NCBI GenBank assembly: GCA_025617375.2
Contig: JAMYGW020000008.1
Coordinates: 992,001-1,056,000 of the forward strand
DNA from: Acarospora socialis
Lineage: Eukaryota > Ascomycota > Lecanoromycetes > Acarosporales > Acarosporaceae
Reading direction: 5' to 3'
Length of the DNA stretch: 64,000 nucleotides
Shown: piece after piece, positions 1-64,000 of the stretch
Layout: each line of letters begins with the position of its first letter
Position numbering within the stretch: position 1 is the stretch's first letter
Made by a program: the position numbers and the translations under genes
Notes under the pieces: generated by a model
The model's database searches: none
What the model saw: only the letters and a program-made list of their open reading frames with translations
What the model was told of the DNA's origin: nothing

Positions 1-1576
1 TCGACCTCACGTACAGAGGCGTCACAGCCGCCATCCGGCACAAGAACCTTGAATTCTGGGAGTGGCTCTTCTCCAATTTTGGGACGGCCGGGTCTCCATA
101 CACAGTCGAGGCGCAAGTCGGTCCTCAACGTTTCATCTTCACCGCCGAGCCAGAGAACATCAAAGCCATCTTGGCCACTCAGTTCGAGGACTATGGCAAG
201 GGCCAGCCGTTTCACGAAGACTGGAAGGACTTTCTGGGAGACAGTATCTTCACGACGGATGGAGAGCAGTGGCACGACAGTCGGTCGTTGATTCGGCCGC
301 AGTTTATCAAGGACCGGGTTAGCGATTTGGCTATCTTCGAGAAGCATGTCAATGTGCTGTTGGGATTGATGGGCGGAAAGGGACAGGAGATTGATGTGTC
401 GGCACTGTTCTTCAGGTCTGCCCTATCTCGGACACAATTTAACATCACGGCTTGGTAAACTAATGCGATGTCTGACCAGATACACATTAGATGCAGCCAC
501 CGACTTTCTACTCGGGACTAGCGTCGACAGCCTCCACAACTCCCAAGCCGAGTTCGCTGAAGCCTTTGCCGAAGTGCAACGGGTGCAAAGCATCATCGCC
601 CGAGCCGGGTAAGCCGACCTCCTCCTCCATACACCCGTCCATAACACCCCCTAACCTCACCCTCAGCAGACCCATGAACCGCTTCGTCCCCCGCCGCAGC
701 TTCAACGCCAACCTCAAGATCCTCAACTCCTTTGTGAACCCGTACATCGAGCGCGCCCTGCGCCTATCTCCTGACGAGCTGGAAAAGAAAGCCAAGTCCG
801 ACTCCGGCTACACCTTCCTGCACGCGCTCGCCCGCTTCACGCGCGACCGGACCGTCATCCGCGACCAGCTCGTCGCCGTCCTGCTGGCGGGGCGCGACAC
901 CACCGCCGCCACCCTCTCCTGGCTCTTCTACGAGCTCTCGCGCCACCCTGCCATCGTCGCGCGCCTCCGCGCCGAAATCACCGCCCACCTCGGCCCGCAC
1001 CGCCGCGCCCCGACTTACACCGACCTCAAATCCATGCGCTTCCTGCAAAACACCCTCAACGAGACCCTGCGTCTGTACCCGGCCGTCCCCTTCAACGTCC
1101 GCATGTCGCTCAGAGACACCACCCTCCCCCGCGGCGGCGGCCCGCACGGTGCCGGCCCCGTCGGCATCCTCGCCGACACCGCCATCGGCTACTCCACCCT
1201 CGTCATGCACCGCCGCCGCGACCTCTACCCTCCCCCCTCCGCCGCCTTCCCGGACGTCATGGACTTCGCGCCCCACCGCTGGGATAGCTGGACGCCGCGC
1301 AGCTGGCAGTATATTCCGTTCAATGGCGGCCCGCGGATCTGTATCGGCCAGCAGTTTGCGTTGGCGGAGATGGGGTATACGGTCGTGAGGATCCTGCAGC
1401 GGTTTGAGCGCGTCGAAAGGCGCTGGGGGGACGGGGAGCAGTTTTTGAAGGCGGAGATTGTGCTGCAGCCGGGGGCGGGGGTTAGGGTGGGGTTTTGGGA
1501 GGCGGATGGGGTAAGGGATGGCGAGGGGGAGGGGGTGGGAGTGGGGGGAGTGGAGGGGTGCGGGGAGAAGCCGTGA
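1..1576 (+). CDS. Cytochrome P450, CYP52-like (5' end outside window)
   Basis: Haem-thiolate monooxygenase of the CYP52/CYP539 kind; family members hydroxylate the terminal carbon of alkanes and fatty acids at the ER. Exons 3..416, 481..608 and 667..1576 (reading frame begins at base 3) give about 483 residues. Visible landmarks are the I-helix oxygen-binding motif AGRDTTAA, the K-helix ETLR, the stretch GYSTLVMHRRRDLYPP and the haem loop FNGGPRICIGQQFA with its cysteine ligand. Family members are about 520 residues, so only the N-terminal membrane anchor (roughly 40-60 residues) is missing. The second intron ends in a tandem acceptor CAGCAG; both choices keep frame. The last ~25 residues are Gly/Glu/Val repeats not expected of the family. 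The substrate is inferred from family only. No partner genes flank it to suggest a cluster. Confidence 0.9.
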
Positions 1577-2270
1577 GTGAGGTGAAGCTTGATTTCTTGG
1601 GGTTGGGTTTGGGAATTGGGAAACGGTCCGGGGCAAATCATTGGGTTGGAAATTCCTTGCTCGTTTTCCATATCTGAACGATATACTGTATAGTCTCGCC
1701 ATGGCACCATTTCACATACCTCTGATAACCTTGAAGCTTACTTTATCCGCATACCATACACTCCTTACTGGTACCACCATGCTCGCAAAGAGATGTCTTT
1801 GTTGGTCTTGCGGTGTGGCTTAACTGCCAGCACACAAATGGATGGGTCAGATATGATGGATAGCGAGACCGGGATTGAAGCTTGGGCTGAGCGAGTAAAC
1901 GAGGGCCGGAGAGCTGGCTTGATGTGTTGAGGCTAGTTTCGGCAGGTCAGGTCACTGGATACAAAGGTCAAACGTACGTGGTCAGAGTGGTTCTAGTGTT
2001 TGGCCATTGCGTATGCTCTATCCTAGCGAATCCTCTTTCCTGCTCAAGCCGAGCGACCTCTATTCAAACAACATTACTACTTACGCATTACCATTACCGA
2101 CCCGCTAAACGAACGCTCGATAGAAGTCCGTGGCGAAAGAGACGAAAAAGACAAAGCTGCGCTGCGTTGCGTTGTGAATCCGTATCGTTCATCATCTCGT
2201 CATCACCTTAGCCAACTGAAGAAGTTCTGCAAAAGCACGCGACGAAAGCCGCCACTCTTGCTCGTCGTCC
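1577..2270. other. Convergent spacer between P450 and GH20 genes
   Basis: Both flanking genes point into this 0.7-kb stretch, so it should hold two 3' UTRs and terminators. I see no convincing coding exon, RNA gene or repeat in it. Confidence 0.6.
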
Positions 2271-4110
2271 CTAAAGCGCGCAACCGCCTTCATTCTGCAG
2301 ACACCAAGCCATCTGTACCGGCCCTGCTCCGATCCCCTGCAGAACCAGCCTCTCCCGCTGCTCCGCCAATCTCCGCGTGGCATTGGCGACAGGCCTCGTG
2401 TTCCCATCCGCGTCTTTGCTGCCGCTCCAGAGGACTTCGGCCGCGGCGGCGGCACGAGGCCAGAGCCTGTCGTCCAGGTTGACGGGATCCGTCTGCTCGG
2501 TCCACAGATGCACTTCGCCACCGACGACCAGATGCGCGAGATCGGCGGGGATGCCGGACAGGATGTCGTAGGTATAGATCTGGCGCCAGTTTTTGACGGG
2601 AGTGCAGTAGTCCGAGTAGGGTGCGGCGATGACGTTCGATCCTGGAGCGGGGTCGACCCATTGTCCGAAGCCACAGTCGAGATACCAGTTCTTGTAGTTG
2701 CCCGCGAGAGCTTTGAAGCCTTTTTGGACGGCTTGGAGGAGGGTGTTGTCGCTGCGCCAGGTTTGGATGAGAACGTCTGGTCCGATGGTGAGGTTCCAGT
2801 CAAGCAGCATCTCCTCCCACATGATCGGGGTGGCGCCTCCCGCGCGGATCTTGTCGTGGACCCTGGAGACGAATGTCTGGAGGAGCGGCTGGATGATAGA
2901 ACTATCGTTGGATCGCACGGTTTCGTCAAAGATGTAGGCGTTCGCATTCAATTCGTCGCCACCGCAGTGGAAGTATGAGGAGTATGGAGTCGTGCGAGGC
3001 AGAAGATCGGATAAGAGTGTATCGACGAAGCTGGACACAGCCGACGAGTTTAATTTCAGCTGGCCAGACGGTGGTTCGACAGCATATTTCACCCATTTGG
3101 GCTGTTCATCATAAGCGGTAATGAGCTCGGGGTAGGCGTTTGCAACGGATGCAGTGTGACCAGGCATGTCGACCTCGAGGTACACAATGACGCCGCGGAA
3201 GAGACCACGAGATTGTACGTCTTGAAGGTGCTGTACGGTCCATATTTGGTCAGGGTGGTAGCTACCTTTGGCTGCTAGCTCTGGTAAAGAAGGTATCTCA
3301 AGGGGCCAGGACTGTGCGTCTGTGGCGTGGAGATGCAAGCGGTTGAACTTGTTGGAGGCCAAGGCATCGATAGTACGATTGATATCCGCCGGCGAGAAGA
3401 AGTTTCTGGATATATCCAGGTTTAGACCCCGATGGTGGAAGCTGGGGTAGTCGGAAATCTCCACGGGGGCAAGAGGCGTGTATACTCCTGCAGTTGAGTC
3501 GGAGTGTTTGTAGAACAGTTGAGATAGAGTCTCGAGAGCGTGCAAGGCTCCGAGGTAGGAAATGGCGGTGATGGTGACATCGCCATTCTCCAAGAGACTA
3601 ACAGTGTACGACTCGTCAATGTCATCAGCATGGCTGGCGGACTGCCAAGAATGAGCGGACGTGTTCTGCTGGATTAAGATACTCTTGATAAAGGTTTTAG
3701 AAGCGTCTGCTGGCGGCTCGAACAATGAACCACGCGGATGAAACTTCCAGGGAGTAAACTGGTCTCTAAGAATAGACTCCTTCACACGCGCGATGGCGGC
3801 TTCAAGTACGACCTCGTCAATGGAAGGAGTGGTCTCCTGGCGGTGCGTGCGTCCCATCCAGTCCCTACCATGGAAAGATCAGTCAATCGAGCCAAGCATA
3901 GTCCTTGGCAGGTGCTACCTACTTGACAGATTGCACAAGCGTTTGATACATCGACGCGTGAGTTGTGCTCTTAGAGCTTGGCTGAACATAGAAACTGACA
4001 TCTGCAGACAGCCATAGGACCGAATTGCCATGCGTATAATGTTGTGGAATGGGCCACAAGGCTGTGATGGAGAGAGCGAGCGAGGTTATGATGAAGGATA
4101 TCTTTATCAT
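2271..4110 (-). CDS. Secreted beta-N-acetylhexosaminidase, GH20
   Basis: Exo-acting enzyme that removes terminal GlcNAc/GalNAc from chitin oligomers and glycans, outside the cell or in the vacuole. Two exons: 3923..4110 and 2271..3864 on the complement, separated by a 58-nt intron; 593 residues, normal for fungal HexA-type enzymes. The ATG at 4110 opens a hydrophobic signal peptide (MIKISFIITSLALSITALWP). The catalytic Asp-Glu pair sits in HCGGDELN near residue 360. Other GH20 landmarks are RGLNLDISRNFF, LEVDMPGHT, PIMWEEMLLDW, IQTWRSDN and the C-terminal GGEVHLWTEQ followed by a Trp-containing box. Several N-x-S/T sites are present. Chitin turnover during hyphal growth is the usual role; extracellular action is inferred from the leader. 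Confidence 0.93.
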
Positions 4111-5077
4111 GATACTTGTTTGTGCAACCACAGCTATTTAACTAAAGATGCACTTTGTAAAAGATGCGATGCAAGCTGTAGGTCGCGCTCGAGAGTAAGT
4201 GGTAAGTGTTGCAAAGTGAACAATGGATCAGAATCTCTGCCAACGAACTAATAGATTTATAGTGCGAGGGCGCCAAAAGTATCTCCACCTCACCTCGCCC
4301 TAAGCCCTGCTGTTTCAAGCTCCAATCCAGATGCACTACCTAAACTCTACCTTATTCGATCGACGTGACAACACAGACGAGGCACACACATACCGCAATT
4401 GGGAAGGAATGAGACATTCGCTACCTAGGTAGGATTGCCCCACAGACTACTCCGTATCTCAGCTGGATCTGGATAGCGAATCGATAGAATGCTCTGGACC
4501 GTGCAAAAGACTCTCCATCCGCGCCCTCGGAGGAAGCATTAAGGTAAGATAGTGGGGGTACGGCAGCGGTCATGCAGCGAAGATTCCCATACGGAGTAGA
4601 GAGCTTGGACATGCAGGTAAGGTATATGCGCACTTCGTATGTACATGTATATGAAGATTGTCTTGCAGCTCCCAATCATCAATCATCAAGCTAGGTAGAG
4701 TGGTAGGTGGCTCCTGCTGGCCGAAACCAATGAGGCTCTGTCATATCAAGAGAAGGTGCAAGTGTGGGGTTGAAGTGCAAAGGCCCCCTAACACGGGTCT
4801 GCCTGGAGCTAGTTCCGCTTACATAAGGTAGGTCAAGCATTGTGGCTAGAATTGCGTACAATACCTACCTTACCTTACCTTTCAACGTCGTACCGAATAC
4901 CCACGCTCCAACACTCTACCTACCACCCCTCAGTCGGAGACACAAAGTTTGACAGAAGCTCGACTTGAGCGATTACCTTGGTTGCCATCCACATCGACCT
5001 GATTCCTCCCCCCTGTGATCATCCGCCATCACTTTACTTCAACCTCTTCCTCAGCCACAATCCGCGACTCATCCACC
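4111..5077. promoter_or_regulatory. Divergent promoter region GH20 / NAB2
   Basis: A 0.97-kb non-coding stretch between two outward-facing starts. It contains several CCTACC/GGTAGG-type words, for example around 4426-4436 and 4860-4880, but no coding exon or RNA gene I can support. Confidence 0.45.
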
Positions 5078-6796
5078 ATGGCCGTCCAGGTCACTCTCAA
5101 CACGCCACTCGCAGAGGCCCTCAATAACGTTGTTCAGCCTAAGCTGGTGGAAGTGGGATGGAGCATGGGCGGAGCTGACGACTCGGCGCTATCCGAGTAC
5201 ATTATCCTCATGCTGGTGAATGGCAAGACGCAAGATCAGATCGCCTCCGAGCTTTCCAACGACTTACTCAACTTGGGACCCGATGACTCAGGGGCGATAG
5301 ACTTTTCTCGGTGGTTATTCGAACAGGTGGAGGTTCTCGACAAGCAGATCAATGAAGGATCGGCGACACAGGCTTCTGCGCCTACGATGCAGACGGAGGC
5401 TCAGGCACCAAATGCTCATACCGGACAACCAGGGTCGAAAGGTTCACGGAGGGGTAGTAGGCAATCAGGTAGCGCGGGGGATGAGGACGCCGAAATGGGC
5501 GATGTGGTGGACGGGCCACAGGAGGGCAGCATGTATGTAGAATCGCACATCTCAGCTGTTACGGAACCTCCTACTGATGGATAAAACTGCAGCCCTACAG
5601 GTCCGAAGGCAATGCGTAACGGTGGACGCGGCAACAATAAGCGACTCATCGGTCAGCTTTCCAAAGCTATGGATCGGTCGCAAGACGCCGTCCTCCACCG
5701 TGTACGACCTCAACATGGCACCGAGCGGATAAACAGTCACAATCGACAACCACCAAAAGGCCCGCGTAATGCTATAAACCCCCACACGCGAATGCCAAAC
5801 GGAAGACCGATGGGAATGCCGAATGGAGGGATGCCAAACGGGGGTCCTGCCGGTGCGTTGATGCAGATGACGCCACAACAGCAAATGCAACTATTCGCAA
5901 TGTACGAGGAACAGGCACGGATGATGTCGCAAATACTTTCACCGCAGCAACAGCAGATGTTCATGCCCGGCATGACTCAACCCGCGATCAATCCTGCGTT
6001 TCAAAATGGCTTTCCACCGCAGCAACCCCCCGGAAGGTCCCTCTTCGAGCGGATTGAGGGCAAGCCTCAGAGACAGCACAACAACACCAATAGGAGATAT
6101 CAGCAGCAAAACGGAGCCGGTCTCCATAATCGGGACCGACCAGATATTGCGATGGACGCAGCGCCACCGCAAGCACAAGCCGACGATGAAGTATCGTCAT
6201 CGATGGAAGTTGAAAGTTCGCAAAAAACATCCAGCGAACCGAATCCAGACACCATCTGCAAATTTAACCTCACATGTACGAGGAAAGACTGTCCATTCGC
6301 ACATCAGTCCCCTGCTGCGCCTCCAGGGACTACGGTTGACGTCACGGACCACTGCCCGTTTGGCGCCGCCTGCAAAAATAAGAAGTGTGTTGGTCGCCAT
6401 CCATCCCCCGCTCAGAAAGCCAACCACCAATCTGAGCAAGACTGCAAATTCTTTCCCAATTGCACAAATCCGGCGTGCCCTTTTCGACACCCCACAACAC
6501 CAATGTGCCGGAACGGCGCCGACTGTATACGGCCTGATTGCAAGTTCACGCACGTCAGAATTCCGTGTCGTTTTAACCCTTGTTTGAATCCAAGCTGTCC
6601 GTACAAACACGCCGAAGGTCAGAAGAGGGGGAAGTTCGACGACAAGGTTTGGGTTGCTGACGACGGAAAGGAGGATGAGCATGTTAGTAAGAGAAAGTTC
6701 GTCGCTGACGACGGCGCGGAGGAAGAACTGATCGTGCCTGGGGCCATTGCCGGTTCCAGCCAGCCATCCAGCCTCGGTGCCGATCTCGTTACTTAA
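5078..6796 (+). CDS. NAB2: Nuclear poly(A)-RNA-binding CCCH zinc-finger protein (Nab2-like)
   Basis: Binds poly(A) tails in the nucleus and links poly(A) length control to mRNA export. Exons 5078..5532 and 5593..6796 (60-nt intron) encode 552 residues. The start ATG has a good context (CACCATGG). The N-terminus has the PWI-like Nab2 fold region (about residues 1-95, containing YIILMLVNGKTQDQIASEL). A Gln/Met/Gly/Arg-rich middle follows, and then tandem CCCH fingers between about residues 374 and 492, seen as CKFNLTCTRKDCPFAH, CPFGAACKNKKCVGRH, CKFFPNCTNPACPFRH, CRNGADCIRPDCKFTH and CRFNPCLNPSCPYKH. The acceptor at 5592 was chosen because the nearer CAG at 5600 breaks the frame. Yeast Nab2 has seven fingers; I count five clear ones, as in the human orthologue ZC3H14. 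Confidence 0.9.
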
Positions 6797-7225
6797 ATCG
6801 TTAAAGTTAAAGAGCCGTCTAGGACTTAGACTCTGGGGTGAGTCAGATGTGCGGCGTTCTTTATCAGGGTTTTCTGGTCGTTGTACGATATTTGGTGTGC
6901 TTGATTCGATCATTTAGCATCGGGTGTGATGGTGCAGCGTAGTGTTATAAGGTGCAATATAGAACTGTCGTCTTGGCCTTGGGCATTCAGGTTCAGATAC
7001 TTTAATAGTAACTATATTTCAGACATTTCTATAACCCTAAGCAGCTCTCCCAAACGCGCTCATGGGTTGAAATGGCATCGTCTCTCTTCACATGAGCGCA
7101 CTACATCCGGGCTCGGATTATCATTTGTCCGTCATCCCAATGTATACAATCGACCTTTGAATGACGATCGAGAAGAGATGGCTCATGGCTGGGAAGCGAG
7201 ATAAGGGTCATAGATCCTTGCAGCC
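6797..7225. other. Spacer NAB2 to HEM14
   Basis: About 430 bp holding the NAB2 3' end and the HEM14 promoter. No additional exon, RNA gene or repeat recognised. Confidence 0.5.
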
Positions 7226-9076
7226 ATGCGTTTGCGGAGTACTGAAACTACGGTGGATCTCCTGTTGAGACATTGCTATCTAGGGCCGCGGTACCCAAGC
7301 ATACAACGACACCGTCGATACTCCTCCACACCCCCACCCGTACCGCGAAATCATGAGGTCAAGGACGTTGCAGTGCTTGGCGGAGGCATCACTGGCCTCG
7401 CGAGCGCATACTACCTGTCTCAGGAGCTTCCCGATGCAAAAATCACTCTGTACGAAGGTAGCCCTAGGCTTGGTGGTTGGCTACAATCAAGAAACATTGA
7501 TGTTGGCAATGGGCAGGTAGTCTTTGAGCAGGGTCCACGGACCTTACGGCCAGCAACTCCCAGTGGTTACCTCACATTAGATTTAGTATGGAGGGTGGTT
7601 CCTTTTATCTCGGAGTCTCGCTGATCACACGTACTAGGTTCACCAGCTTGGGTTGACAGATGACTTACTCGCGACTTCCAGAACCGCTGATGCGTCCAAG
7701 AACCGCTTCATTTACTATCCTGATCACCTCGTTCGCATGCCTGGTCCTGGCACCAATCTCTTAAGCCAGTGTTATAGCTTCATAACCGAGCCGCTCTGGA
7801 GAGGTATACACGTCAACCTGATCCCGGAGTTCTTTCAACCACCCAGACCCTCAAGTCTTCCGGACGAGTCCGTCGGTTCCTTCATCTCGAGACGCGTGGG
7901 TGCAAACTTGGCGAATAATATTGTCTCAGCAGTGTTTCATGGCATATACGCTGGTGATGTTTGGCAACTAAGTATGAAAAGCATTCAGCCGATGCTCTGG
8001 TTTATGGAGCGACGTCATGGGAGCCTCACAAACGCGTTGATCGAACTTTGGAAGAACAAAACAAGATTTGTACAGCCTTCCGATATTGAATTAACCACCG
8101 AGTTAATGGCGAAGGCAAGTATGAAGTCACTGCGACCAGTTATAGAAGGTTCTAGTGTCTATACTTTCAAACGGGGGCTCGGGCAGTTGGCGGACCAGCT
8201 GCAGGCTAAGTTAAGGACGACAAAAAACGTACACTTTAAAATGAACGCTTTCGTCAACAAGGTTGCGCATGACGAGAGAAGTGGTGGCTTGAATGTGAGT
8301 GCCTTCCTCAGCACCCAGTGAACAGCCGCTGAAGGACGCACCTACAGGTAAGGATAAAAAAGCCATCGTCACCAGCCCGGTCTCCAGACGGTCAAGGACA
8401 CACCCACACTCATGTGATTTCAACGCTATCATCGAGAAGAGTGGCGACTATCTGCGATCCCATCGTCCGACCCTTTGTTTTTACACATTCCGTCACCGTG
8501 ATGGTCGTCAACCTGTTTTTCAGAAATCCCAATCTATTGTCCGTCCACGGTTTCGGTTACCTAATACCACGCTCGATTCCCTTCGAACAAAACCCCGAGC
8601 GTGCCCTCGGCGTAGTCTTTGACTCTGACGCAACAATCGGTCAAGATGCCGTACCAGGCACGAAATTGACAGTCATGCTTGGCGGACACTGGTGGGACGG
8701 ATGGAAGTCATACCCAGATGAGGACGAAGGAGCGCACATGGCCCTGAACATCCTCCGCAGGCATCTGAATATCACCGAGACACCCGCTGCCATCCATGTC
8801 GGATTACAGAAAGAATGCATCCCGCAGTACACGGTGGGGCACGAGAAAAGGATGGGGGATGCCAGCAGAGAATTGCAAAGAAATTTCAAAGGCAGGTTAC
8901 GGGTTGCGGGTAATTCATATACGGGCGTTGGATTGAATGATTGCGTCAGGGCGGCGAGGGATGTGGTTAAAAGGTTGGTGGCTGCGGATGGGCGGTTTGA
9001 TACGGGTTTAGAGTCCTTTACGCAAGAGAAGACTTGGGCTATGCTGAAAGCCAAGCCTGTTCCAGTGCCGTCATAG
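7226..9076 (+). CDS. HEM14: Protoporphyrinogen oxidase, mitochondrial
   Basis: Oxidises protoporphyrinogen IX to protoporphyrin IX with FAD and O2, the penultimate step of haem synthesis, at the inner mitochondrial membrane. The Arg-rich N-terminus lacks acidic residues until the mature domain, fitting a mitochondrial presequence. The FAD-binding motif is VAVLGGGITGLASAYYL at about residues 48-64. Later landmarks are VSAVFHGIYAGD, VYTFKRGLGQLAD, VHGFGYLIPRS, ERALGVVFDSD, TVMLGGHWWDG and the C-terminal GNSYTGVGLNDCVRAA. Exons 7226..7585 and 7638..8294, then best guess 8326..8347 and 8388..9076, giving 575 residues, normal for the family. The region 8295-8387 is uncertain: the best solution uses a 31-nt and a 40-nt intron around a 22-nt exon. 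The exons on both sides are clear. Confidence 0.9.
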
Positions 9077-9580
9077 AATAGGCTTATACTTTTATCTGCT
9101 CAACGAAGAGTCTCGTGGCGGTCGCTTCTCAACATGGGACGTAGTTCGAGCTGCTGATAGGGCTCCTAATGAGACGCAACGCTGACCCTACCACACAGCG
9201 GATGATCTTGCCTCTAGACTTTAGACTGCGATCGAATTGAGATTACGTGTCTCTACCTATCAGTGCTTTGTATTGATATCTACTGCATCTAGAGCTACTT
9301 CAGACTCCCGGTTCACCCAAGTCATGCGAAGTCAGGTTGCGTGGTTGTCATAGAACATGAGTGGACTCATGACATCGGACCTCCACATGATAAACCAGGA
9401 ACGAGTGATCAGACAGTGAGTGATACAATAGTTGCGTTGATGGAACTCATCGAGCTTGCTCGTCTCATCATGCACGTCGTACGGCACTCTAACTTCCAGC
9501 TTCCCCTGAATCTGCGAACGCCGATACTACTGGTGACCTTTATCCTCCCAAGCCCAACGCCCGAGACTGCAGCCAGATAT
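9077..9580. other. Convergent spacer HEM14 / PYM
   Basis: Roughly 500 bp between two converging genes; expected to hold their 3' UTRs. Nothing else recognised. Confidence 0.5.
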
Positions 9581-10216
9581 CTATGCTTTCGCCTTCGGCT
9601 CTCCCTCCGGATCAAACCCCAAAGTATCCAGCTGCCGAATCAGCTCGTTGATCTTAATGACCTTCTCGAACTGCTCCGGGAGTAGATTCTCGCCCTTCTC
9701 TCCTTTCTCCCGCAACTCTCTCGCCTGGCGCAACTTCTTCTTCAGCGTCCGGGCCTGCTTCTCCCTTTCCGCCTGCGGGTCAAGCTCCGCCTCCTCGACT
9801 TTACCCAAGGCTCGCCAATTCTCTTTCGCCAACGCACCAGCCACGCTTCCTGACTTCTCGCCGGACCCGTTGCCCTTGACCTCCGGGCTGCTCGTTTCTT
9901 TCCCCTCATCCGCCCCTTTCGCTTTCTTGCGCGCTTCTCTCCGCTTCGCGTTCTTGTTGCTCGCTCGCCCGTCGCCTGCTCCCTTGTCTTCCTCTACCGC
10001 AGCCGCTCCTGGGACGCCCCCGCCGCCTCTCGTCTTCCATGCCTCGGCTGTCCGGTTCTTGTACACTTCCACGTCTTCCGGCGGCTTGTAGCCGGGCCGG
10101 ATCTTGATCTCTTTCCGCTTCGTGCCGTCTGAGCGGGTGGAAGATGGGATGTGGCGTTCTCCGGTCTCTGACGTGATGATGCCGGATTTGGTGGAGGTAT
10201 CTGCGGCGGGAGACAT
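9581..10216 (-). CDS. Partner of Y14 and Mago (PYM/WIBG) homologue
   Basis: PYM binds the Mago-Y14 dimer and the ribosome and strips exon junction complexes from translated mRNAs in the cytoplasm. The single exon encodes 211 residues. The N-terminal Mago/Y14-binding motif is visible as SGIITSETGERHIPSSTRSD followed by GTKRKEIKIRPGYKPPEDVEVYKNR (about residues 9-55), matching the family pattern of a Gly-Ile start, an RxIPxTxRxDGTxRK-like core and PPEDVxxY. The rest is Lys/Glu/Ala-rich and probably helical, ending in an EQFEKVIKINELIRQLDTLGF segment. The ATG at 10216 was chosen because it places the conserved motif at the extreme N-terminus, as in the family; an upstream in-frame extension would not fit. 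Its presence in an intron-rich genome is consistent with an active EJC. Confidence 0.85.
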   Translation of the reverse strand: MSPAADTSTKSGIITSETGERHIPSSTRSDGTKRKEIKIRPGYKPPEDVEVYKNRTAEAWKTRGGGGVPGAAAVEEDKGAGDGRASNKNAKRREARKKAKGADEGKETSSPEVKGNGSGEKSGSVAGALAKENWRALGKVEEAELDPQAEREKQARTLKKKLRQARELREKGEKGENLLPEQFEKVIKINELIRQLDTLGFDPEGEPKAKA

Positions 10217-10576
10217 GGTGGGGAATGTTGGGTGTTGACAGTGGGACAAGCAGCGTTGAATTGGCAATGGGACAGTTGAAGGGATAGAAGTGGTCGGGTT
10301 CAGGGAACAACAAAGATTGCCCTGGCACCTGTTTCTGACTTCCAACCCATGTTTCGTTTTGGAACGACAGGACGATAATGCTGGTAAGGAAAAATTCAAT
10401 GTTAATGGTAAGAGTGTTAAAGTCGGGAAGGCGCGCAGGCTTAGTCATATTCAGAGAAGCACTGTGAGCCAACGGCATGTCCCGTGAAGGACTCCCCGTG
10501 GCCGAACATCACCGTCGTATCTTCCCTGCCGATATTATCAAGTCACCAATACCGGGCTGCGTCCGCAACTGTCAAC
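10217..10576. promoter_or_regulatory. Short divergent promoter PYM / QCR9
   Basis: A 360-bp interval separates the two outward-facing start codons, so both promoters and 5' UTRs must lie here. No individual element could be assigned. Confidence 0.5.
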
Positions 10577-11010
10577 ATGGCGAGTGTCAGTTTGTCCACT
10601 GCTACTTATCATTCTTAGCTAACTCTTCGTGATTGTAGTTAATGTCTGGTCTCTACAAGCACGTCTCTCCGACACCAATTGCGCCCTTCTCCGATTCACC
10701 CTTGCTAACGCTCAGGACAGCTCTATCTTCCGGAGGAATTATGTCTTTCTCGGCGCAGTCTTTGTGTCAGCATTTGCGTTTGAGATGTGAGTGTTGTCGG
10801 TGTCGTCGTGGGAGCCTCTGCAAGCTGGCCTCTTGACTTACAAAACTCGTTCATTTAGAGCATTCGACGCTGGCACCGACAAGGTCTGGGATACGATCAA
10901 TAAGGGTGTACGTGGCATTTACGGTCCAATAGCTCGGAATTGAGGTGGCTAATCTCTTGATACAGCGTCAATGGAAGGATATCCGGCACAAGTACATCGA
11001 GCAGGAATAA
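10577..11010 (+). CDS. QCR9: Cytochrome bc1 complex subunit 9
   Basis: Small single-pass subunit of respiratory complex III in the inner mitochondrial membrane. Five exons (10577..10585, 10639..10662, 10716..10786, 10859..10907, 10966..11010) encode only 65 residues. The protein reads MASLMSGLYKHDSSIFRRN, then the membrane segment YVFLGAVFVSAFAFEIAFD, then the strongly conserved tail KVWDTINKGRQWKDIRHKYIEQE, which is the UcrQ/QCR9 signature. Two introns contain GCTAAC branch-point-like words. The ATG at 10577 with a 9-nt first exon is preferred because it stays in phase. A start at the ATG inside exon 2 (10642) would lose only four residues and cannot be excluded. Confidence 0.88.
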
Positions 11011-11795
11011 ATCTTGGCGCGATGAATCTAGGGGATGGGCTGCGTTTGGCTTTGGGAGGCACAGATTGATGGATGTGGAGACCCTAAAGGGTACACAGCT
11101 CTTGTATCATACAGGAGAATTGAATCGACGGTCTACCTCGTCCACAGCTGGCGATGAACGTGATAAGCACTTACGCATTAACCCATGCCCAAGTTCTGAA
11201 GTCCTCGAAGCGGGTCTCACCAACAGTATACTAATGTTTCCTAGCGCTGTCCCTCTCAGTTGGACTTCGAAGCATGTAACTAACTGCAGGACCTTTCTCG
11301 AGCAACAACCAACCACCAGTTGTTTACCGCCAATGGTACCTGAAGCAAGAGTACAACGTCCCTACATATATGTCGTTCCGGATGTTAACGGCCACCGACC
11401 AGAGACTTTTTCTTGTGTTTCGTATCTTGTCAATATTGGGTTTGACAAGTGTAGAATCCCCTGGAAATGGACGAGCCCATAATCAAAAGAAGATAATAAG
11501 AGTAGGAATGTAGTGGCAAGTTGACCCATGTCCACGGCAAGAATACATATCCAGAACCTTTTCTGGTATGAAGGAGCGTTCGCCATGTCCTACTTTTGGG
11601 GCCCAGTATAGATTACTATTGACCAGCTGGAGTATATGCTGTATGTAGCCACTGCCTCCGCGTACAAGTACAGTCGAATAGGTCCCTAGTACTTCTGAAT
11701 ACTGCCTGGCACCTTAGTGAAGCATTGACTTAGATGCTACGTTATGATAACTACCTTACTTGGGACCCCCCAGTGACCTTTATTAGGCCGAGGGC
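11011..11795. other. Gene-free spacer downstream of QCR9
   Basis: About 0.8 kb before the MITE. One open stretch from 11069 to 11482 lacks any recognisable domain and is probably chance. Confidence 0.45.
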
Positions 11796-11804
11796 TATCG
11801 TTAT
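11796..11804. repeat. Target-site duplication, left copy
   Basis: TATCGTTAT directly precedes the inverted-repeat element and is repeated exactly after its other end (12132-12140). Confidence 0.8.
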
Positions 11805-12131
11805 CGGCGAAGATCTAAATTTACCCACAATTTTGAATTCGCTTCTAGAATCTACCCAAATCTAACATAATTTCAGCAATCTAGCCCTTCCTATCCACAC
11901 CTAAGATTGATGAATTTTTTGTGTCTAAAGTTATGTTCAGTTCCTTCCTTGAACTTGAGTCTCCATCTGAGTCGACATGACTCTCATGTGTGATTTAGCT
12001 GGATTTAGGCGTGGATTTAGGTGCAAATATGGAGAGGTAGATGGATGAGGTAGATTAAAGAAATTTGCTTTTGTTTTGGGTAGATTCTAGAAATGAATTC
12101 GAAAATATGGGTAGTTTCTAGATATTCGCCG
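11805..12131. mobile_element. MITE with ~56-bp terminal inverted repeats, Mutator-like
   Basis: A 327-bp non-coding element. Its left end (11805-11860, starting CGGCGAAGATCT and ending CTACCCAAA) is the reverse complement of its right end (12075-12131) at about 47 of 57 positions by hand alignment, with one gap. It is flanked by a perfect 9-bp direct repeat, TATCGTTAT. Long inverted ends plus a 9-bp duplication are the mark of Mutator-like (MULE) elements; hAT elements give 8 bp. There is no open reading frame for a transposase, so it would be mobilised in trans. The interior is A/T-rich. Identical target duplications beside arms that differ at about one base in six suggest either a fairly recent insertion of an already diverged family, or arms that were never identical. 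Confidence 0.85.
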
Positions 12132-12140
12132 TATCGTTAT
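12132..12140. repeat. Target-site duplication, right copy
   Basis: TATCGTTAT, identical to 11796-11804, immediately follows the right terminal inverted repeat. Confidence 0.8.
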
Positions 12141-12462
12141 CGGATTATCGGCTCTCTGTTTGCATTCTTCGGTCCTTCTATCATCCGACGACGATCCTCT
12201 CGCAGTGAAGGCAAGGTGCAGTGTTACGAGTACCATTCCCAAACCTGTTCGGACTTACCGTGCTAAATACCTCCAAAGACTCAAGCTGCAGAATCTGCGG
12301 ATCCACCAAGAAGACTAACCTGGTTACTTACATTAAGTTTGCAGTAGCTTGTTTAAAGAAACCGAGCCTCGCAGTGCATCTGAAGACCCTTCCTTACAAA
12401 CAAAGGGCGTCTCGCCGATCCCTCGGTGAAACCCTGGCGCAAAGTTGAATCTTCTCGCCGTA
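12141..12462. promoter_or_regulatory. Upstream region of UBR1
   Basis: About 320 bp between the MITE duplication and the UBR1 start. It should hold the promoter and leader; the MITE therefore lies about 330 bp from the start codon. No specific element assigned. Confidence 0.4.
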
Positions 12463-15400
12463 ATGATATTAACGACTCATGACCAACAGCTCTGCCATGT
12501 TCTGAGGGATCATCCCCGAGAGCATGGCAACCGATATGATACTTACGCCAGCCAACACCTTCTAGAAGCCCTGTTCCGCTCCCTTACCTGCCACAATGAC
12601 GACTATTTACGACTCCTTTTCCCACACGGCCCGTCAGACAGTTGGCAGCTCAGAGAAGCGCAGGGTGCAGTTGAGGGAGCTGAATACACAGAAGCGGCGA
12701 GAGGCAAGCCCTGCGGGCATATATTCAAGAGTGGTGAAGCAACATATCGTTGCAAAACCTGCACAATTGACGATACATGTGTTCTTTGCAGCCGTTGCTT
12801 CGATGCTTCAGATCACTCAGAGCACATGGTCTACGTGAGCGTATCTCCAGGAAACAGCGGTTGTTGCGACTGTGGCGATGCTGAAGCATGGAGACTACCG
12901 GTCAACTGCGCAATCCATACGGCGGATCAGTCTCGACCCTATACGAGTTCAAGTAAAGCGGCGCAACTTCCGCAGGATCTAGTCGAAAGCATCAGGATTA
13001 CTGTCGGCCGGACAATAGACTACATGTGCGACGTAATATCGTGCTCGCCTGAGCGGCTACGTTCAGAGAAGATTGTGAGTTGCATCAAGCAGGATGAGCG
13101 GATCTCTCGTCTGACGTCCAAATGGTACGACAATGGAGATACGGTTGAGGACAGTCCAGAATACGCGCTGCTTCTGTGGAATGATGAAAAGCACACTGTG
13201 GAGGAAGTTCAGAACCAATTAGCGCGCGCTTGCAAAAACACCAAGAAGTTTGGGTTGCAGAAGGCGAACGAAGTGAACGATATGGGCCGTAGCGTCGTCA
13301 GATACTCGAAGGACATCGAAGAGCTGATCAAAATAGCTAAGATTATTGAGGATATCAAGGTTACCGTAACGATACGTTCAGCAAGAGATACTTTTCGGGA
13401 GCAGATGTGCGGCACGATTATCGAATGGCTTGTAGATATTGCCGGCTGTAGCATTGGCAATGATCATGACATTCTACGACAGACAATCTGCGAGGAGTTT
13501 CTCAAGTCCTGGCGGACAGGCAGTGAGGCTGTCAATGCATGGATTGGTAAAAGTGGCATTGACGATCACGAGATCGAGGAAGCATTCCAGGACAGGCGGC
13601 TCCTGTTCGCTCAAGCCATCCAGAACGAGGTGATGGTAGCACGGGTGATGAATCAAGATAGTGATGACGATCTGGTGGATAATGACAATGAGGACGACGG
13701 CGACGAGGATGTAGATAGCCAGATGATTGAGGCGGACGAGGAAGATGACATGTTGTTAGATCTCGAGATGAGAGATGGCGATGGGGATGGAGATCTGGAC
13801 ACACAGACAGGAGAAGAACCTGAAGACGAGACCGAGGTATCCGAAGCAACCTATGCCGGTTACCCTCCTCCTCCGCCTCCACCTCCTCCACCACCTCAGC
13901 CTCTGAGACGACGGCAGAGAATTCGAACGTCTTCAGATTCTGACAATGGTGATGAGCTTCTACCTCCAAGTTATCTCGCAAAAGGAACCATAGAGATACC
14001 GAAAACACCCACCCAGAAAGCCCGAACAAGCCACCAAAGACCGGCAAAGTATTGGCTTGAGAAGCCTGCAGGCTACACGACCAGAGAAGCTGTCCCGCTG
14101 TACGAAGACATCTGGGAGCGTGTTAGACTCGATTGGATGATTCTCTTTGATCTGAGGCTATGGAAGAAAGCTCGAACCGATCTTCGTGACCTGTACATCA
14201 GTACCGTGGTCACAATTCCTCAATTCAAGCGGGTGCTAGGACTTCGTTTTGCAGGCCTTTATACTGTCCTGGCCCAGCTTTATCTCGTATCAGACCGAGA
14301 ACCTGACCATTCCATCATCAATTTGTCCCTGCAGATGCTAACCACCCCATCTATCACCGAAGAAGTGGTTGAGAGAGGAAACTTTTTAACCAACCTGATC
14401 ACGATTCTTTATACCTTTCTCACTACACGACAAGTCGGTCATCCAAGAGATGTTGATCCTTTGGCTACCTTAGCCTTCGATGCTGGATCGGTCACTAACC
14501 GGCGCATGTACCATTTCTTCATGGATCTTAAATATCTATTTGGGTCTGAGTACGTACAGGAGAAGCTTCGCACAGAAGAGAGGTACATGCTGCAGTTCCT
14601 CGATCTTGTGAAGCTACCTCAAGGCATTTGCCCTAACACGCGGGCGATAGGAGAGCACGTTGAATATGAAACAGACGCTTGGATTAGTGCTTCTCTTTTA
14701 ACCCGCGAGATTAATAGACTATGCCGTCAGTTCGCGGAGTCGTTCCGGTGGAAGAGAAGTGAAGATGCTGCCAGTATCTCCCGTGTGATACGCCTGGCTG
14801 CAAAGGCAACGATCAGCAATTCGGTCGGGGCAGAGCGTAAACGGTTTCATCAAGCTGAGATCAAGCATGAGGTGCAGTTCAAGACCCTTGATCCGCTTGA
14901 CTTCGACCGGGATGAGTGGGGCCGTGCCATGCAGTATGAAGTGGTCAACTTCATTGTGGACAAGGAGCCTATCAGCTTCCATCATGCCCTTCATTATACC
15001 CTCTCGTGGCTGGTGGACTGTGGCAAGAGCATGTCCCGCGATAATTTACGAAGCCTTCTGCTTTTCACTGCTAAAGACCTCAGAGAGCCGCCTACAGCCA
15101 GGGCTATGATTCCTGATCACGAACCGGAAGACTATCTGATGGCAATGTTCGACTTCCCCTTGAGGGTATGCGCATGGTTGGCGCAGATGAAGGCAGGGAT
15201 GTGGGTACGGAACGGTTTGAGCCTTCGTCATCAGATGTCTACGTACCGTGGAGTATCCCAGCGCGATTTAGCTCACCATCGCGACATATTCCTTTTGCAG
15301 ACAGCACTGGTTACATGCAGCCCTAATCGTGTTCTGGCTTCGATGATCGACAGGTTCGGCATGGTCGATTGGATGAAGGGCAATTACGGATCCCGACCTC

Positions 15401-18400
15401 GATTTGAGGACACTCAGCTTGTAGACGTCGCGGAGGATATGATACATCTCTTGATTGTCTTGCTCAGCGATAGGACCTCCCTGCAGCCGATTGAGGACGA
15501 ACCTTGTCAACAAGCTCTTGCTATAAGGAAGGATATTGTACATATTCTCTGTTTCAAACCGTTGTCTTTCTCGGATTTGTGCGGACGTTTGGCGGACAAG
15601 TTTCAGGACCTCGAAGAATTTCAGGATATACTGGAAGAGATGACAAACTTCCGAGCACCTGAAGGCCTTTCAGATTCTGGGACATTCGAGCTGAAGCAGG
15701 AATTCCTCGAAGAACTTGATCCGTATATCGCGCACTACAGCAAGAATCAGCGCGACGAAGCCGAGAATGCTTATCGAACGTGGAAGGCAAAGAGAACTGG
15801 GAAACCCCTTTCGGACGTCGTCTACGAACCTAAACTTCGACCAATAAACTCAGGAGTCTTCGCGGATCTCGCAGCCTTCACGAAGTCACCTCTTTTCGCC
15901 CAGATTATATACTATTCGCTAGCATACGCGCTACAAGCGAAGACTTATACCTCTACCATACCGAGTACAAGGGTTGAAGCTTTTATCCAGGTCGTCCTTC
16001 ATCTCACCTTACTGGCCATTCTCGAGGACAGAACCGACGAAGATGAGATGACGGAAGAGTCGCTACAGTCCTTCACCTTTCATGCCTTATCTAAATCTGC
16101 AAGCGTTGGGATACCTGGACATCCTACGATCTTTGCGCTTCTCCAAGCATTGTTGTTCATGGACGAAATCAAATCCTGCGCCCCAAAAATTCACCTCGCC
16201 CTTCGCCGGCTCCAGCAGAAACGGCCAAGGACATACAGATCTATCAGCGCAACATTCGGTGTTCCGTTGGACAGAATGGACACCGAGTCCCCAGCCAGTG
16301 CTGCAGGTGATGATGTCGAACGAAAGAAGAGGCAAGCTCTAGAACGTCAAGCGAAGGTCATGGCACAATTTCAACAACAACAGCAGAGGTTTCTTGATAA
16401 CCAAGGGGATATAGACTGGGGCGACGAAGACCTGGCCGTGGACGACTCCGAAGAACAGGAAACTAAGAAGGAGCACCGGAAGTTCTGGGCATATCCAAGT
16501 GGCACATGCATACTGTGCCAAGAGGAAACGAACGATGCGCGTCTTTTTGGAACGTTTGCTCTCATAATGGATAGCGATATACTAAGGCAGACGGATCTCA
16601 AAGACCACTCATTCGTCAGTGAAGCCATCGATACCCCAGCAAGTCTTGATCGATCCTCCAATGACATTCGCCCCTTTGGAGTGTCTGGTCAAAACCGAAA
16701 CCTAGTGCGCAAGCTCACCGCTACAGGCCAAGAAGTAATCACAGAACGTCAAGGGCTGGGTAAAGGGTTTCCTCTGTCACAAGTCAAACGAGGCCCCGTC
16801 ACCGTAGGATGTGGACATATAATGCATTACACATGTTTCGAGCTTTATTATGCAGCCACCCAGCGTCGACAAGCGCACCAGATTGCCCGTAACCATCCGG
16901 AGCGATTGGCTCGGAAAGAGTTCGTTTGCCCGCTGTGCAAGGCACTCGGCAATGCTTTCTTGCCCATCATCTGGAGAGGCAAGGAGGAGGTGTATCCCGG
17001 CGTCCTTCACACGGACTGTTCAATGAACGAGTGGTTGCAGTCCCACGTTGGGCTCACAGTGTCGAGATTCCAGAAGTCAGCCATAGCGGATCACCAAAAC
17101 CAGGCAAATGCTCGGTATCAGGACCTTTTCGTCACCTACGCATCGAGAACGATCATTCCCCCTTTGGCGAATAAACTAGATCAGCTTGTGCAACCAAGTT
17201 ACTCAAACCCTATTCTATCACATCAACCAGGCCCATTCCAGATGCCAGGACTCTTTCCCAATGAAGAAATCTTGTCAGTGACGGCACCAAGCCATGCTAT
17301 TGCCCCACAAGCAATGGCTATGGTGGAACTAGTCGGTATATACAAGAGGTTATGTGAAACCTTCAGGGTCAATCAATTGACAACTCGTTACAACTATCCT
17401 GCGGCGAGCGCCCCCGCAGTGGAGGACTTGACCAATACTGATACACTGGCAAAAACCCTGGGCTTCTCTATAGCTGCTACGGAGATTGCACAGCGCGGAA
17501 TTGAGTCCGCTCCCGGTTCAACTTTCTTGGAAAAAATACCACAACAGACTCTCACTCACTTGCGCATACTATCCGAGACAGCCTTCTCTTACATCACCAT
17601 TGGTGGTCTGCGTATCGTTCCGGCGAACAAGACCGTCTCAGAGTTCTCGGAGACGCATATCCGTCAGCTCCACCAATTGTGGTTTGGCCATCCCCAAATA
17701 TTCGGATCGGGACCTTCATTTCTCGATCCTGACTATCTACAACCACTTCTCAGCCAGGATCTTTTCAACTTTCTTGCCGAATGCTCTGTATGCATTATAC
17801 CTGCTTTCGGCCTTGCCGTCCATCATGTCCTCCAGCTTTGCTATATCGCTGAGATTGTGAAAGTAGCTGTTGCATTTCTCTACGAACCTGAAGGTCTCCT
17901 GCAATTGGCAGCCTCAGAAGAATACACGACGGGCACCTTACACAGTAGTAGCAGAACTCGCAACTCAACAGCTACCGAATCTTTACTTTCCTTTCTGAAT
18001 CAGATCCTTACGTCAGCGGATGTTCCCATTACGGCCCGGTGGAGAGAACAAACTACCATCATAACGCACCGACTTCGGAGGCTGTTGGCCAGCTATGCAT
18101 TGCCATTCTTGCGCAAAAGTGTTATACTTTTACATGTCAGCTATGGCCTTGACTTTCCGGATACCGGAGGCTCGAATACCGATGCCACCGAGTTGGACCG
18201 GCTCACCAGTGCACTACGCCTTCCTACGGTGGACGATATATGTTCCTCGTTGGACACTAAATTTACAGTCTCGACCGTGCTGCAGTCCGTTGTCGCAGGT
18301 TGGGTCCGCCATTGGGCATGGAATCGTTTGAGCAAGCGTCAACCCACGCGGACACTGTCGCTCAGCCACCCTGCCATTTTCGAGCTGATTGGACTGCCTC

Positions 18401-18898
18401 ATGCTTTCGATACATTGACCGACGAGACTATGAAACGTAAGTGTCCCACCACCGGCAAAGAGCTCGTCGACCCGACTATCTGCTTGTTCTGTGGCGACAT
18501 TTTCTGCAGCCAAGCTTTCTGCTGTCAAAAGGCAAAACTTGGCGGTTGCAACCAGCATCTGGAGAAGTAAGCATATCCGAAGTCAATAATGATCTTTTCA
18601 ATCAGCTCAGCTGACCTGACACTCTGGCAGATGCGGTCGTGGTATTGGCTTATTCATCAACATCCGAAAGTGCACTGTACTTTATCTCCACAGTCATACA
18701 GGCAGCTGGGCATTTGCCCCTTATCTTGACAAGCACGGGGAGGTCGATCCGGGACTGAGACGCAACCGGCAGTTGTTCCTGAACCAGCGTCGGTACGATG
18801 CCTTGCTGAGGAACGTTTGGCTCCATCACGGCATCCCGACGACGATCTCAAGGAAGCTCGAGGCCGACATCAATAATGGCGGTTGGGAGAGCTTATAG
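12463..18898 (+). CDS. UBR1: E3 ubiquitin ligase of the N-degron pathway (UBR1 family)
   Basis: Recognises proteins with destabilising N-termini and polyubiquitinates them with an E2 partner. Exons 12463..18566 and 18631..18898 encode 2123 residues, typical for fungal UBR1. Domains in order: UBR box (about 82-150; CGHIFKSGEATYRCKTC ... CCDCGDAEAW), which reads basic N-termini; ClpS-like N-domain (about 230-330; YALLLWNDEKHTVEEV) for bulky N-termini; an acidic tract with a run of prolines (about 400-480); a split RING (about 1349-1490; CILCQEE ... GCGHIMHYTCFELYY ... FVCPLCKALG); and the C-terminal UBR autoinhibitory region (CGRGIGLFINIRKCTVLYLHS). The ATG at 12463 starts just before conserved sequence; no upstream exon is needed. 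The 64-nt intron near the 3' end restores the conserved tail. Confidence 0.95.
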
Positions 18899-19365
18899 GC
18901 GGAGGGGTCGGAATCTCTACTCAATTGGGACATGGTTCTCTGGCGTGGGTGAGCCTTGGGACACTGGTCGACCTTTATCTCTATCAAGGGTTTATGGAGG
19001 ATTTTGACGGACTCATTGGCGTTCGACTTGGTGTTTCTAGCTTTACATCTCTAACCTAGCGAGAGTATGAATAAGTTGATATTACTTTCCAGTATTGTGG
19101 GATTTGTGTACATGGTATTCGACTTTGGCAGGACATGTGGCAGTCGCATGGTCCGGGACATTCCGAAGCATTCGAGTGACGTTCGCAGCTAGGCCAACTT
19201 AATGTAGGTCCGTAGACAGAAATCTTCCAAACGCACTCAACACACTCATACTAGTACGACTTACTTGGCTGCTGAGAGGATGTTCAGATGAGCTACCCGA
19301 GTGAGCTTTCTGCAGCTTGAATCCTCCCAGTAAAACCCTCACATACTAGACCTCCCACAACCACC
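18899..19365. other. Spacer UBR1 to RED-like gene
   Basis: About 470 bp, co-directional genes on both sides. No extra feature recognised. Confidence 0.5.
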
Positions 19366-21149
19366 ATGAACAATACACAGTTCCGCCGTCTAGTCTTAGA
19401 CACGCCCAATGTGAAACCAAACGGCAACAAAGAGGCCACTCCCCGAAGAGATGGCGCCTCCCCAGCAGCCCTCGGCTCCCGAATGCGCTCGAGCATCCCC
19501 ATGACCCCGTACGTCAGCCCCTCACTGTCGCCTCCGCCATCAACATCCGGAAACCGTCACATCACTAACGCTTGATTCACCACAGACGCTCCGTCGCCGG
19601 CACATCATCGAGCATCGACTTCGCGCGTCAACTCGCCGCCCACAATGCGCCGCCCGGCCACCCGGCCAAGCGCTTCAAATCGTCCGCCGCGCCCAAAGGC
19701 TCCAAGCTGGCGTCGGGCTACGTCGATCGCACGCAGACGCGCGTATCGGCCGAGGAAGATGAGATGGCGGGTCGGATCAAGGCGCTCGAGGATATGGTGA
19801 AGTTGAGGCAGATCGACGAGGGCACGTTCGTGAGACTGCGGGACGAGATTGTGGGTGGGGATGTAGGGACTACGCATTTGGTCAAGGGCCTGGATTGGAA
19901 GCTGCTGGAGCGGGTGAGGATGGGGGTGGATGTGCTTGGTGGTGGGGAGGCGAGTAAGGAGGAGGAGGAGGGGGCCCACAGCGGGAAGGGGGGTGAGGAT
20001 GTGGAAGAAGAGTTTGAGAAGTTGGAGCACCGGGAGATCAAGCCGGTGGAGAGGGAGGAGAAGGTCAAGAAGGGCGAGACGGCGCAGGCGCCGGTCGTGG
20101 TGGGGAAGAAACGGACGAGGGATGAGATTCTCGCGGAGTTGAGGGCGTCGAGGCTGGCTGCGGCGGCGGAGAAGAAGGCTGCGGAGAAGCCGTCGTTGGG
20201 ACCGAAGTTTAGGAGGTTGGGGGATAGAAAGGAGAAGAGTCGGATTGAGCGAGATGGGAAGGGAAGGGAGGTGCTGATTACTGTTGATGAGGAGGGTAGG
20301 GTGAAGAGGAAAGTCAAGAAGTCCAAGGTCGGAGATGGGACGAAGAGTTACGGAAGTGGGCTTTTGGTACCTGATAAAGGCTCTAAGCCCTTGGGATTGG
20401 AAGTACAGGGAGTTCCTTTCCCCGAGCCAGCCGAGGATGAGGACGAGGGAGATATCTTCGAGGGAGCAGGCGACGACTACGATCCGTTAGGTGGTGGTAA
20501 TGATGACGATGACGATGACAGCGGTGGTTCCTCGGTTGATGGCACAAGGACATCACCAATTGACAGCGAGCCAACATCAACCGCCAATATCAGAGGCGAT
20601 AACTCAGAGCACGCTATGCCAGATCATCCCATTTCACCCCGAAAAGAAAGCACAACAGATATGCCTCCGCCTCCTCCACCACCAAGACCGTCAGCACCTA
20701 CAAGGAACTATTTTGGCGAATCCATCGCAAGCGAACAAGACTCCAACACACCAACACCCTTGAACCCACTTACCGACCCGACCATCCTGGCCGCACTCAA
20801 GAAAGCCTCTTCCATCGCACCCATCGCCTCCGAGGACAGTCGAGACGCAAACGACGACGAAGCAGCCCGTCTAGCACGTCGGAAAAAGATGCTCGAATCG
20901 CACGATCGTGACGCGGAGGACATGGACCTGGGCTTTGGGAGCAGCAGATTCGGGGACGAAGAAGACACGGAAGAGAGGAAGGTCAAGCTCTCCGTCTGGG
21001 CTGGTGGGGCGGAAGGTGGTGACGACGGAGGCGGCAAGGGCGATGGGAAGGGGAAGAGGAAGCGAGGGCCGAAGAAGAGGAAGGGGGACGGCAACAACGC
21101 TGCTGATGTGCTGAAGGTGCTGGAGCGGAGGAAAGAGGGGTCGAAGTAG
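19366..21149 (+). CDS. RED/IK-like spliceosome protein (RED_N domain)
   Basis: RED (IK) is a component of the pre-catalytic spliceosome B complex. Exons 19366..19508 and 19586..21149 (77-nt intron) encode 568 residues. The N-terminal half resembles RED_N: MNNTQFRRLVLDTP, then DFARQLAAHNAP, KRFKSSAAPKGSKLASGYVDRT, an EEDEMAGRIKALEDMVKLRQID segment, and THLVKGLDWKLLERVR. The rest is highly charged and low in complexity: Glu/Lys-rich, an Asp run (GGNDDDDDDSGG), a proline run (MPPPPPPPRPSAP) and a C-terminal Lys/Arg-rich tail (GKGKRKRGPKKRKGDG) that looks like a nuclear localisation signal. The lysine/arginine dipeptides and the family's known role point to the nucleus. Confidence in the exact function is moderate because the C-terminal half is divergent. 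Confidence 0.8.
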
Positions 21150-22945
21150 AGTCGGTGGATTGGTTCTTGCTAGCGGGGAGGGTGAGGTGGCTGTAGTCTG
21201 CAGGTGTGACGACGTACATACATGTGGATACCTAACTCGCCTTACATACTTGATGCATTGATCGAATATTTATGCCTCGCGTGCGCTGTCCAATGGACTA
21301 AGGCAGTCATTGGAAAACCATACCCACAAGTATCACCAGGAGTATGAGGATTAGTTCGATCTGACAGCCAGACAACCGCTCATGAGAAATTCAGTATATC
21401 TGCTAAAACGACACGCTCCCCTCGAGAAAGCCGAAACTTAGCGCCGGCCCTCACACCCTCAGCAGGAGATTACTTCAAGATGCCCAGGTCGGTTAGGTAG
21501 CGAGTCCGGGTGGGCAAGGTGGGGGACCAAGACCCCGGCCCTTGGGTATCGCACCGCATGGCATAATCAGTTAAGGGCCGCAAGGCGTGTCGGCAATGCT
21601 TCAGAAGGAGTGAGCGTTCGCAACGTGATTGGACTGTTCGTCCGATGCTCAAAGCCCCTTCTGCCGGGAATTGCGAGATTACGCTATGCTACGCTACGCT
21701 ATCGATTACGCACTCCCCGAACGTGCAGCGGACGCTCTTGAAACGATGAATGATGAACTCCGTCGGACTGACGGCGCTTCGATTGGTTGGGGGGTGGGAA
21801 GGCGGACTGAGCGTACATGATTAGAAAATTGGTCACAGATTGCTTTGTTTACTGCTTGATCGACGAAGAATTATAATCATGTTGGGAAGTTAGACCTGTC
21901 GAGTAATTTGGAAGGAGACGTTGACTCAGGTTTGTCAACTGAAATCGGCGACTTGTTGCATGCGGCCTGCCATTCATCCCATCTTTCTCCGTCCGTCTCA
22001 AAAGAATCAGGGCCCAGTCTATCGGGTTGCCCCTGCATCTTACGCTAAGGCTAAGATCTTTTCGAGCCGAGCACGAATTAGTGTTTAAGTCTGGATCGGG
22101 GACCGCTGGATGTCGGACATTAGCTCTGGCTCTGGCACTGGCACTGGCACTGGCACTCACACTCGACACATCATCCTTTCTTGCTCGCTCCCCTTTCTTT
22201 CTTTCTGACTGTGTTTTCTTTCCTGCAGGCGCCGATCAAGTGCCGGTAACACCTTAGTCACTTAGTAATTTCCTCATGCACGTGTGTCGGTTCAGTATGG
22301 GCCAGATACTTGACCTATCATCGAGTAGTACGTTACGGTCTACGAACACTCAGATCTCCCCTGTTCATCCTCTGGCCGCCGTCGACTGAGCTTACTCCGA
22401 AAAGTATAGTCCTTCAAGAATACAACCTACAAGGAGTCGCAGCCCCCACAGATTTTCAGTCCCAGCCCTGACACTTATGTCGTACATACATGCCACCTAC
22501 TTCCCTCTTCCCTCTGGAAAGTATGCCGGCGTGGCGCTGCCCTCAGAGAAAACCCCGCTGGACCTGACTCGCACTTTGATGCATTGATCGAATGCCCCAT
22601 GTTCTTGCTTGAAACGCGCCACTTACGAGGCGTGGACTTCGTGCCCTCCTTTACAATATGTCCACCTTCATATATGGTCATCGTCCGCCATATCTGGCTT
22701 CTCTTTCGTTCCGCTTATCTCACCATCTTTGCTGGAGTCGTCGTCGTTGCACTTGCACCCTTCGCTTTAAGAAGTCATTCCTTTCGAGCTCTTTTTGCTC
22801 CCTACATTCTTTCGACTGGTCAACTGAAGACCAAACCTCTTCTTTTCCATCCTCCGCAAGAAGAAGCCCAGGCCGGCTCACGGATTACTTTCTGTCCAAC
22901 GTCTACAAGGTACCCTTCTGAGAAGTCTACGACATCGATCACAGG
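21150..22945. promoter_or_regulatory. 1.8-kb non-coding region before the GH128 gene
   Basis: Holds the RED-like gene 3' end and presumably a long promoter for the secreted GH128 protein. It contains a six-base tandem repeat at 22124-22165 and pyrimidine-rich stretches near 22180-22230. No coding exon with recognisable homology seen. Confidence 0.4.
22124..22165. repeat. Hexanucleotide tandem repeat (CTGGCA/CTGGCT)
   Basis: About six and a half imperfect copies of a 6-bp unit, CTGGCT grading into CTGGCAC-type copies. It lies in the spacer upstream of the GH128 gene. Confidence 0.8.
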
Positions 22946-24739
22946 ATGACTCGCTTCAACGTTGCACTCCTTACTCTTCTTTTACCATCTGTGCTTGCAG
23001 CTCCCTCGCGACGGTCGACGATCGTTCCCTGCAAGCGAGACGGCACTGCGGGACCGTATGACGGCGGCAACAGCACCGACGTCAACGGACCGACTGGCAC
23101 GGGGACTGGAATTCCCTTGAGCACTGGTGTGCCTCTCAGTATCCTCAGCTCTTCACTGGCTGATGCTTCCCCCGATCCCTCCCCTGCGCCAGTTGATTCT
23201 GGGTCTGACGACTGTCCTGCCACGACCACCATCACATCCACCAACATCGTCACCGAAACCGCTATCCCCGCAACCGATCCGGCTCAGACGCAGGCGTCTG
23301 GATCTTCTGCCGTTGGCTCCGCTGTTCTAACATCTCCGGCTGGACCCTACGGAAATAGTACGGATAGCTCAAGTCAATATATCCCAGGCCCAACCGGCAC
23401 GGCCGGGTCTACTGGAAGATCCTCCCGTCATGGACACAAGCACAAGCATAAGACTACGAACAGCCCAACGTCGACCGGAACGAGTGTGGCCGAGGTTCCA
23501 ACATCGATCAGTACTTCGCCTTCGTCTCCGTCTTCGTCATCGTCCAGTGACGCCGACTTTTCGTCCTCTGAGGTAGCCACCTCTGAGGCCAGTGATGTAG
23601 CATCTGCTGTGCAAGCCACTTCCACAACTGCAAGCTCGACTGTGGATTCTGCCACTAGCTCTGATCAGCCCATGACGCCCACAACCACAAGCTCTACTAT
23701 TGCTGTCCCTGCCCCGACAAGTGCAAGCTCTTCAACAAGTGATAGTTCCTCGACAAGTGAATATTCCTCGGCAAGTGCAAGCTCGATCTCAGCGGCTGGC
23801 GGTGAGTTCTACCAAGCTCCGAAGTCCAAGACGGCATCTTCGTCCGCCGATACGTCTTCCTCTATATCATCATCCCCGTCGTCCTCCCCCTCCTCTTCAC
23901 CTGAACCATCTTCCTCAGCTCCGAGTTCTTCCGTACAGTCTTCCACCGACGCTGTGCCATCATCAACCTCTACAACAGCAAGCTCGACCACATCAACCGG
24001 AGTATCCGCCAAGATCGCCGCTACTCCAAACGGAGGATACTCTTCCAATACAGGCACCGGCAAACGTGGTCTGGCCTACAACGCCGCCGCGCTCACCACC
24101 TGCTTTGACAAATCCAGCGAAGTCTCATGGGCCTACAACTGGGCCTCGTCGACATCCGGCCTCTCCAGCAATTTTGAATACGTGCCCATGCTCTGGGGCA
24201 CGCAATCCGAGCACACCAACAACTGGCAAAGCGCCGCCTCCGCCGCCATCGCCTCCGGCTCCAAACACCTCCTTTCCTTCAACGAACCCGACCTCGCTTC
24301 ACAATCCAACCTCAGTCCTGCCGCTGCTGTTGCTGGCCACAAAACCTACATGCAACCTTTCGCCGGCCGCGCTAAGATCTCCGCCCCTGCTGTCACCAAT
24401 GGAGGTCTCGCCTGGCTCGAACAGTTCCTCGTCGCTTGCAGCTCCTGCACCATCGATTTCGTCCCGGTGCATTGGTACGATTCCGCCACCAACATTGCCT
24501 ACTTCAAATCGTACATCACCTCCGCCATCGCGGCCGCAAAGGGGAGGCCCATCTGGATTACCGAGTTCGGTGCCAGTGGCACGCAGGCGCAGCAGGTTAC
24601 GTTTCTCCAGGAGGTCATGCCTTGGTTGGACGGGCAGGCGGCAGTTGAGCGGTATGCCTATTTCGGGGTGTTTGATGGGAAGTTGGTCAGTGGGACGAGT
24701 ATGAGTGCGTTGGGAGAGACGTTTGCTACGTACACTTAG
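22946..24739 (+). CDS. Secreted Ser/Thr-rich protein with C-terminal GH128 domain (Asl1-like)
   Basis: Probable cell-wall beta-1,3-glucan hydrolase. Single exon, 597 residues. A signal peptide (MTRFNVALLTLLLPSVLAAP) is followed by a Ser/Thr/Pro-rich region (about residues 60-365) that should be heavily O-glycosylated. The GH128 (Glyco_hydro_cc) domain fills the last ~225 residues. It opens KRGLAYNAAALTTCF and carries both catalytic glutamates in the expected motifs: SFNEPDLASQ (acid/base) and WITEFGASG (nucleophile), with VPVHWYD between. The arrangement recalls fission yeast Asl1. A short His/Lys cluster, RHGHKHKHKTTN, interrupts the linker near residue 165. There is no hydrophobic C-terminus, so a GPI anchor is unlikely. 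Enzyme activity is inferred from the family and intact catalytic residues. Confidence 0.88.
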   Translation: MTRFNVALLTLLLPSVLAAPSRRSTIVPCKRDGTAGPYDGGNSTDVNGPTGTGTGIPLSTGVPLSILSSSLADASPDPSPAPVDSGSDDCPATTTITSTNIVTETAIPATDPAQTQASGSSAVGSAVLTSPAGPYGNSTDSSSQYIPGPTGTAGSTGRSSRHGHKHKHKTTNSPTSTGTSVAEVPTSISTSPSSPSSSSSSDADFSSSEVATSEASDVASAVQATSTTASSTVDSATSSDQPMTPTTTSSTIAVPAPTSASSSTSDSSSTSEYSSASASSISAAGGEFYQAPKSKTASSSADTSSSISSSPSSSPSSSPEPSSSAPSSSVQSSTDAVPSSTSTTASSTTSTGVSAKIAATPNGGYSSNTGTGKRGLAYNAAALTTCFDKSSEVSWAYNWASSTSGLSSNFEYVPMLWGTQSEHTNNWQSAASAAIASGSKHLLSFNEPDLASQSNLSPAAAVAGHKTYMQPFAGRAKISAPAVTNGGLAWLEQFLVACSSCTIDFVPVHWYDSATNIAYFKSYITSAIAAAKGRPIWITEFGASGTQAQQVTFLQEVMPWLDGQAAVERYAYFGVFDGKLVSGTSMSALGETFATYT

Positions 24740-26653
24740 ACTGTCCTACGGACGTTGGGTTGAAGCTGTAGAGAGGGCCAGAGACAAGGGAGGAGTTGCC
24801 AGAAATCGTTTGGCCGGGTCAATTGGTGTTGACAAGAGAAAGGAGGTAGCCGCAAGACAGGGGTCTTGGATTCTCATGTTTGTAGTAGATTTGGGCAGCA
24901 TCTAGATAGACCGGAAAACGGGAAAAGTTTCACACCAAGAACGACGAGATGAGTCGCGAGTCCACTACAGTCCAGCCCTCCTCCCGACAGGATAGAGAAG
25001 AAACGATCTGTAGATTATGCGACGTAACACTATTACCAGTCTCTCCGTCACATACCCCCACCGGAATCAAGGAAAAAAGCACCGCATCACCTACTGAAGC
25101 CTCTTCCGACCGCCTCGCCCACCTCTCTTCATCCATGTTGACGCTAATACCCCACCGTCACCCAACTTAGGGAAGTAAATTTCTACAACGCCCCTTTCCA
25201 CCAGCACGACCAAACACATGCTCTACCCTACCACCTGCCCCCTCCCTCCCCCTCCCCACCTCCCTCATCTCCACAACCCCAACCTCCTCCCCCCCCACCG
25301 CAACCAAGCCAGCCAAACCCGCACCGCACCGAACACCAGCTCCGACATAGGCGTGAAACCTCCGCGAGCCACTCGCGAAGCCTCGGATCTCGCATGCCCG
25401 CTCAGCGAACCAGAGTAATATCAAGGTACCGCCGAGCGAGCCAGCGAGCGGGTAGGGATGCGATCGTTCCGGGTCCGAACACGGGAGATGGCGTTGGATG
25501 CGAGGTGGGGAGGCAACGGTTCTTGAAACGTGGATGGCGATTTAGATATCTAGAGAGGGGCAGTGAGGAAGGGGAGAAGGAGGAGGAGGAAGAACACAAC
25601 CCACACGGATACCGACGAAAAGAAGGCAAGCGAGCAGAAGAAACGCGCCCCACGAACGGAACACAGAGCCTCGGCCCCGCGTCCTTGCATCCGATCCCCA
25701 ATGCCCCAACCCCCCTGATACCACCGTCTTCGTTCTCGACCTCACCTTTCTCCCTCCGCTCTCCCACTACCCCATCCCATCTCCCAATTCCCAACTCCCA
25801 TTTCCCCTCTCCCATACCCCCCATCCTCCCCTTCCTTCCCACCAGACAAGCCCTCATCCACCTTCCTCCACCCCAATCGAAAACGGCAAGGTTTGAGGAA
25901 CAAACCCGTGTTTCTTTTGCGCTCACGCCCTCGCTCGGGTTCCGAATCCGTCTCTTCTCTTCTCTTCACTCTCCTCCCCTCCCTCCCTCCCTCTTTCTCC
26001 GCTTCCCCGCCACCAACTCGCTGGCTTCTCGTGCTCGATCGCGTGGATGGCCGCTCGTGTGGGCTGGATGTGAGTGATTGAAGTGGGTTTGGTCGAGATG
26101 GTGCGCCGGGGGAGGGGACGGTGGTAGGAAGGTTGGAAAGGAGGACGGGGGACGGGGGCAAAAGAGGAAGGGGTGGGAAGCGGAGGGCGTGAGGTTGGTT
26201 TCTCCAAAGTAGCTCGAGGGGGCGGAGGGGAGGTGTCGTGGGGGACGGAGGGGATGTTCGATGAAGGTGCGGGCGTTGGTGTTGTTTGTGCATAGGATGG
26301 GTGTGGAGAGGGACGGTGGGGATGAAGATGAGCGTGTGCAGAACAGAGGAAGTTGTGGTACTGATGGGTTGGGGTCAGTTATTCCTCGGGTGGAGAGAAG
26401 AGTAAGTTAACTGGAGAGGGGCCAGTGAAGAAGAAGAGTCGAGGAAGCTGGACGGGACTCGAATCTGCGGATCTGGGTTTCGAACTCCACGCTTGCTGGA
26501 ATAAGTTGACGAAGAGGCTGGGCAAACAAGCAGAAGCGCTTTCTATAAGAATACAGGTACAGCAGGTGAGAATTGAAATAGGAACGACAGAGATCTGAAA
26601 TTAGCCGTCCGTGTTCGCTTCTCTATCAGTACAGTCTCCGTCCTCGTCCACCA
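24740..26653. other. 1.9-kb convergent spacer with strong strand asymmetry
   Basis: Unusually long for a gap between two converging genes. From about 25200 to 26020 the + strand is rich in C and T (runs such as CCCTCCCCCTCCCC); from about 26090 to 26450 it switches to G-rich. Overlapping open frames in several phases (for example 25394-26077) are Pro/Ser/Arg-rich and match no domain, so I do not call them genes. Confidence 0.5.
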
Positions 26654-27782
26654 TCAAACCAATTCGGACGTGACATTCGAGAACTCGCCCTTCTCCAACT
26701 TCGTCTTCCAGAAGATCGGGTTCGTATCCTGCATCGCAATCATTAGCGCCATTCCCACTCCATAACCCACAACCCTCCCACCACACAATAAGGAAGGATA
26801 CAAAAAACCCACATTAAACCCATGCTTCACCCACCCATCCTCCTTAACATGATACAAATTAATAAACCCCCCCGAATACGCATCGCGATGCGTCGCGGCC
26901 AAAATACTCCTCCGCCCCAACTCCAACGCCTCCTCTTCCGCCAAATCATACCGATATTCCGCATCCAGCACGCCGTACGCGAACGTCTGGCCGGACCCGA
27001 CGCAGAACAGGTTGCCCGCCAGCCGGGTGCCGTCCGAGTCGATGTAGTAGAGCGCAGGCCCCTCCTGCGGCGTGACGCCGGCGCACATGGTGCCCATGGA
27101 CAGGCCCATGCCTTTGTACGAGTACACGAGGTTCGAGAGGATCTTGGAGGCCGCGGCGACGGAGATGCGCCGCTTGTGCCGCAGCTCGTGCAGGCGGCAT
27201 TGCATGCCCAGGTAGGCGAGCCAGTACTGGCAGTCCTGGAGATACGCACCGTCAGTGCCTCTGCACGAGCCCTTTCTCGTGCCTGCACTTTTTCTCTCGT
27301 CGAGTCTTGCGAAGAGGATGAGGACACCGATGGTGTGGGATAGGGAAAGGGTAGGATAGACGTACGGCAGCTCCACCGGCCATGGTACCCAGCAGACAGT
27401 TGTTGATCTCAATCACCTTCTTGACCGTCTGGCTGGCGATCCAGTTCCCCGCCGTGGCTCGGGAGTCGGTGGCGACGATGATGCCGCCTTGGAATCGGAA
27501 GGCTAATGTCGTCGTGCCGTGCGCGAGCTTGATCGGGCAGTTTGGGTTCGAGTGGTCGTCTGTCGTGGCGCGGAGGAAGGCGGAGGGCTACGGAAGTGAG
27601 TTCAGCATCTAAGTGCTCGCGAGCTGTGATGTACGCAAGACAGAGCATACCTGTGCTATTGGGGGTAAGGCGAACTTCAGTGATAGTGAAGGTGTGGGTT
27701 CGGAGAGCTCTTGGTATTCTTCTTGGGAGTAGCCTTCATTCTCGTATGAGGGCTGGCTGTATCGGGCTACTAATGTGTCCAT
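26654..27782 (-). CDS. PRE2: Proteasome 20S core subunit beta5 (chymotrypsin-like)
   Basis: Catalytic subunit that gives the 20S proteasome its chymotrypsin-like activity. Four exons on the complement (27651..27782, 27366..27587, 26813..27235, 26654..26728) encode 283 residues, close to yeast Pre2. The propeptide should be cleaved in [11 protein letters not shown], making Thr69 the catalytic N-terminal threonine. Asp17 and Lys33 of the mature numbering are present (ATDSRATAG and TVKKVIEIN). Conserved blocks include [64 protein letters not shown] and [15 protein letters not shown]. The last intron (26729-26812) removes a stretch that would otherwise read through in frame, so intron retention would give an in-frame insertion there. 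Confidence 0.95.
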
Positions 27783-28251
27783 CTTATTGGGAGATTCTGG
27801 AAGGTGTCGGTAAGGAGTGTCGAGAAGATATGAAAAGGTAAATGACGGTATGAAAGTTGCTGGAATAGACCTGAGTGAACTGGCGACCTTACAGCTGTGA
27901 ATGGTGACGGCTTGGGCTTCGCGTCAGAAGCGCTAAACTCGGTGCCTGCAGAGCGCTACCACGTGACATCCTTGGCTCTGCAACCATCAAGCTTCAAAGT
28001 GTCGTACACCTACTGGAATGATCACGTAGTTCCTAATGTCCATTTACAGACATGGATAGCTTGTCGGGTGAATTATGGTAGGATACTACTTGCGTATAAA
28101 GCCACAACAACCAGAAGTCGCTTTGTGGGTAATCCTCGACAAAGTAACACGAGCAAAGAAACTATTAATCTTCAGAGAAAGGCGACATCTTCGTGCTGGG
28201 TACAACAAGAGGAACGTTAGAGATCTGGACCAATGCCAACACCTTACAAGT
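27783..28251. promoter_or_regulatory. PRE2 promoter / PIL1-type 3' spacer
   Basis: About 470 bp upstream of the beta5 gene and downstream of the next gene on the same strand. I looked for the yeast proteasome control word GGTGGCAAA and did not see it. Confidence 0.4.
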
Positions 28252-29553
28252 TTACTGGTAGCTGACCGTCGAGTGCCCGGCTTCACTACCATACGACGGC
28301 TGGTCCACAACAGTGCTACCGCTAGCGTCCCTTTTCTCGGACAGCCCTGGTTCATAGTAGTGATCTTCACGACTGATCATTTGTTGTACCGGAATCTCAT
28401 GTGGGTCGCTTGAATGCACCGGTGGTTCTGGAGCTCCTACTGAGCTGGGCGCACCAGTTCCCGTAGAGCTAGGCATCAAACCTGGACCCAACTCGCTCGC
28501 CGCATTCGATATCGGTTCAAGGCTCGGCTGCCAACTCCGAAGATCCTCCTCGGCGTCGTTGAGGATCTGACGTGCATGGTCGGCGTGATCGAACGCAGGG
28601 CGTGCATCACCAGGAACGATGGGTGTGTCATCGAGGAGGTTGAGTAGCCGTCGACCATGGCGGGCCAGAAGGGCCTGCTTTTCAGCGCGTTCGATGGTGG
28701 CTGCGAAATGCATATCGTACGCCTCTTTCAGCTTTTGACGGGTCTAGTTTCATCATCAGTAGACACTCGTATAATACGGTCACACCCATGCCCTACAATG
28801 TTGGTCAATTGCGCCTCAGCAACTAGATTCTGGGCTTCGGCCCTGACAAGCTCCTGCTCGAGCTGCATGATTTTGGGGCTCTGCGGCTCTTTGTACTTCA
28901 ACTTCTGAATCTCATCGGCAATCTTGCCCTTATTGTCCCTGCTCGGCTGCACCGAGCTTTCCGTATTCCTGATCTGTTTCAAAACGCCACGGTAATCTTC
29001 CAGGTTCTGCGCAAACACATCTTCCTGCTCGCCCAATTCCGACAAGAGAACCCCCAGCTTATCGGAGATGTCGGAGATGGAGTCATCCCCCGTCGCCTCG
29101 CCCCAGTCGGAGAGCTGTGAGGCGATTGAGATGCGTTCTCGTCCCGCGGTCTCGTAAGATCCGATGCAGTGGTTCTCGCTCTTGATGATCTTGAACAGTT
29201 TCTTGCTCAGTTCTGGCTGCTGGATGCCCCGTAGAGAGGCCATGGTGAAACGATGCTTCGGCGCGCTCTTTTCGGGCGCGCTACTAGCTGTGGATCCATC
29301 GCCCCTCTTGGAGCGGACGGAATGCGATCGGTTCCTGGTAGTAGACAGTTATTAACCGCTCATGAATTATGGTAATGTATGAGTGTCCAGCAGAGTTGGG
29401 AAACAATTGAAGAGTGTCGACCAGTCCAACCACAACGACAGGCTGGGCACAACAACACGTGGAAGAACATGCATCGCCATTGCCCAGGCTGAGGAAGTCT
29501 GGGTGATCGTGATGGCTTCCTGGAGTGCCAGTGGGATGGAATGAGGCTTACAT
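28252..29553 (-). CDS. Eisosome core component of the Pil1/Lsp1 family
   Basis: BAR-domain protein that coats furrow-like plasma-membrane domains (eisosomes, MCC). Exons on the complement: 29552..29553, 28797..29334 and 28252..28743; 343 residues. The core matches Pil1/PilA closely: SLRGIQQPELSKKLFKIIKSE, AGRERISIASQLSDWGEATGD, ISDISDKLGVLLSELGEQED, SVQPSRDNKGKIADEIQKLKYKEP, LVRAEAQNLVAEAQLTNI, then TRQKLKEAYDMHFAATIERAEKQALLARHGRRLLNLLDDTP. The C-terminal tail is Ser/Pro/Glu-rich. The likely start codon is split by a 217-nt intron: AT at the end of exon 1 and G at the start of exon 2, giving MNRSHSVRSKRGDG. If this is wrong, the ATG at 29243 (MASLRG) is the fallback start. Phosphorylation of the basic N-terminus is known for the family. 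Confidence 0.9.
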
Positions 29554-30238
29554 TTTCGGGATTGCGGTGCCGCGTACAGAAGCTGGTGAGCTACTATATC
29601 TATGAAGTCTCAAGGTAGCAGTCCGCTCCCGACGTTAGAGGTTCGTGTGCCGGCCAACAATGGTAGCTGCCAAACAGTGGGTTAAACGCACAAAATGGCA
29701 AACAGAAGTGAGTATTTGGGAGCGAGCTTGACTGTACTGGAGACGTCTTTCTGATGCTGACTTGTATTGCCTGGAAGCAAAGTATCTGGTGTTGCTAAGG
29801 AGGGTAGCTTACTTTATCGTACGAGTGGAACCTGGGGACCTGCAGGTGCCGTATGATGTCATCTGCCGTGCTACACCAAACATGCCCACTTCGACGAGTA
29901 CGAGTACACTCTGGATCAATACCTTGATACTGATACAGTTGCGGCACAGACTTTACTCATTCAGATTGATTGCAATTCTCGATTTATGACAGTGACTTGA
30001 CATTATGATTATGAATACAATGTTGAGTAGGTCATCAACATGTAGGGTAGGGCAGTTCATCGCTGCTAGATTCCATCTCTTTCGCAATACCGGCGTCAAA
30101 TGTGCAAGACGAGCGAAGGCTGCGCCAAGCCGAGCATTTTGCTGATATATCTTAACCCACGACCATGTGGAACGATGCAGAAGTACTCCGAGCACAACAA
30201 GTGCAAATGTTCGTCCTCGTGCAAGTCTTTACAGTCCA
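29554..30238. other. Spacer PIL1-type gene promoter / tyrosinase 3' end
   Basis: About 0.7 kb, containing the upstream region of the eisosome gene and the end of the tyrosinase transcript. No exon or RNA gene recognised. Confidence 0.45.
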
Positions 30239-32523
30239 TCACACAGGCTCCCCGGTGGACAGTCCGGCCGGCCGACTATCGGTCACGTCGTCATGGACGG
30301 TGAAGTCACCCCAGCGCGGGAAGTCGGTGTTACTGGTCGCCTTCTGTACAACGGAGCTCACGACGGAGACCTTCAGATCCGGGACCTGGTCGGTGGGAAC
30401 GGCTGTGTCATCCATCTGCGAAAGCGCCACGTCAGTACAGGGAACTTTACCACTCCTCGACGGTGCGGAAGCAGGATCGGGGCCTTACCCTCGTCACTCT
30501 CCAGTGTAAGTTAGTTTTCAGGTAGGGTTCCACGTCAGCCGGGTCAAGGCTTGCCAGTGAGCTGGCGTGGATGGCGGCAAGGAGCGCCGTGGTAAGTGGG
30601 ATTGCGCCGGTGACTTGAAGGTCGTTTGCTTGATCCCGTCTGCACTTTCCACAACGGGTGGTGTTGGGGTCGTTGACGAAGATGCAGTGGGTGCCGACGA
30701 GGTTGGGCTCAAAGGACCATTGAAACGGATCGGGGTTGAAGTCGCCGAGGAAGACATGGATGAAGAACGAGGTATCAAGAGCATACTTCTTGACTCGGAT
30801 ATTGGCGATCCATTCACGATACTTGCCGTCCTTGGAGGTGGAATGACCGGCAACGTCCTGCTGAGTTGGATCCGCTGCCTGCTCCCGGACCATGATTGAA
30901 GGATTTTCATCGCTGGAACCGTCGAACCCTCCCGCAGGAATCAGCCGTGATTTGACAGCTTGGTGTATATTCTCCTTCGTTGGGGTTCGTCGGGCGATTG
31001 CCGCTGGCGCGCTGTTTCCGTAGAGATTGTTCACTGCCGCGCGAACGGTAGCCTGATACTGACTTTGATTCGAGGCCTTCCAGTAGAGTAGCTCTGGATA
31101 GGAATATCCAAATGTGCTTGTATTACGTGCAGTCCCTGAGTTCCAGAAGCCCCCACTACCGTCCGTATGGAAAGGCGTTAAAGCTAAACAATGCCCGTTA
31201 ACAATCTAAGTCAAACTCCAGAGTATGAAGACGTACCAGTGTTGACATCTTCAGTTGATCCGGGGGCATTCGTGAAAGTGCCCCACTGCGTCGCCTCTGG
31301 CTCCACGTAGCTATCTGTGTAGAGTGCCTGCCAAATTGCAAAGGCGCGATCAACGTTGCTTCGACTTTTTAGCCACGTCTCCATCAGATGAAGATACGAG
31401 TAGATAGCTTACCTGTGATGGAGGTAGAAGATGGGGTCGAAGGCCGAGTAGTCAATAATAGACATATGTCCACCGCTACCGACCAAGCCATGGATCTGGT
31501 CATGGACTGATTCTATGCTGTCGTAGTTCCCGCCATTACCGTTCGGGATCCAGGCTTTGTTACTGAAATTAGAGTAACTGGGATACGCGGTGAAGAGATT
31601 GTACAAGCGATTACGGAACGATAGTCTGTTGTTGTCAAGCTGCTGTGACACGAGGTCGTTTTGACTCGAGGCCTTTGGATCACTCGACGAGGTTGGGTAC
31701 CGAAGTGTGCTCGGCCATGTATTGAACTAAACCTTTGTTCAGCTGGTATCAGTGTATCGATCGGGTCTACAAAACTCACAGGACTATCGGGAAGCTCGTT
31801 AGGGTCCAGCGGATGAAAGGTATAACTGAACAATGGGTTCTTGATAGTGGTAGTCCCTGTAGGCGCAGTCACTTGCACCGTCGCCGAACCCCCTACGCTT
31901 GCCGGCAGTACGCTCTGGCCAGATGGAGGAGCAGCGGCCCAATCCCAGTATGGGATGCGGAATGTGGACGCAGCGGCAGAGTAACGGTCTCGGTCCGAAC
32001 CCGCTGGGAACTCTCCAACGATCTGTTGCATGAGATTGTAAAGTACTTGCTCATAGAGAGCGAGGTACGGACGATGCCAGGTCGGGAAGAGGATGGACGA
32101 ATGCGTGCAGTACCCCGAATTCTCATCCCCCGGGGCGGCCTGAACGTTGTCCCAAGCCACGTAAGGACGGCCATGAATGCCCGAGATCTGGTACCAGCTC
32201 AGCCGCTCGGTTTGATTGACATTCTGCAGACGATCCAGAGCCAAAAGGTACAGGTTCCACTGATCCGCATTCTGTTGTAGCTGGCGGATTTCCAGACGTA
32301 AAGGCACGCTGCCGTCACCACCGCGGCCTGACTGAACCCCGGTAATCCCGAAGGTAGACATCTGTCGTTTGGTGTTGTGTTGTATTTGCTCTTCGGAACT
32401 GAAGATATCTTCAACGATATGTGGTTGGCGAAAATCTCGAAATCGTACTTCGTGCGGCAGATTGAAAGCGAGTAAGGAGTGAATGAAGAAGCAAACGGCA
32501 AGAGTCATATATAAACGAGGCAT
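30239..32523 (-). CDS. Tyrosinase (type-3 copper oxidase) with leader and C-terminal domain
   Basis: Oxidises monophenols and diphenols to quinones, as in melanin formation. Five exons on the complement (31780..32523, 31413..31726, 31237..31358, 30489..31183, 30239..30415) encode 683 residues. The first ~19 residues form a hydrophobic leader. CuA ligands: His117 (GIHGRPY), His141 in CTHSS with the thioether cysteine Cys139, and His150 in TWHRPYLALYE. CuB ligands: His323 and His327 (HDQIHGLVGSGGHMS) and a histidine of FYLHHSNVDR. The segment YALDTSFFIHVFLGDF and what follows resembles the tyrosinase C-terminal domain that keeps the enzyme latent until cleaved. All metal ligands are intact. A polyketide melanin cluster is not adjacent, so the product is open. 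Confidence 0.93.
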
Positions 32524-34372
32524 CTTGGCTGCGCGGCTTTTGGGGAGCCCAACCCACGTAAGCCTGTCAGCCGAGTAGGGCTGAAATGGATGTCTAACTC
32601 GAAGAGGACAAGTGGTTACACAAAAGAAGCCACATCACAATCCAGACTCGAATGATATCTCAATCAGTCGAGTATGAAGTAATCACGAGATTCCTTTAGG
32701 AGTGTTAGCCGCGACTGAATCTGACACAGTTGGGCCAAGGCGTATCGCAAGGCTACTCGACCAAAACGACTGTCAGGATGGAGGGTGAGGGTAAGAACAA
32801 CGAGGGAGTCGAATACCTTAGGAGGACAGATAGATTAGGTAGGTAGAGGGTAGGTAGGTAGGTGAATCTGTCTGAGAGATGGAGTGGCGAGGTTCAGAGA
32901 CTATATAGGTCAAAGAGATGTGAGTTGGCAATGAAGAAACATAACACAGAAATTTCTTCTCTGAATGTGGACTCCTTCTCAGTTCCAACATCGGGAATCT
33001 GCGCGCCTCCGTGGCACCTACCCTCTCGATAGGCATTCTAAGATTAGCTAGCTCGGAGAGTGTACCGATGCCATAGGAGTGCATGATAGCATTGCGGCAA
33101 GAGAAGGAAGTTTTAGTCGCCACAATTGGAAGTGGGCTCGCACATGGTGCTGATTGTGATCGCCGCAAGACCAACCCCATAGCCTACATGTATAAGAAAT
33201 CCCCGATATTGGCTCGTAAGACACGAAACACATGCGACTTTGTTGGCGCTTACGCGCCATGAACTCGAATCGTAGGCGTGCAGGTCCAACCCTTCGGAAA
33301 GGCGTTTGAACACGTAGGAGAACGACAATTCTTGGGGTCATGAACTCGAAGGGATTCGTCCAGAATTGTCGAAGGCTTCAACGGCGAGTGGTGTTGTGAA
33401 ACATGCACTAATCCTTATGGGGACGTTCACGTATATTTAGTATAGGTATTTAGTTTAACGTTAGTAAGGTCAGCGCCTCGCGTCGATCAAGACGCCAAGC
33501 AACGTCCAATTGAAACACATGGGAGGAACACCGGCAACCCATGATTCGTTGACCATACAGTACGATGTGCGATGAGAGAGTACAAACGGATTGCGGCTCA
33601 AAGATAGGTACCTATGTGTAACGGTACTTCTTCGACGTGCTTGTACTGTACATGGTCCTACGAGTACAGTCGGTCAGGCCCGGAAAGCCGCCTACTACAT
33701 ATACACATAAGCTCGATAAGCTCGAGATGCATGAGTATGGTAAATCTACTCTCCTTTACCAATTTTCATGCAATGAGTAAAGCCGCGAAGGGGGATCGGA
33801 TCTCTCGGATATGACGGTAAGCCAGAAGACGTGAATTGAGTGGTGGAAACATTCATCAATCCATCTTCAGGATATTTGTTCACAGTTTACCCCCTCAACC
33901 GGGTCGACCGACACCGATGACTGTTTTCAAAGATGGTGTGGACAGCCAGCAGCCCGGGTCCTTACGCCAACTGTGCTCGCAGTCAGGTTACATCCGAAAA
34001 GTCGAGACAGACCAATGCGGCAATGGGTGATGCGATCTCGCATACTCGCACTAATCATTATGCTGCGCTGCGATATGAGACTTCGCTTGATCTGCAAGCA
34101 ACGACCAGAACGGTGAGCACGAGCCGCGTGATTCAACAGATCTTGACTTTCCGAACTTCCGACTACTACGACCGGCTGTCCGTCGTGCTGGGACAACAAA
34201 AAGCTTGGTATTACCACGTCTTCCGTCATCTCACTCATACAGGCTTGTGATGCTGCGCGCTTCGACTTGCCATAAGCCAATCCCCATATTGCTTTCTACT
34301 CCCGACGATACAGACGCGTTACGCCTCCGTCCTCGTGGGTTGCTTCCTAAGGGCGAACATGCTAGAGATGAT
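32524..34372. other. 1.85-kb gene-free region upstream of tyrosinase
   Basis: Contains the tyrosinase promoter side and the SSR4 3' side. A TAGG-type tandem repeat lies at 32835-32863. No coding exon with recognisable similarity, and no tRNA-like structure, was found. Confidence 0.4.
32835..32863. repeat. (TAGG)n short tandem repeat
   Basis: Two short runs of TAGG/GTAG units separated by an AGGG interruption, about 310 bp upstream of the tyrosinase start. Confidence 0.75.
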
Positions 34373-36734
34373 CTAATACGACGCATCGTCGGCGTGATGC
34401 GTCACCGGGAGATCCTCGTTGCTCTCGGTGCCATGGAGAGCATCTCCGAACGCTGAAGTGTCGATGCTCAGATCTCCATGTACGTCCAGTTCCGCATCCC
34501 CACCCTGAACCTCATAACCGGTAAGTGTCTCTCCGGCCGTATCGAGGTCTCCAAAGTGGCGGAAGTCGTTGGTGTCAAGCTCCCCGTGACTACCGGAGCC
34601 CCGCTCTTGTGGCGTCAAGCCTTGCAACCCGCTGCCAGGTGTGCTGACGAAGACACCGGGAGTATGGATACTCTGGTGCGCGATATTCTGTTCGTCGAAT
34701 TCGGTACTGGGGCCAAAATCATCATGAAGCTGAGCTGTAGCCTCCCCACTCTTATCCACCAAAACCCAATCACCCGTTTCGCCATGCCCTGAGTCAGCTT
34801 CGAATTGCTTCGACGCCTCGGGCATCGCAATGTCAAGGTCCATGTCTGCAGCTCCCATCATGTCATCATCGTGTATCGGCTCTGGTCTATTTGCAACACT
34901 AGAAGCCGACCTGGACGGTTGATCCACTTGGGGCGTGGAAGCGTCAACCGCGGAGTGATCCTGATGGGTGGGAGGTAGCTCTTGTGTGACTGGGGGTTCT
35001 TGGATAGGCGTTGAATTAGATCGACTGGGTTGATCGTAGACGTGGGCAGGAGAGTTTGTCATATCCACATCTTCATCCGCAGCATGGCCGTTTGACACGG
35101 GGTCTGCTGGGTTGTACTCGTTCTGACCATTCTCATCGCTCACGACCTTCTCTTCAAGCCCTCCGATCTGCACACATATCAGCTCCTTGACGGTGCCGAT
35201 ACCCTTGCCCACAGCAACTTCCACCTCTTTCACAATATCAGCAACCTTCTCTACCCGCCTGATGGCAGGAACTCCAGCCTCGCTGTTCGCCGTTTCGACA
35301 GGCGCTTCCAGGTGTCCTTCCAATCTCCAGATTTCTGTGCCTGTTGCGGAAGGGTCGTTCACTGCAGTTCGAAGTCTCAGCTCCGCCTCCTTCACCAAAG
35401 TTCCTTTATTCAGTTTCGCCATTCTTCTAGCGTGCTGCCGCCTCAACTTTTCCATCTCCGCGTTCATCTGCGCAATCTTGTCTGTTGCGCGCTTCGTGAA
35501 TTCTTCCGCCCTGCCTGCGTCCATCCTACCTACGCGAGATGGTGCAGTCTCACCTCGAGCATGAGGAGCTGTGCTTGCCGGTGCGTCAAAGAAGCCTCTC
35601 GTAAGCTGTTCCAATTCACCTTTACGACCGAGGCCCAAATCGACGGGCACTATTTGACCGGTAGAGTATGGCGACGAGAAAACTTCCTCCATCCATTCGT
35701 GATGCTGAGTGTACCTCATCGAACTGATGTCTCTTGGTGTCAGAAAATCCATCAGATCACCTCTTGAGGTGTCCTCCTCTTCTTCCACAGTCGAATCCTG
35801 CGTAATATTCGCTGCGGCAGTGGAGCCGTTCGAGCCAGATAGATGGCTTGGTGGCGCCTGCCGTTGTCTTTTTGCCGGGGAAGGCCCCAAAATACGCGTA
35901 GTGCTAGTTACGGGCGGTTGCTGATAATAAGGCTGCTCCGGAATTCGATTATTTATGTTGTTTGGGTACACGCCCGACGATTGTGAGTATGGAGGGGCCT
36001 GCCCACCAGGAAGGTTGATTGTAGGCCAGTTGTTGCGGTCGTTGAACATGAATTCCTTACGCACGAGCTGCCCGTATTGCTGCAGGTACTGGCGCTGAGC
36101 AAGACTCACCTGAACTTGGGCCATCAGAGGTATTTTGTTAGCAGGGTAGTGGTTTGGCGGATCAGCTCGAGAGTAATGAACGATCCATAGCGAGGGGTCG
36201 CAAGGAGGAATGTTGGGATTCGGGTTCTTCGGCGGCATCAACCGATAGCGTCGTCTGCAATGAGTGGACATTATCTCGTTCGGTGGGTGGTAGCCTGATC
36301 TGTGCATATACATCTCGACGGTCTGTATCAAGCAAGTCATTCGTCATGAACCGAATTGCCATATCGAAAGGAATCGCCTACGTAGCCCTTGGCCTCTGAG
36401 CTAAATGCTTGCTCGACATCCGCCCAGACGTACCCATCGCTTGCGAACTGTGTACCCAACTGATTCAATGGCTGCCAGACAAGCATGACCGATCCATCTG
36501 CCGGCGCATTGAGAAACATCCAGTTCATTGCGGCCAGTTCCCGGGTGATTTTCGGAGCCTGCAAGAGATATTCGACTACGGTTTCGAGGCTGACCTGAGT
36601 GAGGATGGGGTATCGGTATGTTGAGACCAGATGGATGTGTGGCAGCTAAGTACGATCAGCGCGATCTTCGCATTCCGAGCCTGCGAACAGATCCCTACCA
36701 AAGCTGGAGGCACGCCATTGCTAGGTTCATTCAT
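34373..36734 (-). CDS. SSR4: SWI/SNF and RSC complex subunit Ssr4
   Basis: Fungal subunit of the SWI/SNF and RSC chromatin remodellers, in the nucleus (DUF1750 family). Exons on the complement: 36699..36734, 36382..36645, 34373..36322; 749 residues. The conserved N-terminal half reads MNEPSNGVPPALLPHIHLVS, then TVVEYLLQAPKITRELAAMNW, FLNAPADGSVMLVWQPLNQLG, FASDGYVWADVEQAF, MHRSGYHPPNE, RRRYRLMPPKNPNPNIP and PSLWIVHYSRADP, in the order of the family. A coiled-coil-like segment (about residues 370-415; EEFTKRATDKIAQMNAEMEKLRRQHARRMAKLNKG) and a long acidic Ser/Asp/Glu-rich tail follow. The 12-residue first exon was chosen because it joins in phase to the LPH block. Lab function is known from fission yeast; here it is by homology. 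Confidence 0.88.
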
Positions 36735-37319
36735 CCTGAGAACCAAAGCCGTAGGTATGTGCAGTATTCAGATGTACCTCAGGAGCTCTGGCGGCGTTTG
36801 CATAATTTGACGGGGCTGTCCTGACAGTTGCTCATTACATGCATGTACTCGTAAAGTAAAGACCGTGTTATGACAGACTTCGCGATCCAGTGCCGCTTAA
36901 AGATAGCTTTAAAGCGGCGCTTCGTTTGTGAGCCTTCGACCTACCTTAGTGCAACATTTTATATGTATTTACAATGGTTACTGCGCTGAACTTGTTGTTT
37001 TCTGGTGTGTTCACAGCTTTTATCAACATAACGTAGGATATAATAAGTGCTGGTACGGTAAATAGTCTGTGTATATGATATGTGTCTACGTTGTTTTCCT
37101 CGTGTCTTGCTACCTGATAGTGAACCTGTGTTCGATATGATCGTATTCCTGGGATTGGTCTCTGTAATGCTGTCACTGCTTTCTGATAGAGTTGCCAATC
37201 TGCCCAATACGCTACAGCCAACCTGGGTGGCTGAATCGTAGCACATAGGTTACTCAGCGACAATGGCGATGTTCATCCGTCATGGATATTCAGCATCCAT
37301 GTATCTGAGACGTTCAAGG
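36735..37319. other. Spacer upstream of SSR4 with a strong hairpin
   Basis: About 0.6 kb without a supported gene. A 13-bp near-perfect inverted repeat with a 4-nt loop lies at 36890-36920. Confidence 0.45.
36890..36920. repeat. Hairpin-forming inverted repeat
   Basis: Arms GTGCCGCTTAAAG (36890-36902) and CTTTAAAGCGGCGC (36907-36920) pair with one mismatch and one bulge around the loop ATAG. It is about 155 bp upstream of the SSR4 start. Function unknown. Confidence 0.7.
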
Positions 37320-37622
37320 TTAGACACCAAAGGTCCACCACAGGAAACCGCTGAGTCCGAAGGTTGGTAGCATGTTAGGGAACACAGCCGGCGGAACCGC
37401 TTCCTTAGCAAGCTCCAGTAGGCCGTGTCTGATCCTCATCTTCCAGGTGCGACCATGTTTTGAATGGATATCCTTAAGCAGAGAGAGTAGATCCGCGTAG
37501 ACTAGTTGACCCTTGCTGGTATCATCCTCCTCAGCGAAATCATTTTCGGCGACTAATAGGCTGTAGCCGTGGTCTTTGGGCATACAAGAAGTCTGTGGCA
37601 AAGATACCGTTGATTCCTCCAT
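37320..37622 (-). CDS. Possible small hypothetical protein (100 aa)
   Basis: An ATG at 37622 opens a 100-residue frame (MEESTVSLPQTSCMPKD ... LSGFLWWTFGV). It is rich in Leu/Lys/Glu, with a helical-looking LLSLLKDIHSKHGRTWKMRI segment and a hydrophobic C-terminus. The frame is open upstream to about 37700, so further exons are possible. I recognise no family. It lies just downstream of the ISC1 stop on the same strand, so it may instead be 3' UTR sequence of ISC1. Confidence 0.25.
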   Translation of the reverse strand: MEESTVSLPQTSCMPKDHGYSLLVAENDFAEEDDTSKGQLVYADLLSLLKDIHSKHGRTWKMRIRHGLLELAKEAVPPAVFPNMLPTFGLSGFLWWTFGV

Positions 37623-37733
37623 GATCGACTGTTGAAGATATTGGGAGGTTAGAGTAGTGCTTAGGTGATTGGCAACATGTCTGCCGAGGAGACTTCCCAA
37701 TCCATTCCCTTACCGATGGACGCTAGGACAGTC

Positions 37734-39236
37734 TCACTTGGATCCGAGGGCACCCATTGAACGGGAAAACGCATTATCTCTGGCGTTGGTGATCTCCCAT
37801 TCGAATTCTTTCAGCGCTCTCAGCTCTGACCCCACGAAGAGACCCCCAATCAATCCATCAACAACGCCCGTACCAAATCCAACAGTACTGATCAGCATCA
37901 GGATAAAGGAGACATAGTTATGTGGCGACCACCACACAGCAAGGAGGCATCCTAGCGAAGTCGCAATAGATAGCAAGAAATGTGACAAACGAAGCCGACG
38001 TTGTCGATGTTCGCGGGTCTTGTACTTGGAGATCATGAGTAGTATCTCATCATAAGTTGAGACTGGAAGAGAATCAACAGAACACGGAATAGATGACAAG
38101 CTTCCTCCATCAGCATTCCTGCGAACCACAAAGGCAGGGTTCACATTTTCCTTAGTGTCTAGACCGTTTGGGATTGCCTGCAATGGTATTTTCTCCGCCG
38201 TAGTATCTCCAAAGGATTTCCTGAGACTTGCTTCAACAGAGAAATGATCACTTAGAGAGCAATTCAGCAACGGATGCCTATCGACCATACCCACTTTGAC
38301 ATCATTGACAAGCCAGTGTGAGGTGCTTGTGTAGTTGGAGTCTCGAGCACCTGACCTCATACCATTGCCGACGAAGATATAATCGAGACGCTTCCCACGG
38401 GGGTCCTGGGTCTGGCCATCTACTATGATTTCGTTGGTTTGACGAAGCCGTTTCTGCTGTTCTTTGCTCCATCGCCAAGTGTTTAAGATGCTGTCGCAAG
38501 TGGTTCCATTCTCCGTGATGTTGAACTCGGCACTTGGGACTGGACGGCCTCGACTCTGTTCTTGCGAGTCCTCTGCGGCCCCAATGGACGAGTCCTGGTG
38601 TTGCACGCGCCAGACGTCCTGGACTGGTGCATGTGCGGTGATGAGACGATGAGCAAGGGAAAGTGGAACCATGTTGAAGTCTCCAAGTGCAATAACGAGA
38701 TGACCCCGTTCCGAAGCTCCACGCAGAAGCTTAGCAATCTCCCATGCCTGAGCCGTACGGTGACAGATGTACGAATCGTTGGGTTCCCGTTCGTAGGGGG
38801 CATGTAGATGAGTGCAAAACACTTCCGCAACATTCTCTGGCCCCGGTCCCATCCTGATACGGGCACACGCAACCCCTTTGCCAACGAACCAATCACCCCG
38901 GAAGAATGCAGTCGGCCGACCGTTGAGCGGGTACCGTATCATACTACTTTCCTCGATCGGCCATTTTGATAGTATTGCGAGTCCGCCACCAAATATGCCA
39001 CTATAGTAGTACTTGCCATATGGCAGGATATGGCGGGTTTCTTGTCGAATACCTAGGTAATCCACCTGTGTCCAGCATTCCTGGAGGCCAACGATCTGTG
39101 GCGGTGGATGCGATGTGGCTATGCGTCTACCAATCTCAGTAAGTCGAGCTTTGCGGTGTTTTGACAGATACTTGAGCCCCCAGCAATTGAATGATACGAT
39201 CTCCAAACTTGCCGGAAGTTCGTTAGTCTGATTCAT
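37734..39236 (-). CDS. ISC1: Inositol phosphosphingolipid phospholipase C (neutral sphingomyelinase family)
   Basis: Hydrolyses inositol phosphosphingolipids to ceramide, using Mg2+, at the ER/mitochondrial membranes. Single exon, 500 residues. The endonuclease/exonuclease/phosphatase fold is clear: SFNCWGLKY at the start, metal-binding Glu in GLQECW, FCTHLHAPY, GDFNMVP, RLDYIFVG and the catalytic SDHFSVEA. The C-terminus carries two hydrophobic segments (about 430-450, LSHFLLSIATSLGCLLAVWW; about 455-480, SFILMLISTVGFGTGVVDGL), as in yeast Isc1 and nSMase2-type enzymes. The ATG at 39236 lies eleven residues before the EIVSFNCWG strand. It faces SWD3 head to head across a 230-bp gap. Confidence 0.92.
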   Translation of the reverse strand: MNQTNELPASLEIVSFNCWGLKYLSKHRKARLTEIGRRIATSHPPPQIVGLQECWTQVDYLGIRQETRHILPYGKYYYSGIFGGGLAILSKWPIEESSMIRYPLNGRPTAFFRGDWFVGKGVACARIRMGPGPENVAEVFCTHLHAPYEREPNDSYICHRTAQAWEIAKLLRGASERGHLVIALGDFNMVPLSLAHRLITAHAPVQDVWRVQHQDSSIGAAEDSQEQSRGRPVPSAEFNITENGTTCDSILNTWRWSKEQQKRLRQTNEIIVDGQTQDPRGKRLDYIFVGNGMRSGARDSNYTSTSHWLVNDVKVGMVDRHPLLNCSLSDHFSVEASLRKSFGDTTAEKIPLQAIPNGLDTKENVNPAFVVRRNADGGSLSSIPCSVDSLPVSTYDEILLMISKYKTREHRQRRLRLSHFLLSIATSLGCLLAVWWSPHNYVSFILMLISTVGFGTGVVDGLIGGLFVGSELRALKEFEWEITNARDNAFSRSMGALGSK

Positions 39237-39466
39237 TGTTGGCTTGAGTGTTAAAAGCTGGTGAGAATAATCATGGACAGAGCTGCGTGGTACGTAGCAT
39301 AAGGGAAGGGCGTCGAGGTACTTGAACAAGGTGAATTAGAGCTTTGGCCATCGACAGGGTTCGATCAAGAGGAAGGCTAACACAGAGCCTCACGCTAAAT
39401 TGATTCGCGTCGTCGCGGATATTAGCGTGACACCTTCGATGAAAGCTGGGGTCCCACTTCTCCGAG
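39237..39466. promoter_or_regulatory. Compact bidirectional promoter ISC1 / SWD3
   Basis: Only 230 bp separate the two divergent start codons, so both promoters and leaders are confined here. No specific binding site assigned. Confidence 0.55.
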
Positions 39467-40940
39467 ATGTCTGATACCGACTTTCAAACCAATCATTTCG
39501 CTGCTGTAGGAAGGTCACGGAAGCGCCGCCGGGTAGAGCAGAGTTATGATGGAGCTTCCGGATATAGCTCTCCAGACGAGCTGGCCGCGAGCTCCGACCA
39601 CGAGCATGTCAAGATGCGAAGAGCGAGCCGAGTAGGAACTAGAGATTCTCAAGATCCTAGACAGAGAAGCTTCGACATCTCAGACACTGAAGACAGTCCG
39701 GATGAACTCGCGATCCATACCATCAATCGACCTTGGAGGGTCAAAAGCAGGACCGAGTCCACGACAGTGTCAGTAAACGATGAGCCCATCAGAACACCGC
39801 TTCCGGCCTCACCGCTGCCTTTGCCCGAGAAACCTCCAATGCGGTATAAAACTCGACTTGTGTTGAGGGGTCATAAGAAAGGAGTGGCAGCGGTTAAGAT
39901 CTCGCCCGATGGTCAATACATCGCCAGTTGCTGTACGTGAGCTAGTTATCGTGACCAGGACGCGCTCTAGCTTAATTTCTTCACACAGCTGCCGATGCTA
40001 CAATCAGAATATGGGATGCCGTTTCTGGCACATCGAAGCACACCTTGCGGGGTCATCTCGCGGGGATCTCAACAATCGCTTGGAGCCCCGATTCGAAAAC
40101 TCTAGCGTCTGGTTCGGACGACAAGTCAGTTAGGCTGTGGGATATAGCTACTGTTAGGGGTGTCCAATGCAGTATCTGAGCAGAAAAGTTGACCGTGCTT
40201 AGGGCAAGCCATATCCGGTTCCATTGCTTGGCCACCATAACTATATCTACTCCATCGCATTCTCTCCCAAAGGCAATATGCTCGTCAGCGGTTCTTACGA
40301 CGAAGCCGTTTTCTTGTGGGACGTCAGAACGGCAAGAATCATGAGGTCTCTACCAGCCCATTCTGACCCCGTCGGCGGAGTCGATTTCATTCGGGATGGC
40401 ACTCTGGTTGTAAGCTGTTCTGGAGATGGCCTGATGTAGGCTTCATATTTAAGATCCCATGTATAGACTTCATTGCTGATTGCATCCAGACGCGTTTGGG
40501 ATACAGCAACAGGCCAATGTCTCCGAACACTAGTCCACGAAGACAACGCTCCGGTTGTCTCCGTCCGTTTTTCACCTAATGGCAAATTCGTTCTCGCTTG
40601 GACCGTAGACTCATGTGTCCGTTTGTGGAACTACGTGGAAGGGCGATGCGTGAAGACTTACCAAGGACACACAAACCAGAAGTACAGTATTGGCGGAGCA
40701 TTTGGAGTCCACCAGGACGAGGCCTTCATCGTCAGCGGTAGTGAGGATGGGAGTATATTTATCTGGAATGTCACTAGCAAGAAAGTACTGCAGAAATTGG
40801 AAGGGCATGAAGGTGTGGTGCTAGGTGTGGACACGCATCCAAAAGGGGATTGGCTTGTCAGTGGCGGACTGGACAGGACAGTAAGGATCTGGAGACCCGA
40901 CGATAGCGATCCTGACCATGACGAGGAGATGGAGAACTAG
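39467..40940 (+). CDS. SWD3: WD40 protein of the COMPASS histone methyltransferase complex (Swd3/WDR5-like)
   Basis: WD40 scaffold that supports H3K4 methylation by Set1/COMPASS in the nucleus. Exons 39467..39932, 39989..40152, 40203..40435 and 40490..40940 encode 437 residues. About 130 N-terminal residues are Ser/Arg/Asp-rich and disordered (MSDTDFQTNHF ... GRSRKRRRVEQ, a likely nuclear localisation signal). Seven WD repeats follow, each ending in W-D/N type dipeptides: IRIWDA, VRLWDI, VFLWDV, IRVWDT, VRLWNY, IFIWNV and VRIWRP. The stretch VRLWNYVEGRCVKTYQGHTNQKY is characteristic of WDR5 orthologues. The second intron uses a less common GTTAGG donor. WDR5 also serves other complexes, so COMPASS membership is by homology. 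Confidence 0.88.
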
Positions 40941-42076
40941 CCGTCAATGCACGCACCGTCTACTGTATCCAGCATGTCCACAAAGAGCGCCACTGTATAT
41001 GGCTCAACATGATCAATGATACTGGGTAATAGCAGCGTCCAGTACTGTTTACTTGCGGTCTGTGGCACGTTTGCCAATAAGATCCATCATCACCTAGATG
41101 TCTCTCCAGTTCGGGTTTATATGCGTGTAGAGCTTCAATGTACAGGCATGCCCTAGCTCGCAATCGCACCGGCTGATAACGTATGGAAATATGCCCAACA
41201 TGCAGCTGCAGATCCCATCCGAGGGCTCGAATATCGTCAAGAACGAGAATGCCAGTTTCGGTGAGCCGGAGATGGGGCTGGACAAAGACCCTAGTGCATC
41301 CTGCTTTACCACAGAAGAGGCGATGTCCCATGTGCCTGGCTAAGTGGTCTTTGAAAGCAGCTTCGATAAATGGAATTGACAAGTGTTCAGTATCGACTGA
41401 AACTGGTAGCTGCCTACTCGAGAGGTCTGTCAAGATTCCTGCCATACTGATGACATAAGGTATGCTCGCGGAGTTGGATCAAGCATTACGGACGGTAGGT
41501 GGCGTATCACTAAGATAGCGTTTGTCTTGGCAGAGCAATGAATACCGCGGAAACAGTCGTACTACTTTGTACCAAGCCTCTTGATACTGGGCGGTTGCAT
41601 GCATGTACAATCTTGAGTTATGAGTCTCCTCACTCACACGAGGATGCTCGATCAGTACTTCGTACTACCTTACCTACCATAGGTAACGTTGTTTGTATTT
41701 ATGCCTTCGGTCCTTTCAGAGGTTCGTACAGTACGAGCATCTCGTGCCGGCATTGCCGAGACCGAAGAACCCTGGACTGCTTTCTGCCGATCTTTACACC
41801 AATTACTGGTGGGGAATGATGCAGGGAAAGTGTGCTTACGAAGACACAGCGAAATGCGGAGAGAAGTTACATGAACCTGTGATTTGACTCGGGGGAGCAA
41901 GGCTACACCGACCTACTCTGCAAGAGGCCCTGTCCCACTCAATGTGGCCATGGTGGGTTGCATAAGGTACTGGTACAGTACAGAGGGTCAGCTGGTCGAC
42001 ACTGAGACTTACGCGATTCTTCCGCTTGAACAGCCCTCATCGTCCTCAAGCTTTGCATCCTCCAATCAAGGGCACG
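40941..42076. other. 1.1-kb spacer upstream of the MFS transporter
   Basis: Holds the SWD3 3' end and the transporter promoter. No coding exon or RNA gene recognised. Confidence 0.45.
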
Positions 42077-43960
42077 ATGGGGTTTTTGGATGGGTTTTCG
42101 CGCGATGCACCGCCTACCACGACTGACTACGTCGAAGACGGTACCGAGACAACGTCAAGAGACATAGAGAAAAGTACCGAAGCGTCCAGAGTGGAAACGG
42201 CTACAGGACCTCATCGTCACCATGTTGACCCAGAAGCTGAGAAGAGGGTTATTCGAAAGCTCGACTGGAGAGTCCCACCTTTAGTCTCAGCCTTGTGTAC
42301 GCCTTGCTTCAGTTTTCAGACTCCATTTTGCTTTGGTTGCTTGCTGACCGGTCTCGCAGACCTCTTGGCATTCCTTGACCGATCGAACATTGGGTATGCC
42401 ATTGGAGACCGCGGAAGGCCTAGATTTGTGATGCTGATGGTCAACCCAGAAACGCTCGTATCGCTGGCATGGCCAAGGACCTTAAGTTGGTCGGAGATCG
42501 ATATGACTGGTTCTTGACCATCTTCTACATCGCCTACATCGTCTTCGAGTTTTTGGCTTTGATGTGGAAGATTGTCCCGCCACACATCTGGGCTGCTACG
42601 ACAGTCCTGGCTTGGTTAGTCTTATGTATCTTCTCTGTCTGGACCCGTCACCGCGCCCACATTGGACCCTTCTAGCAGTTCGACGCTCGTCTAGATTCAG
42701 ACACTGATGGGCTAGTAGGGGTCTCGTCGCCACCCTCCAATCAACCACGACAACTTGGGCCGGTGAAATGGCCTGCCGCTTCTTCCTTGGCATGGCGGAA
42801 GCGGGCTTCGGCCCTGGAATACCCTATCTTCTTTCCTTCTTCTATCTCCGCCATGAGCTCGGTCTCCGTATTGGAATCTTCCTTTCCGCTGCGCCCTTGG
42901 CCAACACGTTCGCGGGTGCACTCGCTTATGGTATTACTTCGGGGCACTCGCATCTGGCCAATTGGAGATTGCTGTTCTTGGTGGAAGGCTTGCCAACAAT
43001 CCTTATGGCTCCGGTAGCATTTTACTTTCTGCCGGACGCGCCCGATAAAGCCAGGTTTCTGACCGCAGAAGAGAAATTAATTGCGAAGGCACGAGGCGTC
43101 AGGCAAGTTGGCGAGGTGGAGCGGGTAGGTAGTCCGGTATGGAAAGAAATTGGTCAAGCACTATTTGATGCAAAGTGCTGGTTCACCGCTGTAAGCAGCA
43201 TGCCGATATAAACCTACGCAGCCAAGATGATTCACTGACTGGCACGCAGCTCATGTACTTCAGCTGTAACGTCAGTTTCTCTTCGTTGCCCGTCTTTCTC
43301 CCTACAATCCTCAACCAGATGGGCTTTACTGCCATCGACGCCCAAGGTCTCTCTGCGCCGCCTTACTTCTTTTCGTTCCTGGTCACCATAGGCTCGACCT
43401 GGGTCGCAGACCGAATTCAAGAGCGTGGCTACATGATATTCGTTCTCTCCTGCATCGGCGGAGTCGGATATATTCTCCTCGCAACATGCAAATCCGTTGG
43501 CGTTCGCTATTTCGGTGTCTTCCTTGCCGCTGGGGGAGTGTTCCCATGCATAGCCAACATTCTACCATGGGTTCTCAGTAGCTCCCCCAACAGATCCAAG
43601 TCATCAAGATAGTCACTAACAGGCCTTCCAGATAACCAAGGCTCAGACACCCGCCGTGGCATGGGCATCGTCATCCTCAACCTCATCGGCCAGTGCGGTC
43701 CGCTTCTCGGCACCCGCATCTTCCCCACGACCGAGGGGCCAAGGTACGTCAAGGGCCAATCGATCTGTGCCGCGTTCATGTTCTTCAACGGTCTCTTGGC
43801 ACTGAGTCTGCGGACGTTGCTTGTGTGGGAAAACAAGAAGCTCGATCAGAAGCATGGCACGCAGGCGCAGAGAATAGCCGCCGAGACGGGGAACGTGAAA
43901 GGGAAGGAGAGCGTGGTGGCCGAGGAGAATTATGGCCCGGCTTTTAGGAATATCCTGTAA
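42077..43960 (+). CDS. MFS transporter, anion:cation symporter (Dal5-like) family
   Basis: Plasma-membrane importer of an organic anion such as allantoate, nicotinate or a vitamin; the substrate cannot be read from sequence. Six exons (42077..42296, 42360..42393, 42450..42614, 42719..43190, 43250..43577, 43632..43960) encode 515 residues with about 12 membrane segments. Family landmarks are KLDWRVPPLVSALYLLAFLDRSNIGNARIAGM after the cytosolic N-terminus (split over three exons, including a 34-nt exon), DWFLTIFYIAYIVFE, RFFLGMAEAGFGPGIPYLLSF, NWRLLFLVEGLPT and NNQGSDTRRGMGIVILNLIGQCGPLLGTRIFP. The transporter converges on RTG2 with 230 bp between stops. Two donors are GTTAGT- or GTATGC-like, and every exon pair joins in phase to conserved sequence. 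Confidence 0.9.
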
Positions 43961-44190
43961 TCTAAACCTGCATTTCGGCGGCTAGCTCCCATGTGAATGA
44001 CCAAATCTAACTCAGTCATGTACCTATCATCACCGCAGTCAGAGACTCTCTGTAATCTAAGCTAACATTCCTTAAATCACTGGCTCACTGCAGCCTCGCA
44101 TTGACCGCACTTACAGCAACGCGATTTCTTGGGTATCACAGAACAAACTATCTCCCACTCACTCAACTATCCTCTTTCACCTTCCCGACA

Positions 44191-45961
44191 TCAGAGATCC
44201 CTCTCAACAAGAACCTCCACCTTGAACCCATCGCTCCCTGCCACCCCATTCTTCCCCGTCCAAAGATACCTCTTCCCAACTTTCACCAACGCCTTCAACC
44301 CACCCTCAAACGCCCCCTCATCCCCCTCCTTAACCCTAATCACCATCATCAGCCTCTTCCCCTTCCACCCATCCCTCCAACGCGCCTCCACCTCCAGCCT
44401 CTCCGCCCCAACCCTCACCACACCGGCCGGATATACCGCCCCGACCAACCCCGCCACAGTGCCCACATACCTCGCCCACCACCCCAGCTCATCACCAACA
44501 ACCTCTCCCATCCTCGCCCAGAACTCCTTATCCGTCGGCGGGATCCGCCCCTCGCCGCCCCACCGCTCGCACAGCGCCAGCGCCAGCAGCGCGCGGTCCG
44601 TGTGCGAGACGCCGTGCGCGGCGGCCAGGACGCCGGTCGTCGTGGCGCGGAGGGCGGACGCGGCGCGGGATTCGGTGGGGAGGGAGGCGTGCAGGTACAG
44701 GAGATCGACGAGGGCGTGGAGGAAGGGCGGATGGGCGATCACGTTGATCGGGGCGTCTGGGTCGCGGGGGGCCAGGAGGCGCGGGTCGGGGATGGCGGCG
44801 GCCAGGAGGGCGCGGAGGGCGGGGGCGGAGGGCGGGGCGTAGAGCGCGGTCGCGGCCACGAGCGGGTGGGCGGCTTGGATGTCGGCGGCGAGGGAGGCGT
44901 ACAGGAGGCCTTCGCGGAGGCCGCCTTGGCTGAAGAGCGCGTGCCTGATGGGCGGGAGGGCGGCGGCGAGGGCGGAGACGAGGAAGGCGACGGCGGGGAC
45001 TTGGGAGGCGCGGCGGGCGGAGACGCGGAAGATGCGGGGTAAGTCTGCCGAGGCGAGGGCCTGGATGGCGAGCGTGTTTCGGAAGGAGGCGCGTGGGGCG
45101 CGGAAGCCGTTGATGATGGCGATCGGGTACGGCTGCACGGCGTGCTGGGCCAGCAGCAGGTAGCCCCAGCCGCGGAAGCCGCCGCCGGACAGGTAGAGGG
45201 AGAGGCCGCCGTGGGCGGTGGCGTGGGCGGTGAGGTCGTCCGGGATGGCGAGGTCGGTGTAGGCTTGCTGGAGTTTGGCGATCATTTCCGTCCGCAGCTG
45301 TTCTGTGGCGTCGCTGCCTTTCTGCTCGGCTTCTGCGAGTCTCAAGATCAGCGCGGCCGCGCCGTAGGGTAAGCTGATGGCGCCTCTGGGGCTCGTTCGC
45401 ACGGTGCCGTGCTCCGCTATCAGCCAGGTGAGCTGCGTGCTGCCGCCGCCGAGATCCATGACGAGGCCTCTGACGGAAGAGAAGCTGCTGGCGACTCCGA
45501 GGGCGCCGATCCGGCCTTCGTCCTCTTTCGATAGCAGCTCGACTTTCCAGCCCGTTCGGTCTTGGATTGCTTGTCGGAATTCTGTACTGTTGATTGCTTC
45601 CCGCGTGGCTTCCGTGGCGACGACCTTGACTTGAGCGTCTGGGACACCGTAGTCTTCACAGGTCCTCTTGAAACGTAGGAGAGCTGCCAGCACTTCCTGG
45701 ATCATAGGTGGAGGGATGGGGCCCTTTTGGCCGGTGCTGTACTGGGCGTCGTAGAGCGATATGCCGCAGCGGTCTTGGTAGACTGTGGGCATGATTCGCG
45801 CCGTCGGAGGCGATAAGTCGGAGATGGAGAAGCGGATTCCATTGCTGTGTTCGTTCGTCAGGGTTTGATTGTCTGTGTTTGGGGTTTGGCCCGCAGGCAT
45901 CTAGGCTGGAGTACCTTCCCATGTCCACCAGAGCCCTGTAATGCTCCGCCTTTGCTGCCAT
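44191..45961 (-). CDS. RTG2: Retrograde regulation protein 2, Ppx/GppA phosphatase family
   Basis: Actin/Hsp70-fold protein; yeast Rtg2 relays mitochondrial dysfunction to nuclear genes, but filamentous fungal members are less studied. Exons on the complement: 45915..45961 and 44191..45844; 566 residues. The first exon gives MAAKAEHYRALVDMG and the join restores VDMGSNGIRFSISDLSPPTARIMP, the phosphate-1 motif. The phosphate-2 motif is VMDLGGGSTQLTWL. Further family blocks are KVVATEATREAINS, SLPYGAAAL and SGGGFRGWG. The C-terminal half is strongly Ala-rich (LVSALAAALPPIRHAL ... ALRATTTGVLAAAHG), which reflects high G+C in this gene. The second exon also has an ATG at 45898 inside the intron; the spliced model is better because it restores the conserved motif. 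Confidence 0.92.
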
Positions 45962-46748
45962 TTTCCGCAGGTCAAAGTTATGTCAAGTAAGGCGAGGTAG
46001 GCAGTACATTCATGTTACTTCTCATATTAATCACGTTGTCTTAATCATCACACCGAATTTTCTAGTGTTTCTTGAAAGCCGTAGTGTTTGATAGAACTGT
46101 GAATACTCGATTCCTACAGGTATATCATGAACCTACATTACGACTTATACAGACATTTGGTAAGAGAGATCCATTGTGCGGCGAGCAGCGCTACAAAGTC
46201 CAGTTCGGACCTGGAGAGCTGATAGGGCAACGCTTGTGCTACTGGGACGATTACAATGCTGATAGCTGATACTGTCCGCCATTATTTCAATGTGATTTGA
46301 TCTGCCCGACCTGCCCGATCTGCTCGATCTGCAACAGCATTCATTCTTGTTATTAGCTTCTGCGAATACCTTATTTCCACGTCAGATCAGTCCGTCGCAG
46401 GCCTATACGGTATGCCTTTCTCGGAATCTGGCGGATGCAAAGTGAGGGGCTGCCCCGCACTACTGATCCAACAATTTCTTATCACATGAAAATATATAAG
46501 CCAGCCCCCCGCTCCCACCCTCACTCCTACTCTCAGCAATCATACCTGTCGTTCATCTCCTTCATAAATTGAACACACTGTAACTGTAATAACCCCCGTT
46601 TCAGTTAATTGGTTGTCTGCTGACATTGACCAGGTTATATCACCTTCTAAGTCATTCTTTGAGTACAGCTCACCGATGAGGGAGATCATGGTCTCTGATC
46701 GTCTGGAACCATCCTACAATGGTCGAGGTATTTCAGAATAAATCTGAT
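45962..46748. promoter_or_regulatory. RTG2 / THI4 divergent upstream region
   Basis: About 0.8 kb between RTG2 and the THI4 riboswitch. It should contain both promoters and the 5' part of the THI4 leader. An imperfect 9-bp repeat (GATCTGCCC-like, four copies) lies at 46299-46334. Confidence 0.45.
46299..46334. repeat. Imperfect 9-bp tandem repeat (GATCTGCCC)
   Basis: Four adjoining copies: GATCTGCCC, GACCTGCCC, GATCTGCTC, GATCTGCAA. No role assigned. Confidence 0.7.
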
Positions 46749-46903
46749 GCATGAACCGGTGTTCGTTCCCCAGCCTTCATCAACTACCCATCCACCATTA
46801 TCACTTTGTGAATATGAGATGGCGTAGGATGGAGTAACTGGGGTTCGTTCTGAAATCATACGGTCAAAACTTGATCTGGATAATACCAGCGAAAGGATCA
46901 TGC
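46749..46903 (+). promoter_or_regulatory. TPP riboswitch aptamer in the THI4 5' leader
   Basis: The 3' half, CTTGATCTGGATAATACCAG followed by CGAAAGGATCATGC, closely matches the thiamin pyrophosphate aptamer. By hand folding: P1 GCATGA (46749-46754) with TCATGC (46898-46903); P2 ACCG (46755-46758) with CGGT (46861-46864); extended P3 including CCCCAG (46768-46773) with CTGGGG (46838-46843); P4 CTT with AAG; P5 CTGG (46876-46879) with CCAG (46886-46889). The P2-P3 junction reads CTGAAA (46850-46855) where the usual sequence is CTGAGA. Fungal TPP aptamers lie in leader introns and control splicing. Here a branch-like CTGAC (46935-46939) and an acceptor CAG (46946-46948) sit between the aptamer and the THI4 ATG. 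The donor was not fixed. Confidence 0.92.
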
Positions 46904-46952
46904 TTTTCTTCCTTTCCCAATTACTCGAGCATTCCTGACCGATGCCAGATAA

Positions 46953-47992
<1,040 letters not shown>

Positions 47993-48980
47993 ATTCTGGT
48001 TGGTCAAGTGCACACCAGCAGGACGATACATGGGGCCATTTAGTACGATCGAGCTTGATCTCCTTCCATACTACTGCAGTCGTTACCCGTTGTAGTCCGC
48101 GACTAGTACTAGTCTGACATATACGAACCCAGCACTACGAATACAATCAGTCCCAAAATCGATACAACCGTAATCTAACTCGGTGTCACGGTGACCTTGG
48201 TGACTAAGTCTACTGATGTAATCAACATAGTAGAACGACATACCCTACATGTCCGAACTTCCTCGCTGCTCGAAACCTCCCAGTCGAGTTCCGCAGCCCT
48301 AACATAGCCCTCATCACTCTCTCCACAGTCCCAAATCGTCCTCCTCTTCCACGCCCCTCACCCCTCGCCCAGTCCTTCTAAGCTCCCCCTCTTCTCTCCA
48401 TCCACACTTCAACACACGACACCCAAAGCCCGACACATCAGCCCACGCCAAAGTGGCCCGTCCATCGTCAACAAAGCAGTAACGATACGATATCCGCTCT
48501 TCTCGCCCCTCCGTCGCCCAACGAGAGAGAAAAAAGCAACCGAGCTTCTACTGCTACTACTGCTGCTCATCGTCACCCTGCGCCGTGCTGTGAGGATGTG
48601 GGACCGGAGCTGGCTCGGTACGGTATAGGGCATCTACCTACCTACCTACCTACCGTACCAAGCCCGGCGTCGTCGCGGTCGGGTATATGACCTTGCCTAA
48701 GGTACACCGGGGACGTCCTGCATGTGGAGCGGGACATGGCGCAAGTTTCGGTTTTTGCACGGTGAGAAGATGGCCACTGCAAGAAGTCGCTCAGGGGATG
48801 ACAAGACGGTAGAGGGGGAGTTTATTCGTAGCGGATATAGCCCACTTGCGACGGTTACGGGTGGCGAACGACAACGCCACGAGCCCTTTGTCCTCTCTAG
48901 CCTACAGCTAACCTCAAGACACTAGATGCCGTATGTACACCACTGTAGCTCGACATGGAGATTTATACCCTTGACTCAAC
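47993..48980. other. Convergent spacer THI4 / RPA135
   Basis: Nearly 1 kb between two converging genes. It holds a CTAC tandem repeat (48634-48654) and a C/T-rich stretch around 48290-48420. No exon or RNA gene recognised. Confidence 0.45.
48634..48654. repeat. (CTAC)n short tandem repeat
   Basis: Five units of CTAC/CCTA in the THI4-RPA135 spacer. The same word recurs in other spacers of this window. Confidence 0.8.
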
Positions 48981-51900
48981 TCAAGGCTGGACATTGAACC
49001 GCAACCTCACCCCCATCGCCGCCAGCTCGACGTCCAAATACCTCAACACGCCCGGCACCGCCACGAGCGTCGTATCCTCGCCTCCCGTCCACCGCACCCC
49101 ATGCCCGTCTTCCCACACCGCGCTCTTGCTCTCGTTCGCGCCCGCCCTCGTCGCACACCGCCTGCAACGCACCACGCCCGTCCCGCGTTTTCGGCGCCCA
49201 TACTCGCCGACCGTAGGCGTCGTGCTGAGAAACGAGCCGCAGGCGCGACAGATCCAGGCTTTCGTGTAATCGGAGCAGTTGAGCAGGCGGTCCTGGAGGA
49301 GGTAAGCGGCGCCGTGGGCGAGCAGGGCGTCGCGCTCCATCTCGCCGACGCGGATGCCGCCGCCCTTGGAGCGGCCCTTGATGGGTTGGCCGGTGAGCTG
49401 GGTGACGGGGCCGGTGGTGCGGACTTGGAACTTGTCATTGACCATGTGGCGCAGGCGCTGGTAGTAGACGACGCCGAGGTAGATGTCGGCTGCGAACTCG
49501 CGGCCCGTGATGCCCGAGTACATGGGCTCGTTGCCGTGGTAGTTGTAGCCCGCGCGCATCAGCTGGTGCCCGAAGTAGTCGCCGGCGGTGTGTTCTTCAT
49601 CGAAGCGGAAGGGGGTCGAGTCCTGCGCCAGGCCGTGCAGGGCGCCTGCTTTGCCGGCGAGGGATTCGACGAACATGCCGATCGTCATGCGTGAGGGGAA
49701 GGCGTGCGGGTTGATGATGACGTCTGGCTGGATGCCGCTTTCGGAGAAGGGCATGTCGATGGCCGGCCACTTCTGCGAGCAGACGCCCTTCTGGCCGTGT
49801 CGGGAGGAGAACTTGTCGCCGATAACGGGTGATCGGGGGATTCGGAGTTTGATGCTGATGGCTTGGCAGGGGTCGGTGCCGTTTTCGGACCCGAGAACGC
49901 GGACTTCTTCGACGTAGGCGGTCTCGGAGTCCTTGTACTTGTGTATACGTGTCTCGCCGTCGCGGTTCACCAGTCGTCCCGTGCTCGGGTCCAGTGACAC
50001 TGCATTCGAGGCCGCAATGACGTCCCCTTCGTTGACCATCAAGCCAATGTGTGGAAGGCCATCTTCGTCCAGTCGGTCGCGCCATTCGGCCTTGATGAGA
50101 CCGCCTGTCGCGAAGCCAAAGAGCTCCGCGACGTTCTTGGACGATCGGGATTTGCGTGTGTTCTCGTCAAGGCGGATGACCTTCGTTTTGTAGATTGTAC
50201 CATAACCGAAACCACGTTCGTGAGCGGACTTGTTGATGATCATGGCATCGTCCATGTCGTAGCCGGTATATGATATGACAGCTACTACTGCGTTCATGCC
50301 GTTGGGGAAGTTGTCGAGGCCATACTCATTGTACAGCGGCGGACGAACGATGGGCGTTTGACCGGTTTGGAGTCGATATGTCTTGTTGTCGGTGCGATAG
50401 CGGAGTGAGGTACCGGGAGTGCCCATGGCTTGTTTACCCATTTGACACTGATACATATTCCGCGGAGACTGGTTGAAGTCGGAGAAAGGAGTCATGTTTG
50501 CGATTATGGAGAGTATGTTGGTTGGGTCATATTCGACGTGTGTCGATTCACCGGACTCGATTTCGGGTTCGGTGCAGGCGATAGACATAAAGGGTTGTTC
50601 GAAAGGGCCAACGTAATCTTGTTTGTCGAGAGGCAGGTACTTGACCGGCCTGACCATTCGTGCAGACTGCGAGAACATATAGATTCCCGGATATTGTCCG
50701 CCGTTAGATTTTGGGACGTATCCAATCTCCAGCTCTAGGGGTACATCGTGTGTAGACTCGGTCTTCCAGTACCGAAGGGTATCGGCGATGATTCGGGCTT
50801 GTTTGGGTGGACAGAACCCAAGAACTCGACCATCGAGCTGAACAACAACGCTTTCATCGAGGGACGAGGACGAGGATGACGTAACGCCAAGTTGGCTGAT
50901 GTGTCGAGGAAGAGAATTTACGTTGAGATCGGAAGTAGTGATCTTGCATTTGTGTGCTAAGTGATTGAGGAGCCCACAAGGGCTTCCGTCAGGCGTGTGC
51001 ACCGGACACAGGAAACCCCAGCTTTCCGGCAGCAGCTTCCGAACCGTAGTAGTCTTGAGCTGCGCAAAGAAGCTGCCTCTGTGCACCATACGGAAGTGAC
51101 TTATAAACCTGTAGAAATTGATTTTCTCCGCGACCACAGTGAAGCCAGATGTCTGCTGGAGATCCAACCCCGTCGGGCTGACCAAGTTTCCCGTAGAGAG
51201 GAAATATTCCAGAAGCCCTCCAACATTTTCATTTGTCCTCTTCAGTATCTTGGTAGGAAAATCTTTCAGGAAATCAGGCTCCGTGTATTTCGCTTTACCG
51301 TTCCGATCTGACCATTCCTGAGCTGCTCCTTGTATCGATCGAAGCCAGTCCTCCAGCTTTTCTTTCAGTATCATGCCATAAAGAAACCCTCCCAGAAGGA
51401 TCTCCTGATTTGATACCGCGTCAGGGTTATCTACCGCGCAATCCCCTGCAACCAATGCATAGAGCTTCCTGATCATGAAGAGTAACATCTTGAACTTATC
51501 GTTGTCTTGTCCATCGGAGACGTTGGCGTTTCCCAAATGCACCAAAACAACCTTTCTTAAGAACTCTGCTCCTACATCTTCGTTCGACATGTCATCTGGG
51601 ACGCCCAGGACAGGCCTGAACTTCTCGCCCAAATACGATCGTGTTTTGGCTTTGCTGTGGAGGTTGTAGGCCTTGTATGTGCGTAGTAGCAACTCCACTC
51701 GATCTGTTAAATATGTGTTCTCGGCCCCCTTAGACCCTGCGGCGCCGACGATGCTCTCGAAAACTTCCCGATCGTTGGTCTCTACCAGTGCCTTTAAGAT
51801 CATCATGACTGGAACCAGATATTCATTCTTTCTCCATGAGAACCTGAAAGTGACGTTGCCATCGCTAAGATAGTGTAACACGTTGGTCTGTGAAGTCTGA

Positions 51901-52690
51901 TCTGGTCGGACACAACGGATCTGGATACCATATTTGGTGTAGCTAGAGCCCCGGTTGACGAAAGAACCCCGAATGATTGCCATGGGATAATTCCGCCGTG
52001 ATACGATAAGCATCCGTATCAGTTTCTCGATGCCATTGACGATAAAATAACCGCCGAGCTCTTCCGACTCCTCTTTATGTTGTACCAGCTGAGCCGGTGT
52101 GCTCCGCTCAAGATGACATCGGTTTGACTAGTGGGTCTGGTGTTTAGTATTTTGGTATTGAAAACCTTCAGCGAACTAACCTTCAGCATCATAGGAACCT
52201 GCCCTAACTCCCTAACCGTCTCTTTCCAATCCCCATTGTTGACTCTGTATTCGACTCTGGCGCGCAACCTCCCCCTGTATGTAGCATGCCGCTCCCTACA
52301 TTCTGCTGGATAAATCTCCCTGTTCCTCGTACTAAACTTGTTACTAGCGGGCAACACTGCTTTCTCCAGAAACACTTCTCGTATCCGCACGCTCAGCCTA
52401 TTCCTTCGTTCGGCTGCTGTATCGTGTTTCGTTCGTTCCGCCTTCTGCTCTGGAGTCTCCGATGCGCCATCCAGGAACACTTTTGTGCCGATATCCCTTA
52501 AGGCAGCTTCTAGGAGCCTTGAATTGTCGAGCAGAGCGTTGAAAGATTCAATGTGTGGTTGAACCGCCGCTACTAGCGCTGGATAGGCTGTATGGTCTTT
52601 TGGAGGGTTACGGAAAAGCTTTTCGCGTCGGACTGTATCAAAGTCCGCAGTCCATTCCGTATTCGTTGGTGGTTCCTTCGGTGGTGCCAT
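48981..52690 (-). CDS. RPA135: RNA polymerase I second-largest subunit (A135)
   Basis: Together with A190 forms the active centre of RNA polymerase I, which transcribes rDNA in the nucleolus. Exons on the complement: 52181..52690 and 48981..52127 (53-nt intron); 1218 residues, close to yeast Rpa135. The join restores LKSNRCHLERSTPAQLVQHKEE and GGYFIVNGIEKLIRMLI. Catalytic and structural blocks: GFLCPVHTPDGSPCGLLNHL, GYDMDDAMIINKSA, GDKFSSRHGQKGVCSQKWP, PDVIINPHAFPSRMTIGM and GGGIRVGEMERDALLAHG. A zinc ribbon closes the protein (CRACGSFLS ... RCRRCA). The N-terminal WTADFDTVRREKLFRNPP and the overall insertions point to Pol I rather than Pol II or III. Confidence 0.95.
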
Positions 52691-53387
52691 GATAAAGTGG
52701 ATTATTGGAGAGCCCCCGAGAGATGTAGTATTGAAATGGAACGAGGTGCTGTCAAGTAAAGGTATCAAATATCTCAATAGTCATCCTGATGTGCCTTCTC
52801 GATTGGACCGGGGGCAGGTCACTTCTTCTCCAAAATAGTAGAAGTTGCTTCCAAAGCTATTGCTCTTCTCGCTCCATGATTTTCTTAATCGATACGCTAA
52901 GGCACGTGAATTCTTATCGATTGTGGAACACAACTCGATTCATGGTCTTCCAGGCGGCGTCACTTTTCTACGCATTCGAGTAAAGCCACATCCTCTGTTG
53001 CCGTACCGCATGCACCGATCTCCCGCCAGACTGCAGCAAGCAAGCACAAGCACAAGCACGAGTGACAAGGCCAGGCCGCACATAAAGAACTCGCGCTTGT
53101 ATGCTTGCTGGTGTATACGGCACAGTTAGTGGAACTACCATATTCACGTTTTCTTGGACAACATTATTTTCATCCTATTCAACTCGCTGGTTATCTACAT
53201 CTTACTGCACGAACGCAGTGTCTCCGGAAAGAGGCCCATCTGCCTAAGACAACTCTAGAAAGGCCCCCCCGCTTCCCGCCGTAAGCCAACCAGGAACGAC
53301 CTCTCAATTTCGCATCGACTGGCTCTCGCGACAACAGCGCAAAGGCAACCGACAACGCCCCAACCTTTTCCGATCCGTTGTTAAACC
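52691..53387. promoter_or_regulatory. Divergent promoter region RPA135 / ARL8
   Basis: 0.7 kb between two outward-facing starts. A short CAAGCA/CAAGCACAAGCACAAGC-like repeat occurs near 53037-53058. No exon or RNA gene recognised. Confidence 0.45.
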
Positions 53388-54356
53388 ATGGCTGGCTTCT
53401 TCAAGTCTATTTATGATTGGTTGTTGCGACTGTTTTGGTCAGTAGAGGAAACCCGTATCATATCTATAACGATCGCTTGCCTCTTCTTCACTGGTGTATA
53501 GAAACATCGTCGAAGAGTCGAGAGGCACGATCTCTCGACGGTCGTATACTGACAGGATGACTCCGCCATCGTAGGGCGACGGAGATGGACATAACGATGA
53601 TCGGCTTGCAGAATGCGGGCAAGACATCGCTTTTGAGAGTTTTGGCAGTGAGTCTAGTCTTCAAGCGATGACCCTGTAACTCTGATGGTCGACCAAAGAC
53701 TGATGCAGTTTTTCGAAGGGCGGCGAGTTCACTATTGAGTATGAATCGCTCCTAGATGCTTCTTGCTCGAAAGCAGGTTTTTGGTGCGATCACGGCACCG
53801 CAACTGACACAGCTTCTCGCTGCACTAGCTCCATTCCCACCGTCGGATTCAACCTGAAGCGTGTGCAAAAAGGTCATGTCACCTTGAAGTGGTAGGTGAT
53901 GTCCTGTGATACGTGCTCTGATGGAGTTGCGTCTGACGGTGTCGGTTACCGTAGCTGGGACCTGGGTGGTCAACCAAGGTTTCGCTCCATGTGGGAGAAG
54001 TATTGCAGAGGCGTCAACGCTATCGTGTAGGGCCTTGTTTCCTCCTTCCGAGGGCCATCGATGGCGCTGACCAGAGGCACAGTTATGTCGTTGACGCGGC
54101 CGACAAGGACGCGCTGCCTGTTGCAAAGGAAGAGCTCCATGCGCTTCTAGAAAAGCCGGTCCTTGACGGTATCCCACTCTTGGTATTGGGCAACAAGTCC
54201 GATCTTCCAGAGAAACTTTCGGTCGATGAGCTCATCGAAGCGCTAAACCTGAAGGCCGTAACCCACCGCGAGGTTAGCTGCTATGGTATCAGCGCGAAGG
54301 AGGAGACCAACCTTGACGCGGTACTGCAGTGGTTAATAAAAAGGACGAGCAGGTAA
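53388..54356 (+). CDS. Arf-like GTPase Arl8
   Basis: Small GTPase that in other eukaryotes recruits kinesin adaptors and HOPS to lysosomes; the fungal role is presumably on vacuoles or late endosomes. Six exons (53388..53437, 53575..53647, 53719..53738, 53829..53891, 53955..54026, 54083..54356) encode 183 residues. GTP-binding motifs: GLQNAGKTS (P loop), the threonine of DSIPTVGFN (switch I), WDLGGQPRF (switch II), LVLGNKSD and ISAKEE. The amphipathic N-terminus [20 protein letters not shown] lacks the Arf myristoylation glycine at position 2 and fits Arl8, which is N-acetylated. [27 protein letters not shown] is diagnostic of the subfamily. Exon 3 is only 20 nt. Confidence 0.93.
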
Positions 54357-55778
54357 CGGTATCTGAGCTGGGTATTATACCAGACTGTCGAGTTTTCAAT
54401 TTTCGGTTGTGTTACGCCCTCTTCGCCCTTAACGATGGTAACGAAGCGACGGAAAGACGCATGCAGTCATGATCCTGCAGCCAGCAATGGCCGGTTATAT
54501 CTCTTAAGCTTCTATCTCTTCTGCCCTCTCGTTCTCATCTCCTTTCGAATAACTTATGGGCCCGGATAGTTGTCGTATCTTTCTGCGATGCTCAGTTTGA
54601 GATGTGTGGCGCATCAGTGAGAATGCTGGATAATCTCCAGTACGCTCAAAGCTGTTGGGTGGGGAACGGGTTTCTTTTTCCGAGTTATGGGTATACTGTG
54701 GTCGCTGTGTAAGGCTGCGATCTACTCGAAGAGAGCGACGGTGCCGAACACTGTTCCATTGAATGCAATCTCCAAGTTGTCCCAACATCTCTTTTCATGC
54801 ATCTTCTTCCAATCCAGAAGCTTGTACGCAGATGAACGCCCCCATAACGACCTCTCCTCCAGCCAACCTTCTCCGACGTTGAACCATGCTCAGGCGCAAA
54901 AAGTGATGCCGAGATCAGATATGGATGCGATTCTAGACCTGCTGCGGCCAGCGCATTCTGGGATCAGGTAAAGATTTCACTTTCAGTTGACACCTTCTAG
55001 GCTCTCTATCGTGTAAGATTGTAGGTCGACAGGCAAAGGGAGAAAGATGTAAATGTTTGCGGAGTCTTGGGATCAGGACTACGCAAACAATCTCCAGAAA
55101 GCACGGGCCACCGATGCGTTGGCCTTGCAGATAGAATGACAGGCACGACCCTGCAAGCCTACCGTGACCAGGTGCTGATCGTGATTTGTCCATTACGCGA
55201 GCCAAGTGTGGCTCGGTGATAACTGCGGTGAGTCGGTGACGGTAACGATGACGAACACAAAATGAAAGAAATTCCGTAAACATCCCTATTAATTGCCCAC
55301 CACATGTTTATCCAAACAACTCTGCATACCTAAGCCTTACGAGTCATCAAATCCCACAACTTTCCTTCAAGAAACTTCTCTTTCGGCTTTCGGGTCGAGA
55401 GGTATTCTGCCAAGTTCAAGCACAGCCCCATTCGTGAACATACCTTGGTCTGCAACCTCTTAGGCTCCTACATATCTTGAACACTTGTACCACCAACATT
55501 ATCCCTCAACCTTCCTGCATCCATCCACCGCACCTTCTCACATCAGCCGCCGAGCTGTACTACAGTCTACAACAAAGGACACGCGTTGCAAAGCCATTGC
55601 GACAAGATGGCCATCCTACCAAGGCAGTATAATAATTAGTGGGTTTGCTTCCGCACCTTCCATTCTCGCCACTACAATCACAAGTCGTCTTTGACAGCAT
55701 CTTACGCGCTCTTCTCTGTTCCCATCAAGTGCTTCATCATCTATATCGTTGGGAACGCCACACTGACCGTTTCATCTA
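54357..55778. other. 1.4-kb region between ARL8 and the RCR-like gene
   Basis: Contains the ARL8 3' UTR and the promoter of the next gene, with a C/T-rich stretch near 55470-55570. A 94-codon open frame at 54687-54971 matches nothing I know and starts from no well-placed ATG context. No gene called. Confidence 0.4.
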
Positions 55779-56298
55779 ATGAGCAGCTGCAATAATGGCT
55801 ACGGCAATGGATGTTATAGCACATGGGGTGCTTATGGTCGTTGGATCGCCTTGGTGTGCATCATCCTTGCGGCGTTCTTCCTCTTCTTCATCTTCGCGTA
55901 AGTAAACTTTAGGTCATCCGGCTGTTTATGATGGTAGAACTGACAATGAGATCTTCAGCTGTATAAGTGCTCGTCGCCGTCGCCGAGCTGGCATGACCCC
56001 ATATCGTGGTACCGGATGGCTCGGAAGGCCTCCGCCTGGTCATGGCCCTGCGACCTACACGGGCGCCCAACCTTACTACGGCAACAATCCCAACGCTCCA
56101 GCGCCACCTTACGAGCCTCAACCAAATCAGACGTACTATGGCAACGGCAACCAGGGCTACTTTGGAGGACAGCAGAGTGGCATCGAGCTTCAGCAACCCC
56201 AGAGTGCGTACCAACCGACGAGAGGCGGTGACCCAGTCTACGCTCCACCCGCCGGTCCACCACCTGGCAAGAAAGAGGGAGATGGTATGATCAGATGA
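55779..56298 (+). CDS. Single-pass membrane protein, RCR-like (Congo-red resistance family)
   Basis: Exons 55779..55897 and 55959..56298 (61-nt intron) encode 152 residues. A short Cys/Asn/Gly-rich N-terminus (MSSCNNGYGNGCYSTWG) precedes one membrane segment (RWIALVCIILAAFFLFFIFACI). A basic stop-transfer cluster (SARRRRRAG) follows, then a Pro/Tyr/Gln/Gly-rich cytosolic tail. This is the layout of the RCR family, whose yeast members Rcr1/Rcr2 sit in ER, vacuole or endosome membranes and affect chitin deposition and transporter sorting through the Rsp5 ubiquitin ligase. I see APPYEP but no exact PPxY motif in the tail. Family call is moderately sure; function is inferred. Confidence 0.78.
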
Positions 56299-56915
56299 AG
56301 TGAGGGATGAGAGCTCAGGAGGGTTAGCTGAGGGGCTACGACTGCACAAATGTACCGAGGCGTTTGGCCGGCGTTTGATCTGGCAGAACGCGGTAATCGG
56401 ACTTGAACTCGGTCTGTAATGGACCAGGCTAAGGTCCTAGCAAGTTAAAAGGGGCAGTCTGTTCATTCCAAATCCTAAGGTAGCAGTCGAGTAGTCTAAC
56501 AAAGTACGATGTACTAATATATCATCTCATCCTGCACATTATGAGTAAGGTAGAAAGTGATTTCATTGTCTTATCGATAGGACATGATGAAACAGTCCGA
56601 ACGCGTAACCCCATGCAAATACAGCTACAAGGTACACTAATTCTAATTATACACCGTAGACGTCTGCCTCAGGAGTCCACGACTCCTGTAGCGGCATCGT
56701 AAGGCAGGTCCCCTTTATTCGGACATCATCTCGAGTACACTCGGTTTTTACAAAGGTATGGTTTGATTATTCTACATTGTTGCTGAACGGTCGCCATCCA
56801 AGCCCACACACCACCCGAAGTGCACCAACGAAGTCCATTCGTCTTCCCAGCACACCCGGACAGAATCTATGGTGAAGCTTGAACAGCACGGCAACCAACG
56901 GACCAGTCATTCAAG
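56299..56915. other. Spacer between RCR-like and fibroin-3-like genes
   Basis: About 0.6 kb between co-directional genes. No feature recognised. Confidence 0.45.
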
Positions 56916-58008
56916 ATGGCTTCCATGACGCCCTGGCGGAGAGATTCCCTCTCGTCAGTGCCCGCCACCTTTTCTAGCTGGAATAGTTGTATGGCCAAAG
57001 ACTACTGCAAGTAAGTCCGCTCCGTCTATTTAATCCATTCCAAAGCAATAGCTGATAAATACAATTAGATGGCCCGCAATAATCGGCATCATCGTCGGCG
57101 CCCTAATCCTCCTCTCCCTCCTCTGGTGCGCAATCCGCTGTCTCTGCTGCGGCATGACCTGCTGCTGCTCGTGCCTGTCCTGCTGCGACTGCTGCTGTCC
57201 CTCCGGCCGCCGCGGACACGGCTCCCATTCTGGCCACCGTGACCAGCCCGCCGCCTTCCCACCGGCCTCTTATCACGGCTACCACCCCGCGCCCCCTCCG
57301 CCAAGCTACGAGCCCCCTAAATTCGCGCAATTCGACGTCAGCAAGCGCGGGCACGGGCCCGCCAACGACGACGACGCCCTGCCCCCCATGCCGAGCTGGG
57401 AGACGGCGAGTTCGCGCAAGGTGCCAGACCATCGACGCGGCGGGGAAGAGGGGCTGGAGATGGGCCGGCTGGATCCGGTGGCCGCGCAGCACGCGCCGAT
57501 GCTGGCCAACGCCGCGCCGCCGCCACGGACGGGCTATGCGGAGGCGGACTCGAGCCCCGTGCCGCATTCGCCGTATCAGTATCAACATCAACAGCAAGCT
57601 GGATTTCAAGGCGGCGATCTGGGGTCGCCGTACGGGCGCCAGCAGAGTCCAACTGCGTATGGCGGGTACGCGAGCTCGCCACCGCCTCAGGGAGGAGGGA
57701 GTGCTGGGTACGAGAGCCATCAGACATATGGGAGTCCGACGCACCCGCAAGAACTCGGGGCGTATGGAAGAGGGGGAGGCGACAGGTACGGGTACGAGCA
57801 GCAGCAGGCGTACTCGGCGTACTCGGCGTACTCGGCGTACGCGCCGTCGACGAGCACGCGCTACGAGCCGACGATCAATTATCAGCAACAGACTGGTGTC
57901 GTGCAGAGTGCGAGGTCACCGCCGCCACAGCAGCAGCAGCACGGTTTCGTGACGAGCGTTCCGCCCATTGGGAGGAAGCCGGTGCAGGGCTCTTGGAGGG
58001 ATACGTGA
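56916..58008 (+). CDS. Fibroin-3-like single-pass membrane protein, Cys-rich
   Basis: Exons 56916..57010 and 57069..58008 (58-nt intron) encode 344 residues. The short N-terminus ends SWNSCMAKDYCK and leads into one membrane segment (WPAIIGIIVGALILLSLLWC). A cluster of about fifteen cysteines follows (CAIRCLCCGMTCCCSCLSCCDCCCP), a candidate for palmitoylation. The long tail is rich in Pro, Gly, Tyr, Gln and Ser. It includes PPPPSYEPP (a PPxY motif that WW-domain ligases bind) and a tandem YSAYSAYSAYAP. Ascomycete homologues are annotated as fibroin-3-related; their function is not established. It resembles its upstream neighbour in layout, not in sequence. Confidence 0.8.
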
Positions 58009-59176
58009 TCAATCTGCTCTTCTCCTGTTACTGCGGTTGTTTTGGTCGAGTAATTTTGCGTCAGAGCTCGGGGATCGGGATGTTGTTGAGGGCTTCTAGC
58101 GCTGGATTTCATGTGGTATCTATACCCAGTTACTCGGTTCTGGCGAATGTTCGTTTTCCTACAGGCTGTATCTACAGCATTCAAAAACTCCACGCGGCGG
58201 ACGGCGTGAATGGTGGAGCGTGATATCAGATTCAAAGTCATGTTCCAAAGGACTCTAAAATCAATGGCGTGATCCTCGTTTGTCCTGGCAGGTTGGCCGA
58301 ATTGTGATGTATTCAATGCCCAAGGTATCCCTGATCGTACTTAGATATATTATCTACATCGGACGACCTCCCAGGACTCGCGCTGTGCTTTGAAAATCTT
58401 TCTATCTCTACTACCCTGCCATTTGTCTAACACACCGGTAACCATTGAGTAGTGCTTATGGCCGTGGAGTCTGGGATGGGAGGGTCATGGCAGAAGAGCA
58501 AACGAGATAGCGGGTGTGGCAAGGACCGGGCGAGGAGGAAGCAGGGCAGATAGCCGGCAAAGCCTGAGCAGGGCGGTGGGCAGGAGCAGTCGAAGAAAAA
58601 GAAAGGCTGAGAGGGTGGGAATTAACGGTACGGTGAATGGGGATATCTAATCCAGTCCATCCTTCGCAGTAGCACTAACCACCAGCTCTAGGTCTCTGAT
58701 TGATCATCTAGTTCGACGTCGGGCACTAACAAGTACTCCTTGAACTTAGGCTTGTCCGTCTCCCTACCGAGATCCTCACACCTCCATACCTCAACATCAA
58801 GACCCCCAGTTAACCCGCCTACCCTCCAGTCGGGCAGCAACCCCCCTCCCCCGTTCAAGACCTTCACCAGCGGGCCGACCCTAACCCTAGCCTTGACGGC
58901 TACCAGCTGAGGTCCGCCGGCGGCGAGTGTGACGAAGAATCGAGTTCTGGGGCTTTGTTCTGGAGCCTTTGGGAGTGATGTAAGACAGTCGTGTCGGTTG
59001 GCGTGGACGGTGGGGCTGTGATTCCGGTTGGTCTTGAAATGTCAGCTCTGTACTGGTTGCACTGTAGCGCCAAGCTTTCAGCGGACGGGTCTTCGTTATC
59101 ACTTTGCAACTATCATGATATACTACTATGTCAAACCACATATCATCCATAACCCAAACCAGATAACTCATCGCAC
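58009..59176. other. 1.2-kb convergent spacer before REV1
   Basis: Lies between two converging genes. No exon, RNA gene or repeat family recognised. Confidence 0.45.
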
Positions 59177-62100
59177 CTAGAATTCCACCCTCCCAAGCCC
59201 TCTCTGCCTCACCATATCCTGGACCCCATCCCCCACCGTCTCCAAAGCCTCCCGCCATGCAGCGTGTCCTTGCTCATGCCCGTCGCCCTCGCCGCCACTA
59301 CCGCCACCTTCATCAACCTCCCACCCCAACCACTTCACCAACGCCACCGCCTTACTCATATCCCTCTCCTCCACCACCACCCGTCCAAGATACTTCACCA
59401 ACGCCTCCACATCCTCCTTATACGGCCCATCGTCCACAAACTCCCTATACCACGCGCTCACCGCATCGCGCAACTCCGGCAACGCGGACAACTTCCTCGC
59501 CGTGAACGTCGGTTTCGCCGGGCGAGGCGGGAGACGCAGCCGTCTTTGGCCACCGCCAGGAGGGTTCTGGTTGGGATGTAGGCGGTTGGGCCGTTTCTTC
59601 GCGGCCAGGTCGATCCCGCCTCGTTTCTTGAGGCGGTCGCGGCGCTGCTGGGCCAGAACCTCGCGGCGGATGTCTTCGGGCAGGGCGTCGAGGAAGTCCG
59701 GGGAGACTTCTTCGGACTCGCTTTCGGTTGTGGTTGCGCCGCGGTTGGCGGGTTTGAGGTGGCTGATGGAGAGACGGGTTGCGACGAAGTTGGACTGGGT
59801 GAGGGTGGAGTTGCTGTCGAATTTGGGGGCGGTTCCCCGGCTGCGGGAGAGGAGGCCGATGCGACGTTTTGTGGGGGTTGTTGGTTTGCGGGGTGGGGCG
59901 ATGGAGCGGACTTTGCGTGGGGATTGCGGGAGGAGGCTTTGGTTTCGGACTTTACGGGGGGACTTGGTGTAGAAGTTCATGATTTCGGCACGTACGTCGT
60001 CTGGTAAGGCGTTTAGGGTTTCTGGGTCGAGTTGGGATAAATTCGGTAGCTCGTCCGGCGGTAACGTTGGCCTGTTGGGTGGAGGATCTCCCAGAGGTGT
60101 CTGCGGTCTGGAGGAATCCTTTGATGTGGAAGAGTCTTGTCGTGTGAACTTGGATCGTATGTCATCAGGGAGCTCCGCAAGAACGGTAGGATCAACTTGA
60201 GTAGGGAGCACAAATTGGGTACCGAGAGTGTTGAGGAGCGGTTTCTGAGTGCCAACGTTCGGTAGCTCAGAGACAGTCGCGGCGGCGGGATGTCCACTGG
60301 CCAATTGAGGCTTGCGTGGACTTTCAATATCCTCTAAGATCGGGTCTTCGGAGTCCACCGGCTCTAGCCTCGACCGCGCTGCTGAGGTCTTGAATTGCAG
60401 ACGCTTCTGACTGCTTTCTGGCTGACCATCTGAGAATCCTCTGAGCGGCTCCAGTTTCGTCATCTGTATCCCAATACCCCTCAGCTCACCAGGAGAGAAT
60501 CCAAATCCTTTCAAGATGGAGATAGCTTCTCTCCTGATGACCTCGTTGGCATTAGTTGCAACGCCTAAGATCAAGCTCTTGTTGTAAGTATCGCATTTGC
60601 CGTGGCCGAGATGCTTCGGAGGATCCAGTGGTGCGTCTGCAGCTCGTCTCATTATCTTCATAGTCAATTGCCGTCCTTTGACCTTCTGCTCCAAGAGCCG
60701 CCGGTGTAGCTCATCGCATAAGCTTTGCACGAATTCCTCTGCTTGTTCTTGGGTAACGAAACGTATACCCCAATTTACTTCTGCCGACACAGACTTCCGT
60801 ATCACTTGTTCCCCGACTTCGGTACGATCAATGCCACGGGAGTAGTCCCAAATCTTCTCGCCAGTCTTGGGCCCAAGCGTAGATATTAGCTTCTCCCTTG
60901 AGACTCCGCGAATATCTTTGACGAATTTCACCCCAATCTCCTCAAGTTTGCCGCCGATGCTATACGCCACACCTGGCAGGTCTTGAACGGTAAATCCACC
61001 GAGAAAGTCGAGTACTTCCTCGGGTTTAACCTGGTATTGACCGGCAGGCTTAGCTTTCCTCAAGGCAACTTTAGCAAGCAAGATGTTACCGCCAATCCCG
61101 ACAGAAACAGCACACCCTGTATCAAGTCTGATTCGATCCCGGAGCCCTTGAGCAATCTCTTCAGCTTTCGCTTGTTCTCGCCAGATACTTCCCTCCGAAA
61201 CGGCTTTGGCATCATGTCCACCCGCTGCCAAACACGCGGTGGTGACATCTACCAGAGCCTCATCGACGCTGACGCTTTGCACAATGCCTCCAGTGGACAG
61301 AATGGCGTCGTAAAAGCTCCTGCTAGCTTCTTCGTAGGCTGGAAAGTCATACGGCAGCACTTTGAGATCTCGGCACAGCTGCTGAGCGGCTTTCATCCAC
61401 ATCCCATTCTTGATACCAAACTTTCTTGCCGGATAGTTGCAACTTGCAATTTCGGAGCCGGACCCGCCTCCGTGGGCGACGACCGCGGGCTTATCAATAA
61501 ATTGAGGTAGCTTCTTCAGCGAGACTGCCGCAAAGAAGCTATCGAAATCTACATGGAGAATATATCTGCGGCTGCCAGGAGTACGCCTTGGCCGAGCTTT
61601 CTGAGACAGCGACTTTTCTGCAGTCAACGCCTGGAGCTGTGCCTTAAGGTCGGCTTTCCAAGTTGAGAGGTGGTGCAGACGCGATTCTTGATAATACTGC
61701 TTCAGAAAATCGGGATTGACGACGGTGGATTTCCAAACGCGCGGGTCCGCTAGAAGGAGGGCGTTATGCTCTTCAGCAGTCATTTTCGCTTTCTTTGCCG
61801 ACGGCATCTCATCCATGCTATTGTCATGGGTGAGAGGGCTTGGAGGATCACATGGCTCAGTTTCGTCAGTTGTGCCATCTGTGCCGGCTGTTTCTTCCCT
61901 CTCCAGGATAATGCTATTGTCGCAAGGGTTTTGTTCATCGAACGACCTGTACTCCAAACCTTGAGCGGAATCAGTGCACGGTGTTTCACTTGTTCCAAGT
62001 GGCGCCGGCCCCTGTGAATCTGGATATCGGACATCTGAAAGCAGGTCTAACGACTCCGAAGTCTTTGCCTGAGAGAAGAGAGGCTTCACAGAGTGTTCAT

Positions 62101-62773
62101 CGTCTTGATTGACCACCAATCTCTGGGCGCTTGGTATCAAGCTTCGTGTAATGCTATTCAAATCTTCCTGTTCGGCACTAGATAGCTCTTGTGCTAACCC
62201 CTTGACCTGACTGGTATACCAGCTGTTATCAGTCTGATCCCTATATCCTCTCTGCTCGCTATTCGCTTGGCTGGCAATCTTCCCATCATTAAGGCTAAGA
62301 ATTTGCTGTCCAGCGCCTTCATCCACTACCCTGTATGCATCCCATGGTAGGAGCCTCCCAGCCTTGACGCTGTCTACCACCCATGCCGGCTTCACGATCC
62401 GGTATCTTCGAAACTCAATCTTTTTCTTGGGTGTAAGATTGCTGGCGATGATGTGAGTGACCGTTGTCTTTCCGTCCAGATATTGCATGAAACCTCCACC
62501 GTAGCTCACGATCAAGGCATGAAGGTCGTTTAACGATGGCTGCGTGTAACCGTTGACATGGGCTACTATTCCGCGAAAGATGGGTGGATTGCCCGTGGAG
62601 GTAGACCGCCGCTCAGCATCAAGATTCTGTAGCTTGATCTTTTTGCGTCGGAAGTAGTCGGTGAAGCCACCGAAGCGTGACGGCTCGTATTCCTCGCCCT
62701 TTTCATCCTCAAAGGTATGCTTCTCAATCCGTTTGCGTACAGCGGTAGAGTTGGAATCCAACCGTGAACCCAT
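59177..62773 (-). CDS. REV1: Translesion DNA polymerase Rev1
   Basis: Y-family deoxycytidyl transferase and scaffold for polymerase zeta in damage bypass. Single exon, 1198 residues. Order of domains: BRCT (about 65-150; PPIFRGIVAHVNGYT ... RIVKPAWVVDSVKAGRLLPW); polymerase core (about 405-760) with YILHVDFDSFFAAVSLKK carrying the first metal ligand and SVSVDEALVDVT carrying the Asp-Glu pair; little-finger region; ubiquitin-binding motifs with LPDDIRSKF, LPDDVRAEI and LPEDIRREV; and the C-terminal Rev7/polymerase-binding domain (LRDAVSAWYREF ... LVKYLGRVVVEERDMSKAVALVKWLGWEVD). GIDRTEV and the N-digit region RFGGFTDYFRRKKIKLQ also fit. Nuclear action is expected. No residue of the active site appears lost. 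Confidence 0.95.
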   Translation of the reverse strand: MGSRLDSNSTAVRKRIEKHTFEDEKGEEYEPSRFGGFTDYFRRKKIKLQNLDAERRSTSTGNPPIFRGIVAHVNGYTQPSLNDLHALIVSYGGGFMQYLDGKTTVTHIIASNLTPKKKIEFRRYRIVKPAWVVDSVKAGRLLPWDAYRVVDEGAGQQILSLNDGKIASQANSEQRGYRDQTDNSWYTSQVKGLAQELSSAEQEDLNSITRSLIPSAQRLVVNQDDEHSVKPLFSQAKTSESLDLLSDVRYPDSQGPAPLGTSETPCTDSAQGLEYRSFDEQNPCDNSIILEREETAGTDGTTDETEPCDPPSPLTHDNSMDEMPSAKKAKMTAEEHNALLLADPRVWKSTVVNPDFLKQYYQESRLHHLSTWKADLKAQLQALTAEKSLSQKARPRRTPGSRRYILHVDFDSFFAAVSLKKLPQFIDKPAVVAHGGGSGSEIASCNYPARKFGIKNGMWMKAAQQLCRDLKVLPYDFPAYEEASRSFYDAILSTGGIVQSVSVDEALVDVTTACLAAGGHDAKAVSEGSIWREQAKAEEIAQGLRDRIRLDTGCAVSVGIGGNILLAKVALRKAKPAGQYQVKPEEVLDFLGGFTVQDLPGVAYSIGGKLEEIGVKFVKDIRGVSREKLISTLGPKTGEKIWDYSRGIDRTEVGEQVIRKSVSAEVNWGIRFVTQEQAEEFVQSLCDELHRRLLEQKVKGRQLTMKIMRRAADAPLDPPKHLGHGKCDTYNKSLILGVATNANEVIRREAISILKGFGFSPGELRGIGIQMTKLEPLRGFSDGQPESSQKRLQFKTSAARSRLEPVDSEDPILEDIESPRKPQLASGHPAAATVSELPNVGTQKPLLNTLGTQFVLPTQVDPTVLAELPDDIRSKFTRQDSSTSKDSSRPQTPLGDPPPNRPTLPPDELPNLSQLDPETLNALPDDVRAEIMNFYTKSPRKVRNQSLLPQSPRKVRSIAPPRKPTTPTKRRIGLLSRSRGTAPKFDSNSTLTQSNFVATRLSISHLKPANRGATTTESESEEVSPDFLDALPEDIRREVLAQQRRDRLKKRGGIDLAAKKRPNRLHPNQNPPGGGQRRLRLPPRPAKPTFTARKLSALPELRDAVSAWYREFVDDGPYKEDVEALVKYLGRVVVEERDMSKAVALVKWLGWEVDEGGGSGGEGDGHEQGHAAWREALETVGDGVQDMVRQRGLGRVEF

Positions 62774-63211
62774 ATCATCAGCGCTCCGTCTCGTTCAACA
62801 TCGCAGTCGTCAACTGACGTGACACTCGTAGATCGCAGGACCACAACCGTCCACTGGTCATAATAATAGCAGTCACCGGTAGGTACAATAGTGAAGAGAA
62901 GATTATGCGTCATGAGACGGTTTTCCTTAGTTCTTTGTAGGAGGTGCTTCGCTCGTTATCGATAACGGAGGTTAAACGGCTACATAGTTATTCCGGGTTT
63001 AGCGTGATTCGATACACAGACGATAACGCTAAAAATGTTCGTTTCGAACTTTTCGAGCTATTGGCTTTTCTTCAACACCGCTGCTTTTCGTGCATAACAA
63101 CTTCTCTTCAGCACAATTGATTCTTCTGATCTCGAAGAGTCTTGCAGAACGACTTGCCTGCCGACAGTGCTTCCTATTGATATTAACGGCTTACCCAAAA
63201 GATCAGACGAC
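62774..63211. promoter_or_regulatory. Divergent promoter region REV1 / FKBP
   Basis: 438 bp between two outward-facing starts, so both promoters and leaders lie here. No specific element assigned. Confidence 0.5.
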
Positions 63212-64000
63212 ATGTTGTTACTTCCAGTAGCAGTTTACGGGCTCGAAGTCCCTTGTGGAGATGTTATGATTCCCGCTGTGCCAGACTTCCCAGCTACAGT
63301 AAGCTCTCCACAATTCCAAGACAGCAACCAGAGCGTAGTTTCTGTGCAGCAGCTTGCCTGTCCGGCCTGCTAGCATGATGACAATGTTTATATCGAGTCA
63401 CTAACACTGGCCAGTTTCGAATCACAATGGCTGCGATAGATCCAAGCGCTCCAGCCGAGTTAGACGGAGCCACAGATGCTGATACCCCTGCTAGAGCAAC
63501 GCTCAAGCTCATCCGCCAGCCCCCCGGCATGGACGACGACGATGACTCGGAAGGTGAGTCGGACGAAGAAGACTATCTCAACGCGTTGTTGGATGGTGCT
63601 GATTCCGAAGACGAGGATGATGAGGATGACGAGGAAGAGGTGAACGGTGGGCCAAGCGATCCAGCGAAAAGCAAGAAAGCACGCAAAGATGCAGCGGTCG
63701 AGCAATTGAAGCAGGCATTGGCCAATGAGGAGAGCATGGAACTCGACGGACCGAATGGCGTCAATGGCATCTCGCCAAAAGGTAACAAGGGCAAAGCTAA
63801 GGCCACTGGAGACGAAGAAGATAGTGATGAAGATGATGACGACGAAGACTTGGAGCTTGAAGAATTCGTGATCTGCACGCTTGATACTGGCAAGGTATGT
63901 TCCTGGATACTACCGCTCTGTGTTTGGATTATATTACTGATCTGGCTGGCAGAACTATCAACAGCCCCTGGACCTCACAATCGCCGAGGGTGAGCGCGTC
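63212..64000 (+). CDS. Nucleolar FKBP-type prolyl isomerase (Fpr3/Fpr4-like), 5' part
   Basis: Nuclear/nucleolar histone chaperone and peptidyl-prolyl isomerase; the window ends before the FKBP domain. Exons seen: 63212..63298, 63415..63894 and 63953..>64000. The start MLLLPVAVYGLEVPCGD is the conserved nucleoplasmin-like beginning of this family. It continues VMIPAVPDFPA, then across the intron TFRITMAAIDPSAPAELDG and ARATLKLIRQP. Two acidic tracts follow (GMDDDDDSEGESDEED; SEDEDDEDDEEE), then GGPSDPAKSKKARKDA and DLELEEFVICTLDTGKNYQQPLDLTIAEGERV, where the sequence stops. An ATG at 63427 would drop the first 34 residues; the upstream start is preferred because the conserved block begins there. 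Confidence 0.92.

Follow-up and report, generated by a model that had tools for sequence, protein, structure and literature searches.

Identity and layout of the THI4 leader aptamer

The DNA stretch analysed here (64,000 nucleotides, referred to as the window) carries, upstream of the thiazole synthase gene THI4, an element that resembles a thiamin pyrophosphate (TPP) aptamer and has CTGAAA where the family has CTGAGA. This raises the question whether the element still belongs to a functioning riboswitch and what the changed base does. As set out below, the sequence points most likely to a TPP riboswitch that works despite its purine swap, which is tolerated and perhaps weakens it.

A comparison with the Rfam TPP model had been proposed in the first-pass annotation, and a covariance search of 601 bases gave a match to family RF00059 at 46827–46915 (40.4 bits, E = 1.8e-6). 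In a search across the whole genome (31.1 Mb in 38 contigs) the same aptamer had an E value of 2.2e-5. Its score lies below the RF00059 gathering score of 54.3, and the window had no RF00059 match when the gathering threshold was applied. Because the P3 arm is long (~90 bases), the Rfam match begins inside P3 and misses the 5' strands of P1, P2 and lower P3; the span of 46749–46903 given by the first-pass annotation, which includes these strands, is thus the better one. The following features were assigned:

46749–46754, + strand: P1 5' strand GCATGA, located by position, pairing by eye with TCATGC at 46898–46903
46756–46758, + strand: P2 5' strand CCG, pairing by eye with CGG at 46861–46863; the G19 equivalent is next, at 46759
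46761–46850, + strand: long P3 arm, from sequence; U-U mismatches border the C-G and G-C pairs of its lower part
46761–46773 with 46838–46850, + strand: lower P3 strands, located by position and paired by eye
46850–46859, + strand: J3-2 pyrimidine pocket CTGAAATCAT, from sequence and alignment; 46850 doubles as the final base of P3, and 46854 is A in place of G42
46860–46863, + strand: A47 equivalent (46860) and P2 3' strand CGG (46861–46863), mapped by eye
46864–46869, + strand: J2-4, located by position
46870–46895, + strand: P4, P5 and L5 CTTGATCTGGATAATACCAGCGAAAG including the GCG pyrophosphate site, from the Rfam alignment and the alignment of sister aptamers
46898–46903, + strand: P1 3' strand TCATGC, located by position
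46965–47992, + strand: THI4 thiazole synthase (323 aa), from gene model and translation, with a coding intron at 47296–47351

Helices P1, P2, P3, P4 and P5 occur in the order of RF00059, and the correct pairing of P1, P2, P4 and P5 described earlier was borne out, with all strands located, P1 and P2 paired by eye and P4 and P5 aligned to Rfam. The GCG pyrophosphate site and the L5 motif UAAU are present (CTTGATCTGGATAATACCAGCG), and the element lies before a thiamine gene, as is characteristic of RF00059. With the family the aptamer shares P1–P5, five of the six CUGAGA bases and the GCG site, and it differs in its J3-2 sequence CUGAAA and in scoring under the gathering threshold. We thus assign it, by sequence, to the TPP riboswitch family, from whose near-universal motif it departs at a single base, and identify 46749–46903 as the riboswitch aptamer located in the 5' leader of THI4, which is intact and present in a single copy. 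The THI4 product matches the Pfam family Thi4 with 386.2 bits, and the two THI4 exon pieces were the only matches in the genome above the PF01946 cut-off (four others were below it). The best PDB match of the product is 3jsk, CyPBP37 (E = 3e-144), which we take to be a Neurospora protein. Two tandem repeats with a 9-base unit and 3.8 copies each lie at 46299–46332, upstream of THI4, and at 57807–57840.

Related aptamers in the same genome

The RF00059 search of the genome yielded three aptamers including that of THI4, and a fourth was found in the leader of NMT1, which was located via PF09084:

L027:1619–1788, + strand: NMT1 leader aptamer, RF00059, CTGAGA
L001:1514–1656, − strand: L001 aptamer, RF00059, CTGAGA
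L002:1501–1598, + strand: L002 aptamer, RF00059, CTGAGA

The L001 aptamer precedes a gene of the cytosine/purine permease family (24.0 bits, the cut-off being 23.5), and no Pfam family was found for 281 residues encoded behind the L002 aptamer. The three sister aptamers scored 44.5, 40.5 and 33.1 bits (the last being that of NMT1), all below 54.3, so that all four fungal aptamers found here escape the default threshold of Rfam.

CTGAGA is present in all three sister aptamers, and A occurs in THI4 only, i.e. in one of the four aptamers found. When the THI4, L001 and NMT1 aptamers were aligned, the changed column read A, G and G, respectively, and the P4–P5 strands were nearly identical. The first-pass annotation had remarked on two further features of the THI4 aptamer. 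Its paired change in P4 (CTT/AAG) is present, and it also occurs in the aligned L001 and NMT1 aptamers. The lower P3, called odd for the U-U mismatches around its CG/GC pairs, is real but common to L001 and NMT1 by eye: in both, a first G-C pair of P3 is followed by two pyrimidine-pyrimidine mismatches, and the lower P3 module of THI4 is the same in L001 and similar in NMT1. As both features recur in these two aptamers they are not peculiar to THI4, and we dropped them as such. The A at 46854 is, as judged from these comparisons, the sole unusual point of the THI4 aptamer.

This A rests on a single genome copy, and an error of sequencing or assembly, with G as the true base, was considered. 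We regard such an error as highly improbable, because the assembly of 31.1 Mb in 38 contigs suggests good quality, the surrounding sequence and the THI4 gene are intact, and a tandem repeat scan showed no array at the site.

A candidate splicing platform in the THI4 leader

According to the available part of a survey of fungal TPP riboswitches (PMC5882874), riboswitch control of THI4 and NMT1 is mainly a trait of Ascomycota, and in Type I switches a uORF lies between two donors of a leader intron whose AG is located past the aptamer. The ascomycete bias of such control and the 3jsk match point to a filamentous ascomycete as the probable source of the DNA. The THI4 leader contains the corresponding elements:

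46676–46727, + strand: uORF part that would be kept upon use of S2, from translation; a second in-frame ATG is at 46688
46721–46727, + strand: GGTCGAG, complement (with G-U) of the P4 strand CTTGATC, directly 5' of S2
46728–46733, + strand: candidate alternative 5' splice site S2, GTATTT, from sequence
46946–46948, + strand: candidate 3' splice site CAG of the leader intron, from sequence

For the upstream donor S1, several candidates exist in the leader. With the Type I switches of THI4 and NMT1, as outlined in the same part of that survey after the N. crassa NMT1 switch (PMC5882874), the locus shares the 5'-leader position and the long P3, as well as a candidate alternative donor, a uORF, a downstream AG and a P4 complement by the proximal donor; it differs by the A at the G42 position, and its splicing is predicted from sequence.

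The P4-complementary heptamer is located at −7 to −1 of the donor in all three leaders compared (THI4, L001 and NMT1). In each leader, no second one occurs between J3-2 and a point 200 bases upstream of the donor, the stretch that was scanned. Among the 515 AG/GT sites on both strands of the window, a P4 complement was found at one, S2 itself, and at none of the other 514. Joining S2 to the AG at 46948 (sites picked by eye) gives a uORF of 36 codons that overlaps the THI4 ATG out of frame, and such an out-of-frame overlap with the main start results in all three leaders when the proximal donor is joined to the candidate AG.

Pairing energies gave a less uniform picture. In THI4, the 149 bases preceding P1 form a duplex with P4–P5 that 10 of 500 mononucleotide shuffles equalled. 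When the donor region (−12 to +25) was paired with P4–P5, 71, 32 and 358 of 1000 shuffles were as good for THI4, L001 and NMT1, respectively, so that the energies at the donor are not clearly above shuffles in THI4 and NMT1 and are better in L001. When the whole aptamer was considered, the donor paired best with J3-2/P2' in THI4, with P4–P5 in L001 and with the 5' side of P3 in NMT1, and none of these pairings stood out strongly from shuffles (27, 46 and 31 of 300 as good, respectively). Since these energies are weaker than the motif and the best partner varies, P4 is a candidate for the strand that masks S2 in THI4.

Taken with the layout of the leader, these data suggest that the element is quite probably a standard fungal leader-splicing TPP riboswitch that controls THI4 and in which G has naturally changed to A at the G42 position. 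The sequence itself shows an aptamer, a candidate donor, the complementarity of P4 and the donor flank, and a uORF; from these we infer the splicing, the binding of TPP and the effect of the A as follows. At low TPP the P4 strand would pair with the bases beside S2 and hide this donor; the upstream donor would then be used and the intron containing the uORF removed. With TPP bound, P4 would be taken into the aptamer and S2 used, and the uORF kept in this way would overlap the THI4 start out of frame and thereby lower THI4. The A would stack on the pyrimidine of TPP as G does, and TPP would still be bound, perhaps less tightly.

A role of the A outside the pocket was also considered, namely that it serves J3-2 in forming an anti-aptamer helix with the S2 flank and tunes the switch by this route. 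Positions 46730–46738 and 46848–46856 are perfectly complementary over nine bases and can form nine Watson-Crick pairs, which have probabilities between 0.24 and 0.43 in the leader ensemble. Across the THI4 aptamer, the donor pairs best with J3-2/P2', and the energy of donor and J3-2 was reached by only 8 of 1000 mononucleotide shuffles. This initially promising signal lost its support when 27 of 300 dinucleotide shuffles equalled it, taking the best site over the whole aptamer, and no such signal was present in two sister leaders (480 and 594 of 1000 shuffles). Moreover, the ten-pair core has an energy of −9.1 with A-U and −9.2 with G-U, so that the A itself adds nothing to the helix. We therefore dropped the A as a strengthener of this helix and hold a service of this kind to be extremely unlikely. 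A local hairpin that TCAGA-ATAAA-TCTGA at 46733–46747, just downstream of S2, can form (pair probabilities 0.47 to 0.56 in the leader ensemble) would compete with the pairing of J3-2 and the S2 flank.

The substituted base in the pyrimidine pocket

Re-reading the sequence upheld the earlier observation of an A for G in the pyrimidine-pocket loop, with CTGAAA at 46850–46855 and A at 46854 where the family has G. We take these six bases to correspond to C38-U39-G40-A41-G42-A43 of E. coli thiM (mapping by eye), which places 46854 at the G42 position. The strict CUGAGA pocket is thus absent from the THI4 aptamer, which has five of its six bases, and the wider UGNRA triloop consensus is satisfied, UGAAA fitting it as well as UGAGA does. 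UGAGA of TPP aptamers fits a UGNRA lonepair triloop into which the pyrimidine of the ligand intercalates, as stated in an excerpt of PMC2258182, and the available portion of a review describes the aminopyrimidine of TPP as sandwiched between G42 and A43 (PMC7824784). The E. coli structure has G42 as a member of a G19-G42-A47 triple (PMC3764141, in the section available). The equivalents of G19 and A47 are kept in the THI4 aptamer at 46759 and 46860 (mapping by eye).

By our own mapping, G33 and A34 of the Aspergillus oryzae aptamer are presumably the counterparts of G42 and A43 of E. coli thiM. In the accessible part of a simulation study of the A. oryzae aptamer, G33 and A34 contribute considerably to the computed binding energy of TPP (PMC8786325), so that a modest loss of affinity caused by the A is possible. 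Some affinity loss is therefore plausible, which does not imply a loss of binding. The weight of these two bases would also suit a selected role of the A, in which, owing to a lowered affinity, more TPP is needed to shut off THI4 than to shut off NMT1 and the transporter, and the cell responds in a tuned, staggered manner. That the A occurs in the THI4 copy only, among the four aptamers found, is in line with such tuning; selection and drift, however, look alike from one genome, and we consider this reading unlikely. It is likewise doubtful that the purine swap would set the TPP threshold of THI4 apart from those of the other switches in the same cell and give an ordered shut-off of the vitamin B1 genes.

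Our literature searches found no link of CUGAAA with a TPP riboswitch, and a search made for mutational scans of the TPP riboswitch had no paper with the term TPP riboswitch among the matches listed.

Frequency of the substitution in bacterial aptamers

A census of the J3-2 base in bacterial genomes found G at 144 of 145 distinct sites, A at one (in genome G226), and C or T at none. The census pattern fixes the place of J3-2 and, besides ACCC and the P4–P5 strand, demands all five remaining bases of CTGANA; it says nothing on aptamers that depart from it at these elements. The first phylum sampled (395 genomes) yielded 21 sites, one order within it (120 genomes) 52 sites, five of them shared with the phylum set, the second phylum (247 genomes) 70 sites and the third (249 genomes) eight. 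Two draws of nearly the same genomes gave the same sites, and one of them was counted. Seed genomes picked for their A (G003 and G019) were excluded from the 145, and one that was drawn in by a chance CTGAAA elsewhere (G001) was counted with its G; in 25 genomes of the order of G019, no site beyond the seed itself was detected. Two apparent CTGATA sites (T) were rejected and counted as G, as they lie in the P3a arm beside a canonical CTGAGA. A at this position is thus rare, and purines alone occur in the census sample.

In a separate scan of genome contigs for CTGAAA, we read two of 20 matches (L006 and L022) as true J3-2 variants and the other 18 as CTGAAA located elsewhere with a canonical CTGAGA present, a reading accompanied by alignments for only nine of the aptamers. 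All three true bacterial A variants examined (L006, L022 and L092) lie before thiamine genes, which we take to be thiG, thiM-thiE and thiC, respectively (named from the translations). They share the base change and the association with thiamine genes with the THI4 aptamer and, unlike it, have a short P3 and, by eye, a terminator-like hairpin followed by a T run downstream.

The near-invariance of G (144 of 145 bacterial sites and three of the four aptamers here) suggests that the A probably costs something. It also accords with an aptamer that is losing its function in this lineage, the A being the first step of decay. Such decay is very unlikely given that helices P1, P2, P4 and P5 are all intact, as are the remaining J3-2 bases, the GCG site, the P4 complement beside S2 and the uORF. 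The first-pass annotation had left it at an altered affinity or specificity on the one hand and tolerance of the A on the other. A tolerated A is favoured, because the switch is otherwise intact, the sequence fits UGNRA and bacterial A variants occur before thiamine genes; a drop in affinity stays possible, and a change of ligand specificity through the A is without support.

Matches in viral contigs did not add to these variants: none of the 11 loci (one CTGAGA and ten CTGAHA) reached the Rfam gathering threshold or looked TPP-like by eye, the exact fungal-type aptamer pattern had no match, and a scan with the exon-2 part of THI4 found no relative. Six forms of the P4–P5 sequence were not found by literature search.

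Implications for motif-based searches

Two publications, in the parts available, describe CUGAGA as universally conserved and as a key by which new TPP riboswitches have been searched for (PMC9544697, PMC4260697). The A variant before THI4 and its rare bacterial parallels suggest that a strict CUGAGA search misses some real switches. Since the three bacterial A variants would likewise be lost under a strict rule, we treat the motif as near-universal and not as defining. The THI4 variant also offers a natural test of the importance of the stacking base. A trap for pattern censuses was seen at two bacterial loci (L115 and L116), where a CTGATA in the P3a arm is spaced like J3-2 and can be mistaken for a changed one.
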